DNA of 48,397 bases, taken from contig JAQVBU010000015.1 of assembly GCA_028690155.1 (NCBI GenBank), forward strand, positions 1-48,397, written 5' to 3'. The position numbers and the translations under genes were made by a program. The DNA is from Alphaproteobacteria bacterium (lineage in GTDB: Bacteria; Pseudomonadota; Alphaproteobacteria; UBA9219). Of the stretch, positions 1 to 48,397 are shown one piece after another (position 1 is the stretch's first letter; each line of letters begins with the position of its first letter). The notes below the pieces were generated by a model. The model ran no database searches and was not told the DNA's origin. It saw only the letters and a program-made list of their open reading frames with translations.

Positions 1-12
1 CGTCTTTTTGAT

Positions 13-1488
13 TTGGAATCCATCGAACTGATTGAAGGGCCACCGGAGCGCATTCTCACGCGCGCGGATTTTCGTCCGTATCAGGTGTGGATGTCGCGCA
101 CGATGCTCGGGACGTGGAAAAACGATGATGTTCCGGGCGTTCTTATGGGCGCGGACATGGGGCTTGGGAAGACGGCTACAACGCTTTACGCGCTCTATAA
201 ACTTCTCGGCAAGGGTCACATCAAGAAGGTTTTGATCGTGGCCCCCAAGTATGTTGCAGAAAACTCTTGGCCCGGAGAAATCGCGTGTTGGGATTTTGCT
301 CGGACGCTCACCTATTCCGTTGTCACGGGAGACGAAGAAGACCGGATCGCCGCCTTGAAATACCCCGCGCAGATCAACATCATCAACCGTGAAAATCTCG
401 TTTGGCTCAAGCGGTATTGGGGGCGGAAGTGGCCTTATGATTTCCTTGTGTACGATGAAGCCTCGCGCCTCAAGGGCGGCTCTAAGCGCGTAGCCAAGGC
501 GAAAAGGAAAGATGGAACGGTGCGCCATCGTGGCATGAGTGAGTTCGGTGTTTTGGCTCGGATGCGGTACACGTTTTCGAAGGTGATCGAACTTTCTGGG
601 ACACCCTCTCCCAACGGCTTGATCGACTTGTGGGGGCCGATCTTCATTATCGACAAAGGTAGAAGACTCGGGGAATCTCGCACAGCCTTTGAGCGAAGGT
701 GGTTCCAAGAGAACGAGAAAGCACACAAGTTTACGCCGTTCGATCACTCGGAAAAAGAGATTATGGGCCGCGTGAAGGATGTTTTCTTTACCCTCAATTC
801 GGAGGATTATCTTGACCTTCCTCCACTGATCGTGAACGACAAGTTCGTGAATCTAAAACCGAACGAAATGCGGCTCTACAAGAAGTTCGAAAAAGAGCGC
901 GCCTTGGATGAGTGGGATGTCGAGGCCGTGAACAAGGGGGTTCTCGTCAACAAGTTGCTTCAAGCAGCGAACGGTTCGATTTACAGAGCAGACGATTTGC
1001 CGACGAAGCACATCCACGATGAAAAGATTGACGCACTGGCAAGCATCATCGAAGAATCGAACGGAACGCCGGTTCTTGTCGCCTATAGTTTTAAGTTCGA
1101 CTTGGAGAGGATCAAGAAGCGGTTCAAACACGCCCGCATTTTCGGTGAAGGTAAGAACGATTATCGGGATTGGAACGCGAGGAAGATTCCGCTTATGCTA
1201 GTGCATCCTGCTTCTGCGGGACACGGTTTGAACTTTCAACACGGCGGGAACATCGCGGTGTTTTACGGTTTGACGTGGAGCTTGGAATTATATCGCCAGT
1301 TCGTGAAGCGACTGCATCGGTCAGGGCAGAAGGCGGAGAAAGTTTTTCTCCATCGGATTTTGGCGAGAGGAACGGCGGATGAAGATGTTGTTCGCGTGTT
1401 GTCGATGAAGGGCGCAACGCAGGATGCGATTTCGAACGCGGTTCGCGTTCGGTTGAAAAAGGCTTTAGGAGAGATAGATGTCGAATGA
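13..1488 (+). CDS. SNF2-family DEAD/DEAH-box helicase (5' end uncertain)
   Basis: Superfamily 2, SNF2-type ATPase that would remodel or translocate on DNA. The Walker A motif GADMGLGKT is at residues 46-54, a DEAS form of motif II at 148-151, motif III SGTP at 195-198, and a motif VI of the QxxxRxxRxGQ type at 429-439. The length of 491 aa suits compact phage SNF2 helicases. The start is weak: TTG at 13 has no visible ribosome binding site, and the frame stays open to base 1 (Arg-Leu-Phe-Asp), so the true N-terminus may lie outside the window or across a circular junction. It overlaps the terminase small subunit gene by 11 nt, which places it at the head of the packaging operon. Confidence 0.9.
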   Translation: MESIELIEGPPERILTRADFRPYQVWMSRTMLGTWKNDDVPGVLMGADMGLGKTATTLYALYKLLGKGHIKKVLIVAPKYVAENSWPGEIACWDFARTLTYSVVTGDEEDRIAALKYPAQINIINRENLVWLKRYWGRKWPYDFLVYDEASRLKGGSKRVAKAKRKDGTVRHRGMSEFGVLARMRYTFSKVIELSGTPSPNGLIDLWGPIFIIDKGRRLGESRTAFERRWFQENEKAHKFTPFDHSEKEIMGRVKDVFFTLNSEDYLDLPPLIVNDKFVNLKPNEMRLYKKFEKERALDEWDVEAVNKGVLVNKLLQAANGSIYRADDLPTKHIHDEKIDALASIIEESNGTPVLVAYSFKFDLERIKKRFKHARIFGEGKNDYRDWNARKIPLMLVHPASAGHGLNFQHGGNIAVFYGLTWSLELYRQFVKRLHRSGQKAEKVFLHRILARGTADEDVVRVLSMKGATQDAISNAVRVRLKKALGEIDVE

Positions 1489-2131
1489 CAAGGTAGAATA
1501 TGCGCGAGGTCGTAAGAATGGAAGCGGGGCCGATCTCACGATGGAGATCGACGCGATCAACAAAGGCGTTACCCTCACATGGTTGGCGCAAGCGTTCGGT
1601 GTGTCTCTTCGAACGGCCAAGGAGAAGTTGCGGAAGTGTCCACATTCGGGTGTGACGAAGACGGGCTATCTTTACGACCTAAGAGAAGCGGCCCCCTATC
1701 TCATCAAGCCCGTCATGAACGTCAAAGAATATCTCAAATCGGTGAGGCCCGAGGAGCTACCGACAAAACTACAAGACAAGTATTGGTCGGCTCTCATGCG
1801 CCGAATCAAATACGAAGAGCGGGCGGGGATGTTGTGGCGCACAGAGAAAGTCCTGTTCGTTCTCGGCGAGATGTTTCAGACGATTAAGTTTTCCCTCCAA
1901 CTTTGGGCGGACAACCTTGAACGCGCAACGGGGATTACGCCGGAACAAAGGACATATCTCCGCGATATGGTCGATGGCTTGCAGGATGAAATCTACACGA
2001 AGATCAAAGAGCTTGAGAAGGAAAGCAAGACCTCACACGTCCTCGGCGAAGGCACAGACGTTGACGAAGAGGACGACGAGGACTTTGATTTGATCGGAGA
2101 AGACGAGGAAGAGGAAGATTTGATCGGATGA
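1478..2131 (+). CDS. Terminase small subunit (Nu1/DUF1441-like)
   Basis: Predicted DNA-recognition subunit of the packaging motor. The N-terminal part (about residues 25-60) reads as a winged helix-turn-helix, including the segment LAQAFGVSLRTAKEKLRKC. A helical middle follows, with a strongly acidic C-terminus. The role rests on this layout and on its position directly before the GpA-type large subunit. It starts at ATG 1478 with AGGAGAG upstream, and its last bases overlap the next gene (ATGA). The acidic tail carries two copies of an acidic-DLIG peptide (DEDFDLIG, then EEEEDLIG at the very end), shared with unrelated proteins elsewhere in the window. Confidence 0.82.
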   Translation: MSNDKVEYARGRKNGSGADLTMEIDAINKGVTLTWLAQAFGVSLRTAKEKLRKCPHSGVTKTGYLYDLREAAPYLIKPVMNVKEYLKSVRPEELPTKLQDKYWSALMRRIKYEERAGMLWRTEKVLFVLGEMFQTIKFSLQLWADNLERATGITPEQRTYLRDMVDGLQDEIYTKIKELEKESKTSHVLGEGTDVDEEDDEDFDLIGEDEEEEDLIG

Positions 2132-4272
2132 GCAACTATTTCAAATCGCTTGAGTCGATGGTTGTGGCCTCCGCCGAAGCGGTGCGCCCACCCGAACGTC
2201 TCACGGTAAGTCAAGCGTCCGAGAAGTATCGTTTTCTCAACAACCCCGGATCGTATGTCGGCCCGTGGAAGAACAGCATGACTCCGTATCTTGTGGAACC
2301 AATGGACGTTCTTACGAGTCATGATTACGAGGGGATGGTTCTGGTTTCCTCGGCGCAAAGCGGCAAGACAGAGTGTTTCAGCAATTGGCTGGCGTACACA
2401 GTCATGTGTGATCCTGCCGATATGATGCTCATTCAGACGGCGCAAGCTACCGCGCGCGACTTCTCCATGCGCCGTGTGGATCGTCTTTTCCGTCACTCGA
2501 AGGTTGTCGGCGATAAGTTGATCCAGCGGAGAGAGGCCAACAACGTCTTCGACAAGAGGTTTACGTCCGGCATGATGCTCACGTTGTCGTGGCCGTCGAT
2601 TAACGAGCTTTCCGGTCGTCCTGTGCCGCGCCTGTGGCTCACCGATTATGATCGCATGGATCAGGACGTTGACGGTGAAGGAACGCCCTACGCGCTTGCC
2701 AAGGCGCGCGCAACCACGTTTCGATCTCACGGCATGGTCGTGGCCGAATCATCCCCCGGCTTCATGATTAGCGACCCCCATTGGGTTCCCAAGTCACGCC
2801 ACGAGGCTCCCCCAACAGAGGGCATTCTTGCGCTCTACAATTCGGGAGATCGTCGTCGTTGGTATTGGCGGTGCGTCTCGTGTCTTAATGCGTTCATCCC
2901 CTCGTGGTCGAATATCCAGTATCCCGATTCGGAAGACATCCACGAGGCGGCGGACGGCGCGGTGATGGTCTGTCCGCATTGCGGTCAGGTTTACACACAG
3001 GAGCCTTCTGGTGTCCCCGGCAAGGCCGAGATGAACCAACGCCACCAAGACGGCGGACACGCGCTATGGCTGGCCGAGGGGCAAACGTGGGAGCGGTCGG
3101 GAGAGGTTGTCGGTAAACCGATTCGTTCTAAGACGGCTAGTTTCTGGTTGGAGGGCGTGGCTGCGGTTTTTAACGATTGGTCGACTCTTGTTTCGGCCTT
3201 CCTCCAAGCCGAGCGCGAATACGAGGAGACAGGAAGCGAACAAACGCTCAAGGCGGTTGTCAACACGAAGCTCGGCCTCCCCTATCTCCCGAAGCAGCAA
3301 GCTATGGCGCGTATGCCGGAAACGCTCCGGTCGAGGGCCAACGATTACGGCAAGAAGGTTGTGCCATGGGGTGTCCGGTTCTTGATCGCCACGGCGGACG
3401 TGCAGAAAAACCGATTCGTTGTCCAAGTTCACGGGATCGGCGCAGATCGGGATATTTGGGTTGTGGATCGTTTCGAATTGAAGTATTCGCGCCGCGCGCA
3501 AGAAGACCGTCCCGATCAGCTTTGTTATTTGAATCCGGGGGCTTACCCGGAAGATTGGCGGCTTATTCTTGAAGAAGTCATGCTCAAGACGTACCCGCTC
3601 ATGGATGAATCGGGTCGTCACATGCCGATTCGCATGACCTTCTGCGACTCGGGCGGTAAAGAGGGTGTGACGCAAAACGCCTACAATTTTGTTCGTTGGC
3701 TTCGCCGAGGGTATGAGGACGGGACAGCACCGGAGGAAGCGGCGCGGTATCCATGGAAGCCCGGTATGGCTACCCGGTTCCAACTTCTCAAAGGTGATTC
3801 GAATCTCGGTTCTCCGCGTGTCCGGCTCGGTTTCCCTGATTCGCAGCGCAAGGATCGCCATGCTGGCGCGCGCGGCGAAATCCCCGTCCTTTTCATCAAC
3901 ACGAACATCGTGAAGAACTCCGTGGATAAGATGCTAGACCGTACCGATCCGGGAGGACGCATCAATTTCCCGAATTGGTTGGAGACGAACTTCTACAAAG
4001 AGCTTGTTGTTGAAGTGAAAAACAAGAAGGGGGAGTGGGAGAATCCAAACGGCTACCGAAACGAATCTTGGGATTTGCTCGTGTACTGCACCGCTGGTTT
4101 GCTCCACCATGAGATCGGCATTGAGACGATTGATTGGGATCGTCCTCCGACATGGGCGCAAGAGTGGGACAAGAACGAGTTGGTGTTCCACCCGGACGGC
4201 AACAACAAACCTTTTGATAATGAGAGCAAAAAGAAATATGATCTGTCGGGATTAGCAAACCTACTAGCATAG
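2128..4272 (+). CDS. Terminase large subunit, GpA family
   Basis: ATP-driven DNA packaging motor and end-forming nuclease. At 714 aa it has the full length of lambda gpA-type terminases. The Walker A motif SSAQSGKT is at residues 74-81 and a Walker B-like LWLTDYDRM at 169-177. Two CxxC pairs (CVSC and CPHC) in the middle could form a zinc knuckle. A RNase H-like nuclease half follows, with acidic residues in ATADVQ near 424 and CDSGG near 507. ATGA overlap with the small subunit gene indicates translational coupling. Confidence 0.96.
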   Translation: MSNYFKSLESMVVASAEAVRPPERLTVSQASEKYRFLNNPGSYVGPWKNSMTPYLVEPMDVLTSHDYEGMVLVSSAQSGKTECFSNWLAYTVMCDPADMMLIQTAQATARDFSMRRVDRLFRHSKVVGDKLIQRREANNVFDKRFTSGMMLTLSWPSINELSGRPVPRLWLTDYDRMDQDVDGEGTPYALAKARATTFRSHGMVVAESSPGFMISDPHWVPKSRHEAPPTEGILALYNSGDRRRWYWRCVSCLNAFIPSWSNIQYPDSEDIHEAADGAVMVCPHCGQVYTQEPSGVPGKAEMNQRHQDGGHALWLAEGQTWERSGEVVGKPIRSKTASFWLEGVAAVFNDWSTLVSAFLQAEREYEETGSEQTLKAVVNTKLGLPYLPKQQAMARMPETLRSRANDYGKKVVPWGVRFLIATADVQKNRFVVQVHGIGADRDIWVVDRFELKYSRRAQEDRPDQLCYLNPGAYPEDWRLILEEVMLKTYPLMDESGRHMPIRMTFCDSGGKEGVTQNAYNFVRWLRRGYEDGTAPEEAARYPWKPGMATRFQLLKGDSNLGSPRVRLGFPDSQRKDRHAGARGEIPVLFINTNIVKNSVDKMLDRTDPGGRINFPNWLETNFYKELVVEVKNKKGEWENPNGYRNESWDLLVYCTAGLLHHEIGIETIDWDRPPTWAQEWDKNELVFHPDGNNKPFDNESKKKYDLSGLANLLA

Positions 4273-4281
4273 GGGGCGGGC

Positions 4282-4500
4282 TTGGCCGACTTAGCAACAC
4301 TCCAACTCCGTCTCACTCAAGCGGAGGAACAATATCACAAACTTCTCACTGGTCAGGCCGCAAGGGTCTTTGTTGACCAGAACGGGGAGCGTATCGAATA
4401 CGTTGCCGCCGGGGCATCGCGCTTGGCTGCGTATATCGAAGACCTGAAACGACAACTTGGACAACAAACCGGATCGGGGCCGATGAACGTATGGCTGTAA
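4282..4500 (+). CDS. gpW-like head-tail joining protein
   Basis: A 72-aa protein resembling lambda gpW, which plugs the connector after DNA packaging. It has the usual pattern of an N-terminal helix (LATLQLRLTQAEEQYHKL), a short strand segment, then a second helix (SRLAAYIEDLKRQL). It starts at TTG 4282, preceded by a purine-rich AGGGGGCGGG. It sits between the large terminase and portal genes, the canonical place for gpW, and overlaps the portal start by 10 nt. Confidence 0.85.
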   Translation: MADLATLQLRLTQAEEQYHKLLTGQAARVFVDQNGERIEYVAAGASRLAAYIEDLKRQLGQQTGSGPMNVWL

Positions 4501-6143
4501 CCACGCAAATGAAGCAGGAAGTCGCGGCGACGATTGATTCGTTGATCGCCCCCGGCTACTCAAAAGAAATGGCTCTTGGCGGTGCGTATGAAGCGGCTGA
4601 CAAGTTTGACCGAGCTATGGCCCTCTGGAATCCACCGATGCTTTCGGCGGATCGTGAGATCATCCCCAATAAACCGCAGATGGAAGCGCGTGTCCGAGAC
4701 ATGCTGCGAAACGATGGTTATGTGCAATCCGGTCAGGTCTTGCACCGCGATAACATCGTTGGCTCCATGTTCATGCTCAACGCCAAGCCCGACTACAAGG
4801 TGCTTGGTTTAGACGATTCTTGGGCCGAAGAGTTTCAGCAGGAGGTCGAGGCTAAGTTCACCTTGGCCGCAGAATCCACGAACTGTTGGTTGGATGCCTC
4901 GCGCACGAATACGCTTACGGGGCTTGTCCGTTTGGCTGTCGGCGTGTATGCCGCGTCCGGCGAAGTGCTGGCTACCGTGGAATGGCTCCGAGAAAATCCG
5001 CGCCCGTTTAGGACGGCAATTCAGATGGTGGACATCGACCGTCTCGGTACGCCGTATGAGTATGCGATGGATGGTTTCGTGCGTGGCGGCGTTCGTCTTG
5101 ATTCGCGCGGCGCACCATTGGGTTATTATATTCGCAAGGCGCACCCTTCGGATTATGATCGCGGAAACGAAGCCAACGATTTCAAGTTCGTACCAACACG
5201 CAAACCATGGGGTCGGTTGCAAGTTCTCCATATCAAAGAGCAGTTCCGCGCCGAGCAGACGCGCGGTGTTGCCGACATGGTGGCGGGCCTCAAGGAATTG
5301 CGAATCACCAAGCGTTTTCGTGACATCACGTTGCAGAACGCCGTGGTCAACGCGATGTTTGCGGCCAGTATCGAATCGGAACTTCCGACCGAAGCGGTGT
5401 TCTCCCAACTCGGGGGGAACAACATCGGGCAGGGCATTACCGATTACGCATCGGCCTATCTCGGTGCGGTGGCGCAATACACGGGTGGCTCTCGTAACAT
5501 GCAGATCGACGGTGTGAAAATCCCGCATCTGTTCCCCGGAACGAAGCTGTCGTTGCATCCCGCAGGGAACCCCGGAGGCGTGGGTCAGGAGTTCGAGACA
5601 TCCCTTCTTCGCTACATCGCGTCGATCTTGGGTGTGTCTTATGAGCAACTATCCAAAGATTTCACGAAGACGAATTACTCCTCGGCGCGCGCCGCGATGA
5701 CCGAGACGTGGAAGTTCATGCAGTCGCGGAAACGAATCGTTGCCGACCGATTCGCATCGTCGCTCTACCAACTCTGGTTCGAAGAAGTTTTGAATGCCGG
5801 ACAGTTGGAAACAATGAAGTTTTCCAAGGCTCCGAACTATTACGAAGGGTTGAACGCCGAGGCGTATTGCGCGGCGGAATGGATCGGCGCGGCACGAGGC
5901 CAGATCGACGAACTCAAGGAAACGCAAGCGTCTGTTCTCAAGTTGAAGTATTGCTTGTCCACCCACGAGGCCGAACTTTCTCGTCTTGGGAAAGATTGGC
6001 GCGCGGTTTATAGTCAGTTGGCGCGCGAAAAGAAGGAGCGCGAAAAGCTCGGCATTGAGCTTGTGGAGGATAACGCGATCAACGCAGCGTCCGGCGAACC
6101 CGGTCAGGGAGCGGATGAGCCAAAAGGCGGAGGGAATACATAA
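4491..6143 (+). CDS. Portal protein, lambda gpB-like
   Basis: A 550-aa protein expected to form the dodecameric DNA entry ring at the capsid vertex. The sequence fits the lambda-family portal pattern: an early arginine-rich segment with RVRDMLRNDGYVQSG, a central conserved block with MVDIDRLGTP, and a late segment SYEQLSKDFTKTNYSSARAAM that is typical of the family. The C-terminus is Gly/Pro-rich and probably disordered. The gene overlaps gpW-like upstream by 10 nt and abuts the protease gene (TAATG). Confidence 0.94.
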   Translation: MAVTTQMKQEVAATIDSLIAPGYSKEMALGGAYEAADKFDRAMALWNPPMLSADREIIPNKPQMEARVRDMLRNDGYVQSGQVLHRDNIVGSMFMLNAKPDYKVLGLDDSWAEEFQQEVEAKFTLAAESTNCWLDASRTNTLTGLVRLAVGVYAASGEVLATVEWLRENPRPFRTAIQMVDIDRLGTPYEYAMDGFVRGGVRLDSRGAPLGYYIRKAHPSDYDRGNEANDFKFVPTRKPWGRLQVLHIKEQFRAEQTRGVADMVAGLKELRITKRFRDITLQNAVVNAMFAASIESELPTEAVFSQLGGNNIGQGITDYASAYLGAVAQYTGGSRNMQIDGVKIPHLFPGTKLSLHPAGNPGGVGQEFETSLLRYIASILGVSYEQLSKDFTKTNYSSARAAMTETWKFMQSRKRIVADRFASSLYQLWFEEVLNAGQLETMKFSKAPNYYEGLNAEAYCAAEWIGAARGQIDELKETQASVLKLKYCLSTHEAELSRLGKDWRAVYSQLAREKKEREKLGIELVEDNAINAASGEPGQGADEPKGGGNT

Positions 6144-7447
6144 TGAATGGTCGTGTGTTTTTAGATCGAATCTCCAACGAACCCATGTTCCTAGAACCGG
6201 GGAGCGCGAACCTTTTCGCCTCGTCGATTCAAGGCTTTTTCGAAAATAACGCCGAGCTTGCGGAGATCGCTTTTTCGGCCAACACCCAAAACGAATCAGC
6301 CTCCGTCGAGGACGGGGACGACGAGTTTTGGAACGATGAGTTCTTGTCCCGCTACCGCCCCTACAAGGTTACGGGTGAGGGTATCCTCATGGTTCCGGTT
6401 TCGGGGGTTCTGGTCAACAAGTTCCCCTTCCAAGTCGGTTCGTGGATCACGGGCTACGAATACATCGAAGCGGCGGTTCGTCGCGGGGTCAAAGATCAGA
6501 ACGTAACGGGCATTGCGCTCATCGTCGATTCGCCCGGAGGAATGGTGTCCGGCAATTTCGAATTGGCCGATCTTATCTACTCGTTACGAGACGAGAAACC
6601 GATCCGTGCGTTTGCATACGATCACGCCTATTCTGCCGCATATTCTCTCGCTTCATCGGCAGAGAAAGTTTCGATGACTCGAAGCGGCGGAGTTGGCTCA
6701 ATCGGTGTGGTCACAATGCACGTCAATCAAGAGAAGTTTCTTGATAAGCTCGGCATTGAAGTGACGTTCATCTACGCCGGTAAGCACAAGGTCGAAGGCA
6801 ACCCATACGAGAAGTTGTCGGACGAGGCGAAGGATCGAATCCAAACGCGCATCGACAAGCTCTACAACATTTTCACTAGTACGGTTGCCCGTAATCGTGA
6901 TATAGAAGTTTCCGCAGTCAAAGCAACGGAAGCGTTGACGTATGATTCAGAAGACGCTATCTCCGTTGGTTTAGTAGATTCAGTTGGCGTCTTCGCCGAA
7001 GAGTTCACACGGTTCTCGAACGAAATCACGGAGGATTACTCAATGTCGAAACAAGATCAGCAAGTCGAAGCCGGTGTTCCCAACGAGCAGCACACCGCAG
7101 CCGTAGCCTCCGCACGTTCGGAAGGCATCACGCTAGGTGCTACGCAGGAACGCCAACGCATTTCCGCAATCATGGCTCTTGAAGAGAGCAAGGATCGCCC
7201 AACAGCTTCCTTCCAAGTCGCTTTGAAAACAGGCATGTCGGTTGACGAAGCCAAAGTTTTCCTTGCTGGCCTCCCCACGGAGCAGAAGGTTGAAGCGAAA
7301 GCCGCCACGAATCACTTCGAGGCCGCTATGGCGAAGAACAATCCCGAGATCGGAAGTGGTGAAGCAGCCCAGACCTCGGAGGAAGACCCCGTTGCCCGGA
7401 TTAAAGCTGCCTACGGCAGTGCGACCGGCCTCAAGGTCGTGAAGTAA
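6143..7447 (+). CDS. Prohead protease of the S49/SppA (lambda gpC) type with C-terminal scaffold domain
   Basis: Serine protease that matures the prohead, fused to a scaffolding domain as in lambda gpC/Nu3. The protease half covers about residues 60-290 and includes SPGGMV, the segment AYSAAYSLAS with the likely catalytic Ser near 164, and YAGKHKVEGNPY with the likely catalytic Lys near 213. From residue 301 (MSKQDQQ) the protein becomes helical, Ala/Glu/Lys-rich and scaffold-like. An internal start is visible there. The gene begins at the portal stop and is followed by a 56-nt gap that holds a small hairpin. Confidence 0.93.
   Translation: MNGRVFLDRISNEPMFLEPGSANLFASSIQGFFENNAELAEIAFSANTQNESASVEDGDDEFWNDEFLSRYRPYKVTGEGILMVPVSGVLVNKFPFQVGSWITGYEYIEAAVRRGVKDQNVTGIALIVDSPGGMVSGNFELADLIYSLRDEKPIRAFAYDHAYSAAYSLASSAEKVSMTRSGGVGSIGVVTMHVNQEKFLDKLGIEVTFIYAGKHKVEGNPYEKLSDEAKDRIQTRIDKLYNIFTSTVARNRDIEVSAVKATEALTYDSEDAISVGLVDSVGVFAEEFTRFSNEITEDYSMSKQDQQVEAGVPNEQHTAAVASARSEGITLGATQERQRISAIMALEESKDRPTASFQVALKTGMSVDEAKVFLAGLPTEQKVEAKAATNHFEAAMAKNNPEIGSGEAAQTSEEDPVARIKAAYGSATGLKVVK
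7043..7447 (+). CDS. Capsid scaffold from an internal start (Nu3-like)
   Basis: In-frame internal gene within the protease ORF. ATG at 7043 is preceded by a strong GGAGG at 7030-7034 with an 8-nt spacer. This would give a 134-aa protein made only of the scaffold segment (MSKQDQQVEAG onwards). In lambda, Nu3 is made the same way from the C reading frame. The ribosome binding site is seen directly. That the product is made in excess over the protease is inferred from lambda. Confidence 0.75.
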   Translation: MSKQDQQVEAGVPNEQHTAAVASARSEGITLGATQERQRISAIMALEESKDRPTASFQVALKTGMSVDEAKVFLAGLPTEQKVEAKAATNHFEAAMAKNNPEIGSGEAAQTSEEDPVARIKAAYGSATGLKVVK

Positions 7448-7451
7448 TCTA

Positions 7452-7464
7452 CCGCATGGTGCGG
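7452..7464 (+). terminator. Small intergenic hairpin
   Basis: CCGCA-TGG-TGCGG, a 5-bp GC-rich stem in the gap between the protease/scaffold and decoration protein genes, with no proper T-run after it. It may act as an attenuator or an mRNA 3'-end stabiliser rather than a full terminator. Confidence 0.3.
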
Positions 7465-7503
7465 CGGGTGTCTTGTTGAACAAAGGATGAAGGAGAAGGA
7501 AAC

Positions 7504-7929
7504 ATGGCTATTCTGACTCAAGGGACTCCCGGCGTTGCGATGGCGGGTTCGGAGGTCGTTCTTAGCGCGGATGAACCCCGCTTCGGTGACGGTGCGGCCC
7601 AAACCACAATTTGCAATGTCGGTGCGTCTGTTGATCTACCGATCTACTCGGTGATCTCGTATGACGGTACGACGATTGCTTTGGCGGAAATGTCCGGTGA
7701 TCCGGCAGTCTCGGATGCTTACGGCATTCTGGCGGCTCCCGTTCTCACGGGTGCTGGCGGCGCGACGACCGCTCCGGTCTATCGTACCGGCCACTTCGAA
7801 ATGGGCGCGCTCAATTGGGACGCTTCGTTTGACACCGATGCCAAGAAGGCTGCGGCGTTCGAAGGCGGTAAGTCGCCGACGATCCTCGTTAGCAAGGCGG
7901 CATTCGATTCCGCTAACATCAATATCTAA
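7504..7929 (+). CDS. Head decoration protein (lambda gpD-like)
   Basis: A 141-aa protein placed between scaffold and major capsid genes, where lambda-like phages encode the capsid-stabilising decoration trimer. It is rich in short beta-type segments and small residues, with the segment GYVLA-like GILAAPV and a C-terminal AAFEGGKSPTILVSK that fits the family. The start ATG 7504 has AAGGAGAAGGAA upstream. The major capsid gene follows 14 nt downstream. Confidence 0.85.
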   Translation: MAILTQGTPGVAMAGSEVVLSADEPRFGDGAAQTTICNVGASVDLPIYSVISYDGTTIALAEMSGDPAVSDAYGILAAPVLTGAGGATTAPVYRTGHFEMGALNWDASFDTDAKKAAAFEGGKSPTILVSKAAFDSANINI

Positions 7930-7943
7930 CGGGGGAACACGAC

Positions 7944-9002
7944 ATGGTTGATTTCAGCGTTTACGACACACGAACCCTCTTGGGTGTTATCCGGGATGAC
8001 GAGCTTATGCGTCCCCCTTCGTCCTACTGGCTTGACCTGTGCTTCGGTACGGTTGTCAATTTCACGGATGAATACATCGACTTTTCGAAGTTGACGGATT
8101 CTCGTAAGTTGGCCCCGCTCGTAGTTCCCACGGCCCAAGGTCGTCCGATCTACTCCGCTGCGGAACGCCTGACCCGCGTGAAGCCAGCCTACGTTAAGCC
8201 GAAAGACCCTGTGACGGCATCTCGCATGATTCGTCGCGTGGCTGGTTTCGGTGAGCTTGCCGATCCTATCCCCAAGACACCGCAGCAACGCTACGACTCA
8301 ACGATTGCGGACATCTTGAGCCAACACCGCCGTTCTATCGAACGCCGTTGGGAGTGGATGGCTGCGAAGGCTGTTATCGACGGTAAGGTTACGTTGGAAG
8401 ACGAAGCCTATCCCGAAGTTCTGGTGGACTTCGAACGCGATGCCACGCACACAGTTACACTCGGTGCCGGTTCGCGTTGGAATGATGCGGGCGTATCCAT
8501 CGTTGAATCGCTCCAAGTCTTCATCAATCGCGTTCGTCGCGCCGCCTTCGGTGGCCCCGTCACGCGCTTGACTGTCGGTACGGACGTTTGGGATGTCATG
8601 CGGAAGAACGAAGAGGTTCGTGAACTGTTGAACACGAACTATCGGCAAAATACCGGCGCAGACCTCAAGATGGGTCTTCGTGAGGGTGTTGAAGCCGAAT
8701 ACGTTGGCCGTCTGTCCGAAAACCTTGAAGTCTGGGTTTACTCCGACTATTACGAGGCCACGGACGGAACGATCACTCCGTTTATGTCTTCCAAGGATGT
8801 TGTTCTCACTGGTCGTAACGTCATGGGCGTGAAAGCGTTCGGCGCGATTCAGGACGTGGAAGCCAACTTCCAAGCCCTTGCGATCTATCCGAAGATGTGG
8901 AACGAGCAAGACCCGAGCGTGACATTCGTAATGTCGCAATCGGCTCCGCTTATGGTTCCCGTTAATCCGAACAACACCCTCAAGGCGACTGTTCTGGCTT
9001 AA
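7944..9002 (+). CDS. Major capsid protein (lambda gpE-like, HK97 fold)
   Basis: A 352-aa main shell protein. The family signature is visible in SYWLDLCFGTVVNFTDEYIDFSKL near the N-terminus, the RRVAGFGEL region, and the late segment PLMVPVNPNNTLKATVL. The order protease-scaffold-decoration-major capsid matches lambda C-Nu3-D-E. A strong hairpin terminator follows immediately, so transcription of the connector and tail genes may be set separately. Confidence 0.95.
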   Translation: MVDFSVYDTRTLLGVIRDDELMRPPSSYWLDLCFGTVVNFTDEYIDFSKLTDSRKLAPLVVPTAQGRPIYSAAERLTRVKPAYVKPKDPVTASRMIRRVAGFGELADPIPKTPQQRYDSTIADILSQHRRSIERRWEWMAAKAVIDGKVTLEDEAYPEVLVDFERDATHTVTLGAGSRWNDAGVSIVESLQVFINRVRRAAFGGPVTRLTVGTDVWDVMRKNEEVRELLNTNYRQNTGADLKMGLREGVEAEYVGRLSENLEVWVYSDYYEATDGTITPFMSSKDVVLTGRNVMGVKAFGAIQDVEANFQALAIYPKMWNEQDPSVTFVMSQSAPLMVPVNPNNTLKATVLA

Positions 9003-9010
9003 TGAACGAG

Positions 9011-9061
9011 AAAGAGGGGGTTGGGATGGGTCACTAAACTCGTCCCTCCCCCTCTTTGTTT
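9011..9061 (+). terminator. Rho-independent terminator after the major capsid gene
   Basis: Ten-base arms AAAGAGGGGG (9011-9020) and CCCCCTCTTT (9048-9057), with additional inner GGGA/TCCC pairing, followed by TTGTTTTCC. It lies 8 nt after the capsid stop codon. Because the downstream genes are also on the plus strand, partial termination would raise capsid mRNA over tail mRNA. Confidence 0.82.
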
Positions 9062-9085
9062 TCCTCACGAGAGAAGGAGAGTTCT

Positions 9086-9442
9086 ATGTTAAATCTTAAA
9101 GCAATTCATACGATCTACCGTACATCGAAGCCCGGCAAGGCTGGCGACAAGAAGAACGGCATTGCTCCGGTTCCTCCCGTCACGGAAGAAATCCAACCCG
9201 GAAAGCGGTTCACCTGTTCCGATGAAGACGGCGCGTTTTTCCTGAAAACAGGCGCAGCCGTTCACCTCGGTACGGAAGAGACTTTCGCCCCCCAGACGGT
9301 TTACAAGGAACCGGCTCCGAAGGAACCGGAACCCAAAACAGAGTCCTCTCTCTCGGAGGAAGGGTCGGAGTTGCTGGCTGGCGACTCCGACCGCTCCGAG
9401 GACGCTTCTGCCCCAGAGGGCGAAGAAGACTTGGTAGGATAA
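9086..9442 (+). CDS. Small capsid-region protein with acidic DLVG tail
   Basis: A 118-aa protein from ATG 9086, chosen because AAGGAGA lies just upstream; a longer reading from 9056 would run into the terminator. The N-terminal half is basic/neutral with a folded look (LNLKAIHTIYRTS... PGKRFTCSDEDGAFFLKTGAA). The second half is Pro/Glu/Ser-rich, disordered and acidic, ending GEEDLVG. By position it could correspond to lambda FI (packaging accessory), whose tail is also acidic, but no sequence homology can be claimed. Confidence 0.7.
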   Translation: MLNLKAIHTIYRTSKPGKAGDKKNGIAPVPPVTEEIQPGKRFTCSDEDGAFFLKTGAAVHLGTEETFAPQTVYKEPAPKEPEPKTESSLSEEGSELLAGDSDRSEDASAPEGEEDLVG

Positions 9443-9445
9443 CGA

Positions 9446-9817
9446 ATGGGCCTCCGCGACATCAAAAACAAGGCGCGGCTTGATCTCCATGAGGAAATGA
9501 AGGTTCCGGCCTTCTATTACCCCCCGGGGAGCGTCACAGCCACGTCTTGTTTTGTTCGCGTCCATTCGATGTTTCGCGCGCTCGGGGACATCCAAAGTAA
9601 TCAGGTCGGCTTGGCCGAACGTGAGGAAATGGTTCCCCGGCTCGTTTTCATGGCCTCCGAGATTGTTCCGGCGCGCGCCGGTATCGTCACGATCTCCGCG
9701 ACCGAGGGCTACCGCGTTGACGTTGTGCAGCCGCCAGACGGCTTGACCATCACGGCCTTCGTGATTCCGCTTACAGCATCGCAGATGGTAGGGCTGTCGT
9801 ATCCCGAGGAGGCATAA
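9446..9817 (+). CDS. Probable head-tail connector (gpFII position)
   Basis: A 123-aa protein encoded between the capsid-region gene and a minor tail protein Z-like gene. It is predicted to be mostly beta after a short charged N-terminal helix (LRDIKNKARLDLHEEM), with VRVHSMFRALGDIQ and PPDGLTITAFV segments. Head-tail joining proteins of this size occupy the same slot in lambda-like phages. Assignment is by context and size. Its stop overlaps the next start (TAATG). Confidence 0.6.
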   Translation: MGLRDIKNKARLDLHEEMKVPAFYYPPGSVTATSCFVRVHSMFRALGDIQSNQVGLAEREEMVPRLVFMASEIVPARAGIVTISATEGYRVDVVQPPDGLTITAFVIPLTASQMVGLSYPEEA

Positions 9818-10434
9818 TGGTTGCCCGTATCGGAATGACGATCAATGGCCTTGAGAACTTGGATAAAATCAAAAATCTCAAGAAGGACATCCCGCTGGCT
9901 GCGGTGCGGACGCTGAATCGCGTCACAGAGCGCGCCAGAACGGTCGGTGCGAAACGAATCCGCGAGGAGGTCGCATTCCCCGCCTCGTACCTGAACCCCG
10001 CCCAGAAGAAGCTCTATGTGGCGAAGAAGGCCAACAAGGGAAGCCTTGAGGCCGTCATCCGCGCAAGCGACCGAGCGACATCCCTTTCTCGGTTCGTTTC
10101 GTCCGGCTCCGAGGGGAAGATGGGCGTGACCGTCCAAGTGTCGCCGGGTAAATCGCGCACGATGCGAAAAGCCTTCCTCATGAAGCTACGGTCTGGGGCC
10201 GCGTCGATTAACACGAAGCACAATCTAGGGCTTGCTATGCGGCTCCGAAACGGCGAGGTTGTGCGTAACAAGAAATCGTTTAAGCGAATCAAAGGAAACT
10301 TGTATCTTCTCTACGGCCCGTCTGTCGATCAGGTTTTCATTGGAAAAGATCGTTCCGGTGTGGCTGCGAAGATGGAGCCGGAAATCCTTGATTCGCTGCA
10401 ACAAGAGTTCTTTCGTGTTTTGGGGATCGACTAA
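9817..10434 (+). CDS. Minor tail protein Z-like (tail completion)
   Basis: A 205-aa protein with the hallmark N-terminal layout of the gpZ family: a hydrophobic start, then KDIPLAAVRTLNRVTERARTVGAKRIREE, followed by a region rich in Lys/Arg. In lambda, gpZ is needed to position DNA and complete infectious tails. It overlaps both neighbours by a base or so (TAATG junctions), consistent with a translationally coupled connector cluster. Confidence 0.75.
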   Translation: MVARIGMTINGLENLDKIKNLKKDIPLAAVRTLNRVTERARTVGAKRIREEVAFPASYLNPAQKKLYVAKKANKGSLEAVIRASDRATSLSRFVSSGSEGKMGVTVQVSPGKSRTMRKAFLMKLRSGAASINTKHNLGLAMRLRNGEVVRNKKSFKRIKGNLYLLYGPSVDQVFIGKDRSGVAAKMEPEILDSLQQEFFRVLGID

Positions 10435-10937
10435 TGGCAACCGAACCGCTCCGCCTCCGTCTTTTGAAAGCCCTGCAAACGGCTCTCGAAGAGATCACAC
10501 CGGCAAACGGCTACGCGACCGATCTTACGGGCGCGGTGTTCCGTGGTCGGACGACTTTCGGTGACACTGATCCCCTACCTCTCGTCTCGATTCTTGAAGC
10601 ACCTGATCCGATCAACCCGCTAATCTCGCCGAGAGATTCGGGAGATCAGAAGGGCAATTGGGCGTTGCTGATTCAAGGGTTCGCCGTTGACGACATGGAT
10701 CATCCGACCGATCCCGCTTATGTCCTCATGGCCGATGTCATCAAACGGCTGGCTATTGAGAAGAAGAAGCTGACCGACTATAAAGTTTTTGGAAGTGCGC
10801 TTGGGAAGTTCATCAACAACATTGAGTTGGGTACGCGCGTTGTGCGCCCGCCGGATGACTCTTCGAACAAGGCATATTTCAATTTGAGCATCATATTGGA
10901 TGTGGTAGAGTCCCTCACCGATCCGTATGAGGATTAA
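10434..10937 (+). CDS. Tail terminator / minor tail protein U-like
   Basis: A 167-aa alpha/beta protein located between the gpZ-like and tail-tube genes. It begins with a helix (PLRLRLLKALQTALEEI), then PLVSILEAPDP, WALLIQGFAVDD and a C-terminal NLSIILDVVESL strand/helix pair. This is the usual arrangement of tail terminators, which cap the tube and bind the connector. The function is inferred from fold-like pattern and gene order. Confidence 0.7.
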   Translation: MATEPLRLRLLKALQTALEEITPANGYATDLTGAVFRGRTTFGDTDPLPLVSILEAPDPINPLISPRDSGDQKGNWALLIQGFAVDDMDHPTDPAYVLMADVIKRLAIEKKKLTDYKVFGSALGKFINNIELGTRVVRPPDDSSNKAYFNLSIILDVVESLTDPYED

Positions 10938-10958
10938 CCTTGAAACAGGGAGAACATC

Positions 10959-11738
10959 ATGGCTACTAAGAACTACACGTTGGGGCGTGGGAAGGTTTTC
11001 TTCTCCCGTTTCAAGACAGGCACACAAGTCCCCGAGGGGTTCAACTATATCGGCAACACGCCGGAGTTCAACCTGACAATCGAATCGGAGAATCTGGATC
11101 ACTACTCTTCGGACGCTGGCATCCGCGAAAAGGATGACTCGGTTCCGTTGGAAGTGTCTCGTACCGGTTCGTTCATCACGGACGACATCCAACCGGATAA
11201 CGTAGCTCTGTTTTTCTTCGGTACGAAATCGACGGTTACGCAAGCCATCGTCGCTTCGGCTCCCGAAACAATCACGGACGTTGTTTTGGGTCGCGCTTAC
11301 AAGCTCGGCATCACAGACAGCAATCCAACAGGCTACATGGGCATCGACGCAACGGGCTTCGGCATCACCGTTGACGCGGTTCCTCTTGTTGCGGACACGG
11401 ATTACACCGTCGATCTCGTCAATGGCATCGTCACGCTTCTTGAAACGGCGACGAATGTTGCGGATGGCGACGACATGATCGTGACCTATGCTGTTGCGGG
11501 TTCGACACGCGACCGCGTGATCTCTGGCTCCACTCCTGTTGAAGGCGCGATGATGTATGTCGCCAACAACCCGAAGGGCGCGAATCTGAATTACTATCTG
11601 CCTTATGTCAAAATCACCCCGAACGGCGACTATGCCTTGAAGGGTGACGAATGGCAGCAGATTCCATTCAGCATCGAAGCACTGAAACCAGCCAACGGTG
11701 AAGCTATCTATATGGATGGTACGCCGGTGATGGCTTAA
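10959..11738 (+). CDS. Major tail tube protein
   Basis: A 259-aa beta-rich protein with many Thr/Val/Asp residues, consistent with a tail tube subunit. The N-terminus (YTLGRGKVFFSRFKTGTQVPEGF) and the following FNLTIESENLDHYSS segment fit the family. A middle block of about 70 residues (from ITDVVLGRAYKLG to VTYAVAGSTRD) looks like an inserted Ig-like or beta-sandwich module, which some phage tube proteins carry. It is preceded by CAGGGAGAAC and followed by the tail-chaperone pair, as expected. Confidence 0.88.
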   Translation: MATKNYTLGRGKVFFSRFKTGTQVPEGFNYIGNTPEFNLTIESENLDHYSSDAGIREKDDSVPLEVSRTGSFITDDIQPDNVALFFFGTKSTVTQAIVASAPETITDVVLGRAYKLGITDSNPTGYMGIDATGFGITVDAVPLVADTDYTVDLVNGIVTLLETATNVADGDDMIVTYAVAGSTRDRVISGSTPVEGAMMYVANNPKGANLNYYLPYVKITPNGDYALKGDEWQQIPFSIEALKPANGEAIYMDGTPVMA

Positions 11739-11753
11739 AAGTAGGGGGCGTTC

Positions 11754-12236
11754 ATGAGTCTCAAAGACTTAGAACTCCCATCGGCGAAGGTTCAAGTCTC
11801 GGATGAGGTGTTTTTCACCGTCCGGGGCTTGTCCCTTTCCGACATCTCCGTGTTGCTCAACTCCCACGGCAAGGAACTCGGCTTGATCTTTCAAAAGGTC
11901 AAGGACGAACTCCAAGGCCGCTCGGAGGGGATCACCGCGAACGATGTGCAGTATTTCGCCAAAGTGCTTTTCGACAAAGCTCCCGACATGGTGGCTAAGG
12001 CGATTGCACTTGCGGCGGATGATCCGGGAGAGGAAGACAAGATCAAGCGGCTCCGATTTACGGTACAGATCATCGCCATTCAAGAGGTGTTGCGTCTGAC
12101 CTTCACGACCGAGGCCGAACTAAAAAAACTGGTCGAGATTGTCATTCAGTGGTTGGGGAAGATCAACTCGGAGGCGGAGCGAATCACGAGCAGCTTACCC
12201 TCCATAGTTGGCTCTGGGGAATCCGAAAACAAGTAA
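11754..12236 (+). CDS. Tail assembly chaperone, short form (gpG-like)
   Basis: A 160-aa mostly helical protein between tail tube and tape-measure genes, the invariable place for the G/GT chaperones that coat the tape measure during tail assembly. The N-terminus (KDLELPSAKVQVSDEVFFTVRGLSLSDI) resembles other tail chaperones. The start ATG 11754 follows GTAGGGGGCG. A poly-A slippery heptamer lies at codons 123-125, and an open -1 frame continues to 12454. Confidence 0.85.
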   Translation: MSLKDLELPSAKVQVSDEVFFTVRGLSLSDISVLLNSHGKELGLIFQKVKDELQGRSEGITANDVQYFAKVLFDKAPDMVAKAIALAADDPGEEDKIKRLRFTVQIIAIQEVLRLTFTTEAELKKLVEIVIQWLGKINSEAERITSSLPSIVGSGESENK

Positions 12237-12454
12237 GCCTTCTTCTTGGAAACGGACATCCCGAAGCGCGTCTATACCCTCTCGGCATGGTGTGGGATGA
12301 AGCAAACCTTGTCATCGAGCGTTTGAACTCTTCGGAGGTGACACGCAGCACACTCATGCAATTGGCGATCTCGTCCATCCTTTCTAAGAAGGCTGGAAAA
12401 GAGTTTGAGAAACGCATAATAAGCCTTAATGTGGAGACGAAACCGAGGGCATGA
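11754..12454 (+). CDS. Tail assembly chaperone, -1 frameshift product (gpGT-like)
   Basis: Fusion predicted from a -1 slip at 12122-12128 (A AAA AAA in the zero frame). The first 125 residues come from the G-like frame. The -1 frame then runs without stop from 12128 to 12454 (about 108 residues), giving about 233 aa. The T part contains SWLWGIRKQVSLLLGNG and MVWDEANLVIERL, and has no good start codon with a ribosome binding site of its own. G/GT frameshifting is known across long-tailed phages; here it is inferred from sequence. Confidence 0.75.
12122..12128 (+). promoter_or_regulatory. -1 ribosomal frameshift slippery site
   Basis: Seven consecutive A bases read in the zero frame as (CT)A AAA AAA, allowing both tRNAs to re-pair after a -1 slip. 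Sequence downstream (GGTCGAGATTG onwards) is GC-rich and could fold. This is the only strong X XXY YYZ match I noticed in the overlap of the two chaperone frames. Confidence 0.72.
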
Positions 12455-12468
12455 TGTAGGGGGATGAC

Positions 12469-15400
12469 ATGGCAGGGGCGCGCAGGGAAGTTGATCTAGT
12501 AATTCGCGCCAAGGACGAGGCTTCTAAAGCTGTCGATTCCGTGGCCGATGCTTTCGACACTCTTGTTAAATCCCAGAAGAATCTCAAGCAACAGACGGCG
12601 GGTTCCGATTCGTCACTCTTGAAGTTGGGCATGGCTCTTAAACAACTCGAAACGAGTTTTAAGGGTCTGTCCAGCGACAAGGGTTTGGACTTTTTCGGCA
12701 CGAAGCAAAAACAATCTGTCGCCGATCTTCAAGCGGCCATGTCCGGGATCGGAGCGGCCAGCGATAAGTTCGGCCAAAGTATGCGCGCTTTGGCGCAGAC
12801 CACGGATACCCTGCGTAACAAGCTCAACGGAGCGCGAGAAGCCCTCTCTGGTCAAGCGGCGGTGTTAGAGAAGGCCGAGGCCGCGCATCGTAAGCTAGAG
12901 GCTTCTATGACGCGCGAAGCGGCCTCCCAAGGCAAGGCCGGTCAGGCTGCGTCCACGCTCGTCCAAAAGATCGCGGCGCAGGAATCGGTGGTAGCGCAAG
13001 CGGCCACACGGTACGCCGATCTCTCCCAACAAATGAACGCCACGGATGCGCCATCAAAGAAACTGGCCGCGTCCCTTGAGTCCGCCCGCAAAGCCCTCGT
13101 CGGTTCGTCTGCGGGCCTAGACGCGATGCGCCTCAAGTACGAACAGGTGCAAGCGACGATCCGTGAGACAGGCGAGAACATCAACCGCCTCACGATGGAA
13201 CTGAATGCGTCGAACAAATCGGCGGCGCAGCAGAAGGCCATTTACGCGCAGATTCAGGCGAACGTCCAAAAACTTGAACAAGCCACGGCCAAAGCCTCGG
13301 CGCGCCAAAAGGAATACAACAACGTCATGCGGGCCTCGCAGTCCGCGATGTCGAAGGTTCGCGGTGAGTTGGGTGGGACAGCGGCGGCGCAGGAACGCAA
13401 CGCGGGAGCAACGAAACGGGCCGGTCAGGCGCAAGAGGAATACGCGCTCAAGAGTCGTTTAGCGATGTCGTGGACTCAACGTCTTCGTGGCGAAGTCCTC
13501 GCTCTGGCGACCTCGTATGCTGGCGTGTTCGGTGCGTTGCAATTGGCGCGCAGTGCGGTCGATGCGTTTACGACACTTGAAGGCGCAACCTCCCGTTTGA
13601 ATGTTGTTTTCGATGGCGACAAATCTGCGGTCGCGCAGAACCTTGAGATGGTTCGTCGCACTGCGGATCGTCTCGGTCTGTCGTTCGGTGTTCTGGCCGA
13701 CGAGTATTCGAAGCTGGCCGCATCTGCCAAGGGTACAGAGCTTGAGGGCCAGAAGGTCAATGAGATTTTCATCCGCATGTCCGAAGCGGTTCGTGTGAAC
13801 AAGCTCGGTACGGAAGCGATGAAGGGCGCGTTCATGGCGATCTCCCAGATCGTCACGAAGGGTGTCGTGAACATGGAAGAACTTCGTCAACAGTTGGCGG
13901 AGCGTTTTCCCGGCGCGATTCAACTTATGGCGGCGGGCTTCGGCTACGGCGCGGATTCGATGGATCAGTTCTTCAAGGCTGTGCAGAACGGGGAAGTGAA
14001 GGCTTCCGCGCTCATGGGCTTTGCGGATGAGTTGGGTAAGCGGTTCGGGCCGCAACTGGCGGCATCGTTGCAGACGACGATGGCGCAGATCGGGTTCTTC
14101 CAAAACGAGCTATACAAGGCTCTTCTGGTTTTCGGTGATGCCGGATTCTTGGATGGCTTCACGAACATGCTCAAGAAGATTACCGACATGTTGAAAGACC
14201 CTGCGTTCTCGTCGTTCGCAGGGAAGATTTCAAAGGGCTTTGGGGCCATCGCAGAAGCAATCGGTTGGGCTGCGGAGAACTTCGACCTTCTCGTGAAGGT
14301 TGGAATCGCGTGGGTGTCGTTCGGTCTTCACGCGCGTGTGATGCTGATCTGGGGCGGACTCGTCAAGATGGGCAGGGCGTTGAAAGCGGCTGCGGCTGCG
14401 TTCGGGGTATTCCGAGCGGCGGCGGTCGCCATGACGACGACTATGGGGACGGCCACTGTCGCCGCCACGGGTTTGCGCGTAGCGATCATGGGCTTGTTAT
14501 CGTCCACGGGTGTCGGTATCGCGCTCGTCGCTATCGGCACAATCATCGGCGAGTGGGTTACGAGCATCGACGATGCTTCCGAAGCCCTGTCGCAGCACCA
14601 ACAGGTCGTCGATAAAGTCAAGAACGCCTACGAGGAAGCGAAGCGATCCGGGACGGATTGGCGCAAGTCGATGGAAGCGGGCGACAAGGTTCTTGCGGAA
14701 GACAGCATCAAAAAGTTGAAGGTTCAGCTTCAAGAACTTCGTGACGAAACCGAATCCGAAGGGAGTGTCGGAATCTTCGACATGTTCTCCGGCAATAAAA
14801 ATCTCCTTTCCGAGATTTCAAAGGTTGCCAAGGAGTTCAAGAACGGTCAGTTGAGCGCGAAGCAATTCGAAGATGTGATCGTTGGATTCAAACAGATTGA
14901 TCCCGAGTTCAACGAGAAATACATCGTACCGCTCATCAAGATGGCGCGTGAGGCGCAGACAACCGAAGGTAAGATCGCGGAAGCGGAAGCCACGGTTCGT
15001 CTCATGTCAGGTGCAGCGACCGAAGCAGATATGAAGCTCCTCGGTTTGGCAAGCGCATTCCAAGAGTCCGGCATCAAAGCTGCGACGATGAAGAACCGGT
15101 TCGAAGCCGCGCTCAAGGGCATCCGTGAGATGGTTCCCGAACTCGTTGAATCCGTCAAGATGGCGGAGGACAACCTGAAACTTGATAGCCTCATTAAAGA
15201 GCTTCAAGCTACGGGAACGATGACTGCGGAAGTCATGCAGACGATCAGCCAAGCTCGTGCCGCGATCAACACGACCAAGGAAGAGAAGGACACGGCCAAG
15301 AAGTCTGCGGACGAAGCGAAGAAGCGCGCCGAGGCTGCGAAGGATTTCCACGAGCAGATCGTTAAGGATGTCGATCAGTGGCGGTTCGAGCTTTCGATTC

Positions 15401-16446
15401 AGAAAGAAAGCACCGTTGAGCAGGAAGTCCAAAAGACGATTCGGCAGTACATGGTCAAGGCGCAGGAACTTCAAACGAAGCTGACAGCGCAAGAGATCAC
15501 GCTCATCAAGCAAGCGGTGACTGCCCTCAACCAGAAAAAAGCGGCGCAGGAAGCGGCGGAGAAAGCCGAAGCGTCGATGAATGTGTTGCTGCAACGCCGC
15601 CAGCAGCTTGAGGATCAGTTGAAGATGATCCGCGCCGAGGGCGGTAGCATCGGTCAGATCAACGACATGAAGACCGAGATGGGCGAGGTCAACACGCAAC
15701 TTCTCGCGGCCATCGACAACGCCATTCTCATGTGGCAAGCGGTCGGCGGCGACCAAGCGGACATGGCTGTTCTCAAATTACAGACGGCGCGCATGGAGGC
15801 GGAACGGTTCGGTAAGGCCGCACAGGTCGGATACGTCGATTGGGAAAAAGTCCGCGACATGTTCACGGGCGGATTCGCCGATGCTATTGACAGTTTCGCA
15901 GAGAAGATCGTAGCGGGCGAAAACGCTTTTTCCGCTTTGAAGGATGCGTTCCTGTCTTTTGCTTCCGATTTCCTTCGCAACATCGCAAAGATGATCGCAC
16001 AGGCTGCGGCCTTCAACATGTTGCAGTCGATGGGCTTCAACACGGACACAGGTTTCATGGGTCTGTTCGGTGCGGGCCACACGGGCGGCTTGGTCGGCTC
16101 CCGTTGGATCGGGTCTGGGAATCCGTCACGCCAAGTAAGCCCGCTCGTCTTCGCTGGCGCACCACGTTTCCACGATGGCGGTCTTCCCGGCTTGCGTCCC
16201 GGAGAGGTTCCTGCGATCCTCAAGAAGAACGAGGAAGTGTTGAACGAAAATGATCCGCGAAACATCCTCAACGGCGGCGGCGCACAGGGTGGAGGCCAAG
16301 CACAGGGCGGCGGTACGAAGATCATCAACACCTTCGACGCTCCCGGGTTCTTGTCTGCGGCCATGTCGAGCGCGGTCGGAGAGAAGGTTATTTTGAACTT
16401 TATCAAGGCGAATGCCGGAGCCGTGAAATCGGCCATAGGGGGTTAG
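12469..16446 (+). CDS. Tape measure protein
   Basis: At 1325 aa it is the longest ORF in the window and sits directly after the tail chaperones. It has long Ala/Gln/Lys-rich coiled-coil stretches (about residues 90-330 and 950-1130). A conserved tape-measure N-terminal domain lies around 370-520, with RRTADRLGLSFGVLADEYSKL and MEELRQQLAERFPGA. Hydrophobic, probably membrane-spanning segments occur near 620-690. The C-terminus is Gly-rich with GAGHTGGLVGS. Using about 0.15 nm per residue, the tail should be about 200 nm long. Starts at ATG 12469 after GTAGGGGG. Confidence 0.95.
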   Translation: MAGARREVDLVIRAKDEASKAVDSVADAFDTLVKSQKNLKQQTAGSDSSLLKLGMALKQLETSFKGLSSDKGLDFFGTKQKQSVADLQAAMSGIGAASDKFGQSMRALAQTTDTLRNKLNGAREALSGQAAVLEKAEAAHRKLEASMTREAASQGKAGQAASTLVQKIAAQESVVAQAATRYADLSQQMNATDAPSKKLAASLESARKALVGSSAGLDAMRLKYEQVQATIRETGENINRLTMELNASNKSAAQQKAIYAQIQANVQKLEQATAKASARQKEYNNVMRASQSAMSKVRGELGGTAAAQERNAGATKRAGQAQEEYALKSRLAMSWTQRLRGEVLALATSYAGVFGALQLARSAVDAFTTLEGATSRLNVVFDGDKSAVAQNLEMVRRTADRLGLSFGVLADEYSKLAASAKGTELEGQKVNEIFIRMSEAVRVNKLGTEAMKGAFMAISQIVTKGVVNMEELRQQLAERFPGAIQLMAAGFGYGADSMDQFFKAVQNGEVKASALMGFADELGKRFGPQLAASLQTTMAQIGFFQNELYKALLVFGDAGFLDGFTNMLKKITDMLKDPAFSSFAGKISKGFGAIAEAIGWAAENFDLLVKVGIAWVSFGLHARVMLIWGGLVKMGRALKAAAAAFGVFRAAAVAMTTTMGTATVAATGLRVAIMGLLSSTGVGIALVAIGTIIGEWVTSIDDASEALSQHQQVVDKVKNAYEEAKRSGTDWRKSMEAGDKVLAEDSIKKLKVQLQELRDETESEGSVGIFDMFSGNKNLLSEISKVAKEFKNGQLSAKQFEDVIVGFKQIDPEFNEKYIVPLIKMAREAQTTEGKIAEAEATVRLMSGAATEADMKLLGLASAFQESGIKAATMKNRFEAALKGIREMVPELVESVKMAEDNLKLDSLIKELQATGTMTAEVMQTISQARAAINTTKEEKDTAKKSADEAKKRAEAAKDFHEQIVKDVDQWRFELSIQKESTVEQEVQKTIRQYMVKAQELQTKLTAQEITLIKQAVTALNQKKAAQEAAEKAEASMNVLLQRRQQLEDQLKMIRAEGGSIGQINDMKTEMGEVNTQLLAAIDNAILMWQAVGGDQADMAVLKLQTARMEAERFGKAAQVGYVDWEKVRDMFTGGFADAIDSFAEKIVAGENAFSALKDAFLSFASDFLRNIAKMIAQAAAFNMLQSMGFNTDTGFMGLFGAGHTGGLVGSRWIGSGNPSRQVSPLVFAGAPRFHDGGLPGLRPGEVPAILKKNEEVLNENDPRNILNGGGAQGGGQAQGGGTKIINTFDAPGFLSAAMSSAVGEKVILNFIKANAGAVKSAIGG

Positions 16447-16447
16447 G

Positions 16448-17431
16448 ATGGCAGTTGAAACAGGAACAGCAACAGACGGTTTGGATTTTTACAACAAGCT
16501 GATCTCGTTTCTCACGACGAACGCGGAGCTTGTCGGCCTCGGCCAGAATTGGTCGGTCGTGTGGCAAGCTCCTGTCGGCGCGGAGAACGAGACGGACGTT
16601 GTTGTTCGCGGCCCGGGCCTTGCCGGAGGGGATGCGGTCTATGTCGCCATGCGGTACACGGCGAACGTGGCTCAAGATGCCTACTACATCTCTATCAGAG
16701 GGGCCACGGGCTTCCTGCCAGACTCGGAAGAGTTCGATGAACATGTGAACGTGACACCTTCGAGCGTCCGCATGTTTGTGGATTCAGGAACGCACAGTTA
16801 TTGGTTTACAGCGAACGGTCGTCGCTTCATGGCGGTCGCCAAAATTAGCACGACATTTGAAGCGATGTATGCCGGATTATTCTTGCCGTATGCGACACCC
16901 CTTTCGTACCCGTATCCGATGTTTATCGGCGGTTCGGCTGGCCCGACCGACACAGACGGCCCGATTAACTGGCGCACGATCAACGATAACCACTCGCATT
17001 TCGTTGAGCCGCACTACAACTCCGGTGTAGCCTTCGTCGATACGGGTGCGTGGATGCTGAATCCTGCGGGGTCTTGGCTCCGTGTTGCCGCGCGTGGCTC
17101 AATCGCCCCCGTTGGCATCGACCCGATTACTTCCGGCGGGACGTATTTCCCGCCAGAGGGAAGCGACACCTCGAACTACGGCCTCCCGGGTCGTTTTGTT
17201 TTGCAGAACACGATGGATGCGCTCGGCGGTGATCGCATTCTGTGGCCTTGCACGTTGCTCCAATACGGAGACGTGTCGCAGACCTACGGAATCTTGGACG
17301 GTGCGTATCGTTGCCAAGGGTACATGAACGCTGCGGAAAACCTTATCACCTACAACACAGTCGATCATCTCGTCGTTCCGAATGTCTATCGAAGCGATCT
17401 GCGGGATTATTGGGCGATGGCAATGGAGTAA
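16448..17431 (+). CDS. Tail-tip region structural protein A
   Basis: A 327-aa protein of unknown precise role, encoded between tape measure and distal tail genes. It is rich in aromatic residues, Gly and Pro and lacks long helices, suggesting a beta-structured virion component. It starts with a short amphipathic helix (GLDFYNKLISFLTTNAELVGLG). Size and position are matched by the next gene, and both have an N-terminal helix followed by a Gly/Tyr-rich body. They may be distant paralogues, but I see no strong identity. Confidence 0.6.
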   Translation: MAVETGTATDGLDFYNKLISFLTTNAELVGLGQNWSVVWQAPVGAENETDVVVRGPGLAGGDAVYVAMRYTANVAQDAYYISIRGATGFLPDSEEFDEHVNVTPSSVRMFVDSGTHSYWFTANGRRFMAVAKISTTFEAMYAGLFLPYATPLSYPYPMFIGGSAGPTDTDGPINWRTINDNHSHFVEPHYNSGVAFVDTGAWMLNPAGSWLRVAARGSIAPVGIDPITSGGTYFPPEGSDTSNYGLPGRFVLQNTMDALGGDRILWPCTLLQYGDVSQTYGILDGAYRCQGYMNAAENLITYNTVDHLVVPNVYRSDLRDYWAMAME

Positions 17432-17434
17432 GAG

Positions 17435-18457
17435 ATGGCCTATTCAGAGCAAATCACAACCACCGTAACAGACATCCCCGCGCTGATCGCCAACTTCGCC
17501 CTTGCGCGCGGATGGACGGTTGACGGCACGACGATCACACGCCCCGGGGGCGGCAAGTCTTTTGAGATTACCGCCTCTGTCGGCGGGACAAACAATCGTG
17601 ATCGACTCGTCTATGTCCGAGACACTGCGGCCCCGACAACAAATTACGTTTACACCGCAATGCCGTGGATCAACGGTGTGTACGCCGACCCTATCGTCAA
17701 GAATCCGACGAAGGTTCACTTGCTCGGAAACGATGCGCCATACGACCCCGAGCCTTGGATCGCTTGTGTGATCGAATGCGGGTACAACTTGTACCGCCAC
17801 ATCTACATCGGCAACATGGTGAAGGCTGGCGACTACACAGGCGGCGAGTTGATTAGCGCGAACATGTTCAATCGTGACGTTCGCTTCTCCGGCGCGAACG
17901 GCTCGAACACATACTACAACAGTCAGGGGAGCGTCGATCCGCCTCATCGCTATCTTTTCTCCGGTCGTTTCAATCACAACAGTATGCCAGCAGGAGCGGG
18001 CAACGGCGGGGTGAACGTTGTTCACGCGGACAACGCGACACCGTTTCGGCGTTTCGATCTTGCCGGTGAAACTTACGTTCGAACAGGATTTACGGGCAAT
18101 GAAGTTTTCGGCGGCAATGCGGACAATGTGTCTGGCGGTTTGGTTATGCGTGGCCTCTCGGATTACGCGGGTTCAAATATCCTCGTTCCGGTGAACCTGT
18201 TTATCGTCAACAGCATCCTCATCGGATCGAACTCCAAGTTCCATCCCATCGGTTACGCGGCTGGCGTTCGCATGGTCAACGTGCAGGGAATCAATCCCGG
18301 AGACGCGATTACCATCGGAAGCAAGACGTGGCGCGTATTCCCAGAGTTTTCCCGCCAGACGGAGACGACGATGCCCTATGGCGCGGCTAATCCTGATGGT
18401 TTTTACTATCCGTATGAGACGAGTTCGATGCTTGGCTTGGCGTATGAGGAGGCGTAA
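17435..18457 (+). CDS. Tail-tip region structural protein B
   Basis: A 340-aa companion of the preceding gene, 3 nt downstream. An N-terminal helix (ITTTVTDIPALIANFALARG) is followed by a beta-rich body with IECGYNLYRHIYIGN and a C-terminal YYPYETSSMLGLAYEEA. Its place between tape measure and distal-tail genes suggests a tail-tip or side component contacting the host surface. No enzymatic motif is visible. Confidence 0.6.
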   Translation: MAYSEQITTTVTDIPALIANFALARGWTVDGTTITRPGGGKSFEITASVGGTNNRDRLVYVRDTAAPTTNYVYTAMPWINGVYADPIVKNPTKVHLLGNDAPYDPEPWIACVIECGYNLYRHIYIGNMVKAGDYTGGELISANMFNRDVRFSGANGSNTYYNSQGSVDPPHRYLFSGRFNHNSMPAGAGNGGVNVVHADNATPFRRFDLAGETYVRTGFTGNEVFGGNADNVSGGLVMRGLSDYAGSNILVPVNLFIVNSILIGSNSKFHPIGYAAGVRMVNVQGINPGDAITIGSKTWRVFPEFSRQTETTMPYGAANPDGFYYPYETSSMLGLAYEEA

Positions 18458-18459
18458 CT

Positions 18460-20157
18460 GTGGCAGATGGGTTCCTCTTTGCGTTCACAGGTCAGTTCGA
18501 GCGACCCGATGATTTAGCAGCGATTCGAACACGGACAACACCTGTCGGTGATCGGTCGTTGCTGTCAATCGACGAGCGCGATTACGGTTCGGCGACAAAC
18601 ACACAGCCAGTGGAACTCATCTCGGATCGTGATCGTGCGGGCTTCAAGTTCCAATCATTCTTCGAAGATTATTACAACCGGATTCACATCATCCCCATGT
18701 TCGTCGATTTCGGTGCGGTGGCCTCTCTGGTCAGCCGTCCCATCGTTGTGTGGAATGCGTATCTTCGAACGGTCGATCTTACGGGCATTGAGATTTTCAA
18801 CGGAGAGGATTTGACGGTCGAAGGTGATGTTCTTCCCGATCAGTTTCTCGCCCTCGGTTGGGACACCTACAACATCATCGCCCTTGAAAAAGGCACGATC
18901 ACAATCAACGCAACGATTTCGTTTGTGTTCAATGCGCCGGAGACGGTCACGATCTCGGTGTCCGGTGTTCGCGCCAAGGTTGCTCCGATTGAACCGAACT
19001 GGTCGAGCGATTACACGATCACCTACGATTTCAAAACAGACATGATCGTAACGCGCTCCGGTAAGGAACAGCGGCGCACCCTGCGTTCGACTCCGCGCAA
19101 GTCTCTTGATTTTGTCGGGAACCCTCGTGGCGCAACCTTGCGTGAGTTCGAACAGGTCATGGCTTCGTGGCAAAACAATCCGGTCATCATGCCGGAGTAT
19201 CCCCGTTTTGCGGAGACGACAACGGAGCTTGCGGTTGGTTTCAATGAGGTTGAGGTAGGTTCGGTTCCTTCGTGGCTTGTGGAAGACATGCTTGTTGTTC
19301 TGTCGAACAACGGGAGCTACGACACGCGCAACATCTTGGAGATCGACGGCACGACGATTCGATTTACGGGTGTTGGATATGTGGCATGGCCGGTCGGAAC
19401 GAAAATCCATCCGGGGCTTTCAGGCCGTTTTGCCACGGCGATTTCTGGTTCCCTTCTCACGAACACCGTGAGTTCTATTCGTGCGGCGTTCGATGTAACC
19501 CCCGCAAGTGAACCGGCGATTTCACTTCCTGCGGCTTCGCAGACTTTCAACGGTCGAGAATTGCTCATGGTGAAGCCGAATTGGGGCAACGCGCCTAGCG
19601 TATCTTTTGAGGCGGTGCGTGATCTGATCGACTTCGACCGTGGCCTAACCGATAGCTATGCGCCGCAGTCTTTCCAAACCCGCATCATGACCTATGCGTA
19701 CATCGGGCGCGATGCAGTTGAGGCCCAAGCGGCTTTGGATTTCTTCTGCCGCATGAAGGGTCAAGCTCGTGAGTTCTACATGCCGACGTGGGAGAACGAC
19801 ATCCCGCTCGGAAATACAATCCCCGGAGGCTCCACTCACCTTCGCGTAAAGGGAACGTCTTTTGCCACGGCCTACGGTGATTCGACGATGTATCGGGCGA
19901 TCACCCTGTTCCTGTGGGATGGCACGATTTATCATCGCGTTGTGACGGGAATTAATACGGTTGACGATCTTCTCGGACAGGATACGATCATCTCCGTGTC
20001 CGAAGCATTTCCCGGATCAATTGAGGTCGATGACGTTCGGATGATTTCGTGGCTACCGGTCTGGCGGCTTGCTTCTGACACGCTCACGATGGCGTGGAAA
20101 ACGAACTGTGTCGCGCAGTATCAGATGGCGATGAAGATGTTGGAGGATTTGGCGTGA
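18460..20157 (+). CDS. Distal tail / baseplate-type structural protein
   Basis: A 565-aa beta-rich protein. It has repeated Ile/Thr/Val strands, then a conserved-looking C-terminal domain starting near SLDFVGNPRGATLREFEQVM and including AALDFFCRMKGQAREFYMPTWENDI. That phrase (a fixed-size module ending in FYxPTW) recurs in tail-tip proteins encoded before the DUF2163-like hub. The gene ends in a GTGA overlap with that hub gene. A Dit-like role is inferred. Confidence 0.68.
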   Translation: MADGFLFAFTGQFERPDDLAAIRTRTTPVGDRSLLSIDERDYGSATNTQPVELISDRDRAGFKFQSFFEDYYNRIHIIPMFVDFGAVASLVSRPIVVWNAYLRTVDLTGIEIFNGEDLTVEGDVLPDQFLALGWDTYNIIALEKGTITINATISFVFNAPETVTISVSGVRAKVAPIEPNWSSDYTITYDFKTDMIVTRSGKEQRRTLRSTPRKSLDFVGNPRGATLREFEQVMASWQNNPVIMPEYPRFAETTTELAVGFNEVEVGSVPSWLVEDMLVVLSNNGSYDTRNILEIDGTTIRFTGVGYVAWPVGTKIHPGLSGRFATAISGSLLTNTVSSIRAAFDVTPASEPAISLPAASQTFNGRELLMVKPNWGNAPSVSFEAVRDLIDFDRGLTDSYAPQSFQTRIMTYAYIGRDAVEAQAALDFFCRMKGQAREFYMPTWENDIPLGNTIPGGSTHLRVKGTSFATAYGDSTMYRAITLFLWDGTIYHRVVTGINTVDDLLGQDTIISVSEAFPGSIEVDDVRMISWLPVWRLASDTLTMAWKTNCVAQYQMAMKMLEDLA

Positions 20158-20990
20158 CCTTTGAAACCCTAGAGGAAAGCCGCTGTCTCGGTCAGCCCGT
20201 CGATCTGTACTATTTCCGGTACGGCACGACGGCCTCGGCCTATTACGCCTACACGGACGCGGAAGAGCCGATCACGTTCGACGGTGTGATCTACGAGCCG
20301 AAGCCCATTCAGCGCGGCGCGATCAATTCGAGCGGCACGTTGGATAAGTCGGCTCTGCAAGTGGACATCCCTACGTCCTGCGATGTGGCCGAGCTTTTCC
20401 GAATCTATCCACCCGGTCGTTCTGTCGCGCTTATTATCCGCCAAGGACACATCGGCGACGGTGATAGCGACTTCAAAGTCATTTGGTCTGGTCGCATCCT
20501 GTCGAGCAGCCGCGAGGATTCGATTGACTCTTTGACCTGTGAGCCGTTGAGTACGGCCTTCCGCCGATCTGGCCTTCGTCGTTGCTACCAATACAGTTGC
20601 CCTCACGCGCTTTACGGATCGCAGTGCAAAGCCTCCCGGCTTGCGTCCACACGCGCAGCCACGGTCTATGCGACCACCGGTGCGTCTGTGACATTGGATT
20701 CGGGTTGGAATGGCCCCCACGCTGTCGAGAAGTATATTGGGGGCATGATCGAATGGGAGACGGCGGCAGGGAAAGAAGTTAGAACGATTCTACGTTTGAC
20801 CGGGGGCGGAAACGTCCTCAACCTGTCAGGCTCCACAAGGGGGCTTACAGGTGGAACAGAAATCTCCGTGATCCTTGGTTGCGAACACAACATGACGGAT
20901 TGCGAAACGCTGCATAACAACATTCAAAATTACGGGGGGCAACCTTGGATTCCATTGAGTAGCCCGATCAAGATCAACCCGTACTGGTAA
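20154..20990 (+). CDS. Baseplate hub-type tail protein (DUF2163 / phage BR0599-like)
   Basis: A 278-aa protein from GTG 20154, chosen because it forms a GTGA overlap with the previous stop and has GGAGG at 20142-20146; a longer reading from 20094 would overlap 64 nt. The C-terminal half carries the family Cys pattern: CYQYSCPHALYGSQC, then LGCEHNMTDCETLHNNIQNYGG followed by a Pro/Trp segment. Proteins of this family form part of the tail-tip hub in siphoviruses and in gene transfer agents. Confidence 0.82.
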   Translation: MTFETLEESRCLGQPVDLYYFRYGTTASAYYAYTDAEEPITFDGVIYEPKPIQRGAINSSGTLDKSALQVDIPTSCDVAELFRIYPPGRSVALIIRQGHIGDGDSDFKVIWSGRILSSSREDSIDSLTCEPLSTAFRRSGLRRCYQYSCPHALYGSQCKASRLASTRAATVYATTGASVTLDSGWNGPHAVEKYIGGMIEWETAAGKEVRTILRLTGGGNVLNLSGSTRGLTGGTEISVILGCEHNMTDCETLHNNIQNYGGQPWIPLSSPIKINPYW

Positions 20991-20999
20991 GGAGAAGAG

Positions 21000-21242
21000 A
21001 TGGTCGCTTGGTTCGTCCCGATGTTGATTAGTTTGGCATTGAATATCATTGCCTACCTACTTCAACCGAAACCAAAAACAGATCAGCCAGCGTCAACCGA
21101 GGATATGGAAAATCCAACGGCGGAGGCTGGTCGCCCTATCCCCGTCTTGTTCGGGACGATGACGATTAAAGGCACGAACATTTTGTGGTACGGTGAAAAG
21201 CAAGTCACGAGCTATAAGAAGAAAACGAGCAGCAAGAAATGA
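21000..21242 (+). CDS. Small membrane-anchored tail-tip assembly protein
   Basis: An 80-aa protein. One hydrophobic segment spans about residues 3-21 (AWFVPMLISLALNIIAYLL). It is followed by a soluble part with GRPIPVLFGTMTIKGTNILWYGE, a phrase common to N-terminal regions of tail-tip (gpJ-type) proteins, and a Lys-rich end. ATG 21000 has AAGGAGAAGAG upstream. It probably works with the next two genes in tail-tip assembly. The role is inferred from motif and position. Confidence 0.65.
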   Translation: MVAWFVPMLISLALNIIAYLLQPKPKTDQPASTEDMENPTAEAGRPIPVLFGTMTIKGTNILWYGEKQVTSYKKKTSSKK

Positions 21243-21448
21243 TAGATGATTCGAACCTCATTGTGACTGTTCAGGATTGTCGGAAGCTCGGCTTCTGCAT
21301 GAAGCAAGTGCGCCCGTGGTTCGGTCGGCAGGGTTTGGATTTCAGGGATTTCATTCGCAACGGAATCCCTGCCTACAAGTTGCGCGCAACGAACAACGAG
21401 TATGTCGAGGACGTGATCCGTCAAGCGAAGAAAAGGATTGAAGGATGA
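21239..21448 (+). CDS. Small conserved tail-tip cluster protein
   Basis: A 69-aa protein overlapping both neighbours by 4 nt (ATGA). It looks like a small alpha/beta domain (VQDCRKLGFCMKQVRPWFGRQ then DFRDFIRNGIPAYKL). Short proteins of this pattern are commonly found directly before the gpJ-like gene in alphaproteobacterial phages. No biochemical function is recognised. Confidence 0.65.
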   Translation: MIDDSNLIVTVQDCRKLGFCMKQVRPWFGRQGLDFRDFIRNGIPAYKLRATNNEYVEDVIRQAKKRIEG

Positions 21449-23763
21449 GCGGTGGCGGGAAAAAAGGTGGGTCAGGAGCCACGATCAGCAACTACCACAT
21501 GTCGATTCATTTCGGTATGTGTCATGGCCCCGTGGACTCACTTCGAAAGATCATCATCAAAGAAAAGGAAGCGTGGTCTGGCAATCTCGAAGACGAAGGC
21601 GAGATCGCTATCGACCGCATGGATTTGTTTGGTGGTGATGAAAAAGAAGGTGGCGTTCGCGGTCTGGTTCGATTCATGCCCGGCGATGCCGAGCAAGTCG
21701 TCCCCGATGCGCTGGCTGCGAAGTTCGGTCGAACCGGAGCGACGATGCCCGCTTATCGGAAAGTTGCGTCCGTCTTTTTCTACGCCGGAGATCACAGTGG
21801 AAGTTCTTCACCGGAAGAGCCGCAGTTTTCGGCGCGCGGTTTTCTGTGGATGCAGAACAACCCGTATCTCCCTACGGCTTGGATCACCGCTTCTCGGACA
21901 GCTAAAGGTCTTTCCGCAGCGTTGGAATCAATCTCGGTGGATGGCCGCTGGCCGGACGCGAACCCCGCCCACATCATCTACGAGTGCATGACCGATCCTG
22001 AATGGGGTATGGGCGTGTCGTCGAGCAGCATCAATCTTGAGAGCTTCGAGGCGGTCGCGCAAACCCTGTACGACGAACAGTTCGGTTTGTCTCTCCTTTG
22101 GACGGCGCAATCAACCATCGAAGAGTTCATCGGTGAGATCATCGACCACATCCTTGCGACCGTTTATGTGAATCCGAGTACAGGCTTGATTGAGATCAAG
22201 TTGATTCGCGGCGACTATGACGTGGACACACTTCGCGTCTTCGGCCCTGACAATTGCAACACGAAGACCCGCCAGCGCAAAGCGTGGGGCGAAACGGTCA
22301 ACGAGCTTGTCGTGTCATGGACGAACCCTGAAAGCGAAGAAAGTGAAACGATCACCGTCCAAGACAGCGGCAATATCGCCATGCAGGGTGGTATCGTTTC
22401 GGATTCGCGGAACTATTACGGGGTGCGCCGCTCTGAACTGGCCGTCCAACTCGGTGCGCGCGATCTCCGGTCGGCCTCCGCGCCGCTCCTCACCGTGGAG
22501 ATTGAAGCTACGCGCGAAGCGTGGGATTTGCTTCCCGGTTCGGTGTGTCGCTACACTTGGCCGGAGGATGGCCTTGACAACATCGTGATGCGTGTCGGGA
22601 AGGTTGATTACGGCAAGCCCGGATCGCCAACCGTGACGGCCACGTTGGTCGAAGATGTTTTCTCCGATGATCCGGGTGTCTGGTCGATGCCTCCGGGAAC
22701 CGCGTGGGTCGATCCAGCCGAAGCCCCTACCCCGATGACTCACCAAGAGCTTTACACGATCCCGCTCCCCGTGTTGATTACAAACGGGGTTGTGGATGCG
22801 GATGCGCCGGACGCGGATTATCCGAAGGTCGCGGTTGGCCTCCTTGCGACTCACACGGGCGAGGATGTCATCAACTATGAGCTTTCCGGTGAGAAGGTTC
22901 TGAATACGGGGCTAGTTTACATCGGCTCTCTTGGCAACAAATACCTGTCGATGCGCGCCGAGTTGCCAAATGCCTTGGACATCGAAACCCAAAGCACGAT
23001 CACAGATTTCGGATCGTGGGTTGGGAACCGCCCGCTTCCCACACTTGGGGATTTCCTTGTGATCGGGGCCGGAGGTGATTCGGCCTGTGAATGGGCGATG
23101 ATCGACGACTATGACGATCTAACGGGAACCTTCACGGTGATTCGTGGCATCTATGACACGGTTCCCCGCGCTTGGCCCGCAGGGACACCGGTTTGGATTT
23201 GCACCCCTGCGTCCTCCACCACGGACACGAACGAGCGTGTGGCTACCGAGGTCATCGACTATTACCTCCGCCCTCGCACGTCAAAGGGGGTTCTAGCCCT
23301 CGCAGACGCGCCTCTGACACAGTTTACGGCCACCGACCGACCCTACGCCCCCTTCCGCCCTGCCAACACCCAGATCGACGGTGTGACGTTCGGGACGAAG
23401 ACCTACACGGTCGAGACGTTCGCCGATGTCCCTGTGTCTTGGGCAAACCGGAACCGGCTCCACGAAGATGCCATTGTGCGCCTGTGGACGGACGGTACGG
23501 TTCCGCCGGAGGACGGCCAGACGACGACGATTCGAATCTACACGGAATGGGGAGATGTTCTCGCCGAGCATACAGGTTTGACGGGGACGAGTTTTGCTGT
23601 ACCCTATGCCTCGTTTGATTATGAGCGTTATCCCCGTGTTGCTTTCCTCGCGGAACGCGACGGGTTCGAATCAATTCAGTACGCATCAAACGTAGTGGCT
23701 TTCGAGCTATTCGGCTACGGTCGCAACTACGGCAACGATTATGGAGGCACACTTGGCGGGTGA
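21445..23763 (+). CDS. Tail tip attachment protein (gpJ / host-specificity type)
   Basis: A 772-aa protein that ends the conserved tail-tip cluster and probably contacts the host receptor. The N-terminus is Gly/Lys-rich (SGGGKKGGSGATISNYHMS) and leads into a baseplate-hub-type fold, with VASVFFYAGDHSG, PSTGLIEIKLIRGDYDVDTL and fibronectin-like C-terminal strands ending in YGRNYGNDYGGTLGG. The assignment follows gene order and size. It is followed by overlapping fibre genes. Confidence 0.8.
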   Translation: MSGGGKKGGSGATISNYHMSIHFGMCHGPVDSLRKIIIKEKEAWSGNLEDEGEIAIDRMDLFGGDEKEGGVRGLVRFMPGDAEQVVPDALAAKFGRTGATMPAYRKVASVFFYAGDHSGSSSPEEPQFSARGFLWMQNNPYLPTAWITASRTAKGLSAALESISVDGRWPDANPAHIIYECMTDPEWGMGVSSSSINLESFEAVAQTLYDEQFGLSLLWTAQSTIEEFIGEIIDHILATVYVNPSTGLIEIKLIRGDYDVDTLRVFGPDNCNTKTRQRKAWGETVNELVVSWTNPESEESETITVQDSGNIAMQGGIVSDSRNYYGVRRSELAVQLGARDLRSASAPLLTVEIEATREAWDLLPGSVCRYTWPEDGLDNIVMRVGKVDYGKPGSPTVTATLVEDVFSDDPGVWSMPPGTAWVDPAEAPTPMTHQELYTIPLPVLITNGVVDADAPDADYPKVAVGLLATHTGEDVINYELSGEKVLNTGLVYIGSLGNKYLSMRAELPNALDIETQSTITDFGSWVGNRPLPTLGDFLVIGAGGDSACEWAMIDDYDDLTGTFTVIRGIYDTVPRAWPAGTPVWICTPASSTTDTNERVATEVIDYYLRPRTSKGVLALADAPLTQFTATDRPYAPFRPANTQIDGVTFGTKTYTVETFADVPVSWANRNRLHEDAIVRLWTDGTVPPEDGQTTTIRIYTEWGDVLAEHTGLTGTSFAVPYASFDYERYPRVAFLAERDGFESIQYASNVVAFELFGYGRNYGNDYGGTLGG

Positions 23764-24433
23764 ACGTAGCTTACCGGGGCTTGGGCTTGAAGCCTTTTGG
23801 AACCTCGGATCGAACGGTTTTAAGACCGGTTTGGATTCCGACATTCGAATCCTGTCCGCCCTTGTGCAGATGACCGCCCTTTCGCGCGTCACGGCTTTGC
23901 CGGGGTCGCCAGCGAACGGGGACATCTACATCGTGCCTTCGGGCGCAGCGGAACACGCGAACGAGATCGCCATCCGTGACAACGGTGAGTGGATTTACCT
24001 CCTCCCGAAAAAAGGCTTCGTGGCGACCGTGGCCGACGAAAACGTGCTGGTCTGGTACAGCGGGGCCGCTTGGTCTACGTTGCCAACGGGCGCGCCCACG
24101 CCATACGATGTCGGCGGAAGCTACAACGGCGCGCCGACCGATAGCCTCGTTCTTCTTCGTTATCCGTTTAACCGAGCCGTGAGCTTTCCGCTTAACATGG
24201 CGAACAGTCACGCGGTTTCCGGTGTCGCGGCCACGGCCAGTGCCGTCTTCTCGCTTAGAAAGAACGGTGTGCAGTTTGCGACGATGACCTTTGCAGCGGG
24301 TACGGCTCTGGCGACTTTTGCTGGCGCAGCGACCTCTTTCGCAATCGGGGACGTGCTTACCATTATGTCCCCCTCTCCGGCTGATTCGACGTTGGCCGAC
24401 ATTGGTTTTGCTCTCGCCGGGACACGGCTGTAA
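23753..24433 (+). CDS. DUF2793-type tail fibre protein
   Basis: A 226-aa protein read from TTG 23753. This start has GGAGG at 23743-23747 and gives the family-like beginning MAGERSLPGLGLEAFWNLG; ATG 23741 would add four residues without a ribosome binding site. The DUF2793 core is clear: a stretch with LSALVQMTALSRVTALPGSP, then GDIYIVPSGAAEHA and WIYLLPKKGFVATVADENVL. The C-terminal half (about 135-226) is a jelly-roll-like Ala/Thr-rich domain. Overlaps the gpJ-like stop by 11 nt. Confidence 0.75.
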   Translation: MAGERSLPGLGLEAFWNLGSNGFKTGLDSDIRILSALVQMTALSRVTALPGSPANGDIYIVPSGAAEHANEIAIRDNGEWIYLLPKKGFVATVADENVLVWYSGAAWSTLPTGAPTPYDVGGSYNGAPTDSLVLLRYPFNRAVSFPLNMANSHAVSGVAATASAVFSLRKNGVQFATMTFAAGTALATFAGAATSFAIGDVLTIMSPSPADSTLADIGFALAGTRL

Positions 24434-24443
24434 GGAGGATATT

Positions 24444-25460
24444 ATGCTTCGTTTTATCGACGGGTTCGATCACTACACATCGGATGCAGCGGTTGCCCAA
24501 AAATATGATGCCCTTAGCGGGACATCTTATTACGAGATTTTCCCCACCACGGGGAGGCGCGAAGGGGGTTGTCTTCAACTCTATTCTGGTGGAGCGTATG
24601 CGCGAAAGTCTTTCGAAGACAGGAATACTTGGATCGCCGGATTCGCCTTCAAAATGGTGGAGCTTCCTACATCCGGGTCTGTCATTTACCGTTTGATAGA
24701 TTCAACAGGAGAGACGCAATTCTCTGTGTATCTAACAACTTCCGGCGCGCTAGAGGCTCGTCGCGGAACGTCCACTATCCTTGCAACATCATCGTTGTCG
24801 CTATCTGCGGGAGTTTGGTATTACATCGAAGTCAAAGCGACGATTCACGATACCGCAGGAGCCGCCATTGTCCGAGTGGGAGAGGCAGAGGTCATCAACA
24901 TCTCCGGTGTTGATACGAAGTACACGTCCACGGTAGGCGCGCGAACGGTTCAAATTGGCGGAATCAATGTGGCTTTAGTGTACTACGATGATTACTACAT
25001 CTGTGACGACCAAGGAACCGCGAACAACAACTTCCTCGGCGATGTACGGATCGACACGCTCTACCCGACTGCCCCGGGGAGCAGCACCGATTTCACGCCC
25101 ACCGGTTCAGCGAACAATTGGGACAACGTGAACGACACGAACCCGGATGGCGACACGGGCTACAATTCCTCGGCAGTCGTTGGTGACACCGATCTCTTCG
25201 CGTTCAGCGATCTCCCGGCAGTTACCGGCACGATCTTCGGTGTGCAAGCAAATCTGAATGCCCGCAAGGACGATGCCGGTACGGGTGGCATGAAGCCTGT
25301 CGTCTATCTCGCCTCAACGGAATACGAGGGAGCAGAAAAGGCGATGCTGGACAGCTATTTCGATCACACGTCAATTTGGGAATTGAATCCCAACACAGCC
25401 GTTGCATGGACGCAAAGCGACATCAACGGAGCGGAGTTTGGGTATAAGGTGGCTTCATGA
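24444..25460 (+). CDS. Tail fibre/virion protein with lectin-like N-terminal domain
   Basis: A 338-aa protein from ATG 24444 with AAGGAGG upstream. It opens with MLRFIDGFDHY and contains a concanavalin/LamG-like beta-sandwich pattern, including WYYIEVKATIHDTAGAAIVRVG and YYDDYYICD. A C-terminal domain follows (STDFTPTGSANNWDNVND onward). Phage proteins of this type decorate or extend tail fibres and may bind sugars. Binding is inferred from fold pattern. The stop overlaps the next start (ATGA). Confidence 0.65.
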   Translation: MLRFIDGFDHYTSDAAVAQKYDALSGTSYYEIFPTTGRREGGCLQLYSGGAYARKSFEDRNTWIAGFAFKMVELPTSGSVIYRLIDSTGETQFSVYLTTSGALEARRGTSTILATSSLSLSAGVWYYIEVKATIHDTAGAAIVRVGEAEVINISGVDTKYTSTVGARTVQIGGINVALVYYDDYYICDDQGTANNNFLGDVRIDTLYPTAPGSSTDFTPTGSANNWDNVNDTNPDGDTGYNSSAVVGDTDLFAFSDLPAVTGTIFGVQANLNARKDDAGTGGMKPVVYLASTEYEGAEKAMLDSYFDHTSIWELNPNTAVAWTQSDINGAEFGYKVAS

Positions 25461-25660
25461 GCAAACGGGTAACGCAATCCGTCCAAGAGGTTATTCGCAC
25501 TGTCTCCCAACCACCCGTTCGCGTGACGCAGGGGGTCATGGAGGTTGTCCGACACCCCACGTCTCGGTATGCAAGGGCAACCCAATATGTTATAGAAGTG
25601 GTCAGAAAAAACGAATCTGAAACGGCCCAACGGCAACCCGTTGTGGTCGTCGTCTGTTAA
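25457..25660 (+). CDS. Small triple-repeat virion-region protein
   Basis: A 67-aa protein made largely of three imperfect repeats: RVTQSVQEVIRT, RVTQGVMEVVRH and RATQYVIEVVRK, with linkers of about 5 and 6 residues. It ends in VVVVVC, a hydrophobic tip with a terminal Cys. Alternating polar/hydrophobic residues predict beta strands, possibly a mini beta-solenoid or amyloid-like stack. The fibre-cluster context suggests a virion part. Confidence 0.65.
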   Translation: MSKRVTQSVQEVIRTVSQPPVRVTQGVMEVVRHPTSRYARATQYVIEVVRKNESETAQRQPVVVVVC

Positions 25661-25672
25661 CAGGAGGTCTTC

Positions 25673-26035
25673 ATGGCGATTACTGCGGTTAAAGATTACG
25701 AAGTCAATATCGCGGCGGGCGAATCTGCCTCGAACGCTTTGAGCCTAGAAGACGGCCACCGTCTCTTTGCGGTTCTCCTGCAAACCGATTTCACGGAGGC
25801 GAATCTCGCGCCGCAGTTCACGTTGGATGACGGGGCCAATTGGCATTTCCTCTCCAAGCGCGGTGAGCATGTCAAGATCACGGGTGTTGCCAACGAGGTC
25901 TGCCTCGTGGATAATCCGGTGGATATGGCCGTGTTCCCCTCTTACCGTTTTCTCTCGGTGAGCAAGACCGACGACACAACGCCCGTGAACCAAGTTGCGG
26001 CGCAAAAAATTGAACTGATTTGCCGGACGATCTAA
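25673..26035 (+). CDS. Fibre-cluster beta-structured protein
   Basis: A 120-aa protein with AGGAGGTCTTC upstream of ATG 25673. The sequence suggests a single beta-sandwich (ITAVKDYEVNIAAGESASNALSL, FTLDDGANWHFLSKRG, VFPSYRFLSVSK). No enzymatic motif is seen. It sits within the run of fibre genes and is separated by 0 nt from the next small gene, so it is likely a minor virion protein. Confidence 0.6.
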   Translation: MAITAVKDYEVNIAAGESASNALSLEDGHRLFAVLLQTDFTEANLAPQFTLDDGANWHFLSKRGEHVKITGVANEVCLVDNPVDMAVFPSYRFLSVSKTDDTTPVNQVAAQKIELICRTI

Positions 26036-26209
26036 ATGGCAGATGATGAAATCGACCTTATCTGGTTGAACCAGAACGAAGCGGACGGGGAAGCCCCCGC
26101 CAACGACAATTTCGCATTCCTTTGGGAAGATGGCGAAGCGATGGCGTGGGAAGATGGGCAACCCATTTTAACGGAAACTGGTGAACAACTTCTTACGGAG
26201 GCTGCGTAA
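26036..26209 (+). CDS. Small acidic fibre-cluster protein
   Basis: A 57-aa acidic protein starting immediately after the previous stop codon (TAAATG) and sharing a base with the next gene (TAATG), so it fills an otherwise unexplained 174-nt gap exactly. It has a degenerate short repeat of Trp-Glu-Asp-Gly type: WEDGEAMAWEDGQ, then ILTETGEQLLTE. Proteins with WExG repeats are found next to fibre genes in related phages. Function unknown. Confidence 0.62.
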   Translation: MADDEIDLIWLNQNEADGEAPANDNFAFLWEDGEAMAWEDGQPILTETGEQLLTEAA

Positions 26210-26679
26210 TGGGTAGAAAGATTTCAGAGGCAACGCCTGTTGTCCCTCTTGCCGGTGGTCACAAGCTCCCGATTCTCCGTACCGATGGCTCAAATGCAGT
26301 CGGTGAGGTTCCCGCAGGGGGTTTTGCCAAACGTGAAGGGGAGCAGCAATTCTCCGGCGCGCAAAGGAACAGCGTATCGACCCTAACGAGCGTAAGCAAC
26401 TCCACGGCTGTCGATCTGTCCCTCAACAACGATTTCACTATGGTGATGCAAGAAAACACCACACTGGCGAATCCAACCAACATCGTTCCGGGACAAAAAG
26501 GGCGCATCGCGATCCTTCAAGGGGACACGGCCAGAACGATGGGTTTCGGAAGTTACTGGAAGTTCGCCGGTGGGACCGTTCCGACGCTATCGACAACCGC
26601 GAACGCCACAGACATCCTGTTCTACGATGTGATTAGTGACACGCAAATCGCGGCATCTCTTGTGAAAGGGTTTGCCTAA
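26209..26679 (+). CDS. Fibre-cluster structural protein
   Basis: A 156-aa protein, Thr/Ser/Asn-rich and beta-prone, beginning MGRKISEATPVVPLAGGHKLPI. The opening phrase resembles the N-terminal adapter of modular tail fibres, where a short conserved segment anchors a variable distal part. The second half (VDLSLNNDFTMVMQ to LVKGFA) looks like one compact beta domain. It overlaps both neighbours by one base. Confidence 0.6.
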   Translation: MGRKISEATPVVPLAGGHKLPILRTDGSNAVGEVPAGGFAKREGEQQFSGAQRNSVSTLTSVSNSTAVDLSLNNDFTMVMQENTTLANPTNIVPGQKGRIAILQGDTARTMGFGSYWKFAGGTVPTLSTTANATDILFYDVISDTQIAASLVKGFA

Positions 26680-27566
26680 TGTTTCTTGGCGATCCAAACG
26701 TCGGCTTTATGTCACAGAAAAAGTCTCTGAACGAGGCCACAGGCGGAAGTTGGGTGGCGGTTGGTTCTGGCCTAACTGTAGGTGGCGGTGGGACACCGGG
26801 AATCTGCGCGCTCGGGGATAACAAGGTCATCGCATCGGAATCTTTTGCAGACGATTTATTCCTGTGTTCTTTTACGGGTTCGGCATGGAACCTTCTCTCA
26901 ACCTACGCATCTGCGAACCGAAATGCTCCGGTTCTTGCGGGCTTATCAAGCGCGTTGTTTGCTCACTACGACTCATCAACAGATTTCCTCCAAGCCTTCT
27001 CGGTGTCTGGAAGCACAATAGCCGCTGTCGGATCACCATACACCTACGCGTCAACGGGCTACCAATCCATGTGCGCCCTAACAGACACACGGATCGCTTT
27101 TCTTGATTCGGGTTCGGGTAAGTTGGAAGTCTTCGACTGGACCGGCTCCGGCTGGACGAAAGTTGGGACGAGCTACTCACCGGGTGGTGTGACCTACTCG
27201 TCTATGGCACGACTTACGAACGACACAATCGCTCTCTTTGTGGCGGGAACCGATCTTCTTCGGGTGTTTCGATTCAACGGTTCCACTTGGTCGCAAGTTG
27301 GAACAACGTACACCAGCCTTGTTATCGCTAAAAATGCGATGGCCGCGCTATCCGAGAACGTCATTGTCATCGCGGATGCCGCTAACCTCCTTCTTCGGTG
27401 TTTCAAGTGGGACGGAAATGCTTTCTCCCCGTTCGGGACGAACACGTCTGTTGCCTCTATGAACGCAAGCGGTGTGAGCGTTTGTCGGATAGATGAGAAC
27501 CGCGTAGCCCTTTACTCCTACACGTCGAATACCGTACAAACATATCAATTCAACCCGACCTATTGA
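26679..27566 (+). CDS. Beta-propeller-like fibre protein
   Basis: A 295-aa protein built from a repeat of about 45 residues with the pattern F-x-W/F-x-G-S-x-W-x-x-V/F-G-T, then Leu-rich I/V-A-L-F strands. Copies are clearest from about residue 148 (FDWTGSGWTKVGTSY, FRFNGSTWSQVGTTY, FKWDGNAFSPFGTNT) and fainter before. Six or so copies would close a beta-propeller. Such domains in fibres often bind glycans; this is inference. No signal peptide or catalytic motif is seen. Confidence 0.62.
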   Translation: MFLGDPNVGFMSQKKSLNEATGGSWVAVGSGLTVGGGGTPGICALGDNKVIASESFADDLFLCSFTGSAWNLLSTYASANRNAPVLAGLSSALFAHYDSSTDFLQAFSVSGSTIAAVGSPYTYASTGYQSMCALTDTRIAFLDSGSGKLEVFDWTGSGWTKVGTSYSPGGVTYSSMARLTNDTIALFVAGTDLLRVFRFNGSTWSQVGTTYTSLVIAKNAMAALSENVIVIADAANLLLRCFKWDGNAFSPFGTNTSVASMNASGVSVCRIDENRVALYSYTSNTVQTYQFNPTY

Positions 27567-27600
27567 GCTTTCGGGTTTACAAGGATAAGGAGACTAGCAC

Positions 27601-28455
27601 ATGGGAATCCCTTTTTCAGACCTCGTGAACGTCGGACGACCTCTGGACACGGACTTCCTTGCCGTTTTGCGCGGAACGGAAGTTGTCAGAACCCAAATGC
27701 CAAAAGCCCGTTTGGGTGGAGTTTCGGATATTTATGTCTCGCCCTCGGGGAGTGATGAAACCGGAGATGGGACGGAATCCTCCCCGTGGCTCACACTTCA
27801 AAAAGCAGCGGATTTCGCTTACCAGTTTTGCGATGCGCTAACAACCGTCCATGTGGCGGATGGTGTCTATACAACGGGTTGTACGACATACGGACACCCA
27901 GATGGGGATACACGAGGAATCATAATCGCGGGTAATGACGCGCACCCCGAGAATGTGCATCTCAATTGCGTTGGAAATTGTCTTACCACCTCCGGTGGGT
28001 ATCTCGCGATCAAGGGAATCAAGATGTCCTCGACCAACGGGAGCGCGCTTACTGCCGCTGCCGCCGGTCGTATTCGCAGCATTGGTGCTGTTGAGTTCGG
28101 TGCTTGCCCGAACGGATTTCATACAATCTCGGGTCAGAGTTCGTCTATTGAGCTTGGTCAGAGCTATAAGATTTCCGGTGGCGCTAGGAGCCATCTGTAT
28201 ATGTGGGAAGGGGGAACCGTTTCCAATGTGTCGGTTACGGTTACCCTCGTTAACACCCCGAACTTCACATATTCTTTCGCGGGTGGTTACAATTGCGGAA
28301 ACATTGCAGCGTGGGGTACAACATACGTTGGTGCCGCAACCGGAACCCGTTATTACGTCTATAACAATGCAACCATCAACGTTGCTGGTGGGGGTGCTAA
28401 CTACTTCCCCGGCTCTGTAGCTGGTTCTTATGCCTCAGGAGGTTCCTATGCTTGA
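27601..28455 (+). CDS. Parallel beta-helix tailspike-like protein
   Basis: A 284-aa protein with an N-terminal adapter (MGIPFSDLVNVGRPLDTDFLA) that resembles the start of the gene at 26209. From about residue 44 it has IYVSPSGSDETGDGTESSPW followed by LQKAADFA, the typical entry to a right-handed parallel beta-helix (DUF1565/pectate-lyase-like). Gly/Asn/Ser-rich coils follow. Tailspikes of this fold often bind or cut surface polysaccharide. No catalytic residues can be assigned from sequence alone. Confidence 0.7.
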   Translation: MGIPFSDLVNVGRPLDTDFLAVLRGTEVVRTQMPKARLGGVSDIYVSPSGSDETGDGTESSPWLTLQKAADFAYQFCDALTTVHVADGVYTTGCTTYGHPDGDTRGIIIAGNDAHPENVHLNCVGNCLTTSGGYLAIKGIKMSSTNGSALTAAAAGRIRSIGAVEFGACPNGFHTISGQSSSIELGQSYKISGGARSHLYMWEGGTVSNVSVTVTLVNTPNFTYSFAGGYNCGNIAAWGTTYVGAATGTRYYVYNNATINVAGGGANYFPGSVAGSYASGGSYA

Positions 28456-28876
28456 TCGTCCCCCATTCCAATACAACGTTTTAGATCACTATTGGTTTGT
28501 CGGAGACAACAAAGATCAGGTGTATTCGACGAAGGCTAAGGCCTATGTCGATTCTTCTGATCCTGCGCTCGTCTCATGGCTTGAATCCGGTGGAGTGATT
28601 ACGCGCATCGGGAGTGAAGATGATCTCCGTGATGTTCTGCGAGAACAATATCCCGCCGGTTGGCCCCTCGACTATCAAGAACTCCTAATCGTCGAGGCCC
28701 TCGATGCGACGGACGTTGTTGCAAATCGGTGTTTCAAAGCGGGCGTTCCGTTCACACAAGACTGGATTGATTACGTCGCAGCTTTGCGCAGATCGTTTGC
28801 AGCAACCGAAGTGATTGAGCTACCTAGCCCCCCGTTAAACGAAGACGGTTCGGTTGCTTATCCTCCGGGTAGCTAG
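28448..28876 (+). CDS. Fibre-associated protein of unknown function
   Basis: A 142-aa protein starting at ATG 28448 (AGGAGG at 28438-28443) and overlapping the tailspike-like stop by 8 nt. The N-terminus has a Trp/Tyr-rich strand (YNVLDHYWFVGDNKDQVYSTKAK), the middle a short helix and YPAGWPLDYQELLIVEALDA, and the end is Pro-rich. It may be a fibre assembly chaperone, like the short genes that follow fibres in other phages. I do not recognise a family with confidence. Confidence 0.6.
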   Translation: MLDRPPFQYNVLDHYWFVGDNKDQVYSTKAKAYVDSSDPALVSWLESGGVITRIGSEDDLRDVLREQYPAGWPLDYQELLIVEALDATDVVANRCFKAGVPFTQDWIDYVAALRRSFAATEVIELPSPPLNEDGSVAYPPGS

Positions 28877-28938
28877 TCAAAACGGCTAGTCAGACCTAAC
28901 TCTTTTTGGTAACCTATTTTCTAGGAGGAGCATTCCTC

Positions 28939-29250
28939 ATGGCCGAACAACACGAACGCCGTAAGAAGGAAGCATGGCAAGTGGATAAGAAAATCCCACT
29001 CTCATTGATTTTCGTCCTCTTGCTTCAAACCGGAAGTTTTGTTGCATGGGCGGCTAACCTCGCCTCCGCTGTGTCGGATCACGAACGCCGCATTCTCATC
29101 GGTGAAACTTTCGACCGCGATTACACGAAAACCAATATCGACATGTGCCAGCGTCTCGCGCGCGTCGAAGAGAAGACATCCGCGATCCTCCTTTCGATGC
29201 AACGCATCGAACAAACCATCAACGACATCCATCGGGTCGATAGAAAATGA
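28939..29250 (+). CDS. Single-span membrane protein of the lysis region
   Basis: A 103-aa protein from ATG 28939 (CTAGGAGGAG upstream). It has a charged N-terminus, one membrane segment at about residues 19-41 (LSLIFVLLLQTGSFVAWAANLAS), then a heptad-like coiled coil ending IEQTINDIHRVDRK. It is directly coupled (ATGA) to the endolysin gene. This fits a holin- or pinholin-like protein, or an inner-membrane spanin-like part. Confidence 0.62.
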   Translation: MAEQHERRKKEAWQVDKKIPLSLIFVLLLQTGSFVAWAANLASAVSDHERRILIGETFDRDYTKTNIDMCQRLARVEEKTSAILLSMQRIEQTINDIHRVDRK

Positions 29251-29735
29251 GTTTTGTCCTCGGTTCGCTCTCACGAAAAAATCTGATCGGTGTGCATCCC
29301 GATCTCGTGAAAGTGACCGAAGGAGCCATCACCATCACGCCCGTCGATTTCCGCGTCCAAGAGGGTCTTCGGACTCTCGTGCGCCAGAAAAAGCTCTTTG
29401 AAGCCGGTGCGTCAACCACCCTTGATTCCCAACACCTCGTTCAACGGGACGGCTTCGGCCACGCCGTCGATCTTGTTCCGTACATCGACTTCGACGGGGA
29501 TGGTGATTCGGAACTCCGGTGGGATTGGCCCCTCGGCTACAAGATCGCCGAGGCCATGCAGAAATCCGCGCTAGGGTGCGGTGTGAAGATCAGGTGGGGC
29601 GGATGTTGGGATCAGGAGCTAACGTCTCTTGGCGACCCGGAAATGGCCGCTCTAGCCTATGTCCGGCGGCGGGATGCCCTCGGTCGGCGGGCATTTCTCG
29701 ATTCTCCACACTACGAGTTGTGGAGAAAGGGATGA
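29247..29735 (+). CDS. Endolysin, peptidase M15 (L-Ala-D-Glu / D-Ala-D-Ala type)
   Basis: A 162-aa zinc peptidase predicted to cut peptidoglycan cross-bridges at lysis. The M15 signature is visible: SQH at 61-63, GHAVDL with zinc ligands His72 and Asp75, and a terminal SPHYELW with His155. There is no signal peptide, so it depends on a holin for release. It lies between a membrane protein gene and an HNH gene, with ATGA overlaps at both ends. Confidence 0.9.
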   Translation: MSFVLGSLSRKNLIGVHPDLVKVTEGAITITPVDFRVQEGLRTLVRQKKLFEAGASTTLDSQHLVQRDGFGHAVDLVPYIDFDGDGDSELRWDWPLGYKIAEAMQKSALGCGVKIRWGGCWDQELTSLGDPEMAALAYVRRRDALGRRAFLDSPHYELWRKG

Positions 29736-30172
29736 ACTTCAAACACGGACATTGCCCGATTACTGGAAAGAGAAGCCCCACCCTTGCGTCTTGGCACGAG
29801 ATGTGGCGGAGGGTCAGCGACCCATCGCGGCATAGGTACGAGAGATACGGCGGAAGGGGAATTACGGTCTGTGATCGTTGGAAAGATTTTAACACCTTTC
29901 TTGCTGATCTAGGGGAAAAACCGAGTTCTGAACACTCACTAGAGCGGATCGACAATAACGGGAACTATGAACCCGCGAATTGTCGGTGGGCCACTCGAAA
30001 AGAACAGTGCCGGAATCGACGGACATCGAAACTCCTCGTGTTCAACGGGGAGACAAAAACGCTCGTGGAGTGGTGCGAATCACTGGGGTTAAATTATGCG
30101 AGAACACTGGCACGTCTCAATCAGTTAAATTGGTCGGTCGAGCGAGCGTTCACAACACCGAAACTTTGTTAG
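29732..30172 (+). CDS. Free-standing HNH-like endonuclease
   Basis: A 146-aa protein from ATG 29732, coupled to the endolysin stop. It has the familiar phage pattern HxxC at the start (HGHCPITGKRSPT), RYERYGGRGITVCDRW, then SLERIDNNGNYEPANCRWATRKEQ, and ends with a small helix-turn-helix-like region (TLVEWCESLGLNYARTLARL). Such proteins act as homing-type nucleases or DNA-binding mobile genes. Its insertion in the lysis cassette is tidy and leaves the endolysin intact. Confidence 0.82.
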   Translation: MNFKHGHCPITGKRSPTLASWHEMWRRVSDPSRHRYERYGGRGITVCDRWKDFNTFLADLGEKPSSEHSLERIDNNGNYEPANCRWATRKEQCRNRRTSKLLVFNGETKTLVEWCESLGLNYARTLARLNQLNWSVERAFTTPKLC

Positions 30173-30181
30173 GAGGAAAGG

Positions 30182-30349
30182 ATGAAGGACATCATGAAGC
30201 AGCATAATCGGGCCTGTCTCAAAGAGGCGATTCGCAATTTCAACATCCCCTACATTGGCCGTTGCCTGAAAGCCATCTCCAAGGAACCCATCCGGTCGGG
30301 TCTTCGGGTTTGCCATGGATACAAAAGGGTGTATCGTTTATTCGTCTGA
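30182..30349 (+). CDS. Small basic protein of unknown function
   Basis: A 55-aa ORF with an excellent ribosome binding site (TAGGAGGAAAGG immediately before ATG 30182), filling the gap between the HNH and lipoprotein genes. It is rich in Arg, Lys and Ile with three Cys residues, and no known motif is seen. Confidence 0.55.
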   Translation: MKDIMKQHNRACLKEAIRNFNIPYIGRCLKAISKEPIRSGLRVCHGYKRVYRLFV

Positions 30350-30374
30350 TTCGAATCCCAACATGGAGGTTTAG

Positions 30375-30821
30375 ATGTTCAAGAAGTTTTTTCGGAATGT
30401 TCGGCAAGGGTCGCAAGTTCTTGCTCTCGTTTCGCTGGCGTTTCTAGCGGCCTGTCAAACCGATACGGTCAACACGATTGAGGCCAGCATCGACTCGGCG
30501 GCTTTGACGGCTCTCACGAGCCAGAAGGTCTTGCTCAAGCACCCTTGCACCGAGACGGTCACGACCTTGTGTGCCGATCAGGAATTGCTCAAGGCTACCA
30601 AGGGCGCGCGTCTGATCCTGATTACGTCCTTGCAGGGCTACTGGAACGCCGTGGATGCCTATAAGAAGGCTCTCAAGGAGGGTGGTGACACTGCACAGAC
30701 CGAAGCGGCCAAGGACGCGGCCTACGCGGCTCTTCTCGCCGCTGTGACAGGCGTACAGAAGCTCCTCTCGGAACCGGCGGCTCTGGCCGTCCTGTCGATC
30801 TCTAACTCTGTGGAGAATTAA
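30375..30821 (+). CDS. Predicted phage lipoprotein
   Basis: A 148-aa protein with a signal peptide: basic start (FKKFFRNVRQG), hydrophobic core, and a lipobox ending LAAC with the Cys at residue 29. The mature part is helical and Ala-rich. It should be lipidated and inserted in the envelope. In the lysis region this could be an outer-membrane spanin-like partner, but it is longer than typical o-spanins, so superinfection exclusion or another envelope role is equally possible. GGAGG lies upstream of ATG 30375. Confidence 0.75.
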   Translation: MFKKFFRNVRQGSQVLALVSLAFLAACQTDTVNTIEASIDSAALTALTSQKVLLKHPCTETVTTLCADQELLKATKGARLILITSLQGYWNAVDAYKKALKEGGDTAQTEAAKDAAYAALLAAVTGVQKLLSEPAALAVLSISNSVEN

Positions 30822-30823
30822 TC

Positions 30824-31051
30824 ATGGAAGCAGCAGCCATCCTCGCGCTCGTCGCGCAAGCCATCTCCGTCCTCGGTACGCTCATCAAGGTCGGTACGGA
30901 AATCTCTCCGCAAGCCGTAGCCCTTTTCAACGCCATCAACAAGCTCGTCACGGGCGGGATGACGGATGAGGCTGTGGCCGAATTGCGCGCCGCAATCGTG
31001 GCCGTCAACGCAGAGAACGCCGCTCTCGAAGATCAAGCCATCAAGGAGTAA
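30824..31051 (+). CDS. Small hydrophobic helical protein
   Basis: A 75-aa protein 2 nt after the lipoprotein gene. The N-terminal third is strongly hydrophobic (AAAILALVAQAISVLGTLI) and the remainder is an Ala/Glu-rich helix. It may be a membrane or holin-type protein acting with the lipoprotein. Function is unproven. Confidence 0.6.
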   Translation: MEAAAILALVAQAISVLGTLIKVGTEISPQAVALFNAINKLVTGGMTDEAVAELRAAIVAVNAENAALEDQAIKE

Positions 31052-31054
31052 CCG

Positions 31055-31606
31055 ATGAACTGGCCGACACAACCTGACATCGAAGTTTGGCGGAAGGCTA
31101 AAATCGACGGGTACGAGGTAAGCAGTCATGGGGACGTGCGGATCAGTGCTTCCGGTAGGGTTTTGTCAAAAAACTTTCTCCATGTTAAAAAAGACGGGGT
31201 GAAAATACCGAAATACCTTTTGGTCACACTCAAGGTTTATGGTGAAAGTAAAAGGTTCCTCGTCCACCGCCTCGTGTGTGAGGCGTTTAAGGGGGAGGCT
31301 CCGTCGAAGCGACACGAGGTAGCGCATTATGATGGTAACAGTTTCAACAACCATCACGAGAACCTTCGATGGGCTACACGGAAAGAAAATATCGCGGATA
31401 AAAAACGACACGGGACACAACTACAAGGAGAAGACCACCCTCTAGCAAAACTATCGGAAGCCGATGTTGTAGAAATACGACGGATGCTTATGTCCGGTAT
31501 GAAGAATTGTGAGATCGCGGAATGTTTTAGCGTTCTCCCGAACTGCATCTCTCGAATCAAAACCGGTAAGCGGTGGCGGTGTTCTCGGAAAGGCCAAGTA
31601 GCATGA
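31055..31606 (+). CDS. HNH homing endonuclease (NUMOD4 + HNH)
   Basis: A 183-aa protein. The N-terminal NUMOD4-like block starts VWRKAKIDGYEVSSHGDVR, an HNH core follows with LVHRLVCEAFKG, HEVAHYDGNSFNNHHENLRWATRKEN, and the C-terminus has a resolvase-like helix-turn-helix (LSEADVVEIRRMLMSGMKNCEIAECF). It has the AAGGAG ribosome site and overlaps the next gene by ATGA. It is unrelated in layout to the HNH gene at 29732, so two separate insertions occurred in this region. Confidence 0.88.
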   Translation: MNWPTQPDIEVWRKAKIDGYEVSSHGDVRISASGRVLSKNFLHVKKDGVKIPKYLLVTLKVYGESKRFLVHRLVCEAFKGEAPSKRHEVAHYDGNSFNNHHENLRWATRKENIADKKRHGTQLQGEDHPLAKLSEADVVEIRRMLMSGMKNCEIAECFSVLPNCISRIKTGKRWRCSRKGQVA

Positions 31607-31983
31607 AACAAACACTACCCCTCGATCCAACAAAGCCGGTGTCTGGTAATTTTCGCGGAACGTTCGCGGGATTCGTCGCGATGGCGGTCACGGGGTGGGT
31701 CGCCAAGAAGGGGATCATCAAGACGTGCGCCTCGTACATCTGTGTGCCGGACGATCCGGGTGCTTTCCTGTCGTGCGGTGATGCCGAGTTCTATCTTGCC
31801 GTCCTCCTGATCGCCACCCTCGGCTCCGGTGTGAACTATCTTGTCACTCGAAACGAGCAGATTAAGAAGCTCAAGGCACTTTGGGATGCGCTGCCAAGCA
31901 CCTACGCCGAGTATCCGGGCGACGAGAAAAAGGAAGAGTCAAAGAGCATCGGTATGGACAACGGGAACTTCAATAAGCAATAA
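31603..31983 (+). CDS. Probable holin-like two-span membrane protein
   Basis: A 126-aa protein from ATG 31603 (overlapping the HNH stop). Two hydrophobic segments are visible at about residues 29-46 (GTFAGFVAMAVTGWVAKKG) and 73-91 (AEFYLAVLLIATLGSGVNYL), separated by a short Cys-containing loop, with a charged C-terminal tail. That is the layout of class II holins. It is the last gene of the rightward block and is followed by a terminator. Confidence 0.55.
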   Translation: MKQTLPLDPTKPVSGNFRGTFAGFVAMAVTGWVAKKGIIKTCASYICVPDDPGAFLSCGDAEFYLAVLLIATLGSGVNYLVTRNEQIKKLKALWDALPSTYAEYPGDEKKEESKSIGMDNGNFNKQ

Positions 31984-32013
31984 TACAATCGTCCGCTTGC
32001 AACACGGATGAAA

Positions 32014-32057
32014 GAAGGGGCTGGCCTTACTCATGGGGGTCGGCCCCTTCACTTTTT
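32014..32057. terminator. Intergenic terminator between convergent operons
   Basis: Hairpin with GAAGGGGC at 32014-32021 pairing with GCCCCTTC at 32043-32050, extended by inner wobble pairs, and followed on the plus strand by a T-run (32053-32057). On the minus strand the stem is followed by TTTCATCC. It lies between the last plus-strand gene and the last minus-strand gene, so it can stop both transcripts. Confidence 0.82.
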
Positions 32058-32270
32058 CGGGTAGCCGTGGAACGGGACGTGGACTTTCCCCTTGCCGTCA
32101 TAACAGGCGCGATGGTGATCTTCGCAATACGGGCTTCCCGCTTGCACAGGCCGACCGCAATAGAAGGTGCGTTCCGGCAAACCGACATCCCCGATGATAT
32201 AACGGCAATCGTGCGGGCCGACCGTGTGGCCGTTTTTAAGCCCCGTGGAGCCGTTCTTTTTCTTGCTCAT
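32049..32270 (-). CDS. Stand-alone GcrA C-terminal (sigma-interacting) domain protein
   Basis: A 73-aa protein read from ATG 32270 (ATGA overlap with the upstream gene). The core matches the end of the alphaproteobacterial cell-cycle regulator GcrA: HDCRYIIGDVG, then FYCGRP and GSPYCEDHHRACY, with Cys22, Cys38, Cys49 and His52. In GcrA this region contacts domain 2 of the housekeeping sigma factor, while the N-terminal helix-turn-helix reads GANTC sites. That DNA-binding domain is absent here: only about 18 basic residues precede the core. It could bind sigma and divert RNA polymerase. The last codons overlap the terminator stem. Confidence 0.8.
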   Translation of the reverse strand: MSKKKNGSTGLKNGHTVGPHDCRYIIGDVGLPERTFYCGRPVQAGSPYCEDHHRACYDGKGKVHVPFHGYPKK

Positions 32271-32494
32271 GACGACCTGACATGCCACCAATTAAAAGCG
32301 CGCCGTAGGGCATAGGATCGCACGATAGAGACAATCGTAAAGAGAACTCCGATAAGCAAGTTGTCCCGGAGCGGGATGTGAATCCCAAACAACGGGAAGA
32401 TAGCAATCTGTGAAAGGATCGCTATCCCGTAACCGATGGCTACGTTGACCACGGATTCGAGGAGACTGTGTTTTTTGCTTTGACCCCTGCTCAT
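32267..32494 (-). CDS. DUF7220-like small membrane protein
   Basis: A 75-aa protein with two predicted membrane helices (about residues 15-35 and 43-62). It shows the pattern LESVVNVAIGYGIA, FPLFGIHIP, TIVSIVRSYALRRAFNWW, which is common among phage-encoded proteins grouped as DUF7220. Function unknown. It overlaps both neighbours by 4 nt. Confidence 0.72.
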   Translation of the reverse strand: MSRGQSKKHSLLESVVNVAIGYGIAILSQIAIFPLFGIHIPLRDNLLIGVLFTIVSIVRSYALRRAFNWWHVRSS

Positions 32495-32835
32495 GCACGA
32501 TCAACCCAGCGGTCAAGAATCTCTTTGACGGTCGCCATGTCTTTGCGGAAGCGCGCCTCGGAAAGTTCGTCGGCATCGGCTTGTTGTTCGAACACGAGGA
32601 TGCGCCTGATCTCGCGGAACGTGTACCAGATCGCTTTCCTGTAATCCTCAATGATGTCGCCCTTCATCCCTCCGCGATAGAGATATTTCATCGCGTTGGC
32701 GACATTGGCTTTCAGGTGCTCGATAAACTCAATCGCTTCGATCCCCGATGGATTCGAATTATAATGTTTCGGGTTGTTGATCGCGTCATACGGCGCGCCG
32801 AGTGCGGGGGACATCCCGATTTTCCTGTCGGTCAT
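32491..32835 (-). CDS. DUF3310 protein
   Basis: A 114-aa protein from ATG 32835, supported by GGAGAG upstream; a longer reading to 32991 would run deep into the MazG gene. It has the DUF3310 signature: INNPKHYNSNPSGIEAIEFIEH, then NAMKYLYRGGMKGDIIEDYRKAIWY. The family is related to T7 gp1.7-type nucleotide kinase/regulator proteins and is often found near nucleotide metabolism genes, as here next to MazG. Confidence 0.88.
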   Translation of the reverse strand: MTDRKIGMSPALGAPYDAINNPKHYNSNPSGIEAIEFIEHLKANVANAMKYLYRGGMKGDIIEDYRKAIWYTFREIRRILVFEQQADADELSEARFRKDMATVKEILDRWVDRA

Positions 32836-32881
32836 TCTCGTTCTCTCCAATGCGTTTGTCAGGCCGTAATCGACCACGGTT

Positions 32882-33205
32882 TTATTCCTCTTTAACAAAG
32901 ACTCCGTTGACCATGCGGCCCTTGCGATCCTTGATCTCGTCGTAGGCCGCAGCGGAACACTCTTCGATGGTGAGTTCGTGTTGCGCGGCAAGAATCGTCA
33001 AGACGACGACACAATCTCCGATGCTGTCTTTAATCAGCGCGAGGTTTCCACGAGCGATGCCGGACGCAAGCTCACCGAGTTCTTCGGTCATCTTGAGCAT
33101 CTGTGCTTGCGGTGTGGCTCCGTTGATTATGTTGCGGTCGTTCGCCCAACGGCGGATGTTGGTGAAGGTTGCAGCGATAGCGGCGTTCAATTCCGGGGAG
33201 TGCAT
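32882..33205 (-). CDS. MazG-like nucleotide pyrophosphohydrolase
   Basis: A 107-aa all-alpha NTP pyrophosphatase. The metal-binding motif EELGEL is at residues 41-46, and the second acidic cluster includes DSIGD at 60-64 and DEI later. Phage MazG proteins hydrolyse NTPs or lower host (p)ppGpp; which applies cannot be read from sequence. AAAGGAAAC lies before ATG 33205. Confidence 0.87.
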   Translation of the reverse strand: MHSPELNAAIAATFTNIRRWANDRNIINGATPQAQMLKMTEELGELASGIARGNLALIKDSIGDCVVVLTILAAQHELTIEECSAAAYDEIKDRKGRMVNGVFVKEE

Positions 33206-33215
33206 GTTGTTTCCT

Positions 33216-33425
33216 TTATTTTAAGTTAGCTGCAAGTGCGACGAGAGCGGCGAGTACGCCAACGAGAAAGATGATAGCTGCATAAGCGGCAACCGATCCG
33301 TCAAATCTCGGTTCGTCTCCACTCGGTATGCAAGGGTCGATTGTCCCAACAAGAGACACCACCTTTACCGGTTCGCGGATTTCGTCCATGAGATAATCCC
33401 TGCGTCGAATCACAGCGTTGAGCAT
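33216..33425 (-). CDS. Small C-terminally anchored membrane protein
   Basis: A 69-aa protein. The first 45 residues are soluble, the last 24 form a membrane helix (YAAIIFLVGVLAALVALAANL). ATG 33425 has GAGG upstream and overlaps the previous gene by 16 nt; the internal ATG at 33389 is a possible alternative. Function unknown. Confidence 0.55.
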   Translation of the reverse strand: MLNAVIRRRDYLMDEIREPVKVVSLVGTIDPCIPSGDEPRFDGSVAAYAAIIFLVGVLAALVALAANLK

Positions 33426-33784
33426 ATTGCCTCATCGTACTTTTGACAACACTCATCAACGATTTCTAAGACGCTCTCTTCACAGCCGTTTGTGCAGAGA
33501 ATCATGGCCTTTTTCGTTTGCTCTAGGTTCTGGTCGATCCAATACAGGCCGATCATCGGTACGCCCTTCGCATCCACGCCGGTCGTAAACGAGTTGTAAG
33601 GTTCACAGGGATACCGTTTGTGTTCGTTCTTGAGATATTGACGAAGGAACGGAAGGTCACGCGGATCGTCGGACATGACAACGAAATCTTTTTGTCCCGG
33701 CCCCGTCTGGATTCGTGGGTCATTATAGATGTCGCCTTTTCGAAAGTGTCTGTACCTACCGTTTGAAAATATCTTCTCTCGCAT
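33410..33784 (-). CDS. Early protein of unknown function
   Basis: A 124-aa protein from ATG 33784 (AGGA 8 nt upstream), preferred over 33838, which would overlap the upstream gene. It is Cys-rich near the end (ILCTNGCEES, DECCQKYDEAICS) and has an N-terminal basic segment (SNGRYRHFRKGDIY). No known motif is recognised. Confidence 0.6.
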   Translation of the reverse strand: MREKIFSNGRYRHFRKGDIYNDPRIQTGPGQKDFVVMSDDPRDLPFLRQYLKNEHKRYPCEPYNSFTTGVDAKGVPMIGLYWIDQNLEQTKKAMILCTNGCEESVLEIVDECCQKYDEAICSTL

Positions 33785-33812
33785 GGCTGGTATCCTGCTT
33801 TCCGGTTCGGCT

Positions 33813-34190
33813 TTAGCCGATAAGGTCAAAGTCCTCATCTATCACCTCTCTCGTAGGTTTTGGTTTCACTTTGGGCTTGGCTGCGGCCCTCTTTCTCTTG
33901 TTGTGTTCTTTCAACAAGTCGATGGCATATTCGCGTGTCTGTCCGGTCACGCGTTTCGCAATGTCGAATCCAGATGACGTGCTTTGGTTTTTTGGGGGGA
34001 GATAGTCGTTGAGGTCGAACGGTTTGATCCAGTCATAGTTTTCTTGGATGAACTTCCACAACGCGTCGAACTCGTGATCGGTGATGATGTTGTCGTTGAG
34101 TTCGTAATAGATGTAGCAGTGTGCCGCGTAGGCGCGGATGCAAACGAAAGCGACTTGATTTTTCAAATGTTCATAAGGAGGCGGCTTCAT
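33813..34190 (-). CDS. Ligase-Ia-like small protein with acidic DLIG tail
   Basis: A 125-aa protein from ATG 34190 (GGAGGAACG upstream). Residues around 20-45, HCYIYYELNDNIITDHEFDAL, match the Ia helix pair that grips NAD+ in bacterial LigA-type DNA ligases (the Y-Y-x(6-8)-I-x-D-x-E-Y-D pattern). No adenylation domain follows, so it is not a ligase by itself. A Lys/Pro-rich linker leads to the C-terminal DEDFDLIG, the same tail seen on other proteins here. Confidence 0.65.
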   Translation of the reverse strand: MKPPPYEHLKNQVAFVCIRAYAAHCYIYYELNDNIITDHEFDALWKFIQENYDWIKPFDLNDYLPPKNQSTSSGFDIAKRVTGQTREYAIDLLKEHNKRKRAAAKPKVKPKPTREVIDEDFDLIG

Positions 34191-34366
34191 CGTTCCTCCA
34201 CGGATTTGTTCATGCTGTTGACCACGAGTTCCGCAACGCCAACATCCCAACATTCGGCTATCGGATCGGAGTTTCCGACTTCATAGATGATACATTTTTG
34301 GCGTGTCAGTGCGTCCGAATCGTAACTAACGCGTTTCATCACGCTTTCCCAATAAAATCTTTTCAT
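34187..34366 (-). CDS. Small early protein of unknown function
   Basis: A 59-aa ORF that exactly bridges two genes: ATG 34366 overlaps the upstream stop (ATGA) and its own TGA overlaps the downstream ATG. A second in-frame ATG at 34339 follows GGGAAAG. The middle, CIIYEVGNSDPIAECWDVGVAELVV, looks like a small folded alpha/beta unit. Function unknown. Confidence 0.6.
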   Translation of the reverse strand: MKRFYWESVMKRVSYDSDALTRQKCIIYEVGNSDPIAECWDVGVAELVVNSMNKSVEER

Positions 34367-35154
34367 GCGTTCACATCATATCTTTTTTCGATGAGGTTTG
34401 TTCCTGATCCGACGAGGGTGGCAGACCACCAGAAGGTTCCCGTGGCGCGATGCTTGAAGTGGCCTCGCCGCCAATGGATACGCTTGCCATGCGAATCGAG
34501 TTCGATTGAGCGACCTTCGTTTTGTAGGCGGACGGCTTCTGCGATGTCCTTTTTGATGAAAACAACGGTGTGATTGTGAAGCGTCTTCTGCCCATGCTTG
34601 CGCCGTTTGGCGTTCCAACTATCGTTGTTCACGTCGATGGTGTCGATGATCTTCGGTGAGTTCAGGACGGCGAGGATGGATGAGAGGGTGATCGCGCCGG
34701 ACAGAATGCGAAGTTCACTTTCCGGGGACATGGAACCCATTCGGACAGGCTCACCTCTAGTGGTTTTCGTTCGGAACGGGAGGGACAGTTCTCCGGTTGG
34801 GTGTCGTTCGATTTCTTTCGGATTGAACAGGGAGATGAAGGGGAAGAGTCTTTTTCCGACGAGATAATGTACTTGGATATGCGGCTGATCGTCGATGTCA
34901 ATTTCTTTACAAATGAACGTAACAACATCGGTCTGTTCCCCTGTTGCATAGGTCGGTCGTTGGAGTTCGAAAACATGCGTCTCTTTTCCGAACGGAAGTT
35001 TTGCCATCTGTTGCATCGTTTCCGTGAACGATTCTTCCTCGACGAACTCTGCACACGTTTCTACAAAATCGCTTTTTAACAAAAACTTTTTTGAGTTTAT
35101 GAGATCGCAGGACGGGATTCTCGCGTTCAGTTGGATCAGTTCATCTATCAGCAT
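34363..35154 (-). CDS. Conserved phage protein of unknown function
   Basis: A 263-aa protein. The C-terminal phrase HGKRIHWRRGHFKHRATGTFWW followed by VGSGTNLIEKRYDV recurs in hypothetical proteins of many phages. The N-terminal 180 residues are alpha/beta with no recognised motif. The basic, aromatic C-terminus could bind nucleic acid. It starts 4 nt after the preceding gene's stop codon. Confidence 0.65.
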   Translation of the reverse strand: MLIDELIQLNARIPSCDLINSKKFLLKSDFVETCAEFVEEESFTETMQQMAKLPFGKETHVFELQRPTYATGEQTDVVTFICKEIDIDDQPHIQVHYLVGKRLFPFISLFNPKEIERHPTGELSLPFRTKTTRGEPVRMGSMSPESELRILSGAITLSSILAVLNSPKIIDTIDVNNDSWNAKRRKHGQKTLHNHTVVFIKKDIAEAVRLQNEGRSIELDSHGKRIHWRRGHFKHRATGTFWWSATLVGSGTNLIEKRYDVNA

Positions 35155-35158
35155 GGTA

Positions 35159-35362
35159 TCACCGCGCCGAGTCGATTAGCATATCGTTGACGACATCGAG
35201 CGCGAGTTCGTTGCCTTCCAACTTGTTCATCACGTCGAGAAGGGCCACTATTCGTGCGGCACGAGCGACCGACACAGCAACTTCGGCGGTACGCAACGCA
35301 TCAACGAGGTCTTTCTTGACTTCGGCGGACGCGGTATCAACGGTGTCTTGCGGTAAGGTCAC
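35159..35362 (-). CDS. Small helical early protein
   Basis: A 67-aa Ala/Val/Asp-rich helical protein starting at GTG 35362 with GAAAGGATAATAAC upstream. Its leader closely resembles that of the gene starting at 41747 (AAAGGATAA...AACGTGA). The 65-nt gap upstream is the largest in this part of the operon and may hold a secondary promoter. Confidence 0.55.
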   Translation of the reverse strand: MTLPQDTVDTASAEVKKDLVDALRTAEVAVSVARAARIVALLDVMNKLEGNELALDVVNDMLIDSAR

Positions 35363-35427
35363 GTTATTATCCTTTCTCTCGGAGTTGACAAGATAACAGG
35401 AAGTTGACTAATCGCGCAACTCTTTTC

Positions 35428-35685
35428 TCATTGATTTCGGATTTTCGTTTCGGCCCGGAACAGGGTACACGTTCGGCGGTCGAATCCACTAAGTCCTAGT
35501 TTTGCAACGGTTTTAGCGTCCGGCTCACCGATGTCCTGCCAAGCCTTAATGTCCGTGTTGGAGATGCTACGCCCCCCGTGGGTCAGGTTTGACAGGCAAG
35601 TTATAAACCCTCGCAGAAACCCGTCCTTGGCCGCACGTTCGAGGTCTTCTGGTTTAATCGTTTTCTTTGGCAACCGGTACGTCAT
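35428..35685 (-). CDS. Early protein of unknown function
   Basis: An 85-aa protein with TAGGAGATTCGA before ATG 35685. It is mixed alpha/beta and basic at the N-terminus (YRLPKKTIKPEDLERAAKDGF). It overlaps the upstream gene by 32 nt in another frame. No recognised domain. Confidence 0.55.
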   Translation of the reverse strand: MTYRLPKKTIKPEDLERAAKDGFLRGFITCLSNLTHGGRSISNTDIKAWQDIGEPDAKTVAKLGLSGFDRRTCTLFRAETKIRNQ

Positions 35686-36025
35686 TCGAATCTCCTAATG
35701 GGAGGGCTGGATCGTTCACGACATCCTTGAGGATGGCCTCACTGACTTCGGGATAAATACTAAACGCGTCTTTGAGGTAGGCCAATTCGTTGAGTTTGTT
35801 TTTCAACCCGACGATTAAGGCTTCCCACCACCCCTTGTACCCTGTCATCTGTTTCGTGATCTCGCCGTGACGGTGACAGGCGATCACAAAGTCGAGTTCT
35901 CCCGCAAGCAGGACATCGGAGAGGAGCTTGATCCTGTTCGCGGTAGGCTCCACGCCGAGGTATTGACAGATCGTTGCTGCGGTACGTCTGCGGCGCGCAG
36001 GGGGTAGTTCCGGGCGTTCGCTCAT
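35654..36025 (-). CDS. Early protein of unknown function
   Basis: A 123-aa protein, helical, with a very basic start (PPARRRRTAATICQYLGV) and an acidic end (GDSNDVPVAKEND). It is translationally coupled (ATGA) to the methyltransferase gene upstream. It could be a DNA-binding accessory protein, but no family is recognised. Confidence 0.55.
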   Translation of the reverse strand: MSERPELPPARRRRTAATICQYLGVEPTANRIKLLSDVLLAGELDFVIACHRHGEITKQMTGYKGWWEALIVGLKNKLNELAYLKDAFSIYPEVSEAILKDVVNDPALPLGDSNDVPVAKEND

Positions 36026-36672
36026 CCGATTAAATCCTCTTCATCGAAAGTTGCTGGATTGAACTTTTCACGTTCGTTGCCCCATGTTGTCCATTTTGGT
36101 CGGGCTTGCCGCGCAAACAGTTCGAGGTACGGCCCTTCCACGAGGGCTTCGATTCGCTCGAAGATTTCATCCGGCTTACGGCTGTGTTCGCGTCGCGGGG
36201 CCATGATGAGCTTCGGTACGTTCATCGCTTGGCGTTTCGGATGACCCTGCGCGCCAAGGAGAAGCTGCGACCCTTCATCTAGGTTTGTGAGGACTTGTTC
36301 AGGGTTTGCGCGAGTCCAGAAGCCCATGCCGGTGAACGGTGTCTTACCGTCTTGGTTGAGCTTCACCCAATAGAATCCGACTGTCTTGTAGTCGAAGCCC
36401 CACGCCTTCATCATGTCGATGCCTTTGAAAAGCATCGGATCGGTGATCCACATGAACAGGACGCAATCTTTCGCGGCGAGGTCTTTCACAGGGAGCGCGG
36501 CGATCTCGTCGAGCGACATCGTGCCGTAATGTTTTTCCGCGCTACGACCACCGCCCTTTGCCGACCGGATCGCAAAAGCCCACGGCGGATCGGCCAGAAT
36601 GGCTTTGTAGTGATTTCGCAATAAACCTTTGAACGGGCCGCTTGTAATCAGGCGGCTCTTAAACTCAACCAT
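36022..36672 (-). CDS. MT-A70-family adenine-N6 DNA methyltransferase
   Basis: A 216-aa enzyme expected to transfer a methyl group from S-adenosylmethionine to adenine. The catalytic DPPW is at residues 28-31, followed by an MT-A70-type body (KHYGTMSLDEIAALPV, FMWITDPMLFKG, PRREHSRKPDEIFERIE). It is MT-A70-type, not CcrM-like. Two oddities: the first 12 residues nearly match the start of the adjacent nuclease gene, and the C-terminus is the shared acidic EEDLIG peptide. Overlaps the upstream gene by 25 nt. Confidence 0.9.
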   Translation of the reverse strand: MVEFKSRLITSGPFKGLLRNHYKAILADPPWAFAIRSAKGGGRSAEKHYGTMSLDEIAALPVKDLAAKDCVLFMWITDPMLFKGIDMMKAWGFDYKTVGFYWVKLNQDGKTPFTGMGFWTRANPEQVLTNLDEGSQLLLGAQGHPKRQAMNVPKLIMAPRREHSRKPDEIFERIEALVEGPYLELFARQARPKWTTWGNEREKFNPATFDEEDLIG

Positions 36673-37145
36673 TGTTCTAATGCTCCCCCAAAAGGTAGTT
36701 CGTGGATTCTTTCATATCGACTTTTCTTTCCCTGTCCGCCGAAAACATATCCCGGCGGGTATAGGCCGAGTGTTTGCGGACAGACTTTTATCGGGACATA
36801 CGCGATTTGTCTAATGTCAATCGCAACAAAAGCAACGATGTCGCAATGCTCTTCGGAGAGGCGAGTTCCTTTACGGTTCTTTCCTCGGCTTCGTGCATAA
36901 AATTGGTATATGGTATTTGGGGCTTTGCCCTTTGCATTGGCGTTTTTAGCTTTAAGGGTTGACTTAACTTGAATCCGAACGAAGGTTCCGCCGAGATCAA
37001 CAAGCACATCATACGGAAGACCTTGATCTGATAGATACGCACGATAGCCTTGTATCATCAAATCAAAACACACAAGATGTTCTGCGGCCTTTCCGACTTC
37101 CAGCATATCTCCGCTCGTAATCAGTCGTTTCTTAAAATCAACCAT
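36648..37145 (-). CDS. PD-(D/E)XK-type nuclease
   Basis: A 165-aa protein with a restriction-fold core: EHLVCFDLMIQGY (Glu near 22), DVLVD (Asp46) and RIQVKST with the catalytic Lys near 61. It then has a basic loop (LKAKNANAKGKAP) and a C-terminal region with VPIKVCPQTLGLYPPG. It resembles the intron-encoded/resolvase-like PD-(D/E)XK families. Pairing with a methyltransferase raises the chance of a modification-linked role, but no target is known. The N-terminus MVDFKKRLITSG is shared with the methyltransferase. Confidence 0.75.
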   Translation of the reverse strand: MVDFKKRLITSGDMLEVGKAAEHLVCFDLMIQGYRAYLSDQGLPYDVLVDLGGTFVRIQVKSTLKAKNANAKGKAPNTIYQFYARSRGKNRKGTRLSEEHCDIVAFVAIDIRQIAYVPIKVCPQTLGLYPPGYVFGGQGKKSRYERIHELPFGGALEQWLSLRAA

Positions 37146-37344
37146 TCTTTTTCCTTTTGCGTCCTATCTCTTTTCGCCATTCAGGCGCGGGGATATGATA
37201 GCGATCCCCGTGGGTGTAAGTTACTTCGCAGTCTTCTCCGCGCTCGTGGTGGCCAACAACGTGACGGGCGATTCCAAGACAGTGAAACGGTTTGCCGCAA
37301 GTGTGGCAGAAGCACGTCTTCTTTACACCCGTCACGGCGTTCAT
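37138..37344 (-). CDS. Small zinc-finger protein
   Basis: A 68-aa protein with a C2H2-like finger: CHTCGKPF, then HCLGIARHVVGHH, giving Cys-x2-Cys-x11/12-His-x3/4-His, and a Lys/Arg-rich end (RKEIGRKRKKNG). It probably binds nucleic acid. Overlaps the upstream gene by ATGA and the nuclease gene by 8 nt. Confidence 0.65.
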   Translation of the reverse strand: MNAVTGVKKTCFCHTCGKPFHCLGIARHVVGHHERGEDCEVTYTHGDRYHIPAPEWRKEIGRKRKKNG

Positions 37345-37571
37345 TGTTTCCGGTTCATCTTAAATCGAAACCCCGGTTTATCTCCCCGGACGATTTCCAT
37401 CTCCAACACTTTTCCGCGTGGAATCTCGTCGGCCTCTTCAACGGGAATAAAAATCTCCCCGCCCAACCTCTCAATGAGCGCGATGATAAGTTGGTTTTTG
37501 AATTGCTCTAAGACTTCCCCGGCTGGCCTACCGTTAGCCCAATCCGCGAACTCGTTTCTGTCGATGCCCAT
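37341..37571 (-). CDS. Early protein of unknown function
   Basis: A 76-aa protein starting at the TAATG junction with the GapR-like gene. It is predicted to have an N-terminal helical half (EVLEQFKNQLIIALIERL) and a C-terminal beta half ending KPGFRFKMNRKQ. No family recognised. Confidence 0.55.
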   Translation of the reverse strand: MGIDRNEFADWANGRPAGEVLEQFKNQLIIALIERLGGEIFIPVEEADEIPRGKVLEMEIVRGDKPGFRFKMNRKQ

Positions 37572-37939
37572 TATTCGTACCCCAATTGCGCGAGATACAG
37601 ATCAAGCAGTTCTTCGAACTCCCGAACCTCTTCGGCTTCTTTGCGACGACGAGCGACGATGGCGCGGATGACCTTAACATCAAAGCCCGACGATTTCGCT
37701 TCCGCGTAAACATCTTTGATGTCATCGGCGACCGCTTTTTTGTCCTCTTCGAGTCGTTCGATGCGTTGGATGAAAGAGCGGAGGCGCGCACCGGCATCGG
37801 TGTTCCCTTCAAGGTTGTCGGATCGCTTCACTTTGCGCGAAGACGCGGGGACTTCATCGTTGCCAACCAAGTCGTCGTCTTCGTCCTCATCGTCGAACTT
37901 CGGCCTTTTAGCGGGTTTCTTTTGTATCTTTAAAGCCAT
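37571..37939 (-). CDS. GapR-like nucleoid protein (DUF2312) with acidic insert
   Basis: A 122-aa protein from ATG 37939 (AGGAG 8 nt upstream). Residues about 40-122 match DUF2312/Gap[37 protein letters not shown] and [13 protein letters not shown]. GapR is an essential chromosome-associated protein of alphaproteobacteria that clamps overtwisted DNA ahead of forks. The phage copy has an extra N-terminal arm with a basic stretch and an acidic [12 protein letters not shown] (residues 15-26), a variant of the DLIG tail. It may replace or compete with host GapR during replication. Confidence 0.88.
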
Positions 37940-38312
37940 CAATCCATCTCCTCAAGGTTAGGTGTTTTGGGGTTACGGCTTCGAATCGCCGTTCTGCAAT
38001 CCTAGCGCGTTTTATGACGGTGAGAATAGCTTTTCTCAAGGATTTGTCGGTAAAAGTTATGTGCGCGGGGTGGATGATCCCTCGGGCCGTCAATGTCCAT
38101 CCGTTGTCGTCGAACTGGTAGTCCGACCAAAAGTAATACTTACCGGAGCAAATGGCGGGGAAGTCGTCGAGGAAATGGCTGTGGGGTTTCGGAAAAAGAT
38201 CACCCGGTCGCTTGACAAGAAACCCCCCAAAGAGTTCATCGGTTCGGGTCTTGCGCTCTCGGTTGAGCCATACAACAAAAATCCGATATTCGGTTTTGAG
38301 TCTTTCAAGCAT
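37908..38312 (-). CDS. Early protein of unknown function
   Basis: A 134-aa protein with AGGAGG before ATG 38312. It is rich in Arg/Lys and aromatic residues ([19 protein letters not shown]), suggesting a compact alpha/beta domain and possible DNA contact. The 3' end overlaps the GapR-like start by 32 nt. No recognised family. Confidence 0.55.
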
Positions 38313-38553
38313 CCATCCTCCTGTCGAGTAGTTGTCCGTATCCTTTTGATCGAAGCTCGGTCATCAATTTGTTCATGTCGTCGATAACAAAAAACAGGTC
38401 TTCGGGGTTTGAGAGCGTAACTTTCTCTCCGGCATCGGCCCGTTCAAACATCTCCAAGTAGGTGATAAACGCGACCGACATGAAATGAACACCGACGATA
38501 AGCCGTTCGATGTACCGGTCTTTCTCGTCCACAAATGGGATTGCTTTATCCAC
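38305..38553 (-). CDS. Early protein of unknown function
   Basis: An 82-aa helical protein starting at GTG 38553 with AAGGAG upstream, overlapping neighbours by 8 nt on each side. Contains a hydrophobic helix (IVGVHFMSVAFITYLEMF) that is amphipathic rather than clearly membrane-spanning. Function unknown. Confidence 0.55.
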   Translation of the reverse strand: MDKAIPFVDEKDRYIERLIVGVHFMSVAFITYLEMFERADAGEKVTLSNPEDLFFVIDDMNKLMTELRSKGYGQLLDRRMDA

Positions 38554-38743
38554 AAGGTTTTTTCTCCTTGCGAGGCTTCCGTTGTATCGTCACTTCTCGA
38601 ATCTGGACTTGTGACTCGTTGCTTTCCGGTTCGTAAAACCCACTCTCCGTGGAGATCGCCGAAAAGATGAAGAGCTTCACATCCTGATCCGACATGCCTT
38701 GGGGGATGCGAAGTTTCAGCGTGTACTTTCTATCCTTTGTCAT
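38546..38743 (-). CDS. Early protein of unknown function
   Basis: A 65-aa protein, ATGA-coupled to the gene upstream, with a beta-alpha-beta look (YTLKLRIPQGMSDQDVKLFIFSA) and a Lys/Arg-rich C-terminus (REVTIQRKPRKEKKPCG). No family recognised. Confidence 0.55.
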   Translation of the reverse strand: MTKDRKYTLKLRIPQGMSDQDVKLFIFSAISTESGFYEPESNESQVQIREVTIQRKPRKEKKPCG

Positions 38744-39042
38744 TCGTATTTACTCCTGCCCTTGACGACCATGTTTTTCTGCTTCTCTTCTTTCTTCTTG
38801 AGGTTCACCCGGAACTCAAGGAAGCCGGAGAGCAACGTCTTACGCAAGCCGCGCATCGACGAGAGGCGGTGGAGCGCGGTACTGATCTGATCGCGTTCCT
38901 GCACCGTGAAGTTCGTGTATTCCTCGGTCACGAAATCGTGCAACTCGTGGTACGCATTGTCGATGTCGTCGAGTTTCTGTGTGACCGAATCTGTCACACA
39001 AGTAAAACGCTCGGCGAGGGTCTTTCCGTCCTTGATAATCAT
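38740..39042 (-). CDS. Helical early protein of unknown function
   Basis: A 100-aa mostly helical protein with a basic C-terminal third (VNLKKKEEKQKNMVVKGRS). The start ATG 39042 overlaps the preceding stop. The central heptad-like stretch (LDDIDNAYHELHDFV) could form a coiled coil. Function unknown. Confidence 0.55.
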   Translation of the reverse strand: MIIKDGKTLAERFTCVTDSVTQKLDDIDNAYHELHDFVTEEYTNFTVQERDQISTALHRLSSMRGLRKTLLSGFLEFRVNLKKKEEKQKNMVVKGRSKYE

Positions 39043-39587
39043 AGAAGCGGCTCCCTACTCTCTTCTCCGTTCCTCCTTCTCCCGGTTTTGATATATTCAT
39101 CTTCCATGTCGAGCATGTAATTCTCGAACCTGTCATGCAGGGTGTACCGGGCTTTGGTGAAGACCTTCGGATCATCGGAAGCCCAAAGCTCATTAGATTT
39201 AGCTCTCTCCTTTTCCAGAAGTTTTCTGTTTTTCCACCGGAGTCGAGTCGTTTTCTCCGTAAGTTTCAATAACGGGGGCAGTGTGTGAACGAGGAAAAAC
39301 AAATGTTCGATGGCGTTGAGTTCATCGGTGTCGAGTCTGTGCAAGGCGACATCTTCGTTGCATGTTAATGCCGCCCATTCCGTGTCCCACAATTCCTCCC
39401 CCATGAGCGTTCCGAGTTCGTCAACTCCGATTGTTCTTAAAATAGGTTGGATGTTTTGGTCTATTTCGTTTACCGCCTTTTGTATGTTTTTTAGTTGTTT
39501 TCGATAGTTCTGAAAGGCTTCAAAAAGAACCGCTTTTACATACGTCGAGTTTTTCCACCCAAGGACTTCCATGATTGTTCTTTTCAC
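39039..39587 (-). CDS. Helical early protein of unknown function
   Basis: A 182-aa protein read from GTG 39587, chosen because it overlaps the HNH stop (GTGA) and AAAGGA lies 8 nt upstream; GTG 39593 is too close to that site. Long helices (FQNYRKQLKNIQKAVNEIDQNI, LPPLLKLTEKTTRLRWKNRKL) are split at writing but form two coiled-coil candidates. No family recognised. Confidence 0.58.
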   Translation of the reverse strand: MKRTIMEVLGWKNSTYVKAVLFEAFQNYRKQLKNIQKAVNEIDQNIQPILRTIGVDELGTLMGEELWDTEWAALTCNEDVALHRLDTDELNAIEHLFFLVHTLPPLLKLTEKTTRLRWKNRKLLEKERAKSNELWASDDPKVFTKARYTLHDRFENYMLDMEDEYIKTGRRRNGEESREPLL

Positions 39588-39910
39588 AGGCACTTTCCTT
39601 TCTTACAGTAACGTCTGCGTTGTTGGTTCTCTCGGTGTGTGATGATCTCCAAGTTCGCCATCCGACAATCAAGCGTCTGGTGGTTCTTGTGATCGACCTG
39701 AAAGCCCGCCGGACAATCAGTAAGAAACCGATGCAGATAGACCTTCTTCCCTTTAATCGTTGTGCGGGCGTAGGGCTGTCCTCCGTTGCGTCCTTTCCCT
39801 CGGCTCATGTGGACGTGCCAGTTATATTTCTTGACCTTGCGCGCTTTCGATGCGTCGATGATCGCGCAATACTTCTCCGACAAAACGATTACACTATACC
39901 GACCTACCAC
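39584..39910 (-). CDS. HNH endonuclease (third copy)
   Basis: A 108-aa protein from GTG 39910 (GGGAGG upstream), rather than the longer reading to 40036, which would overlap a membrane protein gene. It shows YARTTIKGKKVYLHRFLTD, then FQVDHKNHQTLDCRMANLEIITHRENQ, the typical H-N-H core of phage HNH nucleases. The N-terminal IVLSEKYCAIIDASKARKVKKYNWH segment is common in this subtype. It sits between genes of unrelated function, as mobile nucleases often do. Confidence 0.82.
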   Translation of the reverse strand: MVGRYSVIVLSEKYCAIIDASKARKVKKYNWHVHMSRGKGRNGGQPYARTTIKGKKVYLHRFLTDCPAGFQVDHKNHQTLDCRMANLEIITHRENQQRRRYCKKGKCL

Positions 39911-40116
39911 CAACGCCTCCCGTTCACCTTCTTGAGAACAACGGAATCCTTTCGATCCAGCATCAACCCGATGGCTATCAGGATCAGCCAGAACGGAACG
40001 ATGAGAACCGCGTAGGCGAAGAACTCCAACAGGCACATCTCTTCGTCGTGGGTATTAAGGAACCAGACGAGAGAAAAAATACCCGCTATAAAATAAGAGA
40101 CGACAAAGGGGTTCAT
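39904..40116 (-). CDS. Small two-span membrane protein
   Basis: A 70-aa protein from ATG 40116 (ATGA overlap with the deaminase gene). Two hydrophobic helices (FVVSYFIAGIFSLVWFL and LLEFFAYAVLIVPFWLILIAIGLML) flank a short acidic loop (NTHDEEMC); the C-terminus is basic. Function unknown. Confidence 0.6.
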   Translation of the reverse strand: MNPFVVSYFIAGIFSLVWFLNTHDEEMCLLEFFAYAVLIVPFWLILIAIGLMLDRKDSVVLKKVNGRRWW

Positions 40117-40559
40117 GCTAATGCCTTCACACGCGGGTAGTAATCCGCTTGAACTTCCGCCTCCAAAAACAGGCGGATCGCTAGGCTTTGACTCCCGTAC
40201 CACGCTGACTCTTGGATCAGGCTCGGTGCGACAACCCGTTTGATTCCCGCCTGAATGATGTGAACGGCACACCGGGCGCATGGTGCATACGGCCAGACGT
40301 ACAGGGTAAAGCCGGAGAGATCACATCGGGCAAAGAGAAGCGCGTTCATCTCCGCATGGATCATCATCTCGTTTTTAAGATCGCGGTCTTTCAAACGAAA
40401 ATCATCATCTTCGATTCCGACAGGGAACCCGTTGAACCCTTCCGAGACGGCATGGTGTCGTGCGTCCACGATCACCGCACCGACCTTCGTGTTCGGGTCT
40501 TTCGAATAGCCCGCTAGTTCCTTCGCCCGATCAATAAATCGTTCGTCCCACTTGTCCAT
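40113..40559 (-). CDS. dCMP/cytidine deaminase-family enzyme
   Basis: A 148-aa zinc deaminase likely converting dCMP to dUMP for thymidylate synthesis. The active-site motifs are HAE at residues 68-70 and PCARC at 93-97. The start ATG 40559 has GAGGGTGTG upstream and an overlap with the previous stop; the longer frame to 40634 is out of register with gene packing. Sits in the same operon as MazG and DUF3310, suggesting nucleotide-pool control. Confidence 0.9.
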   Translation of the reverse strand: MDKWDERFIDRAKELAGYSKDPNTKVGAVIVDARHHAVSEGFNGFPVGIEDDDFRLKDRDLKNEMMIHAEMNALLFARCDLSGFTLYVWPYAPCARCAVHIIQAGIKRVVAPSLIQESAWYGSQSLAIRLFLEAEVQADYYPRVKALA

Positions 40560-40762
40560 CACACCCTCGCGTGAAAGTCGTCGGCGAGTTCTTCTGCGGT
40601 CGGGACGTGGCAACGCAGGATCGGCGCGTAGCACTTCACGAAATCACGAGCGGAATCCAAGATCACCTGATCGTACAGAACTTTCGATGGTATCTTTTCG
40701 ATCTGGATTCCGTGGTCGTGGTTGAAGAAAAGGTCGGAGAGGATGGGGTTGACGTTAGACAT
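40559..40762 (-). CDS. Early protein of unknown function
   Basis: A 67-aa protein with GGAGGAGGGAA directly before ATG 40762. Mixed alpha/beta with a C-terminal acidic helix (PTAEELADDFHARV). Coupled to the deaminase gene (TGATG). No family recognised. Confidence 0.55.
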   Translation of the reverse strand: MSNVNPILSDLFFNHDHGIQIEKIPSKVLYDQVILDSARDFVKCYAPILRCHVPTAEELADDFHARV

Positions 40763-41150
40763 TTCCCTCCTCCACGTCTTTCCGTAGTTTCGTGATGAAG
40801 CTCATTACGTTGTGATTTTCAGCATCGTTCTCGTTGGTGAGAGCATCGACTTCTCTCGGACAGTGGCCGAGTTCACGAAGCAATTGATTCATGCGTGTTC
40901 TCGCGGCGTACCGGTCATTTTCCAATTGCTCCATCCGTTCTAAGGACATGAGCATTTCGGCTTTGCGCGTTGCGCGCTCAACGTCTTCCACGGATTCATC
41001 TTCTGTCCTTGCGTTCGTTTTTATCTGAACCATGTTTCCTGTGAGCGTCATTTTCGCTGCCATCTCCAAGAGGGGGCGAACCACGCGAAGGAAAGAGGCT
41101 TTCCCACATCCCTTGGGGCCGGTTACGGTCAGTTCTACGGTTGGCATCAT
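40755..41150 (-). CDS. Small P-loop protein
   Basis: A 131-aa protein from ATG 41150 (AGGA 7 nt upstream). Near the N-terminus it has VELTVTGPKGCGKASFLRVV, a Walker A motif at residues 11-19. The rest is helical/coiled (RKAEMLMSLERMEQLEND). It is much smaller than a full ATPase, with no obvious Walker B. It may be a partial nucleotide-binding or coiled-coil partner protein. Confidence 0.6.
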   Translation of the reverse strand: MMPTVELTVTGPKGCGKASFLRVVRPLLEMAAKMTLTGNMVQIKTNARTEDESVEDVERATRKAEMLMSLERMEQLENDRYAARTRMNQLLRELGHCPREVDALTNENDAENHNVMSFITKLRKDVEEGNV

Positions 41151-41253
41151 GTTAGGTTCCTTCTGTTGGGGTTTTGTGTAAAACATAGCTGGTTCCCTCT
41201 CTCGGATGAGAGGACACTAAACAACTTTCAGTCGTCTTGTCAAAAGAAAGTTA

Positions 41254-41538
41254 TCAACTCAATTGATTTTTTATAAACAGGCTGTGGGCAACTGTGTGGA
41301 TTATTTTTTCCGCTCTGACCCCCGCCACCTCAATCGCCTGTTTAAGTCGCTCTGACCCCCGCGCGTCCGGGTGAAGTGCCTCCTCGGGGAGACAGAATGT
41401 TTTGCATATCGCTTCTTGCATGAAAGCCACGGCGCGCACCGTATCGACATAATCTTGCAACGGATGCCCTTGAAGCTCCGCCAGTAAAAGTTCCGTGGGA
41501 TTCCCTACGGTTGGTCTGTTTGCATGATCGCGTGGCAT
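41254..41538 (-). CDS. Early protein of unknown function
   Basis: A 94-aa helical protein. It overlaps the upstream membrane protein gene by 34 nt and has no clear ribosome binding site, so the start is uncertain. The core (LLLAELQGHPLQDYVDTVRAVAF) is amphipathic. The gap of about 100 nt after it holds an AGTTATCAACT palindrome. Confidence 0.5.
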   Translation of the reverse strand: MPRDHANRPTVGNPTELLLAELQGHPLQDYVDTVRAVAFMQEAICKTFCLPEEALHPDARGSERLKQAIEVAGVRAEKIIHTVAHSLFIKNQLS

Positions 41539-41747
41539 TTATCGTAGGTGGTTATGATGTCGGGAAAGGTTATCATCATGAGGGTGACACCGAGGAGGAA
41601 CCAAAGAAACAATTGTCGTGAGGTACTTTCTCGCCGGAAACCGAAGAACGGACGACCGCGAAGTTGCAACCACGCGAAGTCGAAGATGAACGCCGACGAG
41701 CAGAGACAGGCGATGGAGAAGCCGAGTTTTGCGACGAGTGCGTTCAC
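41505..41747 (-). CDS. Two-span membrane protein, first gene of the early operon
   Basis: An 80-aa protein from GTG 41747 with AAAGGA 7 nt upstream. Two hydrophobic segments (VAKLGFSIACLCSSAFIFDFA and LFLWFLLGVTLMMITFPDII) flank an Arg-rich loop. It is first in the leftward block and just downstream of a TTGACA promoter candidate. Function unknown; superinfection or envelope roles are possible. Confidence 0.6.
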   Translation of the reverse strand: MNALVAKLGFSIACLCSSAFIFDFAWLQLRGRPFFGFRRESTSRQLFLWFLLGVTLMMITFPDIITTYDKCHAIMQTDQP

Positions 41748-41773
41748 GTTTTATCCTTTGTTCTTTTCGGGAC

Positions 41774-41802
41774 AAGGTACTCGGCAGTGTGGAAGTTGTC
41801 AA
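41774..41802 (-). promoter_or_regulatory. Candidate early leftward promoter
   Basis: Minus-strand -35 TTGACA (41797-41802), 17-nt spacer, -10-like TACCTT (41774-41779), about 27 nt before GTG 41747. The -35 hexamer lies inside a perfect palindrome AAGTTGTCAACTT (41793-41805), which could be an operator. The -10 is only a partial match. Confidence 0.5.
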
Positions 41803-41913
41803 CTTAAAGTTGGGATTGTTTATTAACCGTATATCCTGTTGAAAGGTTTACCCGTGGTGCGGCGCAAAAACTTTTTCTCCCGCAGTAGCTAACAAGTTAA
41901 CGAAAAGGGTTTT

Positions 41914-42075
41914 GAGTCCCAACGCGAATCACAAGGTAGTGAGTCCCAACGGGGTCGCCAAGGTAGCGAGTCCCAACGCGAATCACAAGGTAGTCGGCGC
42001 GGCGCGCGCGGCGGAGTCCCAACGGGGTCGCCAAGGTAGCAGGAGCGCGAGTCCCAACGGGGTCGCCAAGGTAGC
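41914..42075 (+). repeat. Five-copy 27-bp iteron array
   Basis: Units begin at 41914, 41941, 41968, 42014 and 42049. All share GAGTCCCAACG at the start and AAGGTAG near the end. Two versions alternate as A, B, A, B, B: A has CGAATCAC in the middle, B has GGGTCGCC. The first three are perfectly tandem; the last two are offset by a 19-nt CG-rich spacer and an 8-nt spacer. Every unit has a GANTC site (GAGTC) and A units have a second (GAATC), seven in total. Confidence 0.88.
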
Positions 42076-42429
42076 CCGTCCGCCGTGTTTGGGGCGTTTT
42101 ACGGTTTGTTAACCTTTACTCTTCCTTAACAAAGGGCGGTATTTGAATCAATTTTTATTAAAATGCAACGGATTCGGGGCAGGGATTCAGGGCTTGCCGG
42201 ATCATGGGGCGGGAATCGCGCCAGATTGCCGCCTGATAGCGTGAAAGGTTGCCGCCCTTATGACCCTAGCGCAAGGATTAGACCCCCCTAGAATCGCCTT
42301 AAAACGGGGCAGGGCGCAAGGCTTGCCGGATCGTGGGGGCAGGGGCGCAATAGGCGGGCGAGTCTGCCCTATCTTGCGGGGGGTATTAGGGGCGCAAGGC
42401 TTGCCGTGGAATGGGGGCAGGGCATAAGA

Positions 42430-42467
42430 AAGGGGGCAAGCCCGCATAACGCTAGACTCGCCCCCTT
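42430..42467 (-). terminator. Terminator of the right-hand leftward operon
   Basis: Hairpin with 11-nt arms (42430-42440 and 42457-42467), reading on the minus strand AAGGGGGCGAG ... CTTGCCCCCTT and followed by TCTTATG. It lies 30-65 nt downstream of the last gene of the right-hand module. On the plus strand it is followed by a mixed C/T tract, so it may act in both directions. Confidence 0.7.
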
Positions 42468-42495
42468 CCCCTTCTTTCACGCTATGAAAGAGCCT

Positions 42496-42741
42496 TTATT
42501 TTAACCGCGCTTGATGAAATAGCCAAGCGACAAAAAACCCAAAGAGCAAAAACCCAAAGCCCCCAAAATAGGCGGCAATCGCGCCCCCGATGACGGCGGC
42601 AACCTGAATCAGAGTCGCCGCCCGATTATGCCCCCGAATGATTCGGCTTTCCTCGCTTTCGGATAAGCCGGACTCCGTCTTGGCTTCATGCTGATTCAAT
42701 GCGTTTTGAATCGCGTGAATATCTGCCCGCAAGTTACCCAT
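42496..42741 (-). CDS. Membrane protein of unknown function
   Basis: An 81-aa protein. The first half is polar and helical; residues about 45-75 form one long or two short membrane helices (AAVIGGAIAAYFGGFGFLLFG). AAGAAAGGCGGGCGGCA lies before ATG 42741. It overlaps the upstream gene by 8 nt and is the last gene before the terminator. A holin- or exclusion-type role is possible but unproven. Confidence 0.6.
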   Translation of the reverse strand: MGNLRADIHAIQNALNQHEAKTESGLSESEESRIIRGHNRAATLIQVAAVIGGAIAAYFGGFGFLLFGFFVAWLFHQARLK

Positions 42742-43003
42742 TGCCGCCCGCCTTTCTTTCGCAATTGAAAAAGAGACTCACGGAGTCGGCATTCACTAAG
42801 ACTCGGTATTCCTGAAAAAGTTTTTCAGGCGTGAGTCCCTTGGCATTGGCGAGTCCGATTAGAGTCCTATATCCCGCCCGCAATTCGGGAGTCCATTCGG
42901 CGCGGGGGTAGCATTCCCGCGCTATGGCTTGCGGGCTTCCCGTGTTGTCTGCCATGTTGCGCCCGCCGTCATTTAGAATCTCGACTCCGAATTGTTTAGA
43001 CAT
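42734..43003 (-). CDS. Right-module protein of unknown function
   Basis: An 89-aa protein from ATG 43003, chosen because GAGGAGTCGG lies 5-12 nt upstream and it overlaps the preceding stop by 8 nt. The second ATG at 42955 is possible. The helical second half (TPELRAGYRTLIGLANAKGL) has no known motif. Confidence 0.55.
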   Translation of the reverse strand: MSKQFGVEILNDGGRNMADNTGSPQAIARECYPRAEWTPELRAGYRTLIGLANAKGLTPEKLFQEYRVLVNADSVSLFFNCERKAGGNG

Positions 43004-44300
43004 TTTCCGACTCCTCTTGTTTGGGTTGCTCTTGATCCCGCCCGCATTCCTTATCAAGCAAGGCATTCATGCGGGCAACGGATTCAGGATTCGCCGTTGC
43101 CGCCGTGTATTCACTAGAAAGGCAATCGAAAAGGCCATTCCCGCGCTTATCGCTTAACCGTTCATAAAGCGGCGAGTCGAATCCATACAGTGAGTCCGCC
43201 TCGATTCCGTGTTGCCTTAGCTTGGCAAGAATCAAAGTTTCTACTTGGTTATGATCCCACGCTTTCGGGCGGGCTTGCATAATCCATTGATTCAGGTCAT
43301 TTGGATAAAAAGAATTGAATCCATCCCGTGACGTGAATCGCTCTTTCACAATATCAGCAAGAATCTTTTTGTCTGTTGCCCGATAGAGTGAGTCGACAAC
43401 GGCGGGCGCGATAAAGCAAAAGATTCGATCCGTTGTAAAATTGTATTCGCGCGGGCTTGTCATCGACTCGAATTGTAAGCCTAAATCGAATCCCGTTTCC
43501 TCTTTGAACCATTCCGAAAATGATTCAGCGTATGCCTTGGCTATATCGTCGCGCAATGCTGAAAAGTCTTGAACGTCATAAACAAGCCCCGCCAATTCGT
43601 CGCGCTCTTCCATGTTCAAATTATCGGCGGAGTCCGTGATATAGAATAAACTCGACTCGGCCAATTCCGAAAAGATTGACTCGTAAAATCCGGCGAAAGG
43701 AATGACGGTTAAGCGCAAGGCGGGCGGGCATTGCTCTTTTTTCGGTTCAAGATTCGCACCGACAAGAAAAACGTTTTCGGCGGGCTTGCCGTATGCGCCA
43801 CTAGTCACGGGTTGCCCTTGGCTTTCAGCGAGGCAAGCGAGGGAAAAATTAGAATCGCGTTTTGATTCTTTCTCTGATTCTGTCTTTGTCATAGCGTGAG
43901 TCCTTTCCTGTTTTGTTACTTGCCGCCGAGTCGGTATTCCCGCCCCCGATACATGCAAAGCGATAGGCCATCCGCGCGGGTCACTTTGAATCCGCAAGAA
44001 AACGCCTTTCCTTTTTTCGTTTACGTCACGAGTCGACTCGATTCCATGCAAGGCGCAAAGGTTGATTAGTCTTTCCTCTTTTCGATCCGTTGCGGCTTCA
44101 TACCTTGCCGTGTGAGTCCCGTCTTTATCCCATGGGAATCCGTTGCAAAGGTTTTCGAATCGCGTATGCAATGCCGCGCCCTGTTTTTGCAATTGATCGA
44201 CAAGGGGCAACACTTCCCCGAAAATATCAAGACTCGGCATTGCCTCGCTTATCGCTTTCGCCGCCGCTCTTTTGCTTTCCTCAATATGCGCTTTCGTCAT
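42996..44300 (-). CDS. Two-module right-region protein (in-frame fusion)
   Basis: A 434-aa ORF starting at ATG 44300 with the repeated leader GAAAGGACTCAC. The N-terminal module (1-about 128) is helical. Residues about 129-136 (TKQERTHA) are the translation of another copy of the same leader, followed by Met137 at 43892. The C-terminal module (137-434) contains an alpha/beta region with SPREYNFTTDRIFCFIA and DLNQWIMQARPKAW. Either one fusion protein or two proteins (full length and 298-aa internal) may be made. No function recognised. Confidence 0.65.
   Translation of the reverse strand: MTKAHIEESKRAAAKAISEAMPSLDIFGEVLPLVDQLQKQGAALHTRFENLCNGFPWDKDGTHTARYEAATDRKEERLINLCALHGIESTRDVNEKRKGVFLRIQSDPRGWPIALHVSGAGIPTRRQVTKQERTHAMTKTESEKESKRDSNFSLACLAESQGQPVTSGAYGKPAENVFLVGANLEPKKEQCPPALRLTVIPFAGFYESIFSELAESSLFYITDSADNLNMEERDELAGLVYDVQDFSALRDDIAKAYAESFSEWFKEETGFDLGLQFESMTSPREYNFTTDRIFCFIAPAVVDSLYRATDKKILADIVKERFTSRDGFNSFYPNDLNQWIMQARPKAWDHNQVETLILAKLRQHGIEADSLYGFDSPLYERLSDKRGNGLFDCLSSEYTAATANPESVARMNALLDKECGRDQEQPKQEESENV
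43003..43892 (-). other. Possible internal translation product of the fused ORF
   Basis: ATG 43892 is preceded in frame by the module's standard start leader (AAAGGACTCACGCT), the same as in front of the independent genes at 45218, 46025, 46872 and 47328. This makes initiation at residue 137 likely. The product ends with the same stop as the 434-aa ORF at 42996. It could mean that the upstream gene recently lost its stop codon. Confidence 0.55.
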
Positions 44301-44327
44301 GACGTGAGTCCTTTCGTGTGTTGTTTG

Positions 44328-44540
44328 TTAAACCGCTTCACCATGCGCCGCGCAATATCGGCGGGCATTTTCCGCGCTCTTGAGTCGGAATTGATTCGAT
44401 ATTGTGCTAATTTCCACAATTCCCAAGTTATGCGCCGCGCATACCGACTCCACCGTTTCCCTATCGCTTGCGAATGAATGCCACGAGTCGGGATATTTGA
44501 GGGCGAAAGCCGCCACGCTTGGCATTTTGTGAATCGTCAT
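44328..44540 (-). CDS. Right-module protein of unknown function
   Basis: A 70-aa protein from ATG 44540 with AGAAAGGGGCGCATAAA upstream; the long frame to 44657 is rejected because it overlaps the upstream gene. Overall a small alpha/beta protein with YPDSWHSFASDRETVESVC. The leader resembles that of the gene at 44796 (GGGGCGCATAA). Function unknown. Confidence 0.55.
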   Translation of the reverse strand: MTIHKMPSVAAFALKYPDSWHSFASDRETVESVCAAHNLGIVEISTISNQFRLKSAENARRYCAAHGEAV

Positions 44541-44541
44541 T

Positions 44542-44796
44542 TTATGCGCCCCTTTCTTGTTCAAAATCCGGCTTGTCGCAACCCTCGCGCAAAGGCAAAA
44601 ACTCAAAACGGCGAGTCCCGAATTGCGACTCAATAAAGGGGCGGGCTTGCACGTCATCGGCGCAAGCGATAAGCGCGAGGGCGAGGGCTTGCGCCTCTTG
44701 CGGCTTATAATATTCTGTCATTCCCGTGGGGGAACTAACCGCCACTAAATCGCGGAATCGGTGAATCTGCCCCGTTCTTTTTTCATATATCGGCAT
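44542..44796 (-). CDS. Right-module protein of unknown function
   Basis: An 84-aa protein starting at ATG 44796 with AAGAGGGGGGCGCATAAC upstream. It begins MPIYEKRTGQIHRFRDLVAV and has an Ala/Leu-rich helix (AQALALALIACADDV). Ends 2 nt from the next start. Function unknown. Confidence 0.55.
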   Translation of the reverse strand: MPIYEKRTGQIHRFRDLVAVSSPTGMTEYYKPQEAQALALALIACADDVQARPFIESQFGTRRFEFLPLREGCDKPDFEQERGA

Positions 44797-44797
44797 G

Positions 44798-44983
44798 TTA
44801 TGCGCCCCCCTCTTTTCGTGTTGCTATTGCTTCCATGCCCAAAGCCTCAAACGCGAGGGAAAGGGCGGCTTGCAATTCCGGCGGGCGGTCATTCGCCGGA
44901 TAGCTTGCCGCTATCTCTTGCGCCAACAATTCAAGGGCAAGAGCGACAAGCGAGTCCGCCTGTTGTTTGTTAATCGTTTTCAT
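44798..44983 (-). CDS. Right-module helical protein of unknown function
   Basis: A 61-aa protein from ATG 44983 (GGAG about 7 nt upstream; that site also contains a GANTC). It is Ala/Leu-rich and amphipathic (LVALALELLAQEIAAS). Overlaps the upstream gene by 14 nt. A GTG at 45001 is an alternative start. Function unknown. Confidence 0.5.
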   Translation of the reverse strand: MKTINKQQADSLVALALELLAQEIAASYPANDRPPELQAALSLAFEALGMEAIATRKEGGA

Positions 44984-45218
44984 TGTCGACTCCACTGTCA
45001 CGGATTGCCGCGAGTAAATCGCAAGCCTCTTGCAAAGCCTGATTCACGTCATCGGCTCTTTCCCATTTTCCGCGCTCTAAATCCACGGCGGCAATCAAAG
45101 CGGAAAGTTTCCCGCGCAATTCATGCGCCCGCATTGATTCCGCCAAGTCGATCAAAGAATCCGTTTCAAGTATGGCGCGGATTCCGTTTTCGGTGTTTTC
45201 GATTCTTCCCGTTTTCAT
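44970..45218 (-). CDS. Right-module helical protein of unknown function
   Basis: An 82-aa protein at ATG 45218 with the repeated leader GGAAGGACTCACGCT. Predicted helical throughout (LIDLAESMRAHELRGKLSAL, QALQEACDLLAAI), with acidic ends. No family recognised. Confidence 0.58.
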   Translation of the reverse strand: MKTGRIENTENGIRAILETDSLIDLAESMRAHELRGKLSALIAAVDLERGKWERADDVNQALQEACDLLAAIRDSGVDNEND

Positions 45219-45248
45219 AGCGTGAGTCCTTCCCTGTTTAGTGTTGCA

Positions 45249-46025
45249 TTAGTCCGATTCCAATTCGGCAAGCCTTGCCGCTTTCTCGCTTTCTTCATTC
45301 TTGAGTCGCGCAAGTTTTTCATTCACTGCCCGCAAAATCGGGGCGGGCATTGTGTCTTTGTTGGCGTTAAAACATTCCAAAAGATTCGCATAATCGGCGG
45401 CAATCAAAGAAAGCGAATCCCGTACCTCTTCCCGCTCTACTGTTGCGGCATGATCCGCGATTCCTCGCGCCTCTTCCAATGCGCCGCCCTCGCGGTCATA
45501 ATCCCCGAAAAAGCCCCAAACGGATTCAACATCGCGCCCCTCTTTGTCTGTCACTTCAAAGCCCCAAACGTTGCCGCTTGCATAATCGTTTAACGCTTCC
45601 ACGGCGGACTCGAATTGCGCGGTATGCCAAGACTCCACCGTTTCCCCGTCATGAAGAATCGACTCAATATAAGAATCGGTTAAGCCAAGCGACTCGCGCT
45701 TTTCTGGAGTCCAGTAAATGAAGCCCGCAAAGCCTGAATCGAATGCGTCCGAAAATTGCCCGCTTGCCGTTAGGCTGAATGCAATTCCTGAATGGATATA
45801 AACCCGCAAAGGGCGGAAAATATAACCGCGCTCTTTCGCCTTTTCTAAAAAGGATTCGGGATCATCCGCCGCCGTGTTTTTGTTTGTTGTAAAATCGTAA
45901 GAGCGTAACCATGTTACAACGTCCGGCAATCCGTCTTGATCCGTGAAAGGATTCAAGGGGTCATCATCCGACAAGATTCGGATAATATGGCCGCGCCTTG
46001 TTTCTTTGTGTGATTCGTAGGTCAT
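45249..46025 (-). CDS. Right-module protein, conserved in mobile elements
   Basis: A 258-aa protein at ATG 46025 with the leader GAAAGGACTCACGCT. The central part, FDSGFAGFIYWTPEKRE, then ESAVEALNDYASGNVWGFEV and SVWGFFGDYD, resembles a hypothetical protein family found on phages and plasmids. No function is established. The C-terminal third is a helix with heptad features (ARLKNEESEKAARLAELES). Confidence 0.65.
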   Translation of the reverse strand: MTYESHKETRRGHIIRILSDDDPLNPFTDQDGLPDVVTWLRSYDFTTNKNTAADDPESFLEKAKERGYIFRPLRVYIHSGIAFSLTASGQFSDAFDSGFAGFIYWTPEKRESLGLTDSYIESILHDGETVESWHTAQFESAVEALNDYASGNVWGFEVTDKEGRDVESVWGFFGDYDREGGALEEARGIADHAATVEREEVRDSLSLIAADYANLLECFNANKDTMPAPILRAVNEKLARLKNEESEKAARLAELESD

Positions 46026-46058
46026 AGCGTGAGTCCTTTCAAGTTATCAACTAGCGGA

Positions 46059-46259
46059 TTATGCCTTTTGTGCGACTAACACAATCTCGCCGCTAGGGGT
46101 TACATAATGCGCCCTATCTCTTGCAACGTCATATTGTGGCGCAAGATTAGGCGGCAAGAATCCGGCAACGTGCAACGCTTGAATCGCGTCATTCGCGGGG
46201 GTTATCGCTTCCCGTACCGTTTCACCATTCAGCATTGCGAAAACATAAAACCTTTTCAT
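46059..46259 (-). CDS. Right-module protein of unknown function
   Basis: A 66-aa protein from ATG 46259 (GGAAAGGGACAAA upstream), about 39 nt downstream of a strong promoter. Small alpha/beta domain (RFYVFAMLNGETVREAI... HYVTPSGEIVLVA). No family recognised. As the first gene after this promoter it may be produced early. Confidence 0.58.
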   Translation of the reverse strand: MKRFYVFAMLNGETVREAITPANDAIQALHVAGFLPPNLAPQYDVARDRAHYVTPSGEIVLVAQKA

Positions 46260-46297
46260 TTTGTCCCTTTCCTTTCTCTTACTCTTTCCATTTTTCA

Positions 46298-46330
46298 ATT
46301 ATAGCATACTAGGGGTTAAGAACAAGTTAA
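46298..46330 (-). promoter_or_regulatory. Promoter with CtrA-type box (site P46)
   Basis: On the minus strand: TTAA-N7-TTAA (46316-46330), then 12 nt, then -10 TATAAT (46298-46303) in the extended context TGCTATAAT. The box covers the -35 region, as in CtrA-activated alphaproteobacterial promoters, and GCTATAAT fits the -10 type used by their housekeeping sigma. A palindrome AGTTAACAACT (46325-46335) overlaps the upstream half. Confidence 0.72.
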
Positions 46331-46345
46331 CAACTAAAAATTGTT

Positions 46346-46672
46346 TTATCGTTTGTCTGATTCCCCGTCTTTTCGTGTGTTTTCTGTTTTTCTGGTCTTG
46401 TCTGTTGCTTGCCGGATTGTTTGGGCAAGGGTTGCGACAATATCAGGGCGGCGCGGCGCGTCTGTCACGGCGGGCGGCGCGAGATTCAAAAGGGAAAGTT
46501 TTTTAATCAGCGGCAAGCGGGCGAAAATGTTAAGGGCTTCCCGCTCTTGCGCCTTGGCATTCGTGCAAGCGAGACTCGCCGCCTCTTTGTTGCGGGCTTG
46601 CTCTTGCCGCTTTTGAAGGCTTAGGCGGGCGCGGGTTGCCGGATTGCCGGAGTCATCCTTTGGGCGGTTCAT
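46346..46672 (-). CDS. Right-module basic helical protein
   Basis: A 108-aa protein, ATGA-coupled to the gene at 46669. It is Arg/Lys/Ala-rich and helical with RLSLQKRQEQARNKEAAS and a charged C-terminus (TRKTENTRKDGESDKR). Could bind nucleic acid; no family recognised. It ends just before promoter P46. Confidence 0.55.
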   Translation of the reverse strand: MNRPKDDSGNPATRARLSLQKRQEQARNKEAASLACTNAKAQEREALNIFARLPLIKKLSLLNLAPPAVTDAPRRPDIVATLAQTIRQATDKTRKTENTRKDGESDKR

Positions 46673-46872
46673 AGCTTGCCCCCGTGAATGGTTTTAACAA
46701 GGGCGCGGAATGCCGCGCTTTTCAAGTGGTACGCATGGGCAAGGGCGAGGGTTAGGGGGCTTCCCTGCCCCTCTTGCGCCAGCGTGAGGGCATAGGCGCG
46801 GCGCGTTGCCCCCAATGATGACAAGAGCAACAGGGCGAGGCTTTGGGCTTGTTCTAAATCTTGCGGGTTCAT
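46669..46872 (-). CDS. Right-module helical protein of unknown function
   Basis: A 67-aa protein at ATG 46872 with the leader GGAAGGACTCACGCT. It is Leu/Ala-rich and helical (LEQAQSLALLLLSSLGATRRA). Membrane insertion is possible but the helices look amphipathic. Function unknown. Confidence 0.55.
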   Translation of the reverse strand: MNPQDLEQAQSLALLLLSSLGATRRAYALTLAQEGQGSPLTLALAHAYHLKSAAFRALVKTIHGGKL

Positions 46873-46899
46873 AGCGTGAGTCCTTCCAATGCTTAGGGG

Positions 46900-47328
46900 T
46901 TAAAGGGATTCGTATTCATGGGGCGAAAGATACGAGCCAAGGGGCGGCAAGGCGTGACCAAGGGCGGGCGCGTTGAGTCGTACCTTTTGCCCATTACTTA
47001 GGGTTGCCCCCATGCCGCCCGCTTTCAGGTTATAGACTGCCCGCACAAAGGGGGCAGGGGCGGGCATGTGATAGGACTCGGCTTGGCTTTCAGGGATTGC
47101 GGAAAGAGCAAGGCGGGCGGCATGGGCGGCGCGGGTTGCGGTAAAGAATGCGCCGATTAAGACGGGGTTTTCTTTTTTCAGATTAAGGCAATAATAAAAC
47201 CCACGCGCCAGCTTGCCGCCTTTTCCATCCGCCCTAACGTGTTTCCCTTTTTCGCCGCTTGCATAAATGACGGCAAAGAGGAATCGCCCCGATACAGATT
47301 CGAATCGTTTGTAAGGTTGAGTCGTCAT
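46900..47328 (-). CDS. Right-module protein of unknown function
   Basis: A 142-aa protein at ATG 47328 with the leader GGAAGGACTCACGCT. Mixed alpha/beta, basic, with GRFLFAVIYASGEKGKHV, then GAFFTATRAAHAARLALSA and a C-terminal SNGQKVRLNAPALGHALPP. No family recognised. Confidence 0.58.
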   Translation of the reverse strand: MTTQPYKRFESVSGRFLFAVIYASGEKGKHVRADGKGGKLARGFYYCLNLKKENPVLIGAFFTATRAAHAARLALSAIPESQAESYHMPAPAPFVRAVYNLKAGGMGATLSNGQKVRLNAPALGHALPPLGSYLSPHEYESL

Positions 47329-47352
47329 AGCGTGAGTCCTTCCTGTTGTCGG

Positions 47353-47538
47353 TTAGGTGCAATATCCAAAGCCCGCGAGGCTTTCGCGCAAGACTTTCAA
47401 TTCGGCGGCTTCACGCGCCGCAACCCGTTCAAAATAACCATGCGTAGGGCGGGCAGTGAATGAATCAAAATCAATAGGGCGGGCGAGGGTCTTAATCATG
47501 CCCGCTAATTCTTTGTTTTGTGCAATCGCTTCAAACAT
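47353..47538 (-). CDS. First gene of the right-hand operon, unknown function
   Basis: A 61-aa protein at ATG 47538 with a variant leader (AAAAAGGACTCGGTT). It has two helices (IAQNKELAGMIKTLA and VAAREAAELKVLRESLA) around a short loop with PIDFDSFTARPTHGYF. It is the gene nearest to the operator array, so a regulatory role is conceivable, but no helix-turn-helix is evident. Confidence 0.55.
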   Translation of the reverse strand: MFEAIAQNKELAGMIKTLARPIDFDSFTARPTHGYFERVAAREAAELKVLRESLAGFGYCT

Positions 47539-47589
47539 AACCGAGTCCTTTTTCTTGTGTTACCCTTTAGACCAATTCCCGATTATTCA

Positions 47590-47622
47590 AGTATAACATA
47601 AAAGGGATTAAGATTTAGTTAT
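47590..47622 (-). promoter_or_regulatory. Promoter with near-CtrA box (site P47)
   Basis: Minus strand: ATAA-N7-TTAA (47608-47622; one mismatch to the box), 12 nt, then -10 TATACT (47590-47595), again preceded by TG one base before (extended -10). It aligns over about 45 nt with P46, with the same spacing. It lies 52 nt upstream of ATG 47538 and should drive the right-hand operon. Confidence 0.7.
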
Positions 47623-47718
47623 CAACCTGATTCTTTTTCTTTGTTTCATACTATGCAAGCGCAATGCCAAAAGCGGCATGTTGAATCTGTTGATTCTTTT
47701 TACTTGGCGGGGGTGTAG

Positions 47719-47737
47719 CTAGGCAATTCTTGCCTAG
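47719..47737. promoter_or_regulatory. Operator-like palindrome 1
   Basis: CTAGGCAATTCTTGCCTAG, a perfect 8-bp-arm palindrome around TTC. It is the first of three 19-bp sites at 47719, 47741 and 47762, so centres are 22 and 21 bp apart (about two helical turns). Confidence 0.75.
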
Positions 47738-47740
47738 TAA

Positions 47741-47759
47741 CTAGGAATCTTTTGCCTAG
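47741..47759. promoter_or_regulatory. Operator-like palindrome 2 (degenerate left half)
   Basis: CTAGGAATCTTTTGCCTAG. The right half matches sites 1 and 3; the left half is altered and contains a GANTC site (GAATC). A weaker middle site flanked by two perfect sites recalls graded operator arrays. Confidence 0.68.
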
Positions 47760-47761
47760 TG

Positions 47762-47780
47762 CTAGGCAATTCTTGCCTAG
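47762..47780. promoter_or_regulatory. Operator-like palindrome 3
   Basis: Identical to site 1 over all 19 bases. The three sites lie on one helix face, upstream of the leftward operon promoter P47. Confidence 0.75.
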
Positions 47781-47897
47781 TTAGGGCGGATCATGGGCAG
47801 GGGCTAGGCTTGCCGTCTGTATGCGCCAGCATGGGGCGAGTCCGTGTGTAGGGGGTGCGATTTAACATAATACCAGAACAAAGGGGCAACGATAGGA

Positions 47898-47912
47898 TTA
47901 AGCCCTTGTTAA
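47898..47912. promoter_or_regulatory. CtrA-type box in repeat copy 1
   Basis: TTAA-GCCCTTG-TTAA, followed by C as in the full CtrA consensus (TTAA-N7-TTAAC). A GAGTC site lies 5 nt past it on the plus strand. Confidence 0.65.
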
Positions 47913-48114
47913 CATTGAGTCGCATTGTCGCATAAGACTCGGTTAACCAATTATGAAGGGCATAAGGGGGCGGGCTTGTCTGTTGCCCCGTTGTTACGGG
48001 GTGCAAGGGGGGCGCGTAACAGGGGGATAACAGGGGCAGGGCATGACGGGGGCAGGGGGCAAGGGCAGGGCTTGCGACTTAACATAATAAAAGAACAAAA
48101 GGGGAATAATTGGG

Positions 48115-48129
48115 TTAAGCCTTTGTTAA
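48115..48129. promoter_or_regulatory. CtrA-type box in repeat copy 2
   Basis: TTAA-GCCTTTG-TTAA, at the same relative position as in copy 1. All four boxes (with P46 and P47) share the wider form TTAAG-N5-GTTA on the plus strand. Confidence 0.65.
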
Positions 48130-48241
48130 GTATAGGGGGGCGTTGTCGCATAACTTCACGTTAACCGATTATCAGGCGGGGCATAGGGGGGCAGGGGGGC
48201 AGGGCATAGGATAGGGCAGGGGATAAGGCAACAAAGAGTTG

Positions 48242-48256
48242 TTAACTATGGGTTAG
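48242..48256. promoter_or_regulatory. Near-match CtrA-type box at the right end
   Basis: TTAA-CTATGGG-TTAG, one mismatch. It overlaps the start of an AGTTGGCAAGATAA word (48255-48268). Another such word, AGTTGACAAGATTA, is at 48295-48308. Confidence 0.45.
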
Positions 48257-48397
48257 TTGGCAAGATAAAACATTCTTTTATGTAAGGTCTAATAAGTTGA
48301 CAAGATTAACTACAATTTGAATCAAATGCCAGCTAAATGTTGGCCGTTCGCTCAAGGTACTTGCCGGTGTTTGGGCACTCCGGGGGGTGCGCGGAGC

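Follow-up and report, generated by a model that had tools for sequence, protein, structure and literature searches.

CtrA is a master regulator in Alphaproteobacteria. Phages with clusters of CtrA sites were already described in 2022, along with reporter tests and with gel shifts that used EnvZ-phosphorylated CtrA (Mascolo et al., PMC9437464), and that article assigns to the low-positional-entropy (LPEG) phages the phiCbK-like phages, Brevundimonas phage vB_BsubS-Delta, Sphingomonas phage MMDA13, Rhizobium phages Palo and Pasto, and Ruegeria phages DSS3-P1, V7, V11, V16 and V18. In phiCbK we counted six perfect boxes, all in the terminal repeats and one of them upstream of gp005, whose promoter fragment is described there as CtrA-dependent (Mascolo et al., PMC9437464). 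Lytic deferment, i.e. lysis held until the host state changes, is put forward in the same text as a hypothesis (PMC9437464). For the Rhodobacter phage Jorvik, host CtrA is reported to be needed for infection and a putative CtrA site to lie between operons (PMC10589892), while the Caulobacter pilA gene is described as having its driving CtrA box 'at the -35 position' and more boxes upstream (PMC11264516).

The locus studied here is a fresh case beside these published phages, and the strategy itself is not new (PMC9437464). The window, that is, the whole stretch of 48,397 bases analysed, is a phage contig of Casjensviridae-like (chi-like) type from the bin of an alphaproteobacterium. Judging from sequence features, its last 2.1 kb is likely a CtrA-reading control region, in which host CtrA would bind a cluster of boxes and drive the leftward genes. 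The contig resembles the LPEG phages other than those of Ruegeria in that CtrA sites are crowded, for the most part between genes, into a gap or terminal repeat next to small unknown genes, and in that the phage is tied to an alphaproteobacterium in both cases (PMC9437464). The gap of about 1.3 kb in vB_BsubS-Delta is comparable to the gene-free stretch found here, but it is reported to hold 12 perfect sites as against three in our contig (PMC9437464); moreover, LPEG status was defined there by the authors' PSSM and H < 0.75, whereas unevenness was judged here by uniform placement on an incomplete contig. Unlike the LPEG phages outside the Ruegeria group, the present one is Casjensviridae-like, comes from an uncultured organism, carries its boxes partly in repeats 217 bp apart and is known from sequence alone. 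At 50.6% terminase identity, the Ruegeria phages fall into the same broad group and likewise have an alphaproteobacterial host; they differ in that their predicted sites are low-scoring and owe their concentration to three sites within a single gene (PMC9437464). Our own search of DSS3-P1 returned no perfect and one one-mismatch site. Jorvik contains a membrane, is not related to the present phage and has just one putative site (PMC10589892). With pilA, a bacterial gene, the locus has in common a driving box that covers the -35 and additional boxes upstream; at pilA these lie within about 150 bp (PMC11264516), whereas in our contig they precede the promoter termed P1 by about 290 and 507 bp.

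A cluster of CtrA boxes at the right end of the contig

Exactly three perfect TTAA-N7-TTAA sites occur in the whole window (46316-46330, 47898-47912 and 48115-48129, all on the minus strand), just where the preliminary description had placed them, and all fall within the last 2.1 kb. They are accompanied by seven one-mismatch sites starting at 47183, 47608, 47932, 47943, 48150, 48242 (48242-48256, plus strand) and 48306 (48306-48320, plus strand); the preliminary description had named those at 47608 and 48242, which are real, and had missed the other five. Its five named sites lie outside our gene models, in line with its statement, and the cluster as a whole has all three perfect and six of the seven one-mismatch sites outside gene models, the site at 47183 being inside one.

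Shuffling of the whole window gave an expectation of about 0.45 perfect sites, so that the earlier estimate of well under one per genome was somewhat overstated; at least three were reached in 2 of 100 shuffles. Sites with at most one mismatch number 15 against 10.05 expected, a total that is not significant (8 of 100 shuffles), and the significant feature is the concentration of the sites rather than their window-wide number. Ten of the 15 lie in the last 2.1 kb, where 1.66 were expected (0 of 1000 local shuffles), and none of 5000 uniform random placements matched such unevenness (10 of 15 in 2.1 of 48.4 kb). For perfect sites, the interval 46298-48256, which is that of the preliminary description and hence was picked after the fact, holds three, a number reached in 0 of 5000 shuffles with an expectation of 0.095, an excess over shuffled sequence of the kind it had proposed to look for. 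The perfect-site count was matched in 2 of 5000 shuffles for the stretch from 46298 to the contig end and again in 2 of 5000 from 45001 onwards, and the two sites in 47539-48397 alone were matched in 6 of 5000. In a scan of TTAA-Nk-TTAA with k from 0 to 30, three sites were found at k = 7 and 0 to 2 at each other spacing, and 11 other 4-bp palindromes at N7 gave 0 to 1 sites each.

It is extremely unlikely that chance made this cluster from an AT-richer gene-free stretch and one duplication. The perfect sites at 47898 and 48115 do sit in copies of one direct repeat and are therefore not independent, which leaves two of the three perfect sites as repeat copies. Salmonella phage Chi, whose host is not known to have CtrA, also carries three perfect sites, scattered over about 19 kb, a finding that counts against the host-CtrA reading as well. 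Against chance stand the local shuffles for both site classes, the failure of any other spacing to exceed two sites, and the exactly placed -10 at the two sites outside the repeats.

Promoters P1 and P2 and the repeat units

The perfect box of P2 (TTAAC-N6-TTAAC, 46316-46330, minus strand) is followed after exactly 12 nt by the -10 hexamer TATAAT (46298-46303, minus strand). At P1, the one-mismatch box ATAAC-N6-TTAAT (47608-47622, minus strand), which aligns with P2, precedes TATACT (47590-47595, minus strand) by the same 12 nt, so the earlier claim of this spacing at two sites was exact. The two promoters are near-identical, with the shared pattern GTTG-N-TAACT-N3-TCTTAA-N-CCCT-N2-TATG-N-TATA-N-TTGAA, and each continues through a purine-rich leader to a start codon. 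A consensus promoter scan called no TTGACA-type -35 at P1 or P2; their geometry, with the box over the -35 position and then the -10, is that of CtrA-activated promoters. The first gene past P2 (46059-46259, minus strand; 66 aa, no Pfam family) begins at an ATG after AAAGGAAAGGG, a start that we chose ourselves, the TTG start listed at 46298 running into the P2 -10. Past P1, the first gene encodes 61 aa of no family (47353-47538, minus strand), and further leftward genes of unknown function lie at 46900-47328, 46669-46872, 46346-46672 and 45249-46025 (phrog_6186), all on the minus strand. If they form one operon, the leftward genes from 45249 to 47328 would be served by P1 and P2.

Based on this arrangement, we propose the following mechanism, in which (i) phosphorylated host CtrA (CtrA~P) would bind head-to-tail TTAAC-N6-TTAAY boxes; (ii) at P1 (47608) and P2 (46316) it would occupy the -35 place and bring RNA polymerase to a good -10 that lacks an accompanying -35; (iii) the leftward genes would thereby be switched on, from 47538 to at least 45249; and (iv) the perfect boxes of the repeat units described below would more probably load CtrA cooperatively, delay or repress, in the manner of the upstream boxes of pilA (PMC11264516). 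The phage would thus probably read the developmental state of its host. With equal box-to-minus-10 spacing, P1 and P2 offer a compact test case.

The 859-bp stretch from 47539 to the contig end (48397) has no accepted gene; short ORFs listed there were rejected as genes. It contains two direct repeats of about 105 bp, 217-218 bp apart and 81% identical over 63 nt, in G-rich surroundings. Repeat unit 1 (47850-47954) includes the perfect box at 47898-47912 and the one-mismatch site 47932-47946, and the site 47943-47957 extends beyond its end; repeat unit 2 (48067-48172) includes the perfect box TTAAC-N6-TTAAC at 48115-48129 and the one-mismatch site 48150-48164. Within a unit the paired sites are 34-35 bp apart, the blocks TTAACATAATA, TTGTCGCATAA and GTTAACC-N-ATTAT are conserved between the units, and neither perfect box has a -10 at the 12-nt distance.

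CtrA controls the chromosomal origin of Caulobacter. It is very doubtful that the repeat unit, with its paired CtrA sites and TTGTCGCATAA, is a phage replication origin copying that logic, in which CtrA would hold replication while activating the leftward genes; if it were so, one host signal would set both phage replication and gene expression. A related reading, that the units are an origin whose TTAA dyads serve as iterons or melting elements while CtrA promoters are limited to P1 and P2, appears quite unlikely: the conserved blocks in two direct repeats, the lack of accepted genes and the G-rich surroundings would suit it, but no DnaA-like box (TTATNCACA) was found in the region and the dyads retain exact CtrA spacing. 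The presence of TTGTCGCATAA in both repeats was also compared with TGTCGCG, which we take to be the SciP motif, and a SciP-site reading was dropped, the exact TGTCGCG being absent from the region.

Host genome and CtrA background

The assumption of an alphaproteobacterial host in the preliminary description agrees with the bin, whose CckA-like kinase shares 76-80% identity with proteins from several MAGs, the majority of which bear the title Alphaproteobacteria bacterium. This homologue scores 751 bits against one CckA model and 499 against another, both under the curated cut-offs of 1000, with 339 for the best non-CckA model. Of the 11 genomes of the host genus, 10 have a CtrA orthologue (E <= 1e-40), namely all ten mates of the bin searched, as do 30 of 34 genomes of the host order; a class sample gave 55 of 76. 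PF06627 (DUF1153), which we take to be the SciP family, likewise occurs in 10 of the 11 genus genomes. Neither ctrA nor PF06627 was found in the readable part of the bin genome, which counts against the host-CtrA reading; one sampled stretch has no readable bases, and because part of the genome is unreadable, a gap and a loss of ctrA are indistinguishable. The neighbourhood of ctrA varies among the genus mates.

Across the 11 genus genomes, TTAAC-N6-TTAAC matched 112 times and the reversed pattern 37 times, self-overlapping places being counted twice; the former exceeded the control in 10 of 11. The whole bin genome has 40 CtrA-box places against 24 of the reversed pattern, a count on which we do not lean since one identical word occurs in three contigs and is probably a repeat. 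Some of the genus boxes precede flagellar rod, prepilin/PilS and phaR genes, the last in the bin genome too, so that the signal is at least as likely to be motility or pilus state as the cell cycle. Among 27 distinct site rows of the genus, the phage site alone has a 6/6 -10 at 12 nt, which counts against host CtrA. In 7 of 10 genus genes that we picked, the box lies 1-20 nt ahead of the assumed start codon, too near for activating that start; these may be repressor sites, or the true starts may lie downstream. Such closeness and the missing PF06627 make the host-CtrA reading slightly weaker and misbinning slightly likelier.

Membership of the contig in the bin rests on binning, which also counts against host CtrA. 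We consider it unlikely that the contig was misbinned and that its true host is another alphaproteobacterium with CtrA. Besides the missing ctrA and PF06627, this alternative would account for the lack of close phage relatives in the host order, where no other terminase match exceeds 35% identity and the protein of 45249-46025 is matched in 2 of 34 genomes, one of them its own and the second at 32%. On the other side, the G+C content of 0.536 is near the 0.547 of 19 host stretches, and the tetranucleotide likeness to these stretches, although modest, is r = 0.40; the corresponding values are 0.23-0.45 for stretches from six mates in the genus and 0.11-0.35 for six other phages.

That the boxes are operators of another OmpR-type or phage-encoded regulator rather than of CtrA is very unlikely. 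In the readable bin genome, where ctrA was not found, three other proteins with OmpR-type DNA-binding domains were, two of which read as ChvI-like and PetR-like, and about one fifth of a 60-kb chi-like genome, which appears to be absent from the contig, could encode such a regulator. Yet ten scanned proteins of the leftward block show no DNA-binding family (Pfam, E <= 0.1), and the enrichment of the word in the genus, before some flagellar and prepilin genes, fits CtrA. Dyad and spacing also fit the CtrA consensus given in PMC9437464 and PMC11264516.

Related phages

All ten named TerL relatives with a taxonomy that was read are filed under Casjensviridae, and the gene order SNF2 helicase, TerS, TerL and portal matches that of S-ESS1; a tRNA scan and an Rfam scan (gathering threshold) of the whole window were empty. 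Six Casjensviridae records were compared, four being of phages with alphaproteobacterial hosts, and none has such a CtrA-site cluster. The portal protein of the phage behind IMGVR_UViG_3300038675_000229 is 76% identical to that of the contig. The exact promoter pattern has no match across viral_contigs, nor do the right-end proteins 45249-46025, 46900-47328 and 42996-44300 have a confirmed relative there; among named phages, 45249-46025 matches seven records and 42996-44300 three, all weakly and partially.

Control by host CtrA, if true, would extend to an uncultured alphaproteobacterial order and to a chi-like phage with a strong intergenic cluster, the published chi-like cases being weak, and would mean that the trait has apparently arisen independently once more. 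On the suggestion to look for the same boxes in related phages, no relative with a control region open to comparison was found, which counts against the host-CtrA reading, and the TerL and portal loci provided a background. These comprise 30 TerL and 70 portal loci, with some contigs common to both, and their stretches mostly carry structural genes. Two of the 30 TerL records have one perfect site each, where the reversed pattern occurs 8 times, and there is none in the 1.006 Mb of the 70 portal loci, where AATT-N7-AATT occurs 5 times; these counts show a low background, not absence in control regions. One portal locus (L356, G+C 0.44) carries four one-mismatch sites within 2.1 kb.

Clustering of CtrA boxes at the right end of the contig

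Perfect TTAA-N7-TTAA words occur at only three positions in the window (46316-46330, 47898-47912 and 48115-48129), exactly where the preliminary description had placed them. Whole-window shuffles give an expectation of 0.45 perfect sites and reach at least three in 2 of 100 cases, so the raw count is only mildly unusual and it is the clustering that counts. Within 46298-48256, an interval drawn in the preliminary description around the sites themselves, the three sites compare with a mean of 0.095 in dinucleotide shuffles and three were reached in 0 of 5000, which bears out locally the excess over shuffled sequence that had been proposed as a check. For the wider stretches 46298-48397 and 45001-48397, three perfect sites were reached in 2 of 5000 shuffles each. 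Two of the three sit in copies of one repeat and are therefore not independent. With at most one mismatch allowed, the last 2.1 kb holds 10 sites against 1.66 expected (matched in 0 of 1000 shuffles); the whole-window total of 15 against 10.05 expected is not significant alone, and when 15 sites were placed randomly, 10 fell within one 2.1-kb span in 0 of 5000 placements. TTAA pairs occur three times at a spacing of 7 and at most twice at every other spacing from 0 to 30, and eleven other 4-bp palindromes at N7 occur once or not at all.

Candidate promoters P1 and P2 and the upstream repeat units

The minus-strand sequences at the one-mismatch box of candidate promoter P1 (47608-47622; GATAACTAAATCTTAATCCCTTTTATGTTATACTTGA) and at the perfect box of candidate promoter P2 (46316-46330; GTTAACTTGTTCTTAACCCCTAGTATGCTATAATTGA) align closely. 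Two boxes had been described as lying over the -35 with a -10 placed 12 nt on, and the gap is indeed exactly 12 nt at both. A consensus promoter scan, which needs a TTGACA-like hexamer, made no call at 46316 or 47608; activator-dependent promoters look like this, with a good -10 but no -35. Start codons with purine-rich leaders follow downstream at 47538 and 46259. In phiCbK, a weak comparison made by eye, hexamers such as TAGGGT, AGGGTC and TATGGT lie 11-12 nt past the boxes.

Two direct repeats, each about 105 bp long (47850-47954 and 48067-48172) and 217-218 bp apart, hold the perfect sites at 47898 and 48115. Each repeat also has a near-site 34-35 bp from its perfect one, and no -10 was seen at activating distance from either perfect site. 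We propose that, most likely, host CtrA~P would activate P1 and P2, with the upstream units modulating this activation, much as extra boxes at pilA delay and lower expression (PMC11264516). The signal conveyed by CtrA may be either the cell-cycle stage or a motile, piliated state. Phage chi uses flagella as its receptor, which fits the motile, piliated-state reading. Chivirus is termed flagellotropic in section 20 of PMC9437464.

Elsewhere in the repeat units, which have otherwise diverged, TTGTCGCATAA is identical at 47925-47935 and 48143-48153. The gene-free stretch upstream of P1 carries, at 47718-47781, three tandem near-palindromes 21-22 bp apart (two copies of CTAGGCAATTCTTGCCTAG and one variant) that resemble phage-repressor operators. 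One 16-nt word, AAGGACTCACGCTATG, comprising a ribosome-binding site and start codon and including GACTC, a GANTC site, recurs on the minus strand at 43890, 45216, 46023, 46870 and 47326, four of the five copies at starts of right-end gene models.

Phage relatives and published cases

The contig appears to open inside an SNF2 helicase gene (1-1488), followed on the plus strand by TerS (DUF1441), TerL (gpA type), a lambda-type portal, an S49 protease, the tape measure and tail genes, and then by small, mostly leftward genes including an MT-A70-type DNA methylase (36022-36672) and a dCMP deaminase (40113-40634). The closest named terminases are those of Synechococcus virus S-ESS1 (57.6%), Achromobacter phage AchV4 (51.7%) and Ruegeria phage DSS3-P1 (50.6%), all classified under Casjensviridae and with genomes of about 60 kb, from which we infer that roughly 10 kb is absent here. 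Upstream of its helicase gene S-ESS1 carries annotated genes for a polymerase and a primase, and the relative L290 has further open frames there, so the phage genome is incomplete in this contig.

The preliminary description had also suggested looking for the same boxes in related phages, and no comparable cluster emerged from six Casjensviridae records compared in pieces. DSS3-P1, pCB2051-A, RHph_X2_30, RcPutin and S-ESS1 have no perfect site and 0-5 one-mismatch sites, never two per 2.1 kb; Chi has 3 perfect sites among 9 in total, with at most three in any 2.1 kb (matched by 1067 of 5000 random placements). Perfect sites were found in 2 of 12 records searched, Chi (3; reversed control 2) and phiCbK (6, all inside terminal repeats; control 0), and among IMG/VR relatives in 2 of 30 TerL records and 0 of 70 portal loci, few of these fragments being likely to span a control region. 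With that caveat, the trait so far seems confined to the lineage of this phage.

Such clusters are described by Mascolo et al. 2022 (PMC9437464), who report for three phages that CtrA binds and that reporters depend on it, infer that the trait arose independently five or more times, and suggest lytic deferment. The present cluster is a good additional case of a kind already published. The chi-like Ruegeria phages listed there have low-scoring sites, with a signal driven by three within one gene, whereas the intergenic sites here are stronger. A literature search for CtrA together with Casjensviridae found no paper in the collection searched.

CtrA and its boxes in the host genus

The window is one entire contig of a genome bin, G000 (2.10 Mb, 43 contigs, 99.4% complete). 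Judged by its relatives, G000 is an alphaproteobacterium, since its CckA-like kinase shares 76-80% identity with proteins from several MAGs, mostly titled Alphaproteobacteria bacterium. In its readable sequence no CtrA orthologue was found, the best match to a CtrA query being 31% identical; three OmpR-type regulators were judged not to be CtrA. PF06627 (DUF1153, the SciP family) was likewise not found in the readable part of G000, where a CckA homologue is present (751 bits, under the strict cut-off of 1000). One sampled stretch has no readable bases, so the absence of ctrA is no proof of loss, though the lack of two genes may reflect loss or misbinning. Both ctrA and a PF06627 gene are present in 10 of 10 genus mates. 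ctrA was detected in all ten mates searched (two as contig-end pieces; full-length matches share 71-72% identity with the query), as well as in 30 of 34 genomes from the order and 55 of 76 in a class sample.

Across 11 genus genomes, TTAAC-N6-TTAAC has 112 matches against 37 for the reversed pattern (self-overlapping places counted twice), exceeding its own control in 10, the exception being G022 (7 against 11); G000 has nine matches at eight places, two of them in the phage contig. Thirty of the 112 were given as loci, and 27 of these yielded 31 site rows (27 without repeats), one being the phage's own. Ten downstream genes, hand-picked by eye as recognisable-looking, gave Pfam matches to flagellar rod proteins (three), prepilin or PilS domains (two), phaR-type regulators (three, one in G000), a citrate synthase and a DUF4402 protein. 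Given the known role of CtrA in flagella and pili, the picked genes fit a CtrA box, although they were selected for recognisability. Two observations count against our reading: among the examined site rows only the phage's own site has a 6/6 -10 precisely 12 nt away, and in 7 of the 10 picked genes the box lies just 1-20 nt before the assumed start codon (that of the longest reading frame), too near to activate it. The same word, TTAATGAGGGCTTAA, recurs in three contigs (L003, L004 and contig C34 of G000) and is perhaps one mobile repeat with a CtrA-like box.
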